DNA from: Prorocentrum cordatum
Taxonomy: Eukaryota > Sar > Dinophyceae > Prorocentrales > Prorocentraceae
DNA length: 64,000 bases
Assembly (NCBI GenBank): GCA_963575745.1
Contig: CAUYUJ010015704.1
Location: 761,840 to 825,839 of the forward strand
Direction: 5' to 3'
Numbering within the stretch: the stretch's first letter is position 1; the number at the start of each line of letters is the position of its first letter. The notes below the pieces were generated by a model. That model was not told the origin of the DNA and searched no databases. It saw only the letters and a program-made list of their open reading frames with translations. Below are positions 1 to 64,000 of this stretch, piece after piece. The translations under genes and the position numbers were made by a program.

Positions 1-7
1 CAGCCTG

Positions 8-55
8 CGTGCTGAGCTCCGTGTCCACACGCTTTACGTGCTGCATCGGGACAAC
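8..55 (+). repeat. Dispersed repeat R1, copy 1
   Basis: The motif GAGCTCCGTGTCCACACGC recurs at 23424 and 59352 with small changes, followed in the later copies by GTTGCGTGTTGCGTGTCGGGGC. The copies share only about 50-60 bp, so this is probably a piece of a longer decayed repeat. No terminal structure is visible. Confidence 0.5.
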
Positions 56-92
56 TGAGGTCCCTCCTGAACGACTCGGAGATCGGCGGCCA

Positions 93-273
93 GCGAGGGG
101 GGGAGTGATAAGGAAAAGGCCTTCTCAGAAGGCCCTGAAGCCCCCTGGCCTTCTGAGAAGTGTTTTACGCCTTCCCCGAAGACACAAACAACTTCTCAGA
201 AGGCGCGAGGGTTTTGAGAAGTCCCCCGCCTTCTGACAGGGCCTTCTCCTTCTCACTTCCCCGCCTCGCTCGC
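93..273. mobile_element. MITE-like palindromic element M1, copy 1
   Basis: The left end (GCGAGGGGGGGAGTGATAAGG) and right end (CCTTCTCACTTCCCCGCCTCGCTCGC) are imperfect inverted repeats. The interior is packed with the near-palindrome CCTTCTCAGAAGG in both orientations. A second copy with the same ends and interior lies at 42503-42692. No coding capacity. No clear target duplication at this copy. Confidence 0.65.
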
Positions 274-280
274 CGCCGAG

Positions 281-382
281 GAGAAGCAGACCGATTCCTT
301 CTACGAGCTTACGCCGTCCAGTCGGCCGATGGGCGCCATCATGGGGGACGACGAGGACGAGGGCCGCTACCTCTCGGAGTGA
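281..382 (+). CDS. Possible terminal exon or gene fragment (33 codons then TGA)
   Basis: Directly after M1 a short open frame, beginning after an AG, reads into an acidic C-terminus (MGDDEDEGRYLSE) and stops at TGA 380-382. The composition is protein-like rather than repeat-like, unlike the neighbouring frames. It has no start codon here and would need an upstream exon. I do not recognise the family. It could be chance. Confidence 0.25.
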   Translation, partial: EKQTDSFYELTPSSRPMGAIMGDDEDEGRYLSE

Positions 383-467
383 GGCCCCCGGTGCGGCCCT
401 CGCGGGCGCCGCCGCGGGGATCTCCCGTCGAAGGCAGCCGGCAGCCCGTGCTCACCTGGCATCGCGG

Positions 468-660
468 CAGGGAAACAAACCGCCCTGGATCGAATAGTAC
501 AATCGGACCGAGATAAAGGATCGAGGTCGGTTCGGGGAGGGTGCCCTAGTGTTATTCGTGCTTGTTGGATGTTCTTGTGCATCCTGGGGAGAGAACCCTT
601 GGATGTTCTGTTTGTTTTTGCCGACGGAGGGTCTCATGTTCTTGACGGATGTCTTTCTGG
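468..660 (+). repeat. Dispersed repeat R2, copy 1
   Basis: About 190 bp similar to 46897-47090. Shared blocks include CGGACCGAG, GGTTCGGGGAG, the phrase GTTCTTGTGCATCCTGGGG and the later CTCATGTTCTTGA. The copies diverge outside these limits. No inverted ends seen and no coding frame recognised. Confidence 0.55.
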
Positions 661-850
661 CCTAGGTCCGACTGTAAACAATTGCACTTGCATCGTTCGG
701 ACGTGTGTGTTTTTTTTCTGGGCGAGGACCCTCGATGAGCATCCTGGTTCATCGAGCAGAACAAAAACACATGCACGAAACCGAAGAATGCACAGGGAAT
801 GGACGTCCGAGCAACGGCAAGTGCATACATTAGACCGATGTGCTTGAAGG

Positions 851-950
851 TTCGCGCGGACTTCTCGGATCTGTTTTGGGACCCCCTTGAAGACGCCTCC
901 GGTTTCGCCAGGGGGGTTCAGCGCCGATCCAATAAATCTGCGAACGCGAA
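851..950. mobile_element. Foldback element F1, copy 1
   Basis: Imperfect hairpin: the left arm TTCGCGCGGACTTCTCGGATC pairs with the right arm GCGCCGATCCAATAAATCTGCG. Other copies are at 17785, 31905, 61056 and, in reverse, 61527. About 100 bp and non-coding. Confidence 0.6.
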
Positions 951-1499
951 AGCGAGAGTCCGATCGAGCGCCCTAGGATGTCTCGTCCTGCTTGTGGGCA
1001 CGACGCGCTTCATGCAGAATTGGAAGAGAGAGAGAGAGAGACAGACAGAAAAGGGGGGTATGTATGCAGCGAATGAAAAGACATATTCAACACTCCCTCA
1101 TGTGTTTTGCCACACGACACCTTTGTACATCGTCATTGCTTGTTTCACTCTGCGTTTGCATTGATGCCCGGCATTTCTCAGGACTCGGAAGCAGCTTTGC
1201 GAAACCCCGTGAAACGTCGTAACATTTGCTTCCAGATAGGGGTTTTCATTCTTCTCTGTCGTGCAGTTGGCGTCGTTGTGGCAAGGCTGTAGACTGCCGT
1301 CGGCGTGAGTACGCTCTCACATAGCTTCAGGTGCATATTCGGCGACACGCGCTTGTCGACACTATTTGTCTGAAGCAAGTGCAACTTCAACCGTGCACAC
1401 CATGTTCGACATTCTAAGTTGCACGCGCCGCGTTTTCTGATTTTTCCGTGGGATCATTTCCCTAAGTTTTTGTGTAAGTCCCGTTTGTAATTTCACTGG
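951..1499. other. Stretch without a recognised gene
   Basis: Mixed composition with a short (GA)n run at 1024-1042. I see no motif, terminal repeat or coding frame here. Confidence 0.4.
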
Positions 1500-1860
1500 C
1501 AGATTAGAGCCATCCACTTGCAATAGCTTGGGTTCTCAACCGTGGCAATTGCAGGGTCGTTCGTCAATACCTTGGTCTTGGTCGCACTCAGCTCCAGACC
1601 AACTTGAGACAGTTCTTGACGGAGAGTGGCAAGCATTTGGAAACGGTGTCAGGCGACTTGCTATAAGCAGTGTCGTCTGCATACCGTACGTTGGTCCACA
1701 ATGTTGTTTCCCAAGGTCAAGTTCCATGCCGAGAGCGTGATCTTTACATCAACGCAAGTCTTGCTTTAAATCTGCATTGAAATAAAGCGGGCGCAAAACG
1801 CTGTCCTGTTTGACCCCCCGATTGATGTCGAAATGCTCGTATCCCGATCAAACATGTACG
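1500..1860 (-). pseudogene. LINE reverse-transcriptase fragment, palm region (inverted half)
   Basis: Read on the minus strand this holds LINE reverse-transcriptase palm motifs in order: motif B (RGVKQDSVLRPLYFNADL, about 1825-1770), then motif C with YADD at 1684-1673, then LATLRQELSQVGLELSATK downstream. At least two frameshifts separate these blocks, so it is a pseudogene. The following plus-strand fragment (1862-2298) carries the next part of the same kind of protein in the opposite orientation, which suggests an insertion that was inverted at its 5' side. No 3' tail is visible on this half. Confidence 0.8.
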
Positions 1861-1861
1861 T

Positions 1862-2298
1862 GTGGGATATGAAGGTCGAGGTTCTTCTTTTCTCATGCAA
1901 TGTCAAATGCTTCGGGCGCAACTCACCTTTGGCGAGCCAGACAAGACAGAGCTTGACAACCGGATATCAATGGGCTGGAGAGAATTTATGGGGCACAGGC
2001 AAGAGTTGACAAACAATGGATACTGTTTGAGGGATCGTTCGGTGTTTTTTGTCGTGGTCGTCAAGCTCACACTATTGTACGGCGCAGAAACCTTGACGGT
2101 GACAGTATATATGGAGCGGATATTGCAGAAATGTCAGGGAGGCATGTTGCGGCTCATCCTTGGACACCGGAGGCGACGAACCTGGATTGGTGGCATTGCA
2201 GATGGAGAAATAGAGCCTTGGGTGGATTGGATCGCGGGCAGCCGAGGCAACAATGTAGCATATGCAGGCCGGTTGGTTGACAAACACAACAGAGGACG
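1862..2298 (+). pseudogene. LINE reverse-transcriptase C-terminal fragment (sense half)
   Basis: The plus-strand frame contains KLTLLYGAETLT and then ILQKCQGGMLRLILGHRRR. This is the thumb-to-C-terminal block typical of LINE polymerases (LLYGxETW ... RRMLRxILG). The upstream part (ELDNRISMGWREF) fits the region just after the palm. The frame runs without a stop to 2305 but is cut at 2299 by the DinoSL that begins the next element. It is fragmentary and has no endonuclease or palm of its own in this orientation. Confidence 0.8.
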
Positions 2299-2320
2299 TC
2301 CGTAGCCATTTTGGCTCAAG
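2299..2320 (+). other. Dinoflagellate spliced leader (DinoSL) embedded in the genome, copy 1
   Basis: All 22 positions match the DinoSL consensus, with T at the degenerate first base. The next bases are CC, not the GT donor of a leader-RNA gene, so this is a reverse-transcribed mRNA 5' end rather than an SL RNA gene. It marks the exact 5' end of the LINE that follows. Confidence 0.93.
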
Positions 2321-2335
2321 CCATTTTGGCTGAAG
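2321..2335 (+). other. Relict (truncated) spliced leader behind the intact leader
   Basis: CCATTTTGGCTGAAG repeats the last 15 bases of DinoSL with one change (C to G). A full leader followed by a truncated one is what remains when a retroposed, leader-carrying copy is itself transcribed and trans-spliced again. It therefore records at least two rounds of mRNA formation. Confidence 0.88.
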
Positions 2336-2499
2336 TGGCAATATCGGGAATCCCCCCGTCTCGAGGTGGCGAGGCGGCCGCGTGCGAGCGTGACCACACG
2401 CGCTCGCCCGAGCAGGTCACGCTTTCCCTTTTTTTTCTACACAAGCATTTTGCTACCGTAATTCCTTCCCCTTGTCTCTTTTTCCATTTCCTTGTCTCG

Positions 2500-3448
2500 A
2501 TGGCAGCGGATGCGCCTGCTATCCTGGCGGCGATCGGGTCGATGAAAGGTGAACTCCTCGGGGCGATTGGTCAGACCAACTCCAGGACCGACCAGATCGA
2601 ACTACAGCTTCAAGAATTGCAAGTGCAACAGGTCTCTTCGGTGCATGAGATGCAGCAGCTCGCGTCGACTATGTCTGCCTCGTGGGGGGCTCGTTTCCGA
2701 GAGATCATAGGGACTGCAATGGATGCGGATGACGGTGATGGCAATGTGGTAACTGGTGATCGTACATTGACGGCGGCGCTGGAGGCGAAGATGAATGATA
2801 AGTTCAAAACGATTCAGGAACAGCTTGAGGCACTCTTCTCGGCCAGTGTCTACTCCCGCGAGCTCAGATAGTGGAGTTAGTCGTAAGCGTCAGGCGCCCT
2901 CAAGCATTCCTGACAGCCTCCTAGACTCCAATGTCGCCCCTGAGGCAACGGATCAGCACAACCCATGCCGCGTGTGGATTGGAGGTTGGCCGGGAGAGGT
3001 CCTGTCACAATACCGCAAGGAACATTGGGAATGGTACAAGACTCAGGCTCCGCAGGAATACGTTGTGAATGCGAATCCGATCTTCCAACGTACCAGCCGC
3101 TCGCACACTGTTGTTTCTCCCCACCATCCTTGACCGACGACCGAGATCGCGCCAAACAGTTTCCAATCCGTGTTCGTGGCGACATACCTCTTCCCGCCCG
3201 TCTTCGCACATCGATCGGCCCTCTCGGTTCTCTGGGAGCCAGTGAAGGTCAAGCTCATGAATAAAGGTCTGTGGTCCACCTCTATCCGAATGAGATGCTC
3301 TGAGCACGGGCCAGGCCGCTTCCAGATACCGTCTGACTCTGACTCGCGGACGTTGTTTTCGCTGACGGCAGAGGAAGGCCAGTTCGCTATCGCTCCTAAT
3401 CGAGAGGGGCTCTATCATTGGAAATTCACACACGCACGCGGAATTTAA
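2500..3448 (+). pseudogene. LINE ORF1-like protein, coiled coil plus C-terminal domain, frameshifted
   Basis: The ATG at 2500 opens a 123-codon frame (to 2871) with an N-terminal helical, Gln/Leu-rich segment (IELQLQELQVQQVSSVHEMQ) that looks like a trimerising coiled coil. After a frame change near 2800-2870 the sequence continues with a Ser-rich linker and the block CRVWIGGWPGEV (about 2967-3000), which resembles the first strand of an RNA-binding fold. A further frame change leads to a block ending near 3448 (FSLTAEEGQFAIAPNREG). Known LINE ORF1 proteins are RNA chaperones that bind the element RNA. That role is inferred from position and coiled coil only. Confidence 0.6.
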
Positions 3449-3793
3449 TTTCGTTATCGATATTGCCACTAAGAACGAGCGCTACATCTAGACGACGGCC
3501 ACACGGGTCCCAAAGACTGATAGGGTCTCGCCAGACCAGATGAGTGGAGGGTTCGCCAATCCTGTGGTTGGCTGCGCCCCAGCAGGGAGAAGTGAGTTTC
3601 CCAGTTTTTCCCGTCTGCCATGGCCTGTTTTTGCGAGCGCACCGTGCGATGCTCCTGCTCGGGGGTATGATTTTCCTTTCTGCCCTCCCTCCCCCTCCTC
3701 AATGTGTACGCGGAATACTGGTGGGTTGTTCATGCCGGTTCAATCTATTCGTCAAGACCGTTCGCAGAGGAAGATGATCATGTTTGAGTCACT

Positions 3794-4445
3794 TTGCATT
3801 CGCATGATATCATTGCTACCCAAGAAACCCACGGAAACCCTGGTGACATGGATCATCTCATGCTCCAGCTCCCGTCCCACTCCTTTGGCTACTCGTTATT
3901 CCCCAACTGCGTTGGCGCGGGCGGCTTCATCGCGGCGGTGAGCAAACCTTTTGCCAGCAATTTCAATATTATGGAGCACCGCTCGCTGATGGATGGTCGT
4001 GTGCTACTTACGTCCTGCTCTGGACCTCTTGGTGGGTGCAACATTGCCAATGTGCACATGCCCAACACCTCTGATTCCTTTCATGTCTACCTCTCTGTTC
4101 TCCGTCTCCTGCGTCAGGAGGTTTCGACGCCTGCTGGGCATTTCCTTGTATTTCTTCGCGACTGGAATTGTACGTTAGAAGGCGAGGGCCGTCAAAAAGC
4201 GCTCGGTGGTCTGCGGTGCCCTGGGGGCCGCCGTCGCGCGCAGGTTTTCCAATTTCCTGTTTGATCTCATTGAGTTTTACCAGGAAATGGATACGCGTCG
4301 GGCCATTGTAAACAACATGATTGACCACGCGGCGCGCCTCGATCGGATTTATTGTTTTATGCCCAGCGCTATTTTTTGCTGACCGAAGGATCTCTACGAC
4401 GACGATGGGCCGTCTGCGGATTGCTATGTAGTCTGACCATATTCT
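3794..4445 (+). pseudogene. LINE APE-type endonuclease domain
   Basis: Endonuclease/exonuclease/phosphatase fold motifs are in order: IIATQETHG with the metal-binding Glu (about 3806-3835), NIANVHMPN, RDWNCTLEGEGR in place of the usual GDxN, LDRIY, and SDH at 4432-4440, the catalytic Asp-His end motif. The frame is open to 4264 and then slips. The usual Asp of GD(F/W)N is replaced by Arg. The enzyme of an active element nicks the target DNA to prime reverse transcription. This copy is inactive. Confidence 0.8.
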
Positions 4446-4499
4446 TGTTGTATGTCATGTCGTTGCCTATCGCCCTGTCCCGACTGAAAGCGAGAATAT

Positions 4500-4990
4500 C
4501 CCGCTTTAGCTAGCGAAGTCGCTAGGGTTTGCGGAGGAGCTGGATCGACTGCCCCTATCGCCGCCGGTTGCCGCTACCTGCCCCGCCCGTCTTGCGTGGA
4601 CTAAAGACTGCGCGCAGGCCGCTGCCACGCGGGCTAGGCGCCGCATGAAGCTGCGCCAGGCCTCCACGTTTGAAGAGCGCCATCATTGGTCGATGGTTGC
4701 TCTTCGAGGGCTACGCCTTCAAGAAATCAAGTTGATTGAAAACGCCCTTCCGTGCAAACCCGAACTTTCGGAGCTAATTGATGGCGCCTCTCTCGTCTGC
4801 GTGGCTTTGAATGCTCTCTGTCTCCAGGATGAGCGGCGTGAGAAAGCAGGGCCCCGCACGATGCCGGGCGTTCGATTCTGTCGAACATCTTTGCAAGTCC
4901 ACTCTGGCAATCCACGGCTTGCGGCTCCATTCCCCGGATGTTTCACAACTTTCTCCTACACTTGCGAACGCATCATCGCGGATTTCCGGT
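4500..4990 (+). pseudogene. LINE endonuclease-RT linker remnant
   Basis: The region following the SDH motif reads as protein (PARLAWTKDCAQAAATRARR, then KLRQASTFEERHHWSMVAL) through about 4850, rich in Arg and Ala as is usual for the linker between endonuclease and polymerase. The frame decays near 4860. No palm motifs (RGxxQG, YADD) follow in any frame, so the polymerase is absent. Confidence 0.5.
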
Positions 4991-4999
4991 CGGGGGCCG

Positions 5000-5580
5000 A
5001 CTTGATCAGCGGCGCGCCGGGCATCGCGCGTTGGTTGGGTACGCGCGAAAACGAATCATTGGTCGGCGGTAGAAGGAATCTGCGCGCACGTCGAAATTGC
5101 TCGCGTTTGTGCAATGCGGACAGGGGGAAGTCAGAGGGGGCAGGTCTTTTCAGAGGGCGGCGGGGCTTCTCAGCAACCCTCCTGCCTCGCGAGAAGCCGC
5201 CTCTGCCTTCGGAGATGGTTCGTGCCATTTCTCCAGGGGCCGGAGGCCTTCCGATCCTTCTGAGCGGGCCCTCCCCTTCGACATTGCGGACGGCGTTGGG
5301 GCGAGGGCGAATCCGTGCCAGAACGCTCTGAGACGGTCGCGGCGCCCGAGGCGTCCTCCAGAGCCGCGGGATCTCAGAGATTCTCGATTGTCCTCTTCCG
5401 ATGTTGTCCTCGTTCCCCCCGAAGGGGTCGCCGACGAAGGGTCTGAGCGCGATCGGCTCCGGCGTCGAGCCTGGTCCTGTCTGGCGAGGTCCTCCCTGCG
5501 CCCCTCGGCCCTGGGCGCCCTTTGAGCGTCCTCGCTGCCCCCTCGGCCAGCGCGGCGCTCTCGTCGTGGCCTCCTTAGTG
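5000..5580. other. Stretch without a recognised gene
   Basis: 5130-5290 carries decayed CTTCTCAG/GCGAGAAG motifs that resemble the inside of element M1, without recognisable ends. The rest is GC-rich with no supported coding frame. Confidence 0.35.
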
Positions 5581-5582
5581 AG

Positions 5583-5790
5583 GTTCGAGTGCGAGTGGGT
5601 GGGGTCGAAAGAGTGCTCCGCGTCGCCCCAATCCTCGGCGATGCGGCTCGATGTGGGGCCCGATGTGCGTCGCGTCGACGTCGCCGATGGATCGCCGACG
5701 TCGACGGCGCATCGCCGGTTCATCGCCAATACATCGCTGATGCATCGGCGATGCGGCGCGACCCCCCGACCCCCGACCCAATTTGATGTC
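5583..5790. mobile_element. Palindromic short element M5, copy 1
   Basis: Built from repeats of ATCGCCGATGCATCGGCGAT in both orientations, ending in ATGCGGCGCGACCCCCCGACCCC. The same ends and core occur at 23688, 24376, 32043 and 62086. The left end here is diverged, so the limit is approximate. Confidence 0.5.
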
Positions 5791-5799
5791 ACTTTGTGA

Positions 5800-6183
5800 T
5801 CAATACATGAGGCCCCTCCCTGGGCGCAAATGAATAGACCCCGCGGGGTGCGCAACATATTTTTTACTCACGCGCGCCAGGGGGTCGTCGCGGGCACCGC
5901 CGAGGGGATCGTGTCTTCCCCTGCGTGACAGCATCAAAACGATTGTTTTTTCGTAAAGAGGTTGTTATGGGAGTCGTATGCATCCGAGACGGATTCTTTT
6001 CCCCCTCTCAGGCGTCGTCGTCGTCGACTATAGCTGGCCTGCGCAGCACCCTCCCCCCAAAGGGCATCCGCTCCGCAGTGCGTCGTCGCCGTCCGCCGTC
6101 CGTCGTCCACGTCGTCGTCGTCCTCGTCCTCCTCGTCATGGTCGTCGTCCTCGTCGTCGTCGTCGTCGACTACACGGGGCCTA

Positions 6184-6220
<37 letters not shown>

Positions 6221-6815
6221 AGTACAGACAGACCACGACAAACGGTGTGAGGAGGACTGCCCGGTTTGTTCGGGTCGGACGAAAAGGGTGAGGAAGGAAA
6301 AGGGGGTGCGAAACCTGTTGCGCGCGCCTGGTTTCGGTCGCACCGCCGGGGGGCCAGTCCTCGATGCATGGCCGCTTTCGGCGCCAGGAGGCGCTTGGAA
6401 AATCAGCAACGCCAGCTGCGTGGCCACACCCCTCTTTCGTCCAGCCCGCTTTGGTCGCGGCCAGGGCAAATGAGGCGCATCGGTTCGACATGAAAAAACA
6501 CGGACAGTGCAGGGGCGAGCGCCGACAGCAATTGTTTTTCATTTCGAATAAGTGTCGTCCTGGCTCACGGTTCTTGCTTTTGCCGCCCTTGCCTCCCGCC
6601 CCTCCCCCGCTTTCCCCCAGTCTGTTCTGTTTTTGTTGTTTTCTCGCTGGCGGCCGGGTGTCGGCGGTAATCAACGGCGCGCCGCCGTTGTGCTTCAATT
6701 CGGCGGGCGCCACCCCCGCGATTCCCCCGAGCAGGGACTTTTGTTTAATACAACACGCGCTCCCCAAAGATTTGTAAATCACGAACTGACATTCGGAGGC
6801 CTCTATTTTGGCCTC
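5800..6815. other. Simple-sequence and unassigned stretch with (GTC)n
   Basis: 6017-6230 is mostly (GTC/CGT)n, giving artificial Ser-, Arg- or Asp-runs in the frames. The remainder (5800-6010, 6240-6815) has no recognised coding or repeat signature. Confidence 0.5.
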
Positions 6816-6849
6816 TTGCACCTTTTGGCCCTTGGAGACGACGACGAAT

Positions 6850-7207
6850 TCGCACCTCGGGCAGATTCGGTGCGCAGAGCAACCAAGAACGCGGAGGGTG
6901 TTCTCACGAAGCTGAATATACGCATTGATGCCTGGATACCGGTTCAAAGACAAGAAATGCGGAATTGTGTTCGGACAGCTGTCGCATCGGCTGATTCGAA
7001 AGGATGATTACCTCAATGTTGTGGAATCCAGAAACAGAGCCCCATTGCGACGCCCGGAGGCGACAGGGCATCCCTAGAAAACATTGGTCCGACGATCTGC
7101 GGGATAGTGTCCGTACATCTGCACACAGCCATACCAATCAAGATTGGACTGATGTTGCTAAGACAGACTGTTGGGCAGTGATTGAGGGAGAATTTGCCAA
7201 TAGATGA
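6850..7207 (+). pseudogene. LINE polymerase C-terminal tail fragment
   Basis: The frame at 7004-7207 contains ARRRQGIPRKHWSDDLRD, then DWTDVAKTDCWAVIEGEF and a stop. This is the standard ending of many LINE polymerases (GRPxxxWxDDL ... W ... D ... WR ... EF). About 150 bp upstream may belong to it in another frame. No palm motifs are present, as expected for a 5'-truncated insertion. Confidence 0.7.
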
Positions 7208-7209
7208 TC

Positions 7210-9280
7210 GGATGAGCAATATCAGACCGCTGTGTGGTTTTCTCGTTCGCGTTCCTCTGTCGCCTCTCCTGTCGTTCGTCCTTTTCCTTCTCCCTCGGCC
7301 TCGCCTCCCATACTCGCTAGCCGGGCGTCCCTCCCTCCCTTCGCGCGGCCTTCCCTTCCCCCTGCGGGACGTCACAGTGATGCCGCCACCCACCGGCGAA
7401 GAGACCGCAGAACCCGGTATATTGAATTTTTGTATGGTGCCGCTCTTGGATGGTGCCGTTCTTGTCTCATACGATGGCGCCACGGCGCGCGCTTGCAACG
7501 CCCCCGTCGGCGTACACTTTCAGGTCCGAGTCCGAGTCTGAGCCCTCGTGGAACGTGGAACCATCTTGGGCGCCCTAACCCCTCGCGAACCGCCCCCTCT
7601 AGACCGACGGGAAGGGGCGTGAGGAATTTGTGACAAACCCCTTTTTCGAAGGGAAACAAGGGGGCTCGAGGAGGAAGCGTTCTAGATCATCTCACTCAGC
7701 CCAGAAGGCCAGTGATATTCAGCCAAGCAGGTTAGAATATTGCGCACGAAGACTTCCAATGAATTGTGTAGTAATCACAGATCCAAGGACCTGATGTTTC
7801 AATCTGAAGTCCCCGGCCTTCTCCCCAGAGGCCGTTGTCCTTCCCTGATCAATGTTTGATGTCCCTGGGGCCCGACAGCGGGGCTTGGAGGCTGAAATTG
7901 GGAAAAAGACGCCAGCGTTGCGAGGATGCATCGTGTGTGTCACCGTTGACGGGGCATGTGATCGAACCGTGTCTGGAATGCGCACACATTCACCACGGCT
8001 TCGAAAGAAGTCTTTGATGGAGGGGTGGGGCGTGTAGTACGCATAGCATTTGCGGCGAGGATGAGGGCAGCGCGGCCCCCGCCTCCCAGGAACCATGGCC
8101 CCCCTCCCGCGCGCTCGCGCTGCGCGTGGGCGCGTGGGTGCCGCGGGCCGCGGCTCCAGCGGTGGGCATGGCCGGCGCGGGGTCCCCTGCTGCGACGGCG
8201 AGTACCGTCCCTGAAGACGAGGCCCGTGGCGGGGCTGGAGGGGGGTGCTCCCGTTGGGGATCACCCTCCTGGATGTGGCGGTTCTGGGCGCGGGGGGCTC
8301 CTCTTGCGCTCCCCGCCCCGGCTTGTTCTGAGCCGTCCGTGTGTTGGGCATTGTCCCCTGCAGTGGGAAAGGACATTTGGCACTTCCCTGCGACCTTCGA
8401 GGGGAAGCGCCCTCGGAGTCGAAGCGCAGTTCCCTTTGAGAGGAGAGTAAAGGAAGGAAGCAGGCCGAGGACATGTTGGCGAAGGAGGAGGGGGACGAGG
8501 AAGAGGAGGAGGAGAAAAAGGAAAAGGGCACAAAGGCAGCGGGAGGAGAGGCGAAGGGTGAAAGACGTGTTGCCTTTTTGCTCCTTCCTGGCTGCCGCAG
8601 CTCCTTCTCCCGGCTACGGTACCTCCGCTCAGGGGTACGGCTGTGGCGATTACTGGGTTGGGGTTCCCCAGGTACCGTCGAGGCGGTCTGTTGGCTCGGA
8701 AGGCGACCAGGGAGCAGCAGGAGGAGCAGCAGGCCCGAGGAGGGGCAGCACGAGCAGCAGGAGCGGGAATTAGTTGGCTCTTGGCACTTTTTCGATGCGC
8801 CCCTTCGCGCTCCCGCCCGGGCGCCGCAGCGCTGGCCCTCCCCACCCGACTGCCTTCTGGTCGTGGTCGTCTCGTGCCTTCGGCCGCAGCGCATCGGCGC
8901 GCCACGCCTTTGCCCTCAGACGTGCAGCGCCAGGGCAGCGTTGTTAAAAAGGCGGCGGCGGCGGCCATGTAGGGGCGACGGCGGCATCCACGCCAGCGAC
9001 GGCGGCGGCCGCGCCCGTGCGGAGGCCCAGCACTTCCAGGGCGACGGCGGCTACGTTGGCGATGGCGGGGTGGCGCTCGAGCAGCTCTGGGCTTCTCTGC
9101 CGTGGCCCGCGCCCACCCACCCTCCCTCGGCGCCAGCTGCCTCATCGGGGGGAGGAGGCAGGAGGAGAAGGGGAAGGAGCAGCGGCGCTCTGTGTCTATG
9201 TCAAAACAGGTGTCCTCCTCATCCTCCTCATCATCCTCCTCTTTCCACCTTCTGCCACGCTACAGTCACTCTTCGTGCCC
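7210..9280. other. GC-rich stretch without a recognised gene
   Basis: Frames are open here mainly because of high GC. 8467-8560 is a GGA/GAGGAGG-rich run. I could not assign any protein family on either strand. Confidence 0.4.
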
Positions 9281-9282
9281 CC

Positions 9283-9500
9283 TCCTCTGACCCTCCTCTT
9301 CTTCCTCCTCCGCTCCCTCCTCCGCTCCCTCCTCCTCTTCCTCCTCCTCCTCCTCCTCATCCCCTTCCTCCTCTTTCCGCCTCCTCTGGGCCCGCCTCAT
9401 TCTCTTCCTGCTCCTCCTCCGCACATTCCTCGTCCTCCCCTTCCTCTCATTATTCCTCCTCCTCCTCCTTCTCCTCCTCCTCCTCCTCCTCTTTCCCTCC
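9283..9500. repeat. Polypyrimidine (TCC)n-rich tract
   Basis: Almost pure C/T sequence with CTCCTCCTCC runs, so its complement is (GGA)n. It gives spurious Leu- and Ser-rich frames. Confidence 0.85.
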
Positions 9501-9742
9501 CCCCCATGGCCGACGCCAGGAGGGAGATCCGCAACTGCCCCGGGCGCTACACGACGTCCGACCGCGCCGCGCGCGCCGAGGCGCCCCCCTCCCCCCTCCC
9601 GCGGCTCTGGGTGGTTCCTCGGGCGCTCTGCTCGGAGGGCTCCTCGGGCTCTGCTCTGTCGTCGGAGGCTGTCGCGGGGGTCGAATAGGGGATCGACAAC
9701 AGAATCGATGTACTCCAAGATTAGTTGCCCCACCGAATGAAT

Positions 9743-9759
9743 GAATGTGTGTGTGTGTG

Positions 9760-9802
<43 letters not shown>
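9743..9802. repeat. (TG)n/(TA)n microsatellite
   Basis: TGTGTGTGTG followed by about 40 bp of TATATA. Confidence 0.9.
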
Positions 9803-9804
<2 letters not shown>

Positions 9805-9879
9805 CGGAGTAGGCCGGGGGAGGGCCCCCCAGAATTGCGACCACTGGTTCGCATGGGGGGCCGGGGGGGCCTTGAGGGC

Positions 9880-11470
9880 TCCAAGAGGGTTCAGAAAGGG
9901 CCCCGGACCTCCCCAGAAGCTCACAAGCTGGCCCAAGAGACGCCAAAAGCGCCCCACAGGTTGTCTGGAAGGTGGCTGAAGAGCGCATCGAGATGGCTTC
10001 CGGACGGGCCACGAGCGCTCGAAGACAGCCCAAGATTGCTCCTAGACAGCCACAAAGGCATTCAAGACAGTCCAAGAGGCCGCCGAGAAGGCCTTCCAAG
10101 GGCAAACATCAAGCATTTCCTATGAAAAAAAACTTATATTTCTTGGATCTTCGCTTTTCAGTCCTACCAGCGGCCGCGACGGCCCCAGAGACTCCCAAAA
10201 TAATGAGCCCCAGACGGCCCAAGAGGCCCCCCAGAGGGCCCCCAGACGGCCTGAAGAGAGCTTCAAGCAGCACAAGAGAGCTCCAACACGGTCCAAGAAA
10301 GTACCCAGGAACCCCGAGGGGGCCACCGGAGGATCCCTACATCGTCGGAGAGGGCCCCAGGAGGGCCCCAAGACGGGCTCAGCTCCCCACGACGAGCCAA
10401 GAGGGACCCGGAACGGCCGAACTGGGCTCCCATCGGGGCCTAAGAGACGGGGGTCAGTGCAAACGGGGGTCAGCCATGGCACTGGATCCTGCAGGATCCT
10501 GCGAAGACCCCCTCTGGCTGACCCGGGTTAGCGAGCCGCTCGTGGCCGCGAGGCGCCCGCGCATATTGGCTGACCCGGGTTTGCGAAGCCCTGCGTTGCA
10601 GTTTTTTTTTCCTGCATTGCAGTTTTTGGTTTCCCGCTGACCCGGGTCTGGATTGACCCGGGTCAGAAGATCCCCGATCCCAGAGTGTCCAAAAAAGGCT
10701 TACCAGGACTCCCTGAAGACGGTCCAGGAGGCCGCTGAGAAGGCTCCGGGGTGCAACAAGTGAGCATTTCCAATGGAAAAACGTACATTTCTATGATATT
10801 CGCTTCTTATGTTCCATCGGCGGCCACGTCGGCCCCAAAGGCACCCCAGATCGGCGCCACACGGTCCACGAGGTCCCCAAGAGGGCTCCAAAACAGCTTC
10901 AAAGAGAGCTCCAAAACAGCCCGAGAGAGTCCCCAGGGGGCCCGAGGGAGCCACCGGAGGACCCCTACATCGTCGGAGAGGGCTCCATGAGGGCCAGACG
11001 GGCGAACAAAGGCTTAAAAGGATTCTTTCAAGACGGTCGAAGAGGCCGCCGAGAAGGCCTCCCAAGGGCAAAAACCCAGCATCTCCAATGGAAAAGCGTA
11101 CATGTTTGAGAAACTCGCTTTTTCAGTCGTTACAGCGGCCACGTCGGCCACAAAGGTTCCAAGAATCAGCCCCCGACAGTCCCAGAGGGCCCCAAGACGG
11201 CTTCAAGAGAGTTTCAAGCAGCACAAGATCTCCAAGACGGCCCCAGAGAGTCCAGAGGGGGCCCGCGGGGGCCATCAGAGGATCCCTACATGGTCGGAGA
11301 AGGCCCCAAAAGGGCCCCAAGACAGGCTGAGATCCCCATGACGGGCCAAGAGAGACCCGAGACGGCCGAAATGGTCCCCCAGACGGGTTAAAAAAGACCC
11401 AACAGATCCCCAAGGAAGGCCCAGAGAGGTCCCCAGAGATTCCCACAAGGCTTCCACCCCATGCGCGTAT
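9880..11470. repeat. Degenerate minisatellite, block 1
   Basis: Built from variants of CCAAGACGGCCCCAAGAGGG in head-to-tail order with no fixed period. A ~93-bp more conserved piece (GCATTTCCAATGGAAAA ... CGCTTTTCAG ... GCGGCCACGTCGGCC) recurs at 10088, 10742 and 11058 inside it. 10475-10670 holds a spacer with repeated TGACCCGGGT. Open frames are a by-product of lost stop codons, not genes. Confidence 0.8.
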
Positions 11471-11885
11471 GGGAGGTCTCGTGTCTGCGTCCTGCAAGAC
11501 CCATTTCAGGGCTTCCAGAGTTTCCACAGAAACATGCTGCCGGATGCCAGGAAGTAGCCCAAAAACCTCAAACTCACGGTCGAGGTCAGGGGTGTACCGC
11601 CATGGGTTGGAGGGCGACATACGCACGTTGGCTTTCGGATTGTTGGTGGAGCTCCCACTGAGACACGATCCGCGTGGGAAACCCAGTCGCCCTGGGGGAG
11701 CGTGATGTTAGGCAAATCCTCCCACAGAAGGGCGCGTGCAACCGCGTCCTTCTGACCCACAACAATCCGTGTGATGGGTGCGTTGAGGTGGGCGGAGGGA
11801 CGCCGTCGTGGCCGTGGGGCTCCTTGCTTCCCTCGGGGTTTGCCAGGGGTCTCCTCTCTGTCCTCTCGTCGTCGTCGTGGTAGTC
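11470..11885. repeat. Duplicated module, copy 1 (possible decayed coding sequence on the minus strand)
   Basis: About 415 bp repeated at 12447-12865 with roughly 85-90 % visible similarity, and in part at 13254-13340. On the minus strand both copies read WRYT(P/S)DLDREF and, in another frame, RIVSQWELH in the same place, so the ancestor may have been coding. I do not recognise the protein. Each copy runs directly into a (GGA)n tract. Confidence 0.65.
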
Positions 11886-11887
11886 GC

Positions 11888-12110
11888 GACAGGAGGAGGA
11901 GGAGGAGGAGGAGGAGGAGGAGGAGGAGGAGGAGGAGGAGGAGGAGAGGAGGAGGAGGAGGAGGAGGAGGAGGAGGAGGGGAGGGGGAGGGGGGAGGGGA
12001 GGGGGAGGGGGGGGGGGGGGCAGGAGGGAGAGGAGGAGGAGGAGGAGGAGGAGGAGGAGGAGGAGGAGGAGGAGGAGGAGAAGGAGGATCAGGAGGACGA
12101 GGAGGAGGAT
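11888..12110. repeat. (GGA)n polypurine tract
   Basis: About 220 bp of GGA/GGGA repeats, with a G-run at 12010-12020. Confidence 0.95.
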
Positions 12111-12446
12111 GAAGAGATGTGACAGAAAAGTTGCCACAGGGATACCTGGCTTGTGGCAGCCTCGCGTTCGTAGCGACGTGGCTTCCTGATCCTTCGCTAT
12201 CAGCTCCTGCCATCATTGAGACGCAGAAGCCCCGAAATGTGAGCTCCAAGACGGCCCAAGAGAGTCCCCGGAGAAGGCCTTAAGAGGGCCCCGAGACGGG
12301 CTGAGCTCCCCATGACGGGCAAAGAGGGACCTGGGACGGCCGAAACGGGCCCGCAAACGGGTCAAAGTGGGCTCTAAAGGACTCCCAAAGAATGCCCGGA
12401 GAGGTCTCAGAGACTCCCACAATGCATCCAACAGGCTCCATCAACA

Positions 12447-12865
12447 TATGGGAGGTCTCGCGTCTACGTCCTGCAAGATCCATTTCAGGGCTTCCCGAGG
12501 CTCCACACAAACATGCTGCAGGGCGCCGGGAATTAGCCCAAACTCCCTGAACTCACGGTCGAGGTCAGAGGTGTACCGCCATGGGTGGGAGGGCGGCATA
12601 CGCACGTTGGTTTTCGGACTGTCGGTGGAGCTCCCATTGGGACACGATCCGCATGAGAAACTCAGTCGCCCTGGGGGAGCGTGATGTTGCGCGAATCCTC
12701 CACAGACGGGTACGTGCAACAGAGGCTTTCTGGCGCACACTACGCGTGATGGGCGCGTTGAGATTGGCAGAGGGACGCCGTCGTGGCTGTGGGGTTCCGT
12801 TCCTTGCTTCCCTCGGGGGGTCCCGGGGATCTCTTCTGTCCTCTCCTCGTCGTCGTCGTGACAAG
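12447..12865. repeat. Duplicated module, copy 2
   Basis: Second copy of the 11470-11885 module with the same order of landmarks (GGAGGTCTCGCGTCTACGTC at the left end, CGCCGTCGTGGCTGTGG near the right end), again followed by (GGA)n. The flanking degenerate minisatellite is duplicated with it, giving a unit near 0.98 kb. Confidence 0.75.
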
Positions 12866-12948
12866 AGGAGGAGGAGGAGGAGGAGGAGGAGGAGGAGGAG
12901 GAGGAGGAGGAGGAGGAGGAGGAGGAGGAGGAGGAGGAGGAGGAGGAG

Positions 12949-12989
<41 letters not shown>

Positions 12990-13025
12990 AGAGGAGGAGG
13001 AGGAGGGGGAGGAGGAGGAGGATGA
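12866..13025. repeat. (GGA)n/(GGACGA)n tract
   Basis: Polypurine run with a GACGAG-rich centre. Confidence 0.95.
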
Positions 13026-13027
13026 GC

Positions 13028-14840
13028 ATCAGAGGCTCCCTACATGGTCGGAGAGGGCCCCAAGAGGGCCCCCAAACGGCTTCAGCCTCCCATGACAGGC
13101 CAAGAGTGACTCGGGACGGCCGAAAAGGATCCCCAGACGGGCCCAAAAAGGCCCAAAATGACTCCCAAGGACGGCCTGGAGAGGTCCCAGAGACTCCCAC
13201 AATGCGTCCAACAGGCTCCCAGGAGGTCTCCTAGTAGGCCCCCATAAGCGTATGGGAGGTCTCGCGTCTACGTCCTGCAAGATCCATCTCAGGGCTTTCA
13301 GAGGCCCCGCAGAAAAATGCTGCGGGGCGCCGGGAAGCAACCGAGATAGAGAGAGGGAGAGAGAGAGAGAGAGGGAAATGGATATAGATATGTATATGGA
13401 TATGTACATGTATATATATATATATATACACACACTCCTGGGCACGAGGCGGGGGAACCTGGGACAGGGCCCTCGACAGCGCATGGCAGGACCAGGGGTC
13501 CCTGGTGCTCTGCCGAGACGGCCCCAGATCTCCAAAATGGCGTTTCCAGGCCGCGAAACGACCAAGGACGGTCCGAGATTACCCAGAAGTCGCCATTGAT
13601 TGTCCAAGAGGCCTCCAAGACGCCCCAAAAGGACTCCAAGATGCCTTCCAAAGAACCCCAGGAGGCAAACATCGGTGATTTGCTTTTGGTGTTTGGAAGA
13701 TGTTCGAGTTCTCGCCTTTTCAGTTTCCCGAAGCTTCCCGACGGCCCAAGAGGCCCAAATGTCTGCTCCAAAACAGCCCAAGAGGCCTCGAAGACGGCCA
13801 CAAGGTGGTCCAAGACCGACAATCCGAGCCTTCCATCCCCAGAGGTTCTCGGGAAGTCCCAAGACGCCCCCAATAGGATCCAAGAGGCCCCCTAAGAAGC
13901 TCCCAAGAGTGCCGAAGAGGTTCCAAGAGGCCTCCCAAGAAGAAGGTCCCAATAGGCACAGTTCATCTTTTCCGATTGCTTTTAGCAGTTAAACAGTTTG
14001 CAGCCTTTTGGCACCCCGACGCTCCAAGACGGCCCAAGAGGCCACCAAGACAGCTCCAAGATAGCCGAAGAGGCCTCCAAGAGGGCCCCAAGACGGTCCA
14101 CGAGGGCCCCAAGACTGTGCCTGAGGCGCCCAAGACGGCCCGAGAGGGCCCCAAGACGGCCCCAAGAGAGGCCCAAGAAAGGGAACACGAACCGAAAATC
14201 CGAGCTTTCCACCCCGAGAGGTTCTCGGGAAGCTCCAAGAGGCCCCCAATAGGCTCCAAGAGGCCCACAAGAAGCTCCCAAGAGGGCCGACGAGGTTCCA
14301 AGAGATTTCCCAAGGTGGTCCCAAGAGGCACAACTCGTCGATTGGGCTGTGACGGGTTAAAAAATTGTCAGCCTTTTGGCATCCCGATGCTACAAGACGG
14401 CCCAAGAGGCTTCCAATACCGCTCCAATATAGAGGAAGAGGCTTTCAAGAGGGCCCCAAGACGGCCCACGAGGGCCCCAAGACGGTGCCTGAGGCGCCCA
14501 AGACGGCCGGAGAGGGCCTCAAGACAACCCCAAGAGAGGCCCAAGAAGGGGAACGCGAAACCAACAGCAGAGCGTTCCCCCCAAAAGGCCCACAGGAGGC
14601 CGCAAGGGGCCCCCAAGTGGTCCGACGAGGACTAGGAGACGTCCAAGAGGCCCTAAAATAGCCCAACAGTCTCCTCGATGCGGCAAAATTGCTTCCAGGA
14701 GGCCCCCGGGAGGCTTCCCGATTGCCTCAATGTGGCCCCAGGTGGCCTCAAATCGGGCCTCCACGCAGCCAAGACGGCCAATGACGGCTTCAGATTGCAG
14801 AACCGATGCCCCCAATGGACCTTAAGACGCCCCCCCCAAG
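13028..14840. repeat. Degenerate minisatellite, block 2, with partial module copy 3
   Basis: The same AAGACGGCC/AAGAGGCCC units as block 1. 13254-13340 is a truncated third copy of the duplicated module, followed by (GA)n at 13352-13375 and (TA)n near 13410-13428. 14004-14330 and 14370-14600 are two further copies of a ~330-bp higher-order unit that contains GTTCCAAGAG and GGGAAC landmarks. No gene. Confidence 0.75.
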
Positions 14841-15059
14841 AAGCACCCAAGAGGTGCCTCCAACAGCCAGTTGAGGAAGTATGCGGTACCCCCCAGAAGC
14901 TCCTCAGATGCTGTCACGCGCCTGTGCTTGATAGCGCTATCCAAGACCGTCCAGCGTCCCCCCGGCCTGGGCTAGAACCTGAGCGCGCGCGAAGCGCGCG
15001 ATGTTTGTAGTACCTATACGACCACCCTTCGGGTGATAAGGAGGTTCGGGGGGAGGAAC

Positions 15060-15230
15060 CAACGTCTCACTCGATCGGTCTCACTATCGATCTCACGATC
15101 GATCTCACTATCGGTCTCGCTCGATCGATCTCACTCGATCGAGCTCACAATCGATCTCACTCGATCTATTTCATACGATCGATCTCACAATCGATCTCAC
15201 TATCGATCTCACAATCGATATCACAATCAA
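15060..15230. repeat. 12-bp tandem repeat TATCGATCTCAC
   Basis: About 13 imperfect head-to-tail units of ATCGATCTCAC(T/A), grading at the right end into the ATC array. Confidence 0.85.
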
Positions 15231-15999
15231 CGTCATCAGCATCATCATCAGCATCATCGTCATCAACGTCATCAACATCATCATTATCAGCACCATCTGG
15301 ACACCATCATCACCATCACCTCATTACCATCATCATCAACATCATCAGCATCACCGTCATCATCATCATCAGCATCATCATCGGGGCCCCATCATCATCA
15401 TAGGAACACCATCATTGTCGTCATCTCATCATCATGATCATGAACAACATCATCAACATCATCATCATCATCATCATCATCATCGGGACACCGTCATCAT
15501 CAACATCATCATCAACATCATCATCATCATCATTATCATCATCACCGGAACACCATCATCATAGTCACCTTCATCATCATCGGGGCAGCATCATCATCAT
15601 CATCAACATCATCGGGACACCATCATCATCAACATCAGCATCATCATCACCATCCTTGGGCCACCATCATCAAAACCATCATCATCACCTCATCCTCATC
15701 CTCATCATCAACATCATCATCATCGGGGCACCATCATCGTCATCATCATCAACAGCATCATCATCAACCTCATCATCATCATCACAATCGTCGGGACACC
15801 ATCATCATCATCATCTTCTTCATCATCATCAAATCAGCTTATCATCATGGACATCATCAGGATCATCAACATCATCATCACCATCGGAGCACCATCATCA
15901 TCATCGTCATCAACACCATCATCATCGTCGGGGCACCATCCTCATCATCACCATCACCATAATCATCATCATCAGCATCGTCAACATCATCATCACCAC

Positions 16000-16036
<37 letters not shown>

Positions 16037-16085
16037 GTCAACATCATCAACATCATCATCATCATCATCATCATCAGCATCGGGA
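15231..16085. repeat. (ATC)n array with interspersed CATCGGGACACC units
   Basis: About 850 bp of CATCAT with regularly spaced insertions of CGGGGCACCATC or CGGGACACCATC. It yields His-, Ile- or Ser-rich frames that are not genes. Confidence 0.95.
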
Positions 16086-16172
16086 CACCGACGGGACACC
16101 GGCGGGACACCGGCTGGACACCGCACGACACCGGCCCCAGAGCGGGACACCGGCGGGACACCGCGGGGCACA
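16081..16172. repeat. 12-bp tandem repeat CGGGACACCGGC
   Basis: About seven units continue directly from the CATCGGGACACC variant of the ATC array, so one repeat grades into the other. Confidence 0.85.
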
Positions 16173-16349
16173 GGTTGCCGGAAGGGAGAGTTTTGGTCCG
16201 GCCGCGCCTCAGCTACAGGAGACTTATTGCTCGCCCGCCCACGCAGCTTCGCCTCGCACGCACGCACGGCACGCACGAACACGAAACCGAAACCGATTCC
16301 CCGGTAGGGGGGCTCTCCGTTCCACTTCGATCTCACCCCCTCACCTCCG

Positions 16350-16640
16350 ATACATATATATATATATGTGTATATCTATATATATATATATATATATATA
16401 GATCTGTCTGTCTGTCTGTCTGTATGGATGTACGTACGTACGTACGTACGTATGTACGTATGTAAGTATGAACGTATGTACGTATGTCTGTCTGTATGTC
16501 AGTTTGTACGTATGTATGCATGCATGCATGCATGCATGCATGTATGTACGTATGTATGTATGTATGTATGTATGTGTATCTATATGCGTGTGTGTGAGTC
16601 GGCATTTGGACCTATACGTACATATATATATATATGTGTG
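16350..16640. repeat. Compound microsatellite (TA)n-(CTGT)n-(ACGT)n-(TGCA)n-(TATG)n
   Basis: About 290 bp of successive di- and tetranucleotide runs. Non-coding. Confidence 0.95.
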
Positions 16641-16899
16641 AATGTGTGCGTCAGAAACGCGTAGAATGGCCGTGGCTCTACGCGACATTCTATTCGCAGG
16701 TTGCGCAGATTCGGCAGGGAAATCAATTATGAGGTCAATCAATTCTGTAAGCGATCCCCTGCTCTAGGGGAGGTGTGGGGTGGCCGAGGGGTAATGTTTT
16801 GTGACTTTTCTCGTTATCGCCGGTCTCCACGTTTGTTGTCCATACTGTCGCCAGGGGGGTGAGGGTGGACAGGGTGCAGTTCTGTGTGAGTTGTCTCGT

Positions 16900-17489
16900 G
16901 ATCGCCGTGGCCGATGGCGTGCCCCAGGACGCGTTCAGGTAGCACAGCGGGTGTCATCTCTGAACATGCACAATATCGCGCGTGGAGGGCCTGTTTTGGC
17001 TTGTCTGAACGCAGCCAGGCATGCAAACGCCTCCGCGCTGCCACGCAATTCGCCAAGGAGCAGCGCCGCCTGGCACGGCGCCGGCAGACGCTTTCGCCAG
17101 CCCGGGCACGCGCTCCCCAGCAGTCCTGCTGCCGACGCCGCACTGCCGCCGCAGCGGAGGCAAAAGACGTGGCCGGGCCCGCGCGCAAGGGCGTGCAGCC
17201 ACCAAGAACGCCCGGCGAAAAACGCGGCCAGCATGTCCCCATTGCTGACGTGCGCATCAACGCCGCTCCAGCGCGGACAGGCCGGCGCTGGCGTCGCCTG
17301 GCCAGCGGGGGCGTCAGCCGCTGGGGCGGACGGCGCGCGGGCCCGGGCGCCGCGGCGAACCCTGCGCCAGTCGCGCCGGCGGCGGCGCGCGGCAGGCGGC
17401 GCCGCTGCGAGGGCGGCCTTCTGCGCGGCGGCCATGACGCGCTGCGCGGCCTCCAGCAGCACCAGCTTCTGGCAGCGGGTGCGCACCAC
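16900..17489 (-). CDS. Minus-strand frame with a CxxC zinc-knuckle-like motif (uncertain)
   Basis: A 185-codon frame, open partly because of GC content, contains an Ala/Arg-rich start and then WWLHALARGPGHVFCLRCGG followed by further Cys (ACPGW, APCQ). The pattern W-x-H-A-L ... VFCxRCG resembles Cys-rich endings I associate with dinoflagellate mobile-element ORFs, but I cannot confirm this. It ends near 16935. The opposite-strand frame at 16801-17613 looks like its shadow. No neighbouring polymerase. Confidence 0.35.
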
Positions 17490-17784
17490 GTCTGGCGGCG
17501 GCGCCCTTCTGGCCGCTGCCGCTGGCCCCCCCCCCTCCCGCGAAAGGCGCTCTCTCGCATCATCATGTGCCGGTGCTGATGTACCGCATCATCATGAGCC
17601 GACATGTCCCTGAGGGCGCATCCTTAAGATCGCCACGGCTCTGAGTTTGCCAGTCTCGGGGATATAGGTGAGCTCGAGGCTGGCACCGTGGGCCCCAGAC
17701 ATCCGACGCCGTGCTGTGTTTTCACAGCGTAGCTACCCCTATCCAGGGACCTCGAACACAAAACTGCATCAACATAAACTGTTG

Positions 17785-17910
17785 GAGCTCCGGGTGGATT
17801 TCTGGGATCGGCGCTGGGCCCCCCTCCTTGCGCGCGGAGTGCGCCAGGGGCGGCGCCGGAGGCGCCGCCGGGTGAGCCCAGCGCAGATCCAAGGAATCTG
17901 CGCGGAGCAC
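17785..17910. mobile_element. Foldback element F1, copy 2
   Basis: Left arm CTCCGGGTGGATTTCTGGGATC pairs with right arm GCAGATCCAAGGAATCTGCGCGG. The GGCGCCGGAGGCGCC loop is itself a palindrome. A CAACATAAA sequence lies just to the left, similar to the left side of copies 3 and 4. Confidence 0.75.
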
Positions 17911-18099
17911 CAAAAGTTTTTGTTTAATTTATGTTGGTTTTTCGTCTTCTAGGACCTAGGACCAGCTTTGACCCTGAGCCGTTGTTTGACGGTCCCGGGT
18001 CCCGGCAAGGAAACCTCATTTCTAAGAAGTAAATAGCCAGAACCACGAAACTGTCAAGCACTGGGGCCTCCGATCGAACGTGGACGCGTAGACAAGCTA

Positions 18100-18960
18100 C
18101 CTCAGTTCCGTGGCTGCTGCGGCGGCAGGACCTGGTGGCGCTGCTCGGCCGCTGTGGCTTCGCTGTTGGCCGCGCACCGCTGGTGGCGCGCCTTCCTGGC
18201 AAGGACCGGCCCGGGCCCTTCCACCGCGGGTGCAGGGCGGCGGCGGTGGCTCCGAGAGGGTCGAAGGCAATCTCCTCTTGCGCCTCGTGTATGGAGCTCC
18301 GACCGTAATGTTTTCGCGTCGCACCATCCCAGCGTTCCCCAGCAGTCCAGTGCCCTCTCCACCCTGCCCCCGTCCGCCCCCACCATTTTAAGTTCGCGTC
18401 GTACCGCCCCGACCCCCCCCCCCCCCCCCCGGCCCCTCCCCCCCAGCGCTTCCCCCCAGCGTTCCCTGGCAGCCAGTGCTCCCCCCCGCCCCTCCCCCTG
18501 CCACACCCCTCCGCCCGACCACTTGATTTTCGCGTCGCACCGCCTCCCCCCATCCTCCGCCTAGCGTTCCCAAGCAGCCCAGTGTTCGCCAGCATCGCAG
18601 CGTTCCCCAGCAAACCAGTCCCCCCTCCGCCCGGTGCCCCCTCCGTGCCAGCCACCTCCGCCCCAGCCACCTCCGCCCCGACCAGTTTCTGTGCGCGCGC
18701 ACGGCCAGCCCGGTGCCCCCTCCGCCCAGTGTCCCCTCCACCCGGATCATTTTATTTTCGCGCCGTGCCGCCCCCTTCCCCCCGCAGCGTTCCCCTGCAG
18801 CCCAGCGTGCCCCAGCAGCCCAGTGTTCCGCAGCAGCCCAGTGCCCGTTCCGCCCCGTGCCCCCTCCGCTCCGACCCCCCAGCGTTCCCCAGCAGCCCAG
18901 AGCCCCCCCCCTCCGCCTCTTGCCCATTCCTCCTCCTCCGCCTTTTCATCCCCTGTGTGC
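18100..18960. repeat. C-rich degenerate repeat (CCCCAGCAGCCCAGTG type)
   Basis: From about 18330 the sequence repeats variants of GCGTTCCCCAGCAGCCCAG and CCCCCTCCGCCC, with ATTTTCGCGTCGCACCG returning at 18387, 18525 and 18752. It gives mutually open frames on both strands. No gene supported. Confidence 0.65.
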
Positions 18961-19224
18961 AAGAGCCTTGGCACGCGTGCCATTTGTTTCTCGGAGAACG
19001 GGGACAGATTTCGGGCCTCCCTGGCGTTTGGCGTCCGTGTCGGGGCCTGCTGGAGGCTCCTCGTCGTCACGGCTGGATCCGCTTCTGAAGACGACTCAGG
19101 ATGGCCCCCGGGAGGCGTCCGCTGACCGATCTTGAGTGGTCAGTCGGTCCAGGCAGGAGAGCCAGCCGTTGTGTCAATTGGTTGTCCAGTTTTTTGTGCA
19201 TTTATTCATTGATTCATGTTTGTT

Positions 19225-19280
19225 GTTTCTCTCTCTCTCTCTCTCTCTTTTTGTTTCTCTCTCTCTCTCTCTCTCTCTCG
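19225..19280. repeat. (CT)n microsatellite
   Basis: Two CT runs separated by TTTTTGTTT. Confidence 0.9.
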
Positions 19281-19290
19281 ATTACACGAA

Positions 19291-19446
19291 GAGTGACCTT
19301 TCGCCAGAGTGACCTTGGGTGCGGGCCCAAGGGGGTCCCCCGATCGCTGAACGCGAAGTGGTAGCAGCGGCTTGCGCGCCCAGATTTGGCCACCCCGCGT
19401 CCCCCGTTACGTAAGTCGCGCACGTCACTCTTGCCCAGGCTCACTC
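19291..19446. mobile_element. MITE-like element M2, copy 1
   Basis: 156 bp with inverted ends: GAGTGACCTTTCGCCAGAG at the left and CACTCTTGCCCAGGCTCACTC at the right. A second copy of almost the same length is at 62937-63095, with matching interior landmarks (GGTGCGG/GGTGCGGGCC, CCCCGATCGC, GAACGC, TGGTAGC). Non-coding. Confidence 0.8.
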
Positions 19447-19449
19447 GTG

Positions 19450-20060
19450 TAGCCGACTCTCTCCCAGCCCCCGAGATTCCCAAAACATATTGGTCGCTCA
19501 GAAAAGAAGGGAACCTCGGGAGTGGGTAGATGGGAGGCTGTTCGACATGGGCCCGCCCCCCCAAATCGCAGGTCCTTGAGATCGGCCCCAATGATTTCCA
19601 GTCGAGAGGTTGACACAGTCGAGGATTAGGATTGCCATACCCCGTCAGATGATCTAGGATCGAATATCACAATTTGTGGATGGTCGGAGGGATCTTGGTG
19701 GCAAGCAGTGACCAGGCGCCCAGGTCTGCCGCCACAGGCAGAAAACGACAACAAGGTTAGAAGAAACGTTTGTGGTCTCTATGAACTACCACCAGACCAT
19801 GTTTGGAGGAGGCAGTCTTGCTTTGAAGCGCCGGACTGGTGTTAAATGACCAGCGTGTTGTCTAACTCTATGCCATTCTCTTCTGCTCCATGAACATGCC
19901 GTGGTGGGCCTACTAGGAGTTACTAGGACCAGGAATACTGCGTTGGTCGGTCCCTGCTCCATGATGGGCATCCAATCGAGCTTGATGAATAAGTCGACCA
20001 TGCCAAATGGAGGGTACCCTTGTGTCCTGTCTATCCCGACCCATGCAGCCCGCATGTCCT
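19450..20060. other. Stretch without a recognised gene
   Basis: No family, terminal repeat or tandem structure recognised on either strand. Confidence 0.4.
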
Positions 20061-20880
20061 TACGTAGGTGTTCTTGGGCCACGTTACCGTCGGAAGAGTC
20101 TTGTGTCCTCTCGCGCGTCCTCTCCAATCAAGTCCGACTGTCTCTGGGCGCCCTTGGGGCCACGGCTGGATCCGCCCCGAAGCCCCGCACGAGCGCAGCC
20201 CAGCTCTCGGCTATACGGACCTCCTCCCGACCGCCGACCCCCGAGCCGCCCGACCCGGGCACCCCCCGCAGTCCGAAGGCGACGCCCCCCCCTCTCGGCG
20301 GCTTCTCCGAGAGTTCTTCCTTGGGGTGGACTCCGCTCGTTTTTGGGACTGTCGAGCACGGGCCCGGTGTGTTTTCCCAGAGCTTCGGTTTCGGTGTGGG
20401 GCGCGCCCGAGCTTCCAGGCAGTCGAACACGGATACACGGCGGGAGCCTGCCCCCCGGGGGAATCGGTCGGGATTTCTGGGGCCACGGAAGTCGCCGTCG
20501 TCGTCGTCGTCCGACTCGGCCCCCGACTTCTCCTCCTCCTCCTCCGGCGACCTTCGGCGGCCCAGGCGGCGGCGTGGAGATCGTCGTTCTTCCTCTTCCT
20601 CCTCCTCCTTCTCCTCCTCCTGTCGAACAGAGGTGGCTGTCTCGGGCATGTTGACCACACATACCATCCACCAAACGACTCCTCCGCCCGCCTGCGCGCC
20701 TCTGGCTGTGGCGCAGCACGGCGGCCCGGCGGCCTCGCAGCATGGTTGCCTGGTGACTCAAGCGCAGCTCGCGGAGGCCCTCGAGGCGATCCGCCGGCGT
20801 TCGGGCAGCAGCTGGACGCCGTTCGCGAGGCGCGGCGCTCGGGCAACCCTTCGGCAGACTGGCCTCTGAAGGTGGTGCCT

Positions 20881-21315
20881 GTTGCGGGCTCGGGAGCCGA
20901 CCCCAGACCTGTCACCACCAAGGAGGAGTGGGGCAGCGGCGACGTCAGCATCGTCGTCGCGGCAAGCTGGCAGTGCGTGGCGGAGCTGCAGCCTGGCGAT
21001 GCCGGGACAGCGTCGGCGGACAAGGCTGGCGGCACAGGGGAGGAGGTCGCCTTCGCCGGGAGCATTTGGGACGCCGCGGTGTTCATCGGGTGCCCACAGG
21101 TGGGTACATGTGGCTCGGTGTTCACAGTGGCTGCGCTTTTACTCAAAATTTGGATGCAGGTTGTGTTTTGCCTGATCGTAAACGACAACCTGACGGCACC
21201 CAAGATCGATTCTTCAACAGTTCAAGATCTCCGAGTTTGGTGGACGTCAACAATAGCACAGAATGAGCAACTCTTGGACTCCCTCACACAAGGATTGCTG
21301 ACACGAAAAGCATGA
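20881..21315 (+). pseudogene. Partial membrane-protein sequence ending at 21315
   Basis: The frame reads KEEWGSGDVSIVVAASWQC, then GSIWDAAVFIGCPQVG, one clear membrane helix (SVFTVAALLLKIWMQVVFCL), and then SSTVQDLRVWWTSTIAQ before TGA at 21313-21315. The arrangement (acidic W-containing segment, VG, long helix with MQxxFC, then a W-rich amphipathic segment) resembles a multi-pass membrane protein family that I recall as expanded in dinoflagellates, but I cannot name it. The upstream part of the frame (20068-20880) is low complexity and not convincing. An exon or a retroposed fragment are both possible. Confidence 0.4.
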
Positions 21316-21319
21316 ATGT

Positions 21320-23410
21320 TTCAGTTACCCCATTAACTGCTGGGCCAAATGCTGGGCTAGCAGCAATCAGCGAGTACAGTCCGCTCCCAGAGGAAAAACA
21401 ATATCGCGGACGCCCCCACTCAATTTTGTATGTTTGATTATTTCGCAAGTGTTGGCGAATTGATGTGTTGCGTATCGCTGACCCTCGTGTGGCTTGCAGT
21501 CCTGGAAGAGACCTTTTGGATTGCCAATTTGGGCCAGCACTGCCACCAGGCCGTCGCACCAAAATATCGAAGACGCCTCCGGCGGGCCACCACCGCCGCC
21601 CGTGGCCGAAAGCCCACGTTCGTTCCTGGTGGTGGTTTCTTGAAGGCATCTTGGCACCTCCTGGGTGGTGACTGCGACCTCCTTCTGAGGCAATATGTGG
21701 GGCCCTCTGTGCCCGTCTTGGGTGTGTCGCTTCGAACGAACGAAAGAGAAGCCGCGTCCAGACGGCGCATTGGCAGACTATTTAATAGCACATGCGATCA
21801 TGAAACATGCAGGGGGGGGCGTTGTAGTCCATCCTGGGGCGCTCTTGAGCCGCCCTTGGCGCTCTCTTCTGTGTCCGTTGGGCCATGGAGGCGGCGTCGG
21901 GTGCCATGCCTGTGGCGTCTCAGACCCAGTCGGGGTATCTTGCGCCATTTGCAGCTTTTATTTGGCCCCTCTGCCGATGGCGCCAGGACGCTATCTGGGG
22001 CCCTCCGGAGCACCATCTTGTGGCCAGCTTAGGCCAAGTGAAGGCCTGGGGGGCCGGTCAGAAGCCGAAAAGGTGAAAACGAGCAAGATCGTCAAATGAT
22101 GCCAGCACGTGGACACCAAACATCGACTTTGTGTGTGTGGTGCAAGGGTGCAAGCTATGGGGTGCATCATGGGAGGGGCAATCTATGGACCGCAGTAGAA
22201 GTGCTCAGGGATGCCCAGGGTTGATCCCGGTGGCGACGGCGGCAACGGCGACGGGCGACTGCCAGTGTCGTTGGGGGCGCGCGAGGCGTGGGGGCAATGC
22301 CCAGGGCGACGGTGGCAACAATGGCGAAGTGCGGCACCCAGGGCCAGCGGGGAAAGCGAAATGTGCTGAATACTCGGAGCCCCATGCGGCGACTGCGGCG
22401 CCGGCGACGACGTGCAACACTTGGGATGTTGGGTGGTGCGAAGTTTGGGCGGGGAATGCCCAGGCCCCACGCGGCGGCGACCCCGGCGACACGTGCGACA
22501 TTCAGCCCCAGTCTACCGCAAGGAAAATAGCAGAAACCCTCAGTGCAAGCAACGGGCGCCCCCCCGGTAGACCATACGCAAATCCAGTTTGCTACAAGGC
22601 AGTCGTCTGGGGACAAGGGCCACCCCTCCCCTCCATGGACGATACTCCCCCCCTCCGTTCCTCGACAAGGCCCCAGCGCCAGGGGCGCGGTTGGACCTAC
22701 GTCGCTTGCGGTTGACGTCGAACGCCCTTCGAAAATACATTGCACGTCATCTCTTGCAGATGCTCCTTGAAGTTCCTAGGCTGCGTCGGCCCTTGTTCAG
22801 GGACGTGTGGGCGGTTGTCTTGGAGCCCGTCGAGCTTCCCAGGGCGCCTGTGGAGTTCCTGGGGATGCCATACTACGGCTTCCCTGGGGGGCATATTTCA
22901 GCGATTTTGGGGCTATGATGCCCAGCAGAAGCGGAATAGGCGACAATTTGTTTCATGAATGCATCTCCGACATTTTGTTGGTTTTTGAGTTCGGGAGGGT
23001 GGGGGGAGGCGAAAGATAACCCCCTATAGAAACGATGTCCCGCCACTTCCGACGCCTGTTTGCGCGAAGCGGTCCCAGCGCACCGGTCGCGGTTAGGCGG
23101 AGACGCCTCCAGGGAGTCGCCCTCTGTGGCCGAAAAGCGGGCCTTGGGGGGGGGCTGCTCCCCACCCGGCAGGTTGGGGTTTCAGATTTTCGGAATAGAC
23201 CTCCCGACCCGTCCACCCTGCATACCGCGGCCGCCAGATCCCCAGGTCCCCCGAGTGTCCCCGAGAGTCCCGGCTCGCGCCGCTCTGCATACCGCGGCCG
23301 CCAGATCCCTAGGTCCCCCGAGTGTCCCCGAAAATTTCGCCTCGCGCCACTCTGCAGACTGCTGCGGCCGCCAGATCCCCAGGTCCCCGAGTGTCCCCGA
23401 GAGTTTCGCC
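21320..23410. other. Long stretch without a firm gene
   Basis: 22230-22480 shows a loose repeat of GGCAATGCCCAGGG ... GGCGACGG units. 22679-22918 has an open frame (LRKYIARHLLQMLLEVPRL ... PYYGFPGG) that looks protein-like but matches nothing I know. 23221-23410 has three imperfect copies of a ~60-bp unit with GCGGCCGCCAGATCCCCAGG. Nothing else identified. Confidence 0.4.
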
Positions 23411-23417
23411 TCGCGCC

Positions 23418-23470
23418 GAGCTCCGTGACAACACGCTACGGGTTGCGTGTTGCGTGTCGGGGCGGCTAAT
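23418..23470 (+). repeat. Dispersed repeat R1, copy 2
   Basis: GAGCTCCGTGACAACACGC followed by GTTGCGTGTTGCGTGTCGGGG, as at 59352. Confidence 0.65.
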
Positions 23471-23687
23471 CTGCTCTCTCATCCTCAGCTTTCCTCATAT
23501 GTCTCTCCGCCCGCGAGGACCCCATGGCGCTATTCCGGCTGCCCGGCGGGGGCGGTCTCCTCACCTATTGCAGGCCAGAGGGTTTCTTCGTGCACACGCT
23601 TAACACCGAGAGCGGGCTCGCACGGAAGGCCTGGGGGGCGCTGGGGAGGATTGGCGGGGTTCAGGTTTCCCTGGTGGGGTCAGAGTG

Positions 23688-23856
23688 GATGGGGTCGAGG
23701 ATCGCGTCGCATCGCCGATACATCGGCAGTGTGGCTCGATGTGGAGCCCTGTTTTCTCCACGCCAGCGGTGCCGGTCTGTGCCGCTGCAGAAGTGACGTT
23801 GCCGGTGCATCGGCGACGCCTTGGCGATGCGGCGCGATCCTCCGACCCTGTCCATG
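23688..23856. mobile_element. Palindromic short element M5, copy 2 (best preserved)
   Basis: Left end TGGATGGGGTCGAGGATCGCG and right end CGCGATCCTCCGACCCTGTCCA are inverted repeats. Internal landmarks are GCATCGCCGATACATCGG, TCGATGTGGAGCCCTGTTTTC and GCCGGTGCATCGGCGA. About 169 bp, non-coding. It defines the family used to interpret the sequences flanking the large retrotransposon. Confidence 0.65.
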
Positions 23857-23859
23857 CGG

Positions 23860-24370
23860 AGAGCATCGAAGGCGGCCTCTTGCGGGGAGGGCGAGGGCCT
23901 GCGCCTGCCCCGAGTTGCATCACCTGGGCACCAGAGGGGCGCTCCTTCACCTGCCGCGGCTGCACGAGGCCAGCTGCCGCGCGCATCACACCGTCGGCCT
24001 GCGCGCTCGTGCCCGCGGATGGCCTCTCCCCCCCCCCGCACGCGCCCTTTGAGGACCGGTGATCGACCCCTCCTCTCTAGACCCCCCCTCTCCAGACCCC
24101 CCCTCTGCCAACCCCCACATCCCCGCTCTCGTCCCCGCGCCCCCCCCATCCCCTCTTCCCTCCTTTCCTCCCTCCCCCCTTCCTGCCTCTCTCCTCCTTC
24201 CTTTCTTTGTCCAGCGGAGTCGGATCGGTAGACGGAGGTCGGCGACGCCAGATCGGAAGAACATTGAAGAGCGGGTCGGGTCGGAGAGCGGGGTTGGGCA
24301 TAGGCAAGGCCTAGGCGAAGGGGAAGGAACCAGGGGGAGGGACGCGGGGGCCTCCCGAGTGGGGCAGGAG
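23860..24370. other. Stretch without a recognised gene
   Basis: C/T-rich from 24050 to 24215. No protein family or repeat ends recognised. Confidence 0.4.
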
Positions 24371-24375
24371 CAGAC

Positions 24376-24418
24376 GGGGTCGGACGGCGGAGGATCGCGC
24401 CACATCGCCGGTGCATCC
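24376..24418. mobile_element. Element M5, left part (interrupted)
   Basis: GGAGGATCGCGCCACATCGCCGG matches the left half of M5 and stops about 25 bp before the retrotransposon. The matching middle and right half appear on the other side, at 32043-32130. Confidence 0.5.
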
Positions 24419-24442
24419 AGGGGATCCAACGAGCAATGACAT

Positions 24443-24634
24443 CAGCATGGGGGTGCGTGCAGATGAATGATGTAAAATAGCGGGCCCTGTCGTGGACCCC
24501 AACCCTCTCGGTGCGTGGGCGCGTGGATAATCGCGCTTCGCCCCGCGGGGGTCCTTGCTCCGTCGTGCTTGCACTGTTTTGGGAAATTGCACTGCGGTGC
24601 CGAACAGCTTCTCTGTAGCTGCTCCGTTTTGGCT
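24443..24634 (+). repeat. Split direct repeat A1 (left terminus)
   Basis: 192 bp matching 31483-31673, with four visible substitutions and one single-base gap. Begins CAGCATGGGGGTGCGTGCA and ends GCTCCGTTTTGGCT. It probably holds promoter and 5' UTR, since the first ORF starts at 24669. Confidence 0.92.
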
Positions 24635-24668
24635 GAGTGGTTTCTCTTCGACCTGCGGCCTCGAGCTG

Positions 24669-25571
24669 CATGCGGCCCGGGTACCTCCCGCAGATCCTCA
24701 GTGGCCCGATAGCCGCGGGGCTTCTCGCGCTGAGCACGCGGAGGCAGCCCTGCCCCGTTCCCCCGGAGCCGCCGAGCTGCCCAGAGACGTGCGCGGAGGC
24801 ACCGCCCTGCGTGTGCCCAGGGGCGCCGGCGTGCGTGTGCCCGGAGCCTGCGGCCTGCCCGCCGACGGAGCTCGGCTGGGAGGAGGTGCTGATCTGGTAC
24901 GATGGGGACGACGTTTACCACGAGCGGGTGGCCTTGTGACCGCAGACGCACGCCAGATGGGTCATCCTGACCCCTGACTTTGACATGTATTCGGAGATGC
25001 TAGACGGCAGCGAGGGCGTCGACGGCGTGGTACGGATCGTCGGCCTGCGCCCAGACGGGCGTCTTCCCCGGCTCGACAAGCCCGCCTACAGGTTCAAGCA
25101 GGCGCTCGACCTGGACGCCCTGAAGGGGTACATCCGCGAGGGCCGACGCCTGGCCCTGCAGGACGGTGCCGCGGCGGGTGACCCGCCGATTGAGGTCGCG
25201 GACGTGGTGATGCCCAATCGTGAGGTGGTGCCGCTGGACAGCCTGGTCGGCGGCCGCTTCCTGCCTCGCCGCCTCCCCTTGCGCCGCGGCTCAGCGGCGG
25301 CGGCGGGTGGGGCCGACGACGGGCCCCCTGGCGACGCGGCTGCCGGCTCCGACGCGGGCGCGGCCCCTGCGCTGGCGGCTGTCGGCGACGACGCCAGCCC
25401 AGTGTATCCCCAGGCGGGGCCGCTGGACACGCCGCGTGGCCACGCGTGGGAACTCATGGAGGGCGGCCGCGCTGGCAACCTGGGCGACGAGGTGGTGCTG
25501 GGACCAGACGACTTCAGGCTCTCGGACTACGACGCGATGATCCTCCGCCGGGGGCAGGGCCGCCGGGCCGA
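24669..25571 (+). pseudogene. Element ORF1: Cys-rich N-terminus plus 'HER...LTPD' domain
   Basis: The ATG at 24669 is the first after A1. The protein starts with a hydrophobic stretch (SGPIAAGLLAL), then a Pro/Cys-rich segment (PETCAEAPPCVCPGAP), then a compact domain (GWEEVLIWYDGDDVYHERV ... VILTPDFDMYSEML ... DKPAYRFKQALDLD). An in-frame TGA at 24937-24939 interrupts it. A second family member at 48980-49700 reads through the same place with HERCLVYVPDG. The C-terminal part is Ala/Gly-rich. The frame then passes to the next one near 25560. Role unknown; by position it is part of the gag region. Confidence 0.6.
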
Positions 25572-26428
25572 GCTCGTCCCCCTTCACGGAAGTGGACGAG
25601 TTCGGGCGAGCCCGCCGAGAGGAGCTGGCCGACCAGCTGAGGCCAGCTGGGGCAGCTCCACTGGTTCCTCCCATGGGACCGCCGCCTGGGCCGTCGGCCG
25701 AGGCGCCCGAGGGTGCGGACGCCGCCGGTGGCACAGCCACGCCGCCTCCAGTGGCGGGGGACGCTTGCACGCTGTGGATCGACTACGATGAGCAGGGCGA
25801 GAGGTACAAGCCATACCGCAAGGCGGTGCAGGAGAGCTTCCACGTGCCTGACCAGCATTGGCCCCTCGAGGGCCCGTCGACGTACTTGCAGGTGATGAAG
25901 CACATCGAGAGGACGGGAGGTGACCCGCGTCTGTGGCTGCAGCTGTGGGCTCGTGCAAAGCAGGTGGACGTGAATGATCGGGTGATGCACGAGCTGAACT
26001 TTCTCGTGGATATGATGTTCTACGCCTCCACCTTTGACCAGCTGAATGCCCCCGCGCTCGCCAGTTTCGAGGTGCTGGCGCGACGGTTCCAGACCATCCT
26101 AGATGCGCACAGGATCCCGGGGCGAGCCCCGAACTGGCAGATGGCTCGCTTCTACAGTGGAGTGACCGCGGCGGTGGATGCCATCGCGCCCGAGCTGCGG
26201 CAGTACGGCGCGAAGCGGGCGAAGGAGGAGATCGACATGGAGACGGGGGCCCAGCGGGTTCGCGGCCTCCCTGGAGGTGGCGGTGGAGCCGGCGGTGACG
26301 ACGCGCTCGAGGGCACTGCCGGTGAGGGGCCAAGGGGCCGAGGACGAGGACGCGGTGACGGCGGTCGCGGGCGTGGCAGGGGCGCATTGCCCAAGGCCGG
26401 GAGCCCCGCGGCCGCCGAGAAATCATGA
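25571..26428 (+). CDS. Element gag-like protein with Arg/Gly-rich tail
   Basis: This open frame (SSSPFTEVDEFGRARREEL at its start) is continuous to TGA 26426-26428. It has no ATG at its beginning, so it is probably the continuation of ORF1 after a one-base frame change. Domains: acidic and Pro-rich start; central helical region (WIDYDEQGERYKPYRKAVQ ... HELNFLVDMMFYASTFD ... MARFYSGVTAAVDAIAPEL); C-terminal RGRGRGRGDGGRGRGRG, a typical RNA-binding tail. Likely binds element RNA in a particle. The stop overlaps the next ATG as ATGA. Confidence 0.65.
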   Translation, partial: SSSPFTEVDEFGRARREELADQLRPAGAAPLVPPMGPPPGPSAEAPEGADAAGGTATPPPVAGDACTLWIDYDEQGERYKPYRKAVQESFHVPDQHWPLEGPSTYLQVMKHIERTGGDPRLWLQLWARAKQVDVNDRVMHELNFLVDMMFYASTFDQLNAPALASFEVLARRFQTILDAHRIPGRAPNWQMARFYSGVTAAVDAIAPELRQYGAKRAKEEIDMETGAQRVRGLPGGGGGAGGDDALEGTAGEGPRGRGRGRGDGGRGRGRGALPKAGSPAAAEKS

Positions 26429-28696
26429 GCGAGGAGATCGCCGAGGGGAGTGGGCCCCCTCTCGGCGCGCAGCTGACTTGGCCCGGTGCTGGGCGCCTTC
26501 CAGCCTCTCGCGGAGAACGCCACCTGTTCCCTTTGCCGCGGCTGGAGGAGCCACGTGCAGCGCGTGGAGGCGGTCGTCTTAGCCGCGGGCTGCGAGGCCG
26601 CTATTTGCACATACGACTGGTCAACAGGGCGATCGACGCCCTGAACTGGTTGGTGAAGGCGGCCGGCTCGCCTGCAGCCGGCAGCGGCGGCGACGCGGAC
26701 ATCCGCAGCGAAGTGACTGCGCGCGTCGATGGACTGGTACGAGCCCAGGAGCCGGTGCCTGACGCGCCTTGGCCGAGAGCGGCCTACCTAGAGCTGCTCC
26801 GAGGTCGCGGGTCCTACGAGGAGCTGGGCCAGCCGAACATGGCTCCCTTCCAGCTCGGGCTCGTGTCACTGCCGGAGAGCACCCAGGACGCCCCGCGCCT
26901 GGAGCGGCTTCTCGACGCAGAGGGCTTACGTTTTCTGGAGGGTCGTGGAGAGCGGATGCAACGAAGTGTCCCAGACTTTGAACGCCTCCGACGGAGGGAT
27001 CCAGCGCGGCCTCACTTGGACCCAGCGTTCACAAAGGGTAGGCGGCTTCTGGTTCGATTCATGAAGAGGCTGCATTCCAGTGGCATGCTACGATATACGT
27101 CGGAGCCTGTTGAATTTGTCGGAGCCTTTTTCGTCTGGAAGAAGGGAAGACAGAAGATGCGGATGATTACAGATGCACGCCCTACCAACGGCTACTACCT
27201 CCACCTCGAGTGGACCTGCTGACGGCGGAGGGCCTCTCGCGCCTCGAGGTCGCCGTGGACGGCGACCCGTGCCTGCTGAAGGACTCGAGCTGGGGCATCC
27301 TGCCGGCGCTCCGCCTGTGCCTCGGCGTCGGCGACGTGGAGAACTGCTTTCACAGGATGGTGATGCCGCCCTGGATGAGCCCCCATTTTCGCCTTCCCCG
27401 CCCTGACTGTTAGCGAGCTCCGCCTAGACTCAGTGGAGACGGTGGAGGGCCGCGCGGCAAGCGGCGATGATGTGGTGTACCCCTGCTGCCGAGCCCTGCC
27501 TATGGGATGTTCGTGGTCGTTGTACTTCTGCCAGAACGCCAGCGCGAACCTGGCGAGGCAGTGCGACCTGCTGCGGGAGGCTCGGCTCGCGACCGACCGC
27601 GGCGAGCCCATGGTGTTCAGATTGGGCGGGGCTCGTGGGCAGGACCTCTGTCACTACGTGTGCGTGGACAACCTGGGCGTGCTGGGGCAGGACGCGAGTT
27701 CAGTCAAGAGGGCGCTGGGCGAGAAGGTGGCGGCCTTCAACAAGATGAAGCTCGACATCCATGAAGTGGAGTTCTTCGAGAGGAAGGGGTCGGCTCTCGG
27801 CGTCGTCGTGGACTGCGAGCGCCTCTGTACCTCCATCACCAGCAAGCGGCGCTGCCGCCTGGAGAGGGCTCTGGCCTACGCGTTGCAGCGAGGCAGACTC
27901 TCGGGCCAGGATTTGGAGTGCCTACTGCACGTACGCGGGCCTGGTGAGGCGAGAGGTGCTCTGCGTCTTCTCCGCCTGCTACGCCTTCGTGCAGGCCAAC
28001 TACTGGGAGCGGCAGGTGATGTGGGCGTCCGTCCGCGAGGAGCTCAGCTGCTTCCGGGGCCTCCTCGTCTTCCTCAGCAGCGACTGGGCGCTGCCCTGGA
28101 ACCGCTGTGTCACGGCGTCGGACGCGTCCGAGAGCGGCTTCGGCGTTGCCTCCACTATGGTGGGCGTCAGGGAGGTCGCTCGGGTCGGGCGCGCGGCCGA
28201 GCGGAGCCGCTTCCGCCTCGACCTGGAGCTAGCGCCGCGGCAGCGGGCTATGCGGCATGCGGGCTTCGTCGATGACGGCGGCTCCGGTCCTTGGCGCCCT
28301 TCGGCGCCCGAGAAGGCATCGGACGGCGCCTGGGCCATCGACGAGAGTTTCGAGGAAGTGCCGGCCGGGTGGCTGGACCAGGGACGCTTGGCCGTCTGCC
28401 GCAGCGGGACCTGGGATAGGGCTGAGGGCATCGCCATTTTGGAAGCCCGCGCAGTCCTGGCCTCGGTGCGCCGCCTCGCCCAGTCGCGGTGGGGCCACGA
28501 CATCAGGCGCGTGCATCTTTGCGACAACATGGGAGTCGTGCTGTCGATCTGTCGGTCTCGATCAAAAGAGTTCTCGATGTTGGCAGTCATCAGACGCATC
28601 AATGCGTACCTCCTAGCTCGCAACATCCGTCTCATCGTCCGCTGGATCCCGAGTGAGCTCAACGGGGCGGCGGAGGAGGCCTCTCGTAAATTTTGA
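26425..28696 (+). pseudogene. Element reverse transcriptase-RNase H, frameshifted
   Basis: The ATG at 26425 overlaps the gag stop. RT motifs in order: FVGAFFVWKKG and MRMITDARPTN (27115-27180), GVGDVENCFHRM (motif A, about 27325-27360), LPMGCSWSL (motif B, 27493-27522) and CVDNLG (motif C, 27661-27678; the second Asp is Asn). RNase H follows: VTASDASESGFGV (about 28110), ILEARAVLASV (about 28438), LCDNMGVVLSI (about 28516) and RWIPSELNGAAEEASR (about 28640), then stop at 28696. The frame changes near 27190, 27390 and 27920, so the gene is interrupted at least three times. The family copies element RNA into DNA and removes the RNA. Confidence 0.85.
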
Positions 28697-29116
28697 TGAT
28701 AACGCTTCCTGCTCATTGGCCTGGTGCATCCCGGCCAGACACCCAGGGCCCCAAGGAGCCCCATGGGAGCCATGTCGTCAGCAAGCAAACGTCGGAGCCT
28801 CTTTATCATCATCATGAGCAAGAATGTGAGCACGAGCTTCTGGGTAACAGTCATCATAAAGTACAAGAGGATAGCCAACTTCATTGCGGTCGTTCAGTAA
28901 AGCCACACAACGTTAGCGATATAGACGTTCGTGAACATCGTGAATTACCTCATGAACACCATGAATTACATCAGCAGCCAGCCTACTCCAGCAGCCAAGC
29001 TTGCACAGCGGAGCAGCAGCCAAGCCCGAACATCATGAATTACATCAGCCGCCAGCCTATTCCAGCTAATCCTGAACAAGACTCTGGGCCGTCGGTCGCC
29101 CCCTTGGCTCGAAGCA
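28697..29116 (+). other. Spacer between RNase H and recombinase with a 39-bp direct repeat
   Basis: 28954-28992 and 29028-29066 are 39-bp direct repeats (GAACAYCATGAATTACATC, then GCCAGCCTAYTCCAGC). A third partial copy, GAACATCGTGAATTACC, is at 28934. Composition is less GC-rich than the genes on either side. The large frame 28693-31305 runs through it but has no recognisable domain before 30568. Confidence 0.7.
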
Positions 29117-30571
29117 ATGAAGCGCGCCCCTGCCGCGCGGAAGAGCCGAGCCCTGTCGGCCCCCGCCCATGCGTCAGGGGCGCGGGCCCGTGGCAGCAGC
29201 GCCCCAGGGCTCACGCCCGCGGCGGCGCCCTCGCGCCTTTCGAGGGCGCGCGGACTGGCAGCCGCCCCGAGGCAGGCGTGCCACGCCTCGGCCCAGCCGC
29301 GGCGAGAGCGCGCCTTGAGCCTCCGGCCTGCAGCCGGCCTCGCCCCTCTGCCAGCGAGGCGCCAGGCAGCCGCGACTGCCAGGGCGCTGGAGCAGACGGC
29401 GGCGGCCATGACCGACTTCACGAGCGGCGACTTCGCCGAGCCGCCCGATCGTCGTCATCGGAAGCTCTCGCCCTCGTCGAACACTGGCACCACATCCGTC
29501 AGCGAGGGCGTCGGCGCCAAGCGCCAACGGACGCTGCTGGACCGGTCCAAGTCTCGCCTCCGCAAGTACCTCGAGGAGGCCATGGAGACACAGAGCGACG
29601 GGCTGACGTTGCTGGAGAAGCGGGCAGTGACAAGGCCCGTGCACACAGAGCACAGGCTGGAGGTGAACAGATTCAAGCAGTTCGTCGAGTCGAAGGGGAA
29701 GAACGCCCACAGCATCGGGGGCGACGTGCTGGACGGCCTTTTCGCCGCATACTTCGAGAGGACCTTCTTCGCCAGCGTGGAGGCCTCGAGGGGGGCCAAG
29801 ACGCTGGCGGGCTGGCTGCACCTCCACCCGGGCTACAACCGCCTGGGCTCCAGGCGGCTGCCCCGGGCCTGGCGGGCCCTCCGAGGCTGGTGCAAGTTGT
29901 GCCCCGGCCGCTCGCGGAGACCCGAGGCCCTAGGCGTGTGGTTTGGGCTCGTGAACGCCCTGGTGACGGCTGGGCGTCGCCGCATGGCGCTGTTCGTGCT
30001 GATCATGCTGAGCACCTACCTGAGGCCGGGACAGCTGCTGGGCACGCACGGCTCAGGGTTGACGCCGCCTACGCCCGGGGTGACGCCCCGCTGGTCGCTG
30101 CTGGTTCACCCCGAGGAGACGGCGAGCAGAAGCAAGATAGGCGACGCCAATGTATCCATCCTCCTGGACTCGAGTTGGGCGACGTGGATCGGCCCGGCCA
30201 TGGGAGAACTGAAGGAGAGCGCAGGGGAGGGACCTCTGTGGGCTTTCGACTACAGCGACCTGCTGAAGTCCTTCCGGCTCGCTGCGCAGGAGATCGGGGT
30301 GCCCAAGTTAGTGCCCTACCAAGCCCGCCATTCGGGCCCTTCCATCGATGCGGCCCGGCATCTGAGGACCCTGGCCGACATCGAGAAGAGAGGTCAGTGG
30401 CGCAGCGACAAGAGCGCCCTGCGCTACGAACGACACGCACGTCTCGCCAGCGGACACCGCCAGCACCCGATCGAGGTACAGATGTACGCCTCCGAGTGCG
30501 AGCGACGCGCCGAGGCGATCATCCTCCACGGACTGGTCGTCCCGCTGCCGCTGAAGGGCGGCCGCTCGTGA
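29117..30571 (+). CDS. Tyrosine recombinase of the element
   Basis: 484 codons from the ATG at 29117, uninterrupted. The N-terminal third is basic and Ala-rich. A SAM-like core-binding region follows (EHRLEVNRFKQFVESKG). The catalytic domain shows Arg I in STYLRPGQLLG (codon 30023-30025), Arg II in PYQARHSGPSID (30326-30328), and the likely nucleophile in SALRYERHA (Tyr codon 30425-30427), preceded by RGQWRSD in place of the usual GH/GW box. The His of the canonical HxxR is Tyr (30317-30319). Members join the circular cDNA to the chromosome. Its intact frame contrasts with the broken RT. The TGA overlaps the next frame. Confidence 0.85.
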   Translation: MKRAPAARKSRALSAPAHASGARARGSSAPGLTPAAAPSRLSRARGLAAAPRQACHASAQPRRERALSLRPAAGLAPLPARRQAAATARALEQTAAAMTDFTSGDFAEPPDRRHRKLSPSSNTGTTSVSEGVGAKRQRTLLDRSKSRLRKYLEEAMETQSDGLTLLEKRAVTRPVHTEHRLEVNRFKQFVESKGKNAHSIGGDVLDGLFAAYFERTFFASVEASRGAKTLAGWLHLHPGYNRLGSRRLPRAWRALRGWCKLCPGRSRRPEALGVWFGLVNALVTAGRRRMALFVLIMLSTYLRPGQLLGTHGSGLTPPTPGVTPRWSLLVHPEETASRSKIGDANVSILLDSSWATWIGPAMGELKESAGEGPLWAFDYSDLLKSFRLAAQEIGVPKLVPYQARHSGPSIDAARHLRTLADIEKRGQWRSDKSALRYERHARLASGHRQHPIEVQMYASECERRAEAIILHGLVVPLPLKGGRS

Positions 30572-31305
30572 ACGATATCCATTTTGCCGACGCGTTTGCC
30601 GGCGAGGGCGGCGTGGCCAGATCCATCCGCAGGTGCGGCTTCCAGGCAAGGGTCTGGGAGAAGCGCCGCGGGGGCCACGGCGACCTGACGCGGCCGCCCG
30701 TCCTGAAACGTTTGCTCTCAGACATCCGTGCAGGGATTTGCCGAGGCGCAATGCTTGCGCCTCCCTGCTCTACCTTCTCTATAATGAAAGCCCGCTCGGC
30801 CGCGATCAGAGACGTCGCGCGGCCGCGGGGCTTTTCCCGCAATGAGATGACCCCCAAGGATTGGGAGAAACTACAGACGGGCAACACATGCTTGCGTGCA
30901 GTGTTGAAGATAATCGCAGAGTGCAATCGTTCTTGCGTCCCTTGGATTTTAGAGAACCCTCATAGCAGCTACATGTTTAAAACGCCAGAGCTCCTCAGAC
31001 TCGCCAATCTACAGTGTGTATCAGTCGTCATTTCAGATTTCTGTCAGTTTGGAGCTCGCTGGCGAAAGCGAACCCGTTTCCTCGCAGGACACTGCCACCC
31101 AGACGAGCTCGCCCGATTAACAAAAACATGCGACGGGCCTGCAGGAATTTGCAGCCGCACGGGCAGGCCGCACCTCATCCTCGAAGGGGCATCGCCCGAA
31201 GGTGTGAGGTGGACCACCATAGCCCAGACCTGCCCACAAGCTTTGAATAGAGCGCTCGCGAAGACCCTTGTGTCTCAGGCCAGGTCCCTCTTCTTCAATG
31301 TTTGA
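30568..31305 (+). CDS. C5-cytosine methyltransferase-like domain of the element
   Basis: About 245 codons with the DNA C5-methyltransferase motif order: FADAFAGEGGVARS (motif I, AdoMet binding, about 30580), VWEKR (motif II), GDLT (motif III), MLAPPCSTFS (motif IV; catalytic Cys codon 30766-30768), WILENPHSS (motif VI; Glu codon 30952-30954) and CQFGARWRKRTRFLA (motif VIII-like). No ATG precedes motif I: the first in-frame ATG is 30751. The frame is open far upstream and overlaps the recombinase ORF one frame away. Expression would need a frameshift, a GTG start at 30568 or splicing. A target-recognition domain is not obvious. It would methylate DNA, possibly the element's own. Confidence 0.72.
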   Translation: MNDIHFADAFAGEGGVARSIRRCGFQARVWEKRRGGHGDLTRPPVLKRLLSDIRAGICRGAMLAPPCSTFSIMKARSAAIRDVARPRGFSRNEMTPKDWEKLQTGNTCLRAVLKIIAECNRSCVPWILENPHSSYMFKTPELLRLANLQCVSVVISDFCQFGARWRKRTRFLAGHCHPDELARLTKTCDGPAGICSRTGRPHLILEGASPEGVRWTTIAQTCPQALNRALAKTLVSQARSLFFNV

Positions 31306-31332
31306 GCGAACATCCTGTTTTGGGGATGCCAT

Positions 31333-31489
31333 GGGACCAGAGTGTTTGTTCAGACACCTGTAGCACCCGTCCGATCCGAGGTCGGTCGGGTTGCATCGCG
31401 ATGACTTTGCTGTGTTCACGAGAATCGTGCAACAGAAAACTCTTTATTGCTTGCGCAGTTCCCCGCCCCCCCGCGCTTAAGACAGCATG
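31333..31489 (+). repeat. Split direct repeat B1
   Basis: 157 bp matching B2 at 31740-31895. Starts GGGACCAGAGTGTTTG and ends GCGCTTAAGACAGCATG, sharing the last bases with the start of A2. Confidence 0.92.
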
Positions 31490-31673
31490 GGGGTGCGTGC
31501 ACATGAATGATGTAAAATAGCGGGCCCTGTCGTGGACCCCAACCCTCTCGGTGCGTGGGCGCGTGGATAATCGCGCTTCGCCCCGCGGGGGTCCTTGTTC
31601 CGTCGTGCTTGCCCTGTTTTGGGAAATTGCACTGCGGTGCCGAACAACTTCTCTGTAGTGCTCCGTTTTGGCT
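31483..31673 (+). repeat. Split direct repeat A2
   Basis: 191 bp, second copy of A1. The B1/A2 junction reads AAGACAGCATGGGGG, the reference sequence for the recombination core. Confidence 0.92.
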
Positions 31674-31739
31674 CCCGCCGCCAACCCAAGGCCTCTCTTT
31701 TTCTTTCCTTGCAATTTTCGAATGCTCGACTAATTTTCT

Positions 31740-31895
31740 GGGACCGGAGTGTTTGTTCAGACACCTGTAGCACCCGTCCGATCCGAGGTCGGTCGGGTTT
31801 CATCGCGATGACTTTGCTGTGTTCACGAGAATTGTGCAACAGAAAACTCTTTACTGCTTGCGCAGTTCCCCGCCCCCCGCGCTTAAGACAACATG
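31740..31895 (+). repeat. Split direct repeat B2 (right terminus)
   Basis: 156 bp matching B1. Ends GCGCTTAAGACAACATG. 66 bp of unrepeated sequence (31674-31739) separate it from A2. Foldback element F1 starts 9 bp further on. Confidence 0.92.
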
Positions 31896-31904
31896 AAAAT
31901 TCGG

Positions 31905-32025
31905 AGGTCCGCGCGGATTTCTCGGATGGGCGCTGGGCGCCTCTCCCTTGCGCGCGGAGCGCGCCAGGAGCGGCGCCGGAGGCGCCGCCAGGGGCCCCCA
32001 GCGCCTATCCGAGGAGTCCGTGCCG
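31905..32025. mobile_element. Foldback element F1, copy 3
   Basis: Left arm GGTCCGCGCGGATTTCTCGG, a GCGCCGGAGGCGCC centre and right arm CAGCGCCTATCCGAGGAGTCCG. It abuts the right end of the retrotransposon. Confidence 0.75.
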
Positions 32026-32042
32026 CTGGCATCGGCCAGGCG

Positions 32043-32130
32043 GCGCGATCTGGAGTCCGATTTTCCCGTCCCGACGTCGCTGGTGCCTCGGCGATGCATC
32101 GACGACGATGCGCGATCCTCCGACCCCATT
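32043..32130. mobile_element. Element M5, middle and right part (interrupted)
   Basis: GATCTGGAGTCCGATTTTCCC, then GGCGATGCATCGACGACGATG and the end CGCGATCCTCCGACCCC. These match the middle and right end of M5 copy 2, and complement the left part at 24376-24418. Confidence 0.5.
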
Positions 32131-32139
32131 CGGGCGGAA

Positions 32140-32810
32140 GGGGAGGAGAGACTCGCCACGAAGGAAAGGGTTCCTGCAGGGCACAGGTCCTACAGTCAAG
32201 GCGCTGAAGTAAGGACCGCTTCTGGTTCGGAAGGGGCTCGCTGCATCTCAGGTCATATAGTGGCTGGTCCTTCAGCCCTCCTCGTGCACCTGGGCGCTTC
32301 TGTTGCCCGAAAAAGGGGCCTCGTTCCCGAGTTAGCGTTCCTTCGATTGTAATTCGAGGTTTTACCCTCGACGCGTCAGTGGCCAAGGCCTCTTGGCAGC
32401 CGCGAGGCGTTTTGCCGAGGGCGACACACTCGTTCCTTCGTGCCTACTTCTTTGTTCCTCCGGCGCGCCAGTCGCGCGCCGCTTCTCACAAGTGCAGAGC
32501 GACTGCGGCGCGCAACACGCGCGTCAGTAGGCGATGGTTACTTGTTCGTCTTTGTTGGCGCTCCTGCTTTACATCCCGTGTTCTCGGCACTCGCCTTGTT
32601 TGGGAAATTCGGAATACAGACCAGGGCTGCTGCCTTCAAGCCGCCACCTCTGCGGGCTCCCGGGGCCATCCACGGGCCTCAGGGCCGTGACAACAACAAA
32701 CCCGGGATCATAGCGACCGGGCCTGGGGGGAGGGCCCCTCTGGGCTCCCAGGGCCTACCTCTCTCTCACGCGGCGCCCTCGTTTTGCCCAGGAGGGGGGA
32801 ATCTGTGGCC
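32140..32810. other. Stretch without a recognised gene
   Basis: Frames are open on the plus strand but show no domain. No repeat found. Confidence 0.4.
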
Positions 32811-32814
32811 CTTC

Positions 32815-32999
32815 GGAGGCAACGCCTGGGAGGTCAAAGTCTGACTTTGCCCTGGTCCGAAATCCGGCTTCATCCGGCTTCGTCCCGTTTTATCCGATGC
32901 AATCCCGCTTGATTCGCGGCCGAATCCAGCGTATCACCCCCCCAATGAGGCATCATCCTGTTGAACCCTTCCGACGAAGACCTCCCAGCAGTTGCCTCC
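32815..32999. mobile_element. MITE-like element M3, copy 1
   Basis: 185 bp with terminal inverted repeats of 21 bp and two mismatches: GGAGGCAACGCCTGGGAGG at the left, CCTCCCAGCAGTTGCCTCC at the right. The interior repeats TCCGGCTT/TCCCGCTT motifs. A second copy is at 45554-45741. Non-coding. Confidence 0.8.
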
Positions 33000-33184
33000 T
33001 GGAAGTGTTTGGCGCACGCAGCGTGTGCGAGTCCATGCCGGAACCGCGTGCCCTGGCCAGTTGCGCTGCCGGTGTATACTCGAGCCACTCGCGGGAGGCA
33101 GGGACCTCATCCCCACGTCTGCATACTCATCTTCCTCATCCTTCTCACACGAGCACACGTCCTCCTGCTCAGCCACATGCCCCT

Positions 33185-33440
33185 CCAGAGGAGGAGGAGG
33201 AGGAGGAGGAGGTGGAGGAGGAAGACAAGGACGACGACGACGACGAGGATAACAGATAGCAGGATAAGCACGACGTCAAGGAGGAGGATGAGGAGGAGGA
33301 GGAGGCGGAGGAGCGAGAGGAGGACATGGAGGAGAAGCAGCAGCAGCAGCAGCAGGAGGAGGAGGAGGAGGAGGTTGAAGCAAGGTAAGCGATAATAGCA
33401 AGGGCAATAAGCAGCAGCGGGAGGAGGATCATGAGGAGGA
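33185..33440. repeat. Polypurine GGA/AGC-rich tract
   Basis: GGAGGAGGA runs with (GAC)n at 33230-33250 and (AGC)n at 33338-33355. Confidence 0.85.
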
Positions 33441-34300
33441 GCGGAGATTCAACTCCTAACGCTTGACCTCGAACCACGAAGTTCTGGGCATGGGGACAAT
33501 GTTGTGTCGTCCTCATTCCTTACCACACCTCCTCCCTCGTTTACCTCCTCCCGCCTCCGCCGCCTTCCTCCCTCAACCTACTCCCCCTTCCTCCCCTGAC
33601 TCCTGTCCCACCTTCTCTCCTCCTCATCTCCATCCTTTCGCCTCCCCCTCGTCGTCGTGGTCGTCGTCATGGCCGTCGTCTTCTCATGGTCGTCGTGGTC
33701 ACGTTCGTCGGCGGTGGCTGCGTCGGCGTCGGCGGCGTCGACGTGGTCGTCGCCGTTTTAGTATGCCAGCCTCTCCAAGTGAGGTGCACGGCGAACCCAG
33801 AGGCCGTCCCGCTGACCCGGACCCCGCACGGTGCCTGTGTTTGTATCCCCAGCCCGCGCGTCCTGCGGCCAGCACTTCCTTTTCGCAGGCACTCAGAGAG
33901 TGCGCATGTCGTCTTATTGCTGTTCGAGACAATCGCAGAGCTCTCCACACCCGTCGAGGCATCGAGGCAGTGAAGAAATGGAGACATATCCTGGAGGTGT
34001 ACGTCTGAGTTGAGTTGCCGCCTTCATCGTGTCCCCCAAACCGTCGACCCCTGAGCCCAGGAGCGCGTTCTGGCCACGACGGGCGCCCCAGAAGGTCAAC
34101 GCAGGCTCCCAAATCATTCAGAATTTTGTCCCAGACGTCTGACGACGTGTTTTTCCACATCCGCGCGCCAGATGTCTCCACCACCTCTTCCCGAGGGCAG
34201 TTTTTCGTCTCGGATCCGTTTTGGATGCTCCTGGGATCGATAGCGGAACCCAGGCGCCGAATTCGGAGGAAAATCGCCGGGATTGAGAAATCGTATCGTC
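33441..34300. other. Stretch without a recognised gene
   Basis: 33530-33680 is C/T-rich. 33760-34015 has open frames on both strands with no family match. Nothing else seen. Confidence 0.35.
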
Positions 34301-34309
34301 GCGAATTTG

Positions 34310-34805
34310 GGATCGTCGTCGTCGTCGTCGCCGTCGTGGCCGTCGGAGCGGGCGGTCGTCGCACTCGCGGAGGTCGACGCCCTCGGGCTTGGCGCGGACG
34401 CGCACGGCCTGATCGGCGAGGAGGTGCCGTGGTCGGAGCGGGCGCCGCTGCGTGCCGTGGTGGCCGTGCTGCCCTTCCTGGCGGCGCAGTCGCCGTCGGT
34501 GTCGGGCCGTCGCCGTCGTCGTCGTCGTTGTCGCCGTCGTGGTCTATCGTTGCCGTCGCCGTCGCCTTTGTGATCGTCGTCGCCGTCGTGATTGTCGTCG
34601 CTGTCGGCGTCGTCGCCGTCGATGCCGCCGTCGTTGCCGTCGCCGTTTTCGTCGCCGTCGCGGTCGTCACCGTCGTCGCCGTGGCCGTTGTCGTGGCCGT
34701 GCTGCCCTCCCTGGCGTCGCGGTCGCCGTCGCCGTCGGCATCGTCGCGGTCGCCGTCGCCGTCAAGGTCGCCGTCAAGGTCGTCGTCACCGTCGTCGCTT
34801 TGGCC
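34310..34805. repeat. (GTCGCC)n-like low-complexity tract
   Basis: Nearly 500 bp of GTCGTC/GCCGTC units, interrupted by two similar pieces with GCCGTGCTGCCCTCCCTGG. The frames produce Val/Ala, Arg or Ser/Pro runs and are not genes. A related GTGGTCGTGGCCGTGCTGCCC piece recurs at 34950. Confidence 0.85.
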
Positions 34806-34809
34806 GTAA

Positions 34810-35980
34810 GAGCCGCTTTGGATGTTTGTCAAACCAGTTGCGGCCTCCAAGGGCGTTCTCGTCGGCCCGGCTGGCTTCCGCTCGAAATGCTGGCCCAGAC
34901 GCACCCCAGGACATGTCCAGGGATTCCTTTGGAGGTCGTCGGCGTCGTGGTCGTGGTCGTGGCCGTGCTGCCCTTCCAGCGGCATCTCGGGCGGCGACGG
35001 CGATCGAGGATCAAGTTTTGAAAGCGTTTGGCTATTTCCCGTATCGTTGTTTTCGCTGCAGTGGTCCTAGCGGACAGTGATGGATTTGGCGAAAGTTTCC
35101 CGCTTATTTCAGTGGGCGGACGGGTTCCTGAGCTTCTGGTTTTGAGTTCTGGGTCCATTTCGGTGGGCCGACGTGTTCCTGGGTTCACGGCTCGGATTCC
35201 AGAGGCTCCGGGGTTCTCGGGGTCTAGGTCGCGGCCAAGTTCACGAGTTTCTGCAGAGTAAGGATTAGAGAGCAGAGCGAATTCAGAAGGTTGTTCATGA
35301 AGTAAGCAGGGTAGCTTGCGCCGACAACGCAGGCTGAATTCGTCAAGCAGCCACCGCGGGCAGGCGTGAAGAACTTGCGATACATCCAGTGATTGTGCGT
35401 GTGTGTTGTTCTTAGGTGTAAGTTTCCTTGTCGTCAGGGCTTTCAGGGGACCACGGGGGAAATCCGACGACGGCGTCACGACGATTACTGACCCACGCGT
35501 CACCTTTCATTTTGCGTCTACGGGTAATGATGCGAATGATGATGAGATGTTGATCACGATCATGACGATGATGGCAATGATGACCACCAGCGACGACGAC
35601 GAATTGTTCTCGAACTGGTGTTATCATGCACGAGCCGTGCGCCAGCTAGTGCAGATCAGGAGGAGCAGCGGCGGACCAGCAAGAGGAGATGGAGGATGAC
35701 CAGTGCAAGCCCGAGACGCATCTACGATGTTTCAATACAGTACACACCCTCCCTCCAAGTTCCCTCTTCATAGGTCCCTACAAGAATTTATCGAAGACGC
35801 CTACGGCGAATCACCGCCGCCCCCTGCCTTTTTGGAAACGCCGATGTGGCCGAACGTTGGACTAGAGCTTGGCCAAGCTATCGGACCATGAGTTCCCCGA
35901 GTCGGTTTGGAAAGCTTTCGGGGAACACATGGGAGAGAATGATTATGAACAGGAAGAGGAAGAGGAAGAAATAGAGTAGG
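34810..35980. other. Stretch without a recognised gene
   Basis: 35105-35190 contains two imperfect copies of ATTTCRGTGGGCSGACG-TTCCTG. 35520-35600 is GATGA-rich. No gene recognised. Confidence 0.4.
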
Positions 35981-35984
35981 AGGA

Positions 35985-37180
35985 TGAGGGTTGTTAGGAG
36001 TCTCTTGGGGCACCCTTGGGGTCTGTTGGGAGCTTCTTGGGGGCCTCTTCGAGGCCTCTTGGAGGCATCTTGGGGGCCTCCTTGGGCCTCTTGGGGGCCT
36101 TTGGGGGCTTCCTGGGGGTCTCTTTGGCCGTCTTAGGGCGTTCCTGGTCCGTCTGACGCCGTCTGGAGCCGTCTTGGGGGCCTCTCTGGGCCGTCTTGGG
36201 GCCCTCTTGGGGCGCTTCAGGGCCGTCTTGGAGGCCATGTTGGGCGTCTTGGAGGCCTCTTGGGCCGTCTTGGGGCGCTCTTGGGGCCGTCTTGGGGGGC
36301 CCTTGGGCCGTCATAGGGCCTTCTTGGAGGCCTCTTGGGCGATCTTGGGGGCCTCTTGGGCCGTCGGAAGGCCGAAAAGATGAAAACGCAAAAAACCTTC
36401 AAAAACCTAAGGAAAACCAATGATTTTGGCCTCTTCGGGCTCTCCTGGAGAACGTCTTGGAGGCCTCGTGGGCCATCTTGGAGGCATCTTGGGGCCATCT
36501 TGGCCGTCTTGGAGGGCATCTTGGGCCGTCTTGGAGGCATCTTGGAGCCATCTTACCCGTCTTGGAGGCCATCGTGGCCGTCTTGGAAGCATCTTGGAGG
36601 CCATCTTGGGCCATCTTGGCCGTCTTGGAGGCCATCTTGGGCCAAGTTGGGGCAACAAACGCATTGACAGACGGATTTTCGGAAATTTACGGGTGGCCGG
36701 CGGGACGGGCCGAAGCCCACTGGGGAGTTCTTTTAGAAAAAGAACCAAAACCAAAACTGAATCATCCAGCACGCCGTGCACCCCTGCAAGCAGGGGGCGG
36801 CGGATCGAATGGCATTCGGCCCATCCCGCCACCGTGCCTGGGATGTGTATAAAGCCTGTTGGATGTTCGTTGGGATCTCGTGGGAGGCCTCTCGGGAGCC
36901 TCTTTGGAGGCAGTTTGGACGCCTCTTGGGGGCTGTCTTTGAGCCTCTTGGGGCCTCTTTTAGGCCTCTCGGCGGCCTCTTGGGGTCTCTTGGGAACCTC
37001 GTGGGGCCTCCCGGGCGCCACTTGTGAGGGCCGCTTGGGGCGGAAGGCTCGGACCTTCGGTTCGTGTTCCCTCTCTTGGGCCCCTTACTGGGCCCTCGTG
37101 GGCCGTTGTGGGTGCCTCTTGGGCTGTTTGGGGGCCCTCTTGGAGGCCTCTTGGGCCGTCTTGGGGTTGCATTGAGGGCC
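35985..37180. repeat. Degenerate minisatellite, reverse orientation
   Basis: Variants of CTTGGGGGCCTCTTGGGCCGT. These are the reverse complement of the 9.9-14.8 kb units. 36440-36650 uses a GGCCATCTTGGCCGTCTTGGAG variant. A non-repetitive island at 36655-36860 has no recognised content. Confidence 0.8.
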
Positions 37181-37579
37181 TCTAGGGCAGGTGTTCATTT
37201 GAGGGGAAGGAATGGAGGAGGAGGAGAAAATGGAGGAGGGTGAGGAGGAGGAGGGTGACAAGTGTAAACCCAAGAGTCATCAACGATGTTGGAGTGAACC
37301 CTTCCTCCAAGCTCCCTCAAAATAGATGCCCCCACAACGGTTCACGTTCATTGAGGGAATTGCCTCGTTGGAAGACAACCGTTTGAAGATCTTGAAGCAT
37401 GCCAAAACATTATTCTTGGGATTCCAACGCCACGGATCAACCTGACTGTTGCGTTTCGACTATCCGGAATCGTGCCAGCACGCCTTTCCAAGGATTTAAA
37501 CACAGAGAACCACCGTAATTGTTGCACCCGCATAATCCGGATTCTTTCCAGAACATCATTCCTCGTACGTTGTTGATGG

Positions 37580-37735
37580 GAAGTTGTGAAACTCTTGCAA
37601 AGGAGCCGCCCTCAATCCGCGAAACTCTTGCAAATCTTCAAAACGCATGTGCACCGCGCTAAGGCGAGAGCCACATATTGACAACGGCCCGCCTTCAATC
37701 CGTGAAACTCTTGCAAATGTTGAAAAAGGAATTCT
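37580..37735. repeat. ~85-bp tandem repeat T1, left part
   Basis: About two units containing AATCCGTGAAACTCTTGCAAA and GCGCTAAGGCGAGAGCCACA. The same unit returns at 38904-39137 in the same orientation. Confidence 0.75.
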
Positions 37736-37924
37736 AGACGCTTCGCGTATCCCCACCAGCCCACGTGCGTATGAGTGGCGCTGAGTCACTTTGGTGGTGC
37801 ACTCCCAAGCGACCACGTGTTTCTATCGTGTGGCTTCGTGCACTCTGCTGTGCTCTGACCAGATCGCTGGTCCATGGGCTCAGGCGCATCTCAGTTGTGG
37901 AAGGTTCCCCCGCTGGCGACTTTG

Positions 37925-38240
37925 GTTCCACTCCCTGGATGCGTGCTCTGACGTCGCGACGGTTCGCTGGCGCCGTCAGAGATTTTCCCCGCTGGACTGC
38001 GTCACCAGTCAGTCTGTCCCTACCCGTCAGACTCCTTGGATAGACGTCCCGCTCGGAATCGTTCCCCACCCGTTCGTTCTCGTTCTGTCGGGAACGCTTT
38101 GCGCGCCATTTTGGCTGCGCTCGGCTTTCCTCGGTGGCTGTACTCAGACTCCCTGGATGTGCCGTTGCATGGTTCTTTCAGGGGCTGCCCTGCAGACTCC
38201 CTGGATCTGCACGCTCTTGGCTCAGACGCCCTGGGTCGCT
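37925..38240. repeat. CAGACTCCCTGGAT repeat cluster
   Basis: Five variants of CAGACTCCCTGGAT at about 37931, 38028, 38146, 38191 and 38223, with unequal spacing. No gene recognised here. Confidence 0.6.
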
Positions 38241-38394
38241 GCTGCTTGCCGCCTGACCGCGGCCCCGCGCGCGCCCGCCCCCTTGTCGCGGCCGCAGCCC
38301 GACCGTGACCGCCCGCCGCTGGCGCTTCCGCCTGCGGCTGTATAAAAAAGTATCCCCACCAGCCCGTCCAGAAACGACGCCCAGGCGAGTAGAG

Positions 38395-38655
38395 GGTCGT
38401 CCTGAGGGGCTTTTCGGCGTCTTGGGTGCCTCGGGGGGGCCTCTGTGGGCCGTTCGGGATCCTTTTTGGGGCCTCCTGGGGGCCTCTTGGGGCCTCTTGG
38501 GGCCATCTTGGGGCCTTTGGGGGCCTCCTGGGCGCTTCTTGGGGCCTCCTGGGCGCTTCTTGGGTGCCTCTGGGGGGTCTCTTGGGGCCTCTTGGGGGTC
38601 TCTTGGGGGCCTCCTGGGGGCCTCTTGGGGGGCCTCGGAGCCATCTTGGAGGAGA
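38395..38655. repeat. Degenerate minisatellite, short block
   Basis: CTTGGGGCCTCCTGGGGGCC-type units in the same orientation as 35985-37180. Confidence 0.8.
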
Positions 38656-38903
38656 TCGATCAACGAAAAGGGGTTCCCTAATGACAGTCCCCCCCTCAGG
38701 AGCCACGATCCTCGTGAGGGGTGTCGAATTTTAGCCCTCCCAGGGGTCGATCTTGGGCGCTCCAACGCGCCGCGGAACCCCCTGTCCAGGTCAGTGGGGA
38801 GGGGGTAGGGGGAGGGGTAAACCCCTCCCCGAAAGGGGAAGAGGGAGGGGTGGAAGCGGAAACTCGTTAAACCACCGACGCCCAGAGGGCTGGTGGGATT
38901 TGC

Positions 38904-39137
38904 GCCGCGTTCAGGCGAGAGCCACATTTGAAATCCAACCGCCCTCCACCCGTGAAACTTGTGCAACTCTTCAAAATGAATGTACGCCGCGCTAAGGCGA
39001 GAGCCACATTTTGAAAGCCATCCGCCCCCAATCCGTGGAACTCTTGCATATGTTTGAACCGACTTTGCGCCGTGCTAAGGCGAGAGCCACAAGTTGAAAA
39101 CCACCCGCCCTCCATCTTTGAAATTGTTGTCAAGTTT
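38904..39137. repeat. ~85-bp tandem repeat T1, right part
   Basis: Three units with GGCGAGAGCCACA and CCGCCCxCxATCCGTG landmarks, matching 37580-37735. Confidence 0.75.
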
Positions 39138-39236
39138 TAAGCTTCAGAGTCGTAATGACTCAGGCGAAACGCCCGGCCCGCCCTAATACTGCCCTCGGGG
39201 TGCGGCAGGGAGAAGTTATTGATAAGGATATGGAAT

Positions 39237-39350
39237 GGCGGAGGAGGAGGAGGAGGTGGAGGAGGAGGTGGAGGAGGGAGGAGGAGGAGGAGGAGGCGAA
39301 GAAGGAGGAGGAGGAGGAGGAGGAGGAGGAGGAGGAGGAGGACACAGTCG
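39237..39350. repeat. (GGA)n tract
   Basis: About 110 bp of GGA repeats. Confidence 0.95.
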
Positions 39351-39686
39351 CCGTCGCCCTCGCCTTGCATTTCGTACGATAGGTTCGTGTCGTGTCGACG
39401 CGGAAGCGATCCCAGCGCAGGTGTTCAAGGTCGAATGCCGCCAGTGGCCAGGAATCGGCCGACATGAACGATCAACGCCATCGTGAAGCTCGCGATCGCT
39501 CAAGGTTGAAAGGCCCTACGCCATATCAGCAACTAGCGCACAAGTCGTCACGACACGAATGCCGCACTTATGAGCGGCCATTGTTTGCGTGTCGCTTTGG
39601 GGGAAAACGTCTCGTCTGAAGGGCGGTGGGGAAGCGCGCTCGTTCCAATCCTCGGAGCGCTGGGCGGATAGGCTGCGCCAGCTGCA

Positions 39687-39740
39687 TTGGAGGAGGAGGA
39701 GGAGGAGGAGGAGGAGGAGGAGGAGGAAGAGGAGGAGGAC
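39687..39740. repeat. (GGA)n tract
   Basis: About 50 bp of GGA repeats. Confidence 0.95.
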
Positions 39741-40089
39741 GTCGGCTTGCCAGAGGCCAGAGTGCAAAAGTCTGGTCCCCCCCGCCATTATATCCTGCAG
39801 GAGAAGTGCCCTGACCCGGGCTGGCGAGGCAAATTGTTCGACAGGCCTTCCTTTACATCAAGCAGAGTACGCAGAGGCAGCGACAAGCCCATGACAAGCT
39901 GGCCTCCAAGTAGAGCCCGAGGAAGCCCATGCCAAGACGACCCTCAGATCTATCCTGGGCTGCGCCCTGGCCAGGATGTCGAGCCCGATCCCAGCCGTGG
40001 CCACGAGGGCCAGGAGGCCCAAGAGCGCTTCCAAAACACTTAGCCTGGCGAAGAATCCAACCATATGCAGTTGTCAGTACCGCAGCTGC

Positions 40090-42150
40090 GGGTTTCATCT
40101 TCAATGGAACTCCCCATAGGACTACGGAACGTGTGAGGGGTGTGCCGAGATGGGTGCCACTGGGGCATTCGGCGAAGCTCCCTATGGGGACATGAAACAC
40201 GCGCGGGGCGTGCCGACATGGGTGGCGGAAACGCATGTGCGGGCCGCCACTGGGGCCTCCAGTGGAGCTCCCTATGGGTCCCCGAAACATGATGCTGCTG
40301 CGGGGGGGGGGGCCGGGATGGGTGGCGGAGACGCATGTAAGCGCCGCTACTGGGGCCTTCGGTGGAGCTCCCTATGGGGCCACGAAGCGCGTGAGGGGTG
40401 TATTGGGATGTGTGGCGGGGACGCATGTGAGCGCCGCCACTGGGGCCTTCGGTGCAGCTCTCTATGGGGCCACGAAACGTGTGAGGGGTGTGCCGAATTG
40501 GGTGCGGGTGGTGACGCATGCAGGCGGTGCCACTGGGGCCTTCGGTGGAGCTCCCTATGGGGCCACGAAACCTGTTGTTGTGAGGGGCGTGCTGGGATGG
40601 GTGGCGGGTACGCATGTGAGCGCGGCCGCTGGAGCCTTCGGTGGAGCTCCCTATGGGGCCACGAAACGTGTGAGGGGTGTGCCGAATTGGGTGGGTGTGG
40701 GTGACGCATGTGAGCGCCGCCACTGGGGCCTCCGGTGGATGGGGCCACGAAACCTGTCGGGGATGTGCCCAAATGGGTGTGCGGGACGCATGCGCCTGTG
40801 AGCGCCGCCACTGGGGCCTTCGGTGGAGCTCCCTATGGGGCCACGAAACGTGTGAGGGGTGTGCCGAATTGGGTGTGCGGGACGCATGCGGGCGGCAGCA
40901 CTGGGGCCTTCGGTGGAGCTCCCTATGGGGCCACGAAACGTGTGAGGGGTGTGCCGAATTGGGTGTGCGGGACGCATGCGGGCGGCAGCACTGGGGCCTT
41001 CGGTGGGGCTCCCTATGGGGCCACGAAACGTGTGAGGGGTGTGCCGAATTGGGCGTGCGGGACGCATGCGGGCGGCAGCACTGGGGCCTTCGGTGGGGCT
41101 CCCTATGGGGCCACGAAACGTGTGAGGGGTGTGCCGAATTGGGTGTGCGGGACGCATGCGGGCGGCAGCACTGGGGCCTTCGGTGGGGCTATGGGGCCAC
41201 GAAACCCTATGCGGGGGGCCTTCGGTTCCCTATGGGGCCACGAACGTGTGAGGGGTGTGCCGAATTGGGTGTGCGGGGACGCATGCGGGCGGCAGCACTG
41301 GGGCCTTCGGTGGGGCTCCCTATGGGGCCACGAAACGTGTGAGGGGTGTGCCGAATTGGGTGTGCGGGACGCATGCGGGCGGCAGCACTGGGGCCTTCGG
41401 TGGGGCTCCCTATGGGGCCACGAAACGTGTGAGGGGTGTGCCGAATTGGGTGTGCGGGACGCATGCGGGCGGCAGCACTGGGGCCTTCGGTGGGGCTCCC
41501 TATGGGGCCACGAAACGTGTGAGGGGTGTGCCGAATTGGGTGTGCGGGACGCATGCGGGCGGCAGCACTGGGGCCTTCGGTGGGGCTCCCTATGGGGCCA
41601 CGAAACGTGTGAGGGGTGTGCCGAATTGGGTGTGCGGGACGCATGCGGGCGGCAGCACTGGGGCCTTCGGTGGGCTATGGGGCCACGAAACGTGTGAGGG
41701 GTGTGCCGAATGGGTGTGCGGGACGCATGCGGGCGGCAGCACTGGGGCCTTCGGTGGGGCTCCCTATGGGGCCACGAAACGTGTGAGGGGTGTGCCGAAT
41801 TGGGTGTGCGGGACGCATGCGGGCGGCAGCACTGGGGCCTTCGGTGGGGCTCCCTATGGGGCCACGAAACGTGTGAGGGGTGTGCCGAATTGGGTGTGCG
41901 GGACGCATGCGGGCGGCAGCACTGGGGCCTTCGGTGGGGCTCCCTATGGGGCCACGAAACGTGTGAGGGGTGTGCCGAATTGGGTGTGCGGGACGCATGC
42001 GGGCGGCAGCACTGGGGCCTTCGGTGGGGCTCCCTATGGGGCCACGAAACGTGTGAGGGGTGTGCCGAATTGGGTGTGCGGGACGCATGCGGGCGGCAGC
42101 ACTGGGGCCTTCGGCGGAGCTCCCTATGGGGCTACGAAACGCTGTACTGG
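40090..42150 (+). repeat. Tandem repeat of ~90-bp units, about 22 copies
   Basis: Each unit carries TGCCGAATTGGGTGTGCGG, GGGCCTTCGGTGGGGCTCC and CCACGAAACGTGTGAGGGG. Units before 40860 differ in sequence and length. Units from 40861 onward are nearly identical and exactly 90 bp, apart from altered units near 41190-41250 and 41670. Since 90 is divisible by three, several frames on both strands stay open; for example one plus frame repeats GVPNWVCGTHAGGSTGAFGG with a 30-residue period. Open frames alone do not show it is coding. Confidence 0.9.
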
Positions 42151-42502
42151 GCGGGTGAAACGCAAGGAAGAGGGGGAGGAGGGAGGAGGAGGAGGAAGGA
42201 GGAAGGAAGGAGACGCGGGGCACCGTCTCTTCAAAACGAGGACCCAACACCACAGGATGGTTGGGAAAAACCTGGATCCTCGATCCCCGAACCACGCGAG
42301 CCTCGATCTTCGATCCTCTCTTCAGCCGCCCGTGCGTCGAGGCGGACCGCGAGAAGAACGCGTCCGCGTACGCGCTCGTGCTCGCGCTCCGGCGGGCGGC
42401 CGCGTTGCAGCCGGGCGCTGCCCCGGAGCGCAGCGGCGCCGTCTGGCGTCTGACAAGGGCGCAGGGCGCGGAGGGCGAAAAAGAGATCGACATGATTCGT
42501 CG

Positions 42503-42692
42503 GCGAGCGAGGGGGGGAAGTGAGAAGGAGAAGTCCTTCTCAGAAGGCGGCGGAACTTCTCAGAAGCCCTCGCGCCTTCTGAGACGTTTTTGTTTTGTCT
42601 TCGGGAAGGCTTGGACAACTTCTCAGAAGGCCGGGGGGACTTGCGAGCCTTCTGAGAAGGCCGTCTCCTTCTCACTTCCCCCCCAGGCTCGC
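42503..42692. mobile_element. MITE-like palindromic element M1, copy 2
   Basis: 190 bp. Left end GCGAGCGAGGGGGGGAAGTG, right end CTTCCCCCCCAGGCTCGC. The flanks carry the 5-bp direct repeat CGTCG (42498-42502 and 42693-42697), a likely target duplication. Interior with several CTTCTCAGAAGG palindromes, as in copy 1. Confidence 0.75.
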
Positions 42693-42699
42693 CGTCGAT

Positions 42700-45550
42700 G
42701 GTGGGGGATAGGCGCAAGGGGGGACGCATGGACGCCCAATCGCCATTCGTCGCCAATGGGGTCCGACAGCCCCCCACCAAGCCCCGGACCGTCACCTGCG
42801 GGCTATCGCCGGTGTATCGCCGATCCCGGGTCGATGTGTCCCCACCCGAGTTGGTCCCCATGGCAAGACGCCGCCGGTTGAAGGAGTCGGGTCCTGGCCC
42901 AGAGGGGCGACCCCAGAGGCCAGCGTCATCGAACCACATGTTTCTTTCTCCTGGGGGGGCCTCCGAGGAGGAGTAGGAGGAGTAGTAGGAGGAGGAGGAG
43001 GCTCGGAGGAGGAGGGAGGGACCCTCCGCGGGGACCTCCGCGGCGGCCCACGCGGACCTGTTGGGAGCACGCTGTCCGGAGCACAGCACTTTCCCCCGTG
43101 GAAGGGGTCGAGAGATTCACCAGAATGGTCGCGAAACGAAAACAGTGCGTTGAAATTTGCGTCGCCCTGGACATGATGTCATCATTCCCCTCCTCCTTCA
43201 CCTCATTCTCGTCCTGATCCTCCTCATCATCTCCCTCGATTTCCTCCGCCTCCTCGTCTCCCTCGTCGTCCTCGTCCTACTCCTCCTCCTCTCTTCATGT
43301 ATCTGGGAAATCGTCTCGATAGGAACTGGCGTTTCCAGCTTCCAGTTCAATGTGTCGCACGCGACGGCTAGCTTGCTTGATTTAGTGCTGCGCGTTTACC
43401 TACTTGGGCATTCCATCCTGTTTACCCTCCCTTTCTCTTTCTTTCTCACCCCTTCATGTCAGCCAGCATGCTCGCCCAATGATGCACGATTTGGGGCTCG
43501 GTCGGCAAGAACGTGTTTTGGGCCGCCAGGGCATGGAGTGGTGTCGGTGGGGAAGAAGCAGGTCGATGGACTGCGAGTGAGCGGAAGACAGCGCCGCACA
43601 TTCGAGAGGGCCCAGATTTGTGGGGTACGAACCGAGTATGGACGATGAGGGACAGTAATTTCTTGTGGGCTTCCATCGTTTCCAGACCGTCGACGATTTG
43701 GATCGAGCTGTTTGGCGCGACACCAGCTCCACGGATCCATTGGGAAAACAGAAGTCAGACTACCAGGTTCATCATTTGGCCCGTGTCTGCGCATTCGCTT
43801 GCCACACGTCGATGGACCGGTTGTGAAAAGTTTTGGGAGATCACGAGCAATCACTTTATTTCCCTCCTATGGGCCCTATGAGCCCCTCACGCCCTTCGCA
43901 TCAGGACTACGAGCCCCGTGAGCCCTGCGATTTGGCACTTAGGCTAGGGGTCTCACGCAATGATCGGCGGCCCTGGCGGATCTTCAGGCTCAAGGGCTCC
44001 AGCACACCCGCCCAGCGTCCACAGGGATAGCGCCCCCGATATTTCTAACGGCGTCTTGGTGGCGGTACCGTCTTCTCGTCGCCGTCAGGGCTCGAAATCC
44101 GACAGCAGCACCCAGACGCATCTGGAGCTGAGCCCCTGGGAAGCGGGGTGGTGCGGGGACTTCTCAGGTAGGGCCAAGGCCCTTGAGGTCTCAGAGCGGC
44201 ATGGCATGGCCCAAAGCGGGGAAATCTCACTTCGTGGTTCCGGTCCTGGCTTTCCGCCCTGAGGGTTGCGCAGGAGGGCGATGCATGAGGATTGCCCGTG
44301 GTCCTCAGACATGTGCGTGACGGAAGTGCTTGTCTTGTGCACGCTGCTCGTGGCACTTTCTGTGTAGTTAAGTACCCACCAGGAGAGTGAACGCGATGCA
44401 TTTTGCGACCTCGGTTCTTTCGGCTCGAGTTATTTACAGCAAGCCAGTGTGCGACGCAAGTTGTTTGGGATTTTCCAGGCATCATGGCTGCGGATTTCAC
44501 TCTGGAGGAGGCTGGACTTGAGGGGGCGCTTCGTTATTTGAGGATGTGGTTCAGCAGAGCAGCACATTGTCAGATATGGCGATTGCCCCTCTTCCATACT
44601 CACCCAATTCCTCGGCATCCTCCTCGTCCTCGCTACTCACTGTCCTCCTTCCTCCTCCCGGGCCCGTGGTCGAAGAGCCCCATACCGAATTCCGTGTTCT
44701 CAGCACGGCGACGGTGATTGCATGCGTGCATGCGCTTGCAAACGGCAAACGCAGTGGCGACAGCATGATGAATTGAAGTCGTTGCTCTATCAGCCGGACG
44801 AGTTCCTTCTTGCTCGGCCTGGCTCAAGCCAGGGTCCCAGCCAGGTTTAGTGTTTGCTTTAGTTTCGGCGTTCTGCGATGTAGGGACGTTGAAGAGGAGG
44901 AGAAGGAGGAGGATGGAGGGAGAGGGAGCAGGGAGGAGAAGGAGGGAGGAGTGGGACTGAAGAATATGGAGCAAGGAGGAGGAGGAGGAGGAGGAGGAGG
45001 AGGAGAAGGATCATGATGAGCTCTGCTCACGCCTCCCTCCCCCACCCTCGCGGCGGCGGCGGAGAGTCAGTCGTAGCGAAGCCGGGGCATCCGGAGGTGC
45101 AGAAGCACAACACCCCAGAGGATGCTTGGGTGATCGTGGACGGCACCATCTACGATGCGGGGAGGGAGCCTTCTTCCATCATTCAGATTCGAGCTTCGAG
45201 ATCGAGGGATCTCCTCCCTGCTCCTCCCCCGTTCTCCTCACTCCTTCTCTCCCCCCGCCTCAGCCTCCCCCCCCTCACCATGACTCCCTCCTCATCTCTT
45301 CCCCTTCTCGTTCTCCCGTTCCTTTTTCGCCCAGGTCTCCTCCTCCTTGTCCTCCGCCTCCTCTTTCGCCAAGTCGTCGGAGGCGGGGCCGCGCGCGAGC
45401 GCCTCCCGTTTGCGAGGTGGAAGCGCGCTCCGTTCCCCAAATCTCAAGTTGTGCCACCATTGGTTCGTATGTTGTGGGCGAGAGAGGGAGAGAGAGAGAG
45501 AGAGAGAGAGTAGACGGGGCCCTCTGACTCGCTCGACCTGGCTGACTTGA
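42700..45550. other. Long stretch without a firm gene
   Basis: 42960-43015 and 44976-45010 are GGA-rich. 43190-43300 is C/T-rich. 45484-45510 is (GA)n. 43450-43860 has open frames on both strands without a family match. No element ends found. Confidence 0.35.
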
Positions 45551-45553
45551 CTC

Positions 45554-45741
45554 GGATGCAACTCTTGGGAGGTCAAAGCCTGACTTTGCCCTGGTCCGAA
45601 ATCAGGTTGAATCCCGCTTGATCCCGTTTTCTCCGGCCTAGTCCCGCTCAATCCGCGGCCTACTCTGGCGCAGCAGCCCCCCAATGGGGCTTAGCACCCC
45701 TCCCTAATCCTTCCGACGGAGACCTCCCAGTAGTTGCCTCC
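45554..45741. mobile_element. MITE-like element M3, copy 2
   Basis: 188 bp. Ends GGATGCAACTCTTGGGAGG and CCTCCCAGTAGTTGCCTCC. It shares GGTCAAAGYCTGACTTTGCC and the CCGACGRAGACCTCCC block with copy 1. Confidence 0.8.
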
Positions 45742-46890
45742 AGATCTTGACTCCGCCTCCTCCGGCGCCAGCTTGCCCGAGCGGGGCGCTCGGGCCGCCG
45801 CCGCGGCATGCCACCCTGTCAGCACGGGGTAGGCGGCCACCGCACCCCGCCCCGTGGGGGGCGCCCGCCCCCCCGTGACAGAAACAGTGATACAAAAACA
45901 AAGAACATTGTCACAAAAACGAAAGCATGGTTTCAACAACATTGTTACAACAACATTGTTACAAAAACATAGAGATGCCCGCCCGTTGTAGAAAACGGTT
46001 CCTTGCATGGACAAGGAAGTGGCAGGAGGCAGAAAAGTGGTGGAGTGGGAGCCCATGCCAAGAAATACCATACGCTTTGCCAGGGTGCCCTTGTTTCTTT
46101 GGTTTGTGTTTGGATTGACTGCTGGCAGTGGTCGCAGAGAAACCGCAGGTGGCAGCGTACCCATCAGTGTCTTGACGCTGAGACGCTTTGCGTGAGCCAC
46201 CAATAAACCACCTGGCCCAGGATAGCCTGAGTTTCTCCGCTGGCAGCCGCGAAGCAAGACACGCAACCCTGACCCAATAAATTTCGGCGTTTCTTTTGGG
46301 TTGTGTTTCTTGCCATGGGTTTCTTGAGGACTGGTTTTGACTGTACGAGGAGGAGGGGCACCACGACAGTGAGGGGGGCGAGGAGGAGCATGGAGGTGGG
46401 GAGACAGGCGCGGCCGAGCGTAGACGCATGCCGAATACATTCATCTAGGCCATTCTCAGATTCTTCCTCCGTGCCTAGGGCTGACCGCCTCCCTCGCTTG
46501 TGGTGCTGCGGATCATCGTGTGTGGAGTCTGCGAGGCGGGCCTTGAGGGTCGCGCCGTGCTTCGTTTTTGGCATGTGGCGCTGTCGAGCGATGTGGCACG
46601 TGGCACGTGCTCGTGTTTGGCGGCGATGTCATCGTTGCTATGATGCTGATCATCCTCCCCCGCCTCCTCGCACCAGGGTCACGAAGACAACTACGAAGGG
46701 CCGATTCCTGAGGCGCGAGGGTGACACGAGCTCAGGCCCGCGTCGCCCACAACCGCCACCATCGAAACAGCATTCGAGGCCAGCGCCGTCAGCCGGCACA
46801 GCACAAATTTGCCGGGATTCCGACGGCGATAGCGGTGGCAAGCGTTGCGCTTGCACTTCAGATCCTCGTGCATCCCCTCTCCCTGTCCAT
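45742..46890. other. Unassigned stretch with one small ORF
   Basis: 45905-45970 repeats AACAACATTGTTAC three times. The ATG at 46007 opens a 62-codon plus frame with a hydrophobic segment (VPLFLWFVFGL); it matches nothing I know and may be chance. No other content recognised. Confidence 0.3.
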
Positions 46891-46896
46891 CCCACG

Positions 46897-47090
46897 GGAA
46901 CAGGGAAAGGCACTGCGCAACATAAGGTCGGACCGAGGTATAAGGTCGAGGTGGGTTCGGGGAGAACGCTCTCATGTTCTTCATGTTTGTTGGGTGTTCT
47001 TGTGCATCCTGGGGGAGGGTACCCTCGAACGCTCTTCAGCTTGGCCCGCGGAGGAACTCATGTTCTTGAAGGATGCTCTTCTTTCCTATA
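46897..47090 (+). repeat. Dispersed repeat R2, copy 2
   Basis: Matches 468-660 in order: CGGACCGAGGTATAAGGTCG, GGTTCGGGGAGAACG, TTGTGCATCCTGGGGGAGGG, CTCATGTTCTTGAAGG. Confidence 0.6.
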
Positions 47091-47099
47091 TCAAGCCGT

Positions 47100-48499
47100 G
47101 ATCAGGGGGTCCACGCAGATCTCATCGGCACTCCGCCCCACACTTGGGCGTGCGCGTAATTGGGGTGGCGATACAGGGGGGGGGGGGGGTAGCGAGGGAT
47201 GCCGCAAAAAGGGGCCCTCTGGGTCCCCCAAAGTGCACCCTCCTCCCCCCCAGTTATCGCCCCCCCATGAAGCTGCGCCCACTACGCAGATCTCATCGGC
47301 CTGCTCTGGGATCTCCGCCCCACCCCCCTGGCGACGCGGCGCCGCCCTCGCGGCGCGCCCCCGCACGCCAAATGAAACTGTGCGCCCAGAGGCCGCCCCG
47401 CAAGGGAGGTCGCACAGAGACCTCTGGAGTGGCTGTGTGTATATATGGCGTGTGGCGTGTTTTTGCTGTGGTTGCCCCTCCTCCTCCTCCTCCTCCTCCT
47501 CCTCCTCTTCCTCCTCATTATCCTCCTCATTATCCTCCCCCTCCTACTCCTTCTTCCAGTGTCGACCCAGGATCTCTACCCTGGGACGAGCTCTGACGAG
47601 CAATTCTCAGGAGGAGGCCGCAGGGGCGACGGGGTGCCTCACGGAGGGGGCTCCAGAGATGGCGGAAGGCATGCAGGCGCCCCATAGTACCCCTCCTCCT
47701 CCTCCTCCTCCTCCTCCTCCTCCTCCTCCTCCTTGTCCTCCTGCTTCTCCACCCTTCCTAGAGGGGTGGGTGGGGGGCAGGTCATCTCCACACCTGCTTC
47801 TCTTTTTCATCCTTCTCCTCCCCGCGCTCGACCACATCCTCATCATCCTCGCGCATGTCTCTAGTTAGTCCCATTGTTCGTCATCGTCCTTCTTGTCCTC
47901 CTCCTCCTTCTCCTCCGTCCTTTTCATATTCGTCATCCCCGCGTGCGCCTTCCCTCGCGCGCAGGGGCGCGCACGCGGGGAGCGCAGAGAAGCAGCGAGG
48001 GAGTCTGAGAGAAGGGCTGGTACGCACGGGTCGGGAGGGTGGAGGGTGGAGCAAAAGGAGAGATGGAGGGAGGGGGGAGGGGAGGAGCAGGAGGAGGGAG
48101 AGTAGAGGAGAGGGTGGAGGCGGAGAAGGGTAGGGACGGGCGAAGGAGAGAGGGTGGATGAGTAGCAGGAGGACGGAGTGATGGTGTGGCAGGGGAGGGG
48201 AGGGGAGGAGATGGGAGGGGGAGGGGGGGGATGAGGAGAAGCAAGATAGAGAGAGGGGGGGCGGCGGGAGAGGAGCAAGAGGGGAGAAGAGAGGAGCTCG
48301 TCGCCTTCCTCCCCCCGCCCTCCCCCCCTCCTCTCGCGAGGGCGCGTGGGGAGAGTGCAGGTCACCAAGTTCGCGAAGATGCACCCCGGCGGCAGGCGCG
48401 TCGTCGTCGGCGGCAAAGGAGAAGGAGGAGGAGGAGGAGGAGGAGGAGGTGGTGGACGACGAAGAGGAGGATCAGGAGGAGGAGGAGGAGCGGGAGGAG

Positions 48500-48500
<1 letters not shown>
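47100..48500. other. Low-complexity stretch without a gene
   Basis: CGCAGATCTCATCGGC occurs at 47115 and 47286. (TCC)n lies at 47475-47510 and 47690-47740. 48050-48290 is G/A-rich. Frames through these are artefacts. Confidence 0.5.
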
Positions 48501-48505
<5 letters not shown>

Positions 48506-48557
<52 letters not shown>

Positions 48558-48591
48558 CTGATGCTGATGCTGATGCTGATGATGATGATGC

Positions 48592-48627
<36 letters not shown>

Positions 48628-48660
48628 GGAGGAGGAGGAGGAGGAGGAGGAGGAGGAGGC
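48506..48660. repeat. (GAT)n then (GGA)n
   Basis: About 120 bp GATGATGAT with GCTGAT interruptions, followed by GGAGGA. Confidence 0.95.
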
Positions 48661-48979
48661 TAAGTTTGAGAAACTGGATGAGGAGGGGGAGGGTCAGTGT
48701 GACCCAAGACCGATCAACAATGTTGCAGTAAACCCTCCTGACATGTCTCCACTTCATAGGTGTCTGCACGAATATGTTCTCAATGCGGGACGTGCCTCAT
48801 ATTTTTGGGCAACGCAGCTGGGGGAAAGGGGAAGCAGCTGGGGGAAGAGAGGTGAGCATGTTTGTGCGTGCGCGGTAATGATTGGTTTTCTGGCGATTTC
48901 GGCGCACCCTACACTTTCATATGCTCAAGCTCGTCCTGCAGGAGCCTGGACGGATCGCCCCTTCCCCCGCGGGCAGTGC

Positions 48980-49700
48980 ATGGAGCACGCACTGCAGCTG
49001 GGGTGCGCGGCGGTGGGCTCGCTGCTGGCGGCGTCGGTGCAGCGCCCGACGTGCGTGTGTGACTGCACGCCACCTGCGCCCGACGAGGGCGTGCTAGAGC
49101 TGTTGGGCCAGCAGCTCCAGCGGTGCGGGCCTGATCGGCTCACCGCCTGTCCGCCTGCCGTGCCCTGCCCGCTGGCGCCCGCGTGCCCTGGGGTGCTGGG
49201 CCCCTTGCTGGCCGCCTTCGGCGGCGGCGCGCTGGCGGGCGGCCTGTCGGTGACGCTCGCCGTGGTGGTCCTAGGCGGCGGGGTTCGGCAGCGGGCTCGC
49301 GAGGCGACCTCGCTTCCTGTGCCCGCGGCGCGGCTGTCCATCGGGCCGCCGCCAGCGGGGGAGGCGCCAGCGGCGGCGCTGTCGCTGGAGGAGGAGGCCC
49401 GTGCGCAGGTCGAGAGGGTTCGAGCTCGGCGCGATGGCCCACCCGCTCACGGATCTAGGTCTGCGGGAGGGGGGCTTCGTGGTGGTAGAGTTCAATTGCC
49501 GACCCCGAGACCTGCGCCACGAGCGCTGCTTGGTCTACGTACCCGACGGGAGGACAGAGCAGGTGGGGGTCTTGACGCCAGACGGCGACTGTTACCTGGA
49601 GGAGTGGGACTTGCCCGACGTGGCTTCGTGGACGCGGCTGCCCAAAGGTGTGCAGGGCGGCGACCTGGGGAACCCGCGCCTGCGCATTGGATCATCGCAT
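48980..49700 (+). pseudogene. Truncated 5' ORF of a second tyrosine-recombinase retrotransposon copy
   Basis: From the ATG at 48980 the protein begins with a hydrophobic helix (LQLGCAAVGSLLAA), a Cys-rich segment (RPTCVCDCTPPAPDE) and a second long hydrophobic segment (GGGALAGGLSVTLAVVVLGG). It then changes frame near 49400 and continues with GGFVVVEFNCRPRDLRHER and VGVLTPDGDCYLEEWDL. The last part aligns with the domain at 24870-25000 in the complete element (HER ... LTPD). The copy stops near 49700, where unrelated sequence begins. No split repeat or polymerase accompanies it. Confidence 0.6.
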
Positions 49701-49701
49701 G

Positions 49702-49980
49702 GAAGGCGGCTGCATTGGCATTAGATTTCAGTAAGAACGCAATCTGTTTTGCCGCCAAAGTTGGGCGGGCTGCGGCCTTGAAATTCAGGTTGTCCCGAAG
49801 GAACATGGTGTTGACCTCATCAGGCTGGCCCCCGCTGTCGGTCGTCCGCCGTGACTTGGTGTCGGGCGCGCCGGGGCCAGCCTGCATGCCAGGCTCATCT
49901 CTCTTCCCTTCCTCGACCTTGCCGCGCGCCTCCGCCGCCTTGGCCATAGCTGCATCCAAGCACTTCTGAAGATCTGTCAT
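49702..49980 (-). CDS. Unknown minus-strand ORF fragment
   Basis: An ATG at 49980 (minus) opens a frame of about 93 codons with a helical start (MTDLQKCLDAAMAKAAEARG), a polar middle and a C-terminal block (MFLRDNLNFKAAARPTLAAK, then FLLKSNANAAAFHAMIQ). Beyond 49702 it runs antisense to the retrotransposon fragment, so the real sequence is cut there. I do not recognise it. It lies on the same strand as the LINE sequence to its right and may belong to another element. Confidence 0.35.
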
Positions 49981-50244
49981 GATGTATAGCCAGACAACGT
50001 CGGGCACCAATAAGGATAATATTCGAAATTCGCTTGAACCCAAGGCCATTACAGATCCAAGATACACACTGTGACATCACTCCACAGGAAGAGGAGTGTG
50101 GTAAATCTACGGATGGAACTTAGCTGGGAGATCACGTGCTGCTGCTAGCGTACGATGCCACCGATTCGTGTTGAGAGGTAGTCCGAAAGCTTCTCGGCGT
50201 TCTCTACACCCTCGCTCGTGCCGTGGCCGTCCGTGAGGATTTGC

Positions 50245-52310
50245 CTAGAACGTACCACAGGGTGCGCACGGATGGTCACGTATCTGTGTGCGGGTTAGCA
50301 TACGTGTGCGAGTTAACCACATATCGTATGGCATGCGGGGACATATTTTCCTATGACATATCTGTTCCAACTTCCCCTTTTCGTCGTTCGTGTACTCCTT
50401 CCTGCAATACGGACATATATGCATAGGTATGTTATTAGGCTGCGTGGGAGGAGGGAGACCACCAATCTGAGTACGTGAGACCAAATTTTGAAACCAACCA
50501 GGGAGGCCCGACTCCGTCATGATGTTTGACCAGGCTGCTAGACATGTGCGACATCGTGAACACGCTGTGCGCCCTAGATCCTGCCACTTCCCACCCATGC
50601 AATATCCGTACTCCCTGCAACGATAACATGAACGACAATTCCGACACTTGTTGGCCTCACACTCTTGCTCCAAGATATGAGCGTCGATAGGCCAGCGGGC
50701 CATCAAGTTCGCGAGCTGCAACTTGCCCGCGTCTGACTCCCACCCTCCAGGTGGTTCCGAGATCGCCACCTGTACGCGGCGTCCTCCTGCTTTCGGCTTG
50801 GCACGAGCAACACGCGGAGCAGGATGAGGAGCGGGAGGTGGTGGGGGTACTTCTGAGGGTTCTTGAGGTGCTGGAGCAGGGACGGAAGAAGAGGCGGCTG
50901 CTGCGGGGCGGCGCAGCGTCGCAGCTGGGGCCCCCGAGGAACAAGGTGGGGCCGCTGCCGCTGCGCTGGAACTCATGCTGGCTGACTGCGCTGGCTGCAC
51001 ATGCTGAGCGGGCTGGGTGGGCACAGGTGGGCGGGGCTGGTTTCCTCGAAGACGTCGATACTGTTGACGAGGGAAGCCCACTGGTACCTCAAAGAACCCA
51101 TCGGATTCCCGAGACGCCTCTGGAAGGTTGTGTAGTCCCCCAAGTTCTTGTTGGGCCTGCTCACGAATGTTTGCCTTCCGAACTCGGGCCGCGGGGTCCT
51201 GGCACTCACAATGTCGGATATGTTTTTTGTAGCCCTTCCAAGGCCAGTAGTGCCCACAAAACTTGCGTAAACATAGACCCGACGATATAATAGTCATCTT
51301 ACCTTGCTCGAGGTTCAGGCGAAGGGCACGACTTTCTTGTTGTTCGCGGGGGCCTCCGACTGCATGACGAACTTTCCAAAGATCCCTATTGGCCTCCAAT
51401 TGTCGTTCGTGCCTCCATTTACGCATAAGTTTGGCCCACAAGAGCCGATTTTGTACCATGTTTGCCCACTCTTCACGCCAACGCCCCCTAGGAATATCAT
51501 AATATTGCATGATAGCTTCAACTTTCTGCCACAATACTGTACGGATCCTAAGCCTCGCGCCACCAAAGGTCTTGACCGAGGTAAACTCTTCCTCGGGATA
51601 AAGCCATAAAATCTGCCTGTCCAATCGTTCAGGAGGGAGCCTCATCTGGTGGCCCAAAAACTGTAACCTCCTCCAGTCAATATAAATATCAACCAAATCT
51701 AGATTCAACTGCCGCCTGAGATCCTGCATCGTCTTCCGGTCATCGTGCATACATGAGCGGCGCTGGTGTAAAAGTCCCAGCATGCACTTGTGAACAAATC
51801 CTTGGTAGCGTCGAAGCTCAAGCTTAGTAAAAGTACGGCTCTCACAGCTAAAGAGCAAGCATGCCAGGACTGTGGCCTTGAAGAGCATCCCCAAATGCTT
51901 GACGTCAAGTTTCAAACGACTGCCCGCCACGCGTTTGGGCAGCAGTTCTGAGGCTTTGGTGTAATGGGTGGTGCACGGGCAGTCGATTTGGCTACGAGCG
52001 TCAGTGCCGCTTTGGCTGTGGTAGGGGCCCGGACTCGATCCGCCATTTCGCATCCTGCAGCGTGGTTCGAGGGCTTCTTGGGGAACCCCCTCGGGAACGG
52101 CAACAAGCACTTGAGCGCTTCCTCCGGATCGGGGGGCCCAGGATGACAGACGAGGAGCTGGTGTTTTGGGCTGTTTCCATTTATGGATTGTACCGTAAGT
52201 ACGCACAATATGGCGAGGCACCGGGACATCCCCGACCGAGACTTTCACGGCGCCTTCCGAGAGTTCTGTCACGAAGGCAGACGGGGGCATGGCGACAGCG
52301 GCACGACAGC
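50245..52310 (-). pseudogene. LINE polymerase C-terminal segment with three zinc-finger-like clusters
   Basis: Minus-strand frame of about 690 codons. The upstream part (about 52310-51960) is disordered, with VGDVPVPRHIVRTYG and, in another frame, EMADRVRAPTTAKAAL. Then comes the LINE thumb block LGMLFKATVLACLLFSCESR and HKCMLGLLHQRR (about 51900-51790). A C2HC-like cluster (LCLRKFCG ... HIRHCEC), a Pro-rich linker, a dense Cys cluster (CRNCRSCYRCREYGYC ... CSRCRTC) and a last CPYC ... H ... C cluster follow, ending with TGA at 50245. Such clusters in LINEs are thought to bind RNA or DNA at the target. No frameshift after 51950. Confidence 0.75.
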
Positions 52311-52319
52311 GTGAACTTT

Positions 52320-53050
52320 GGGGTACCGTTCCTATTATTTGTTGTATTGTAGTTCTGCCCCTTGTTGACTGTACATTAGTCCACCATGCATGTTCCTGCT
52401 GCCTGCATGTCCTCGGCGGGGGAGGTCCTTCCCCCGTCGGGGTACCCGCTTGTTCTCTGTCTCCTTCCCGCCCGCTCCCTCGCCTCTGTCCGATCATGTC
52501 CGATCACAGCGGTGAGCCGTGGCCCACAGGGCGCCCATTCGGGCACATGCGATTGGCTGGGACGGGGCCCAGTATGCGTCGCATGATCAAGGTTCGGTTT
52601 CTGCCGGCCTATTCTTTCTTCTCCCTCTCCTCCTCGTCCTCCTTTCCCGTCATCTCTTGACCCATGTTGTGTTGGATTTATTGGTTCGGCCGACTAGGCC
52701 ATTCAGTAAGGGGAGTGCCGCACAACGCTTCGGCAGGCCATGGGAAGATACGCTGCAAAGCAAGTGCGTATCATTGGCAAGCTTGATTCTCTCCCTCCTC
52801 TTCTGCTTCCTCTCCTCCTTGACCAATCGCCCGGGCAATAATTGTCACAGGTAGCTCCTTTGTGTTGGCGTCTGTTTGTTCAGGGGGGGCAGGATTTGTT
52901 GCCCCAGCCGGCGCCTACAGTAAGCAGCATCGTAAGTGTGGCGAGGCCCGTACCCGTTTTTCTTTGCCCGAATATCTGGCCTTGCGACGTACTGAGTCGT
53001 ACATGAGTCGTGTATATTATCGCTGTCCGCTCCCACTTCCTGCTCCTATA
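52320..53050. other. Stretch between two LINE parts
   Basis: No reverse-transcriptase motif in this interval. 53048-53078 is (TA)n-like. It is either an insertion in one LINE or the junction between two truncated copies. Confidence 0.5.
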
Positions 53051-53055
53051 TATAT

Positions 53056-54292
53056 CTATACATATATGTATATAAGAAAACGACTGAGTTGCGAAAAAAA
53101 CTTCCGCCATGCCATCCCCGCCTTCTGGAGGCGTTTTTCGGACTCCGTGGAATTTTTCCCGTCGCTGCGCAGCCAGGCCCCCAGGAACCTCGCAGCCTCT
53201 GGGAACTCAGGAGTCAACTCAGGGCCTGCACACAGTCGTTCGTACTTGTCTGGATGTACTGTCTCGGACCAGGATCCCAATACTTGCTCCAGGAGTCGTT
53301 CCAGCTCAGGACGACGTGACTTACGGGATAGCAGGTTGGTATCGTCGGCGAACATCAATTCGAATAACCTGATCACGGGGTGCTCTTCCAGGACCTGGGT
53401 GCGTACCTGGGCCGGCCTACGAATACGGGTGCCGATATCGAATTCGGTGTGTGATAAATCTATACATGCAATACGATCATGTCCAGCTGCAAGTGCTTGT
53501 GTACGAAAATCATGCATAGCTGATGCGTGAACTATATTAAAGGCCACCGGGGCTGATGGGCAGCCCTCCTTAAAGCCGCGAGCTAATGTGTACACGTCTG
53601 AAAGCCCATCCCTCATTTTAAGTTGATGTTGCGCGTCTTCATATAAGCCTCTCATGACGTGATCCAGGGCCTCAGGGACTCCCAGACGTTTCTGATTGCT
53701 GTACACTGCTTCCCTGGCTACTCGGGCATACGCCTTCATGATGTCTGCACACGTGGCCACTAGAGGATCTAGCCCTTCACTTTTGCGATAATCAACCTCA
53801 TTCGCTGCCTCCAAGAGAATCCTCACAATTAGGATAGGGCCTGCAACTGAACGATGACGTCTGAAACTAAACTGGGTGGGAGGCAAAATACGGTGCTCCT
53901 CCGCGTGTGTCAATAAACGCTGAGCGACAAGACGTGCAATTAAACGAAGTATAATACTTATCAGTACGGCTCCCCTTCCCCTTCCATAGTAATACTCCCA
54001 GCGCAGCTTTGGTACTCCCCTCCCATTGTGTGTAGTGTGTACGCCACAGATTCTGTACCAGTGTAATAACCTCCTCCATTATATGTTCCCCTGCGTATTT
54101 GATCATGCTGACTGTCACCTCATCCTTCCCCGCCGTGGACTCCTTCATGGCTAATAAACAATACCGAACTTCATCACGTGTTGGAAGGAGTCCCAGATCC
54201 TCCTGGACAGGTATGCTCGGTAATCCCCTCTCAAGAGTAGCATCCTCAACATGCCCAGGAAGACCCGACACGCTCTCCTGATGTTTGATCAT
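53056..54292 (-). pseudogene. LINE reverse transcriptase (second ORF), frameshifted and 3'-truncated
   Basis: Starts at ATG 54292-54290 inside ATGA. Fingers: LLPTRDEVRYCLLAMKEST, AGKDEVTVSMIKYAG and VLLWKGKGS. After a frame change near 53965: SIILRLIARLVAQRLL and ILPPTQFSFRRHRS. Palm: DIMKAYARV (motif A), FKEGCPSAPVAFNIV (motif B), LMFADDTNLLS (motif C, FADD at 53352-53341) and RFLGAWLRSDG (thumb side). Similarity ends near FFSQLSRFL at about 53085. Catalytic Asp residues are intact. It would copy the element RNA at the nicked target. Confidence 0.85.
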
Positions 54293-55842
54293 TTTTCTGC
54301 CGGCAACTGTTCTTGCCCCTCCCGATATCGATCTTGAACATACACACCTAGTCGTTTGAGGTCCCGATAGGAAGCACCCCAATCATTAGAAGCTGCAAAG
54401 GACATCAAGTCGTTTATAATCGGCCTCACCCATCGATGACGTGCACGACATTTAAAACGAAAGATCTGACGGCCCAACGAGCGGTGCTCATCTCGATACT
54501 GCTGCTCTTCTGACAAGGTCGCTGCACGTTGCCAAGCTTCCCAAATCTGAGCTCGTTTCCGTCGAAGGGCGATGATCTTCTCCATGTCCTCGTCTAAAAA
54601 TGGGGTGCCAACTTGAGTGTGTGGCTTACCCCTACCAAGAACGTCTTCGGCTGCCGTCACCATAGGCTGAGCTAACTTTGACCATGTCATTCGTGTACGT
54701 GGCGGGGCCGTCTCAATATTCTCGTCAGCATCACATACCATATCCACAAATTTATGCTCAGGGTCCAGAGGAGGGTGAAGAGCCTCCTCTCGTACCGGAG
54801 CAATAACACACGATTCATCATCCTCAGGAACTTCTTCCAGCGCCTCTTCGAGGTCATCGAAGGGGTCGTGGTACTCCTGACCCATGCGTTCTCCTGGTGG
54901 GGGGAGTCCAGGTGGAGGCCGAAATTCAGCTTGCGCTCTGACTCCGACGAGAACCGACTCAGATCCAGCAACTGTTGGCGACGGAGCCCAGGACGGGTTC
55001 GAGGAGCGTCCGCCTGGGACTTGCGTTCTCTCCTCATCCTGAGGCTGCGTTCTGATACCGACGATGGCCGAATTGGATCCAACAACCATTGGCGACTGAG
55101 CCCAGGTCGGGTTCGAGGAGCACCCGCCTGGGACTTGCGTTCTAACGCCCTGCTGAGTTTGCGTCCTAACGCCATCCGCGTCCGCAAGTGGCGACGTAGC
55201 CCAGGTCGGACTCGAGGAGCACCCGCCTGGGACTTGCGTTCCTGACGCCGCCTGACCGATGTGGTCCCACAGCTTCAGCACCCGCTTGGCGCCGAGGTCT
55301 GCGTTGGTGTCCGCCCTGTCGTTGCCGACGTCGCCACTATGCCCCTTGACGTGTGCCAATGCTATGTCCCGCAAGCGGCGGGTCCTTCTATAGAATGCTC
55401 GGCCCGTCGCTACCAACTTCCGATTAGATCCAGGTCGCCAGTTGCCCACAATCATATTCATAGCATACTGCGAATCATAATGTATGGTAATCACATCATC
55501 CCGTGTAGTATTTTCCAAGATCCACCACATTGCCATAATCATTGCCGATAATTCACCCGTGTTATTCGTAAGTATTTCTGATCCCACGAAAAGCGGCCGA
55601 AGGTCATCGTTCTGAAGAGTGACCATTGGGCCGTGATAATCTGTCCACTGCATAGTGCTCGCATCTAGTATCGCCATCCCCCATCCAGCCCCCTCCTCTG
55701 TGCCTGAGCCGTCGGTGAAGATATGGAGGTGCCGCGCCTGCTCAGTACTGTGTACACGATATGCGTGCGAGCCTGGATGGGGTTCCCATGTGGGGTCTGC
55801 TTGGAGGAGCTGTTCGACACGCGTACGATATGCTTGCCGTAA
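54289..55842 (-). CDS. RNase H domain plus repeat-containing linker (continuation of the first ORF)
   Basis: In the same frame as the endonuclease, after one TAA. RNase HI motifs: HIFTDGSGTEEGAGW (first Asp codon at 55713-55711), NNTGELSAMIMAMWWILE (Glu), TIHYDSQYAMNMI (Asp) and HVKGHSGDVGNDRADT (His and last Asp, about 55345-55300). All four acidic positions and the His are kept. A linker with three ~35-residue repeats, each starting TQVPGGCSS or TQVPGGRSS, follows (about 55240-54940). Then come an acidic stretch and a basic helical region (RRKRAQIWEAWQRAATL ... FRFKCRARHRWVRP) that leads to the polymerase. The TGA at 54289-54291 overlaps the next ATG. Confidence 0.85.
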   Translation of the reverse strand, partial: LRQAYRTRVEQLLQADPTWEPHPGSHAYRVHSTEQARHLHIFTDGSGTEEGAGWGMAILDASTMQWTDYHGPMVTLQNDDLRPLFVGSEILTNNTGELSAMIMAMWWILENTTRDDVITIHYDSQYAMNMIVGNWRPGSNRKLVATGRAFYRRTRRLRDIALAHVKGHSGDVGNDRADTNADLGAKRVLKLWDHIGQAASGTQVPGGCSSSPTWATSPLADADGVRTQTQQGVRTQVPGGCSSNPTWAQSPMVVGSNSAIVGIRTQPQDEERTQVPGGRSSNPSWAPSPTVAGSESVLVGVRAQAEFRPPPGLPPPGERMGQEYHDPFDDLEEALEEVPEDDESCVIAPVREEALHPPLDPEHKFVDMVCDADENIETAPPRTRMTWSKLAQPMVTAAEDVLGRGKPHTQVGTPFLDEDMEKIIALRRKRAQIWEAWQRAATLSEEQQYRDEHRSLGRQIFRFKCRARHRWVRPIINDLMSFAASNDWGASYRDLKRLGVYVQDRYREGQEQLPAEK

Positions 55843-56994
55843 TTATTGTGTTTGTGCTGATGGGCCCCGGTAGCGATGTATGCTGAGCGGTGGTTTAATT
55901 GCTTGCTCTTTGGCTTTTCTTGCACATTGCAGATGAAACTGGTTGCGAGCCTGTTTTCGGGACTTGGTGCCTGCAAGGGGGATTCTAAGGTCAAGTTGCT
56001 TGCTCATGTGGTCCGATATTCCCCAGGCCGTCAGATGTATACCCAATACTTGTATGTGTAATTCCCGATCCATAACATATTTGTCAAGTTCATACCATGT
56101 TCCATTTCTATGTTTCCACGTCCCTCTAGACAGAATAGTACAAAAGGAATCCGTGCTGATCATATTCGTAGTAGTCAACAAGCGTAGAAAAGCCTTCCCT
56201 CCGTCCGTAGTACTCTGTTCCATCAGTTGTCCCCCCAGCTGAATGTCGTTCGATGTTGTGTCCTGTCCTACATGGCCGTTCCAGCCCCTTGCTATGAGTA
56301 TTGGAGCTTGGTGAAAACTGATGCACTTGTGGCGAAGCTGAGATAGTTCATCATATACCAGTGATATGTATCCCGCCGAGACCCCAGTAGGTATACACAC
56401 GGACGCAACCCACATCATATAGTACCCTTCCAACAATACAGGTATAGCAACACATCTATCTCCCCATAGTACAACCATTGATCCATCAGACATCAAAGTA
56501 GATGATGCCGCCCTCCAAGCCATCTGGGCAGGCATCGAAAGCGAAACACCACATTTCTCACCCATGATTAAGACGAACTCTTCAATCTTGACGATGGTGG
56601 GGGTACTGTTGCCTAACATAAAGGTATTGTTTTGGAGTTCGGATACGAGGCATATCTGTACATGCTGCCGTCGGTGCTCACGAAAAAGCATCTGAAGTTT
56701 GTCTCGATTGTCGAGCCTGCTCCAGTCGAGTCCCCCTGTGTTCGTGATACATATCCGAACCTCTTGGCCAAGTCGCTGCCATGACTTACGATGAGGGTAA
56801 CGAATTCTGAATTGATGCCGCCCCGCCTTCATAGAAGTAGTGGTATACTCTACAATGACTGGCTGCCGATCTGATCCACTTGCATCCCTCTCAACGGTAT
56901 CACAATGCCCAAGGGACTTGGGCGGCTCGCTCGCACTGCTACCGCGATACAAATACGAGAGCCGTCTAATCTTCGTAATAGAAGTCATCGTCAT
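55843..56994 (-). CDS. LINE endonuclease domain (first ORF, N-terminal part)
   Basis: 383 codons from the ATG at 56994 to TAA at 55843-55845. After about 75 residues of variable, basic N-terminus come RICITNTGGLDW (strand with metal-binding Asn), a segment with Glu (CLVSELQNN, in place of QET), SLSMPAQMAWRAASSTLMSD, ASVCIPTG, LIARGWNGHVGQ (in place of GDFNAxxG; Asp replaced by Arg-Gly) and, at the end, WGISDHMSKQLDL containing the catalytic SDH. Changes at two metal-binding positions suggest decay or divergence. Function in the family: nicks target DNA. Confidence 0.78.
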   Translation of the reverse strand: MTMTSITKIRRLSYLYRGSSASEPPKSLGHCDTVERDASGSDRQPVIVEYTTTSMKAGRHQFRIRYPHRKSWQRLGQEVRICITNTGGLDWSRLDNRDKLQMLFREHRRQHVQICLVSELQNNTFMLGNSTPTIVKIEEFVLIMGEKCGVSLSMPAQMAWRAASSTLMSDGSMVVLWGDRCVAIPVLLEGYYMMWVASVCIPTGVSAGYISLVYDELSQLRHKCISFHQAPILIARGWNGHVGQDTTSNDIQLGGQLMEQSTTDGGKAFLRLLTTTNMISTDSFCTILSRGTWKHRNGTWYELDKYVMDRELHIQVLGIHLTAWGISDHMSKQLDLRIPLAGTKSRKQARNQFHLQCARKAKEQAIKPPLSIHRYRGPSAQTQ

Positions 56995-56999
56995 AATCG

Positions 57000-57705
57000 T
57001 TGGAGGGATTTTGTCAGCATAGTATCAAACCACAAAATGAACAGAGAGAGACGCTGCTTCTCGTCGGCCCCGTAAGAGGTCCCCTCCGCCAACGTCGTGA
57101 AACTTGTTCAAAGACGCGTGGGCCGCCCAGCCCCAAGAACTATTGGAGGCCTTCTCAGCGAATCCCCTGGGAATCTCCAAGGTCCCCACCGAAAGATCAT
57201 CTAAATATACGCCTGTGCTCCTGCAGCCAAGTATCCTAAGACGGAGCCCCACTACACGTCGGAATTACTGCGTGAATTTTTCCAGGGAGGTCATCAGCTA
57301 GTGCCCTCCCAGCACCAGATGGCTGCTGCACCTGCAAGCTGCCGTTGCCCCTTGCCCTGTGCCGATAGGCCGCTGAAGCGCGACGTGAGTTCGAGACCAT
57401 CAGCCGGCAACGAGGTCTGACAGAGGTTGAGACCGCTTTTTTCTGGCCGCAGCACAAGCTGAACGCTTAAACCAAATATCTTGGTTGCGAGAGCGGCCTG
57501 TTTTTTTTCTTCATGATGTGCCAGAACGGTACTGTCAGCCGCTTGCACCCGTACCCCGAACACGCGGCTAACGTCTGAGATGATATCCCTTCCCATTCGG
57601 TAGGCGAATGAAGAAGCAATCGCAGGGCAGAGCTCGTCCTGTGCCGAAATCGAAGGAGACATCCACCGTGACACCTTCCTGGAAAACCGCGCCATTGAAC
57701 AGCTC
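57000..57705. other. Stretch without a recognised gene
   Basis: 57568-57710 has a minus-strand open frame with NELFNGAVFQEGVTVDVSF and FDFGTGRALPCDCFF that looks protein-like but is unknown to me. The region could include 5' sequence of the LINE. No promoter signal recognised. Confidence 0.35.
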
Positions 57706-57712
57706 GTTAGGA

Positions 57713-57871
57713 TTAAGTCGGGCCTGTCCCTCTACAGGGGGATGTTCGAAAATAGTAAAAAATAGTATGGCCATTATTTTTTGACCGTTATTGAACATTG
57801 TTTGGGCGGTTTGGGGAATACGGGGGGTCCTGCTATTTGTGTATATTTATTGTAGTGGTTTCCGGCCAGGG
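57713..57871. mobile_element. TTAA-bounded element M4, diverged left copy
   Basis: Starts TTAAGTCGGGCCTGTCC and then CTCTACAGGG, followed by an A/T-rich interior similar to the next element (AAATAGTAAAA, ATAGTATGG). The inverted right end is missing before the next copy begins. Confidence 0.55.
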
Positions 57872-58006
57872 TTAAGTCGGGCCTGTCCCTCTACAGGGAG
57901 GATATTCAGAAATAGTTAAAACATAGTTTGGGATTTGTTTCAAGCATTTTTGGCAATTTTGGGGTTTGTTTTGATGACTTGTGATAGGAGGACAGGCCCG
58001 ACTTAA
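57872..58006. mobile_element. TTAA-bounded MITE-like element M4, complete
   Basis: 135 bp with perfect 17-bp inverted ends, TTAAGTCGGGCCTGTCC and its complement at 57990-58006. The interior is A/T-rich in an otherwise GC-rich region. If the TTAA at each end is the target duplication, the true ends are GTCGGGCCTGTCC, as in elements that use TTAA targets (for example the piggyBac group). Non-coding. Confidence 0.75.
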
Positions 58007-58014
58007 GGCCAGTG

Positions 58015-58310
58015 GAGGACGAGGAGGAGGAGGAGGAGGAGGGGGAGGTGCTGGCTTTGGGGAGGGGGGCCGGCACCTGGGAGTGAGCGCCGGCACTGGG
58101 GTGGGAAAGTCGGCGTGGGGGGGGGGGGGCCAGCACCGGGGTGGGGCGGGGGGGCCGTCACTGGGGGGAAGGGAGGGCCAGCACCGGGCCGGCATCGGAG
58201 GGGGGACATCGGGGAGGGGGTGCCGAGCACAGGTGCGGGCACCGGGGGGGCGCCTGCGGGGTGGGGGCAGCACCAGGGGGGGGGGCCGGCGTCGAGGGGG
58301 AAGGTGCCGA
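58015..58310. repeat. G-rich degenerate repeat (GGGGGGCCAGCACCGGGG type)
   Basis: Repeated GCCRGCACYGGGG units with long G runs. No gene. Confidence 0.7.
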
Positions 58311-58489
58311 GCATTGAATGCGTCGGATGAGGTCGGATGAGGTCCCCCCCCTGGCAGAGCGAAGCTTGAGCGAGCTCAAGCCCACGCTCTCAGAAACTCA
58401 CACGCCGGATCGGCGGATATCGGCGGATATCCTTTTCCGGGTTCTGGGTCGATCATGTTGTCCGTCGTGTTTTTTTTTTGGGAACCTTT

Positions 58490-58790
58490 TGGGATCCTGG
58501 GAGGTCTTTCTTGGGCCGTCTTGGGGCTCTCGTGGCCCGTCTTGGCGCACTTCTCTCTCTGGGGGGGGTCTTGGGGCGGTCTTGGGGGTTCTTGGGTTGT
58601 TGCGGGACCCTCTTGGAGACCTCCTGTGGCTCTCTTGGGGCTCCCTTAGAACCTTTCTGAGACACTCAAGGGGCCCCTCTTGGGCCGTCTTGGGGCTGTC
58701 TTGGGACGTTCTACAGCCCTGTAGGGCCGTCTTGTGGCCTATTTGGGGCCTCGTGGACCGTCTTCAATCGGTCTTGGAGGCTGCTTCGTC
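58490..58790. repeat. Degenerate minisatellite, short block
   Basis: GGGCCGTCTTGGGGCTCTCTTGG-type units, same family and orientation as 35985-37180. Confidence 0.8.
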
Positions 58791-58909
58791 CGTCGTGGAC
58801 GCTGACAAACTCAAAGAAGCGAATATCGTAAAGCATGCACGTGTAAGGGAATGAGATGATTTCCCGGGAAAGGACAGGCCCAGGGTGTTTTTTCGTAGGT
58901 ATACTTTCC

Positions 58910-59250
58910 CCTTGGTGCCAAGTTCGAAGAGGGCTGGCGGATTCTATCCTTGATACATAACGTGGTCGAAGAGGGCCAGCGGATTAAACATTGACGATGC
59001 CACCTCGCGAAGCGCTTTGTTTGCAATTCCGATAGAGGAAGCAGAGGGTAAAGTAAGCATGTTCGTTCGTTGAGGATGTCTCGAGCGAAACGCTTATGTT
59101 ACATACTGTGTTCAGGATCTCTCGAGCGAAACGTTTGTTGGCTATAGATCGTTCCTCTCCTGGGGACCAGAATTCAGAGGATGTCTCAGGTGAGCTGATG
59201 TTTGTTCACGTGCCCAGGTCTTGAGGATGTCTCGAGCGAGACGCGCGTTT
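58910..59250. repeat. GAGGATGTCTCGAGCGAAACG imperfect repeats
   Basis: Variants at 59072, 59113, 59176 and 59223, about 40-65 bp apart. A shorter repeat, TCGAAGAGGGCYRGCGGATT, occurs at 58924 and 58970. Confidence 0.6.
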
Positions 59251-59349
59251 TGATGCGCAACATGTGCCCTTCTCAAAACGTTCGCATCAACTTTTTGTAA
59301 GTTGGCTCAACGTGTGCGTCCACGTTTGGGCGAACCTACGTGTTCAGTC

Positions 59350-59410
59350 TACATGTTGAGCTCCGTGTCAACACGCCACGTGTTGCGTGTTGCGTGTCGG
59401 GGCAGCTACG
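59350..59410 (+). repeat. Dispersed repeat R1, copy 3
   Basis: TTGAGCTCCGTGTCAACACG followed by GTTGCGTGTTGCGTGTCGGGG, as at 23424. Confidence 0.65.
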
Positions 59411-59630
59411 TTGGTGAGCCCCAGCAGGACCTCAACACGGTGCGCAGGGGGGGCCACACGAGCAGTCCCGTGCGGCCACGGTGTGGTTTCCGGGGCGCCT
59501 GGCCTCGGGGAGGCGCAGCGCAGCGCCCCCCCCACCCCGCCTTGGCCCGCCGAGGATGACGCTGCTGGACTACGCGGGCCAGGATGCGGAGCTCCCGAGC
59601 TTGCTCGTGCCGACCATTCTATGCCTTTGA

Positions 59631-59925
59631 GGAGGGGGAGGAGGAGGAGGAGGAGGAGGAGGAGGAGGAGGAGGAGGAGGAGGAGGAGGAGGAGGAGGGA
59701 GGAGGAGGAGGAGGAGGAGGAGGAGGAGGAGGAGGAGGAGGAGGAGGAGGAGGAGGAGGAGGAGGAGGAGGAGGAGGAGGAGGAGGAGGAGGAGGAGGAG
59801 GAGAGGAGGAGGAGGAGGAGGAGGAGGAGGAGGAGGAGGAGGAGGAGGAGGAGGAGGAGGAGGAGGAGGAGGAGGAGGAAGAGGAGGAGGAGGAGGAGGA
59901 GGAGGAGCAGGAGCAGGGGCAGGGG
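59631..59925. repeat. Long (GGA)n tract
   Basis: About 295 bp of nearly uninterrupted GGA. It passes at the right end into GGGGCAGGAGCAGG units (59926-60000). Gives Glu-, Gly-, Leu- or Pro-runs in the frames. Confidence 0.97.
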
Positions 59926-60049
59926 CAGGGGCAGGAGCAGGGGCAGGGGCAGGAGCAGGAGCAGGAGCAGGAGGAACAAGAGGAGCAGGAGGAGCAGGAA
60001 GAGGGGGAGGGGAGGGATGAGGAGGAGAAGGAGGAGGAGCAGGCGGTGT

Positions 60050-60071
60050 TCCGTAGCCATTTTGGCTCAAG
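60050..60071 (+). other. Dinoflagellate spliced leader (DinoSL) embedded in the genome, copy 2
   Basis: All 22 positions match DinoSL. The next base pair is CT, so no donor site and not an SL RNA gene. It marks the 5' end of a retroposed mRNA. No second relict leader follows. Confidence 0.93.
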
Positions 60072-60111
60072 CTGCACAGCAGCGCGCGAAAGCCCCATTG
60101 CTCAAGCTGGC

Positions 60112-60600
60112 ATGGCGATGTTTCCATCGGCTGGAGCTACTGGAGCTGGTCGTTTCTCTGTTCGTGTTCTTCAAGATGGTACGGGCGGGGTCGCCGCTGC
60201 AAGCGATCCTGAAGTTTTTCGTCGCTCGAGGGCGCAGCGCACTGCCCCGCGGAGGCGGGTTTGCGAGGCGGCTGATCTCGGCCTGTCTTTGGCACGCGCC
60301 GAGGTGGTGCAGCTGAAATCCAAGCTGGCCGAGGCGGCAGTTAGCGGCCCTCGAGTTGAAGGCAGGTCGCGCAGTTCGACGGCGCCGCGGAGGAGCTCAG
60401 GCGTCGGCTGCAGCTAATCCTGCCGGTGCTCGCTGCAGGTTTGGTTGGTGCTGTCCGAGGAGAAGCACAGACCAGCTCACCGGCCTGCAGCCCGCAGAGC
60501 GGGAGTTACGCGCGCAGTGCAGTTTCTTTCGGGCTTGGGCGACGGAGAAGTGTAACCTCCATTCGGGCTCCAGCGCACCAGCGCGAATTTGACTTGGGGG
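60112..60600 (+). pseudogene. Retroposed, leader-tagged sequence encoding a coiled-coil-like protein
   Basis: The first ATG in this frame (60112) lies 41 bp after the leader and opens 101 codons to TAA 60415-60417, with a helical heptad-like stretch (ADLGLSLARAEVVQLKSKLA). After about 60330 other frames continue in protein-like style (FDGAAEELRRRLQLI, then QLTGLQPAERELRAQCSFF), so one or two frameshifts are likely. I do not recognise the protein. No intron signs and no poly(A) seen. The source gene lies outside this window. Confidence 0.5.
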
Positions 60601-60679
60601 AGCAGGGCCGGCAGAGAGCAGGAGTCGGAGGGGCAGCAGCAAGAGGAGGTCGAGGACGAGGACGAGATGCGGAGGCCCA

Positions 60680-61055
60680 GGAGGCGTGGACGAGCATGAG
60701 GAGGACAAGGACTTGAAGGACGGGGAACACGAGACGAAGTGGACGAGGATGAGCACGAGCAGGGCGACGAAGAGGACCACGAGGACGAGCACAAACACAA
60801 AACTGACATGGGGGGGGGCGAGGAAGCCTGGGAGGAGGACGATGAGGCCAACGAGGCGGGCCAGGACGAGCACGAGGAGGACGAGGAGCACAACGAGGAC
60901 CGCGAGGACAACGACGACGAGGCGGGCGTTTTTGTCCCCCCCCCCCCTGGGAAGGACGCGACGGAGGATTTCTTCGCGCTGCACCGGCACGAGGCCCGGG
61001 CATCGGGCATGCCGCGAAGACCGAAAAGCAAAGAATTGCATAAGCAACATGTGTC
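60680..61055 (+). CDS. Acidic low-complexity frame (doubtful)
   Basis: A plus frame from about 60739 reads Asp/Glu/His-rich (HEEDEEHNEDREDNDDEAG), then a less biased end (DATEDFFALHRHEARASG). It runs into foldback element F1 at 61056. It may be the tail of the retroposed sequence or a (GACGAG)n-type artefact. Confidence 0.25.
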
Positions 61056-61190
61056 AGAACTCCGCGCGGATTTCTGGGATCGGCGTTAAGCCCCCCATAT
61101 GGCAGCGCCCCTGGTGCCGTCCTTGGCTCACGTGGCGCGTTAGGGAGGTGGGGGCCCAGCGCCGATCCAAGAAATTCGCGCACGGATCTC
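61056..61190. mobile_element. Foldback element F1, copy 4
   Basis: Left arm ACTCCGCGCGGATTTCTGGG, right arm CCAGCGCCGATCCAAGAAATTCGCGC. CAACATG lies 12 bp to the left. Confidence 0.75.
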
Positions 61191-61192
61191 AA

Positions 61193-61236
61193 TGTGTGTG
61201 TGTGTGTGTGTGCGTGCGTGTGTGTGTGTGTGTTTA
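61193..61236. repeat. (TG)n microsatellite
   Basis: About 40 bp of TG with GC interruptions. Confidence 0.95.
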
Positions 61237-61526
61237 TGCCATTGCTTGTTCTTCTAGAGGCAGGGATCGGGGGCAGCGCCAGGGAGGATATTCAGCCCCA
61301 GGGGGGAAGCATCGAATCCCAGTCGCGCATGCACCGCCGATGAGGGGTCTGGTGGCCCACCTAGCCCAGGAACGTGCGGTTTCGCAGTTGCGGGCCTGTC
61401 ACCGATCTATTGGCGATGTGTCGCGCCGATTCCAGCTCGATGTCCCCCCGCTGAGCCCGTCCACCCCCGTCGTTCCCGCTCAGTCCTCCTCGCCCCGACG
61501 AAGAAACGAGCTGGATAAACATGACG

Positions 61527-61638
61527 TGCTCTTGGATCGGAGCCGGGTCCGCCTTGCGGGGCCACTGGCGCCGCCTTTGGCGCGCTCCGCGCGCCAGGGA
61601 GGGGGGCCCAGCACTCATCCAAGAAATCCGCACGCGGG
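61527..61638. mobile_element. Foldback element F1, copy 5 (reverse)
   Basis: GGATCGGAGCCGGGTCCGCC at the left and CAGCACTCATCCAAGAAATCC at the right, with GGCGCGCTCCGCGCGCC in the centre. Confidence 0.65.
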
Positions 61639-61639
61639 C

Positions 61640-62080
61640 CTGCGAACGTGTATGTGAATGCCGCGGCTTATCCTTCTGTCGTCCTCGTGGAGCCGGGACT
61701 CACGTCACAGGGGTCAGCCAATCCCCTCTGGCCGCCCCGGGGGGTGGGAGCCGCGTGGGGCCGATGCAGACCGGGGTCTGGGAGTTTTGCGCGGCCAGCC
61801 CGGGTTCGCGAGGAAGGGCGGGGGTCCTCGTCATCTTCCTCAGCATTGAAGAGGAAAAGATACCCCTATCGCTGCCCATGCCTGGTTTTCCCCCTTGTCT
61901 GGGACTCCTGGGAGGCCCTCGTCACCACCGCTGGATTCGCTTCGAAATTCTGGTCATAACGCACCCCGGGAGAAGTCTGGAGAGTAGCGGTCTCGGTACC
62001 TATTGGCTTCCGCAAGCATGAAGGAAAGGGATCGTCATGAGGGAAAGTGATCCAGAGGTGTTTCGGCTTTTCCAGGCCTC
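61640..62080. other. Stretch without a recognised gene
   Basis: No repeat ends, tandem structure or protein family recognised. Confidence 0.35.
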
Positions 62081-62085
62081 CAGGA

Positions 62086-62180
62086 TGGGGTCCGAGCAGG
62101 CGAGTCGGAGGAGGATCGGGCCGAATCGCAGGTGCATCGGCGATGCGGCTCGGTTTGGAGCCCGATCTTCTCCCATTCGC
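62086..62180. mobile_element. Palindromic short element M5, partial copy
   Basis: GGATGGGGTCCGAG, GGAGGAGGATCGGGCCGAATC, GGTGCATCGGCGATGCGGC and TTTGGAGCCCGATCTTCTCC follow the order of M5 copy 2. The right end is not found. Confidence 0.5.
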
Positions 62181-62189
62181 TTTCGCTAT

Positions 62190-62930
62190 CGCCAGGGTCA
62201 GGGGAAGGGCAGAGTCGAGACGGGGGGACTTGCATTCGCGATGGGTTACGACGAGAGGGAGTCCACGGTTCAGGAGTAGTTCCTCAAATGTTGGAATCCG
62301 ACGGTCACATCGAAGGCCGCGCACTGCTGAGCTCCACGCAAAGGGGACTTGAGGTGTTTCGCTGTTTTCGGGCCTCGATGGGCCATTGAAAAGGCCCGGG
62401 GCCGTCAAACAACTGCTCAGGACGAAGAGCAAGCCCCAGGGGAAGCACTGGGGTCAAGGACCCGTTTCCGTGAGGACCCTTTTCCCTTCACGGCCATTCT
62501 CCTCCCCATCGTCCTCTTGTTTTGAAGGCACCGTGGGGGGAGATCTTGGAGTGGCCAGGTCCACACCATGCCTCCTGCGGACTGATCTCCAGGAGCGAGG
62601 TGGCCCCATCTGGGGCCGCAATATAGCAAACGCAGCCGAAACTTGTTTCTCCCCCCCTCTTCCACACACTGGCTAGGCCTGATATCGGTGTGAGTTTCCT
62701 TCGCAGTCGTTGGTTCTTATGCCTGAGCAGTTTTCTCGGTCGGGGCGCTCCAGGATGGGGGCATCGCCGTCGGGGGCCGACAACGTCGAATCATCGTGCT
62801 CTGCCGAAGGCCGGCGGAAGGCGACGGAGGGAAAGTCAGGGGGCACATGACGAGGGTTGAGGGCCGGCAGTCTCTTCCGATCCCTCCTGGCTGCCCGGGG
62901 CTTGGGAGCCATACGTGTAGAATCGACTGC
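62190..62930. other. Stretch without a recognised gene
   Basis: Nothing recognised on either strand. Confidence 0.35.
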
Positions 62931-62936
62931 GCGTGA

Positions 62937-63095
62937 GAGTGACCCTTCGCCAGAGTGACCTTTGGTGCGGACCCACTGGGGCTCCCCGATCGCCGAACGC
63001 TATGCGATGGTAGCGTCTTGCGCGCTGTTCTGTTTGATTCCCCCGCGGCCCCCCAAAAGCCGCGTATCAAAGGTCACTCTTGCCCAGGGTCACTC
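62937..63095. mobile_element. MITE-like element M2, copy 2
   Basis: 159 bp with 28-bp inverted ends and few mismatches: GAGTGACCCTTCGCCAGAG at the left, CACTCTTGCCCAGGGTCACTC at the right. Same family as 19291-19446. Confidence 0.85.
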
Positions 63096-63099
63096 CTCC

Positions 63100-64000
63100 G
63101 TGCAGTCGCTGGAACAGTACTCCCGCTCTCTTCGCTGACCAAGGTCTGGGAGCCTCTCCGCGGCAGACTGGAGTTCGCGGCATGGCCCTGGCTGACCCGG
63201 GTCAGCGCGGACATGCGCGCTGGCCCGGGTCAGCGCATCCCCGACGCAACGGCGGAGGGCCAGCGGAAGCCCCCCGGAAGAAAAAGTTCCACCTCGCTCC
63301 CAGAGAAATAGCAACGCGTTTGGATTCAGATTCCCCCGTTGGCCCGACCGCGGTCCTGGACCCAAAAGACCTCGCCGACAAAAAAATGGAGTCGGAATAC
63401 CTTGAGCGGGCCATGTACGATTTGTGTGTCGCCGCGCCGTTTGTTTCGACGCGCGGCCCTGCGTCTTGGGGAGGGCGCCGCGGGCACCAAGGCAAACGCC
63501 GCCTCGGACGCGATAGGTTCGCCGCGTGGTATGCCGCGGTGTGCAAGCGTCGTCTACTTGGGGCGCGGGGCACAGGGTTTGCCATGGGTTTGCCGTGGGT
63601 TTGCCCTGGTGCCGGCGTTCCGGCGTTGTCCATTTGTGCGCGGTCAAGACAAACGGCACAGCGGCATGTGAAATTTGTGATTCGCATTTGGCGCCGATGT
63701 GGCCCACCCGCGATGCCTCTACCCTGCCTTTGTTGCGGGTGCCTCGAGGTTGGTCGTTTTCTTGTGTTTGGTGCGCTATGCCTCTATATTGCTCCTGCTG
63801 CTCGACTTTAGCTATCACCTTGACTCTCCACATCTTCCCATGTGCTCGCTCTACAGTTACACAATATGAGTACTGTTCTCCTCGCTCCCCTGGATCTGTC
63901 CGGAGAGTGTCCCGGTCCTCTCCGCGTATTGTTTTCACGGGATTTAATTTGTTTTGTTGTTCTAATATGTGTTTTGAATCTGGTCGTTTTTGGTTCTTCC
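63100..64000. other. Terminal stretch without a firm gene
   Basis: 63189-63204 is the perfect palindrome GCTGACCCGGGTCAGC, with a variant at 63222. 63360-63500 has a protein-like plus frame (DPKDLADKKMESEYLERAMY) with no known match; an exon is possible but not supported further. Confidence 0.35.

Follow-up and report, generated by a model that had tools for sequence, protein, structure and literature searches.

The window (the whole 64,000-nt stretch of DNA that was analyzed) carries on its forward strand a YR retrotransposon that extends from 24443 to 31895, that is, from repeat A1 to repeat B2. As the sequence-only reading had it, the repeats of this copy are direct and follow the order A1-genes-B1-A2-B2, with A1 (24443 to 24618) 98% identical to A2 (31483 to 31658) and B1 (31332 to 31471) 97% identical to B2 (31739 to 31878, with similarity extending to 31895). 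This arrangement is that of split-repeat YR elements of the PAT/Ngaro/VIPER type, and the presence together of RT-RNase H and a tyrosine recombinase identifies a YR retrotransposon (DIRS order). The ends proper lie at about 24449 (GGGGGTGCG) and 31892, and each is flanked by an AT core. Between B1 and A2 is a joint (31476 to 31496), likely the circle joint, whose sequence equals the product of joining the right and left ends of the element. We found no inverted repeat of at least 25 nt inside the element; the one pair found was in the flanks. Related repeats occur in both flanks (23795-23860, 24388-24417, and 32073-32138; 77% direct, 83% inverted), and the element therefore sits amid another dispersed repeat.

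The coding part, also on the forward strand, begins with a Gag-like region (24985 to 26428), which occupies two frames in the window copy and a single frame in many other copies. Its stop overlaps the start of Pol in the tetranucleotide ATGA (26425 to 26428). The RT-RNase H part of Pol (26425 to 28696) is followed by a low-complexity stretch between RNase H and recombinase (28697 to 29116), the tyrosine recombinase ORF (29117 to 30571), and a C5-methyltransferase (MTase) domain (30568 to 31305) in frame -1 relative to the recombinase. The window copy has an intact recombinase, as had been claimed, with a 510-codon frame and zero stops. The description of the element as complete holds for its ends and fails for its coding capacity: besides the divided Gag, the part from RT to MTase is disrupted by six frameshifting indels (with copy L027 as reference) and an RT-frame stop at 28694-28696, and the continuous Pol frame is seen only in pieces. 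Pfam and NCBIfam profile searches with the window copy's own proteins gave nothing useful, nor did searching PDB with the MTase, RT, and YR sequences; the RT of copy L009 matched the RVT_1 profile with an E value of 2.7e-4. In P0107, a protein from a related element, Gag and RT apparently share a frame and the ATGA joint is missing.

The searched genome comprises 4.13 Gb in 21,875 contigs, in which the MTase DNA had 41 matches. Twenty-four of these, the window copy included, were 92-100% identical over 708-738 nt; the others were one partial match at 93%, 12 matches at 66-70%, and 4 short pieces. The window copy and full copies of 20 of the 23 other close matches made up the 21 close copies that we analyzed. 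Gag, RT, YR, and MTase are present in that order in all 21, and the ATGA overlap is kept in 20 (19 flagged automatically, and L018 by eye) as well as in two distant families. The MTase frame is unbroken along its length in 17 of the 21 and broken in every member of the 66-70% group (12 copies, L029-L040). Among the differences between the 21 copies from RT to MTase, there is a bias: A-to-G and T-to-C are the commonest, at ~0.014 per site and copy, above C-to-T and G-to-A.

All four repeats were found in 19 of the 21 close copies, the exceptions being L010 and L013. Where A1 and A2 are both present (19 copies), they are 95-99% identical, with 97.7% for the window copy, and therefore these insertions are not fresh. 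The left end starts with GGGGGTGCG in 19/19 copies and the right end carries GACAGC in 18/20, with one-letter variants in the window copy and L019; AT stands before the left end in 14/19 and after the right end in 19/20, and several copies are inserted within GAT repeats. Both the ends and the B1-A2 joint match what is predicted for insertion of a circle by the recombinase.

Beyond the close copies, we picked seven distant loci by hand, which represent about four groups: L044, L045, and L052, with MTases 81-89% alike; L046 and L050, with recombinases at 91% over the C part; and L049 and L051, each alone. Recombinase identity at the distant loci is 37-52%. The MTase lies directly 3' of YR and in the same Pol frame at all seven, although it is split by a frame change in L044 and L051, and the recombinase of L052 is itself interrupted. 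Three family pairs could be compared over every part, with identities of 50, 38, and 41% for RT-RNase H; 51, 42, and 40% for YR; and 53, 42, and 40% for MTase. By these values, RT, YR, and MTase diverge in step and have traveled together since those families split. The suggestion of a distinct lineage is supported in that the element belongs to an old and large one, in which gene order is conserved across close copies and distant families.

Its size is also apparent from protein-level searches. There are at least 150 MTase matches genome-wide (150 were scored among 12,480 candidates, all positive), and among those 150 matches, 102 lie in open frames that reach 700 aa or more, a length beyond that of MTase and recombinase combined, and 51 in frames that reach 1400 aa or more. 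Among the matches listed, twelve are near-equal in score and lie in open frames of 1610 aa (11) or 1515 aa (1), likely a recent burst of a related family; they are on contigs C2348, C4758, C12854, C14323, C15077, C15192, C16078, C16135, C16266, C16694, C17288, and C14297. With the MTase side limited to the 150 scored of 12,480 candidates, 43 of 68 recombinase matches were paired with an MTase match, using rough MTase positions on C8335, C19706, and C9668 read from L044, L050, and L051. Six of ten RT relatives were labelled Prorocentrum cordatum; together with a G+C content near 60%, against 59.7% published for that dinoflagellate (PMC11453091), this makes it the probable host.

The MTase had been described as a gene of its own after the recombinase. 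The C5 type of the enzyme stands, by its fold and its phage families, and the 3' ORF when translated does contain the FAGEGG, APPCS, ENP, and QFGxRWRKRT motifs; the separate gene is the less likely reading, as the domain reads best as the C terminus of Pol. There is no ATG at the MTase start in any of the 21 close copies, and in unbroken copies the MTase frame begins at RT. In L009, L023, and L027, a single Pol frame (1632, 1543, and 1656 aa, respectively) runs through RT, RNase H, a linker, and MTase and spans the whole recombinase region, catalytic domain included.

Because the region is GC-rich and the recombinase has few T-ending codons, this frame might be open by chance, as shadow frames of GC-rich genes often are, and the low complexity and weak constraint of the linker would fit. 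We therefore shuffled synonymous recombinase codons, keeping codon usage, and counted stops in the Pol frame. Even so, 5-12 stops are predicted. About 5 were expected over the recombinase in the 7 of 21 close copies shuffled, and six of the seven had none (P 0.0015-0.004), with one in L021 (P 0.016). By direct count, 18 of the 21 copies have no Pol-frame stop over the recombinase, and L012, L015, and L021 have one each, whereas the third frame has 18-22 stops in close copies. Three distant loci, with 6.3, 7.4, and 11.9 stops expected, had none (P 0.0002, P 0.0006, and 0/5000 shuffles). L049 had 0 versus 5.0 expected (P 0.0023), L050 had 2 over YR versus 9.0 (P 0.0017), L051 had 1 over YR versus 8.8 (P 0.0007), and L052 had 0 versus 2.7 on 453 nt (P 0.044). 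The seven loci fall into about four groups, so that these P values are not independent, yet the pattern recurs across those diverged families, and we consider a frame open by chance very improbable.

A separate MTase gene deserves somewhat more weight and is still unlikely. The recombinase stop overlaps the MTase start as CGTGA in 20 of 21 close copies, so that translation might begin at the GTG or at a nearby ATG, or a frameshift might fuse recombinase and MTase. An in-frame ATG is found 7-13 codons ahead of the MTase motif in five of the seven distant loci examined (L044, L045, L046, L052, and, by eye, L051), and therefore a separate start is possible there; L049 and L050 have no such ATG near the motif. 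However, the close copies lack an ATG at the MTase start, and a separate gene would have no need for a stop-free frame reaching back across the recombinase to RT. At least 84 MTase relatives were found (7998 candidates scored), 22 of which have at least 35 residues ahead of the MTase. Among the 19 with at least 45 residues ahead, 13 show in that part the recombinase tyrosine box as it would be translated in the other frame, a pattern that was defined after some of those proteins had been inspected. We regard it as very likely that the MTase is the C terminus of Pol and that the recombinase gene is nested in the other frame of Pol.

The recombinase is also maintained in its own right. In its catalytic part, variation among 15 copies falls mostly at recombinase third positions (0.129 versus 0.045 and 0.043), an excess reached in none of 5000 permutations with base composition allowed for, and the recombinase is therefore under selection. 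(The sample for recombinase pN/pS was 8 of the 21 copies.) Seven copies (L009, L012, L015, L018, L019, L020, and L025) are without 75 nt of recombinase. The last six of these have a degenerate recombinase: the third-position pattern is gone, and box-I Arg is changed to Gly in three recombinase sequences read among them. They nonetheless hold only two Pol-frame stops in total, and are perhaps a subfamily borrowing the recombinase of others. Constraint on Pol-frame residues is weak where the recombinase is defective (P 0.0018 and 0.057), and the other 15 copies show none in the N part (P 0.41). With few stops and little residue constraint, the linker seems to be kept open rather than kept in sequence.

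For the MTase itself, pN/pS is 0.236 in the MTase frame versus 1.51 and 1.16 when the frame is shifted either way, in 17 of the 21 copies (L020, L021, L025, and L026 were dropped for length; L014, with one stop, was kept). A C5-type domain is thus conserved, under selection, and in frame with RT in unbroken copies. The predicted structure has a model pLDDT of 95.6; the structure matches listed, PDB entries and many viral ones, are C5 enzymes, and the domain belongs to the same PHROG families as phage C5 enzymes. From this model and these matches, we are confident that the domain would adopt a C5-type methyltransferase fold. Cys67, the catalytic Cys of the PC motif, is invariant in 49 of 49 aligned sequences, which speaks for catalysis, and we lean toward an active enzyme. 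A Dam-like adenine enzyme was rejected on fold and motifs, and a chance ORF was rejected on pN/pS, model confidence, the 24 copies at 92-100%, and the relatives. A C-x6-C-x6-H stretch (residues 188-202 of the domain) is nearly invariant in the alignment and may be a metal site. A search of viral contigs gave 22 stretches, none of which was confirmed.

Neither outcome that the sequence-only reading had named as refuting it came about: the MTase is present in all 21 close copies and at all seven distant loci, and it is of the C5 kind by fold and phage families, although the curated cutoff of PF00145 was not reached; the best E value was 0.025, with detection in 6 of 49 relatives. One could ask whether the element is a variant of SymbioDIRS-Dnmt3 and the enzyme a diverged eukaryotic Dnmt3 rather than a phage type. 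On membership in the Dnmt3 clade, the fold matches tie, and PF00145, the profile used in the SymbioDIRS study, is nearly blind to the domain. The PPC, ENP, and KxT motifs of the domain are common to phage proteins that do pass PF00145. On profile and motifs, we provisionally judge the Dnmt3 assignment to be improbable.

What the enzyme modifies can be addressed with less confidence. CpG observed/expected is 0.99 in the element versus 0.82-0.89 in the flanks, and C-to-T changes per site and copy are 0.0064 at CpG, 0.0109 at CpT, 0.0052 at CpC, and 0.0020 at CpA. There is thus no CpG-specific decay between copies, which neither proves nor excludes self-methylation. Alternatively, the MTase may be maintained for a different role, in which it acts on host DNA or RNA or does no more than bind nucleic acid. 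The lack of CpG decay would suit this alternative, as would the RNA methylation discussed for LINE elements in the available text of de Mendoza et al. (PMC5890265), and we give it appreciable weight, somewhat short of probable. Against it, placement in Pol with RT would suggest a role on cDNA, and the invariance of Cys67 favors catalysis. Modification of cDNA was proposed earlier for SymbioDIRS-Dnmt3 in the same text (PMC5890265). That the element's own cDNA is the substrate, akin to the methylation of its own circular DNA raised in the sequence-only reading, is a plausible suggestion that we hold tentatively.

Taken together, the probable explanation of these observations is a nested, two-gene, split-repeat YR lineage with a Pol-borne C5 methyltransferase. 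Pol would start by re-initiation at the ATGA overlap with the Gag stop and would continue in a single frame across RT, RNase H, and an extended linker to a C-terminal methyltransferase domain of small phage type. Translation of the recombinase would start at a separate ATG in the other frame; its gene fits entirely within the sequence that encodes the linker and ends on the first methyltransferase codon. Selection would keep the linker frame stop-free, most simply since a stop would sever the methyltransferase from Pol. Following the published split-repeat scheme, the RNA would be reverse transcribed and the B1-A2 joint would template a circle. The recombinase would then integrate this circle at an AT core, with no duplication of the target, in agreement with the ends observed. 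The methyltransferase, presumably tethered to RT, would most likely modify cytosines of the new cDNA. A more ambitious version, which we put forward as conceivable and a little less than an even prospect, is a deep lineage with a complete ~1.4-kb recombinase gene in the alternate Pol frame, locked in place by RT-RNase H on one side and a phage-derived C5 MTase on the other. This MTase would have been acquired once and inherited since, and it would be a permanent component of the machinery that makes cDNA, where it would mark the circle ahead of its insertion. If true, the overlap ties recombinase to methyltransferase.

Several known systems share parts of this arrangement. In its available published description, SymbioDIRS-Dnmt3 of Symbiodinium (PMC5890265) resembles the element in its A-coding-B-A-B repeats, YR ORF, C5 enzyme encoded together with RT in the Pol ORF, purifying selection, and absence of CG depletion. 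It differs in that its enzyme is of the Dnmt3 class and was found with PF00145, whereas the motifs here are of the small phage type, and in that its recombinase is described there as a separate ORF rather than nested inside Pol. DIRS1-like elements, as far as the text consulted describes them (PMC3266345), likewise encode Gag and YR together with a Pol composed of RT-RNase H-MT, and Pol and YR overlap in half of the 28 elements described. In contrast to our element, DIRS1 is bounded by inverted terminal repeats and keeps the catalytic domain of YR clear of the overlap (PMC3266345), while here the catalytic part is inside as well; the MT domain of DIRS1 is given as Dam-like (PMC5890265, in the part available). 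PAT/Ngaro/VIPER-type elements share the split direct repeats A1-B1-A2-B2, YR, and RT-RNase H, but Ngaro and VIPER have no MT domain, and the descriptions at hand of these elements mention neither a C5 enzyme nor a nested YR. The small phage C5 MTases (218-235 aa), such as those of Inoviridae (UOF77800.1), Haloferax tailed virus 1 (gp60), and Arthrobacter phage MrSmee (gp54), share the PPC, ENP, and KxT motifs and PHROG families with the domain at 25-32% identity over part of the query; unlike them, the element's domain sits in Pol and has the extra C-x6-C-x6-H stretch, which the phage relatives lack in that form.

C5 enzymes in dinoflagellate DIRS Pol (PMC5890265) and Pol/YR overlap in DIRS1 (PMC3266345) are thus known from the portions of those papers available. 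Among the titles and openings of abstracts searched, none was found that describes a recombinase gene lying entirely inside Pol or a retrotransposon with a C5 enzyme of phage type, and within that scope both are new. Our results suggest a second case of a YR retrotransposon whose copying protein carries a C5 enzyme, here one of phage type, and capture of such enzymes in dinoflagellate elements may extend beyond what a PF00145 search shows. A recombinase gene nested whole in Pol is an extreme and testable gene overlap, kept down to ~40% protein identity. With at least 150 matches in one genome, some near-identical by score, and copies with a degenerate recombinase among them, this family also offers natural variants for study of the role of methylation in retrotransposition.
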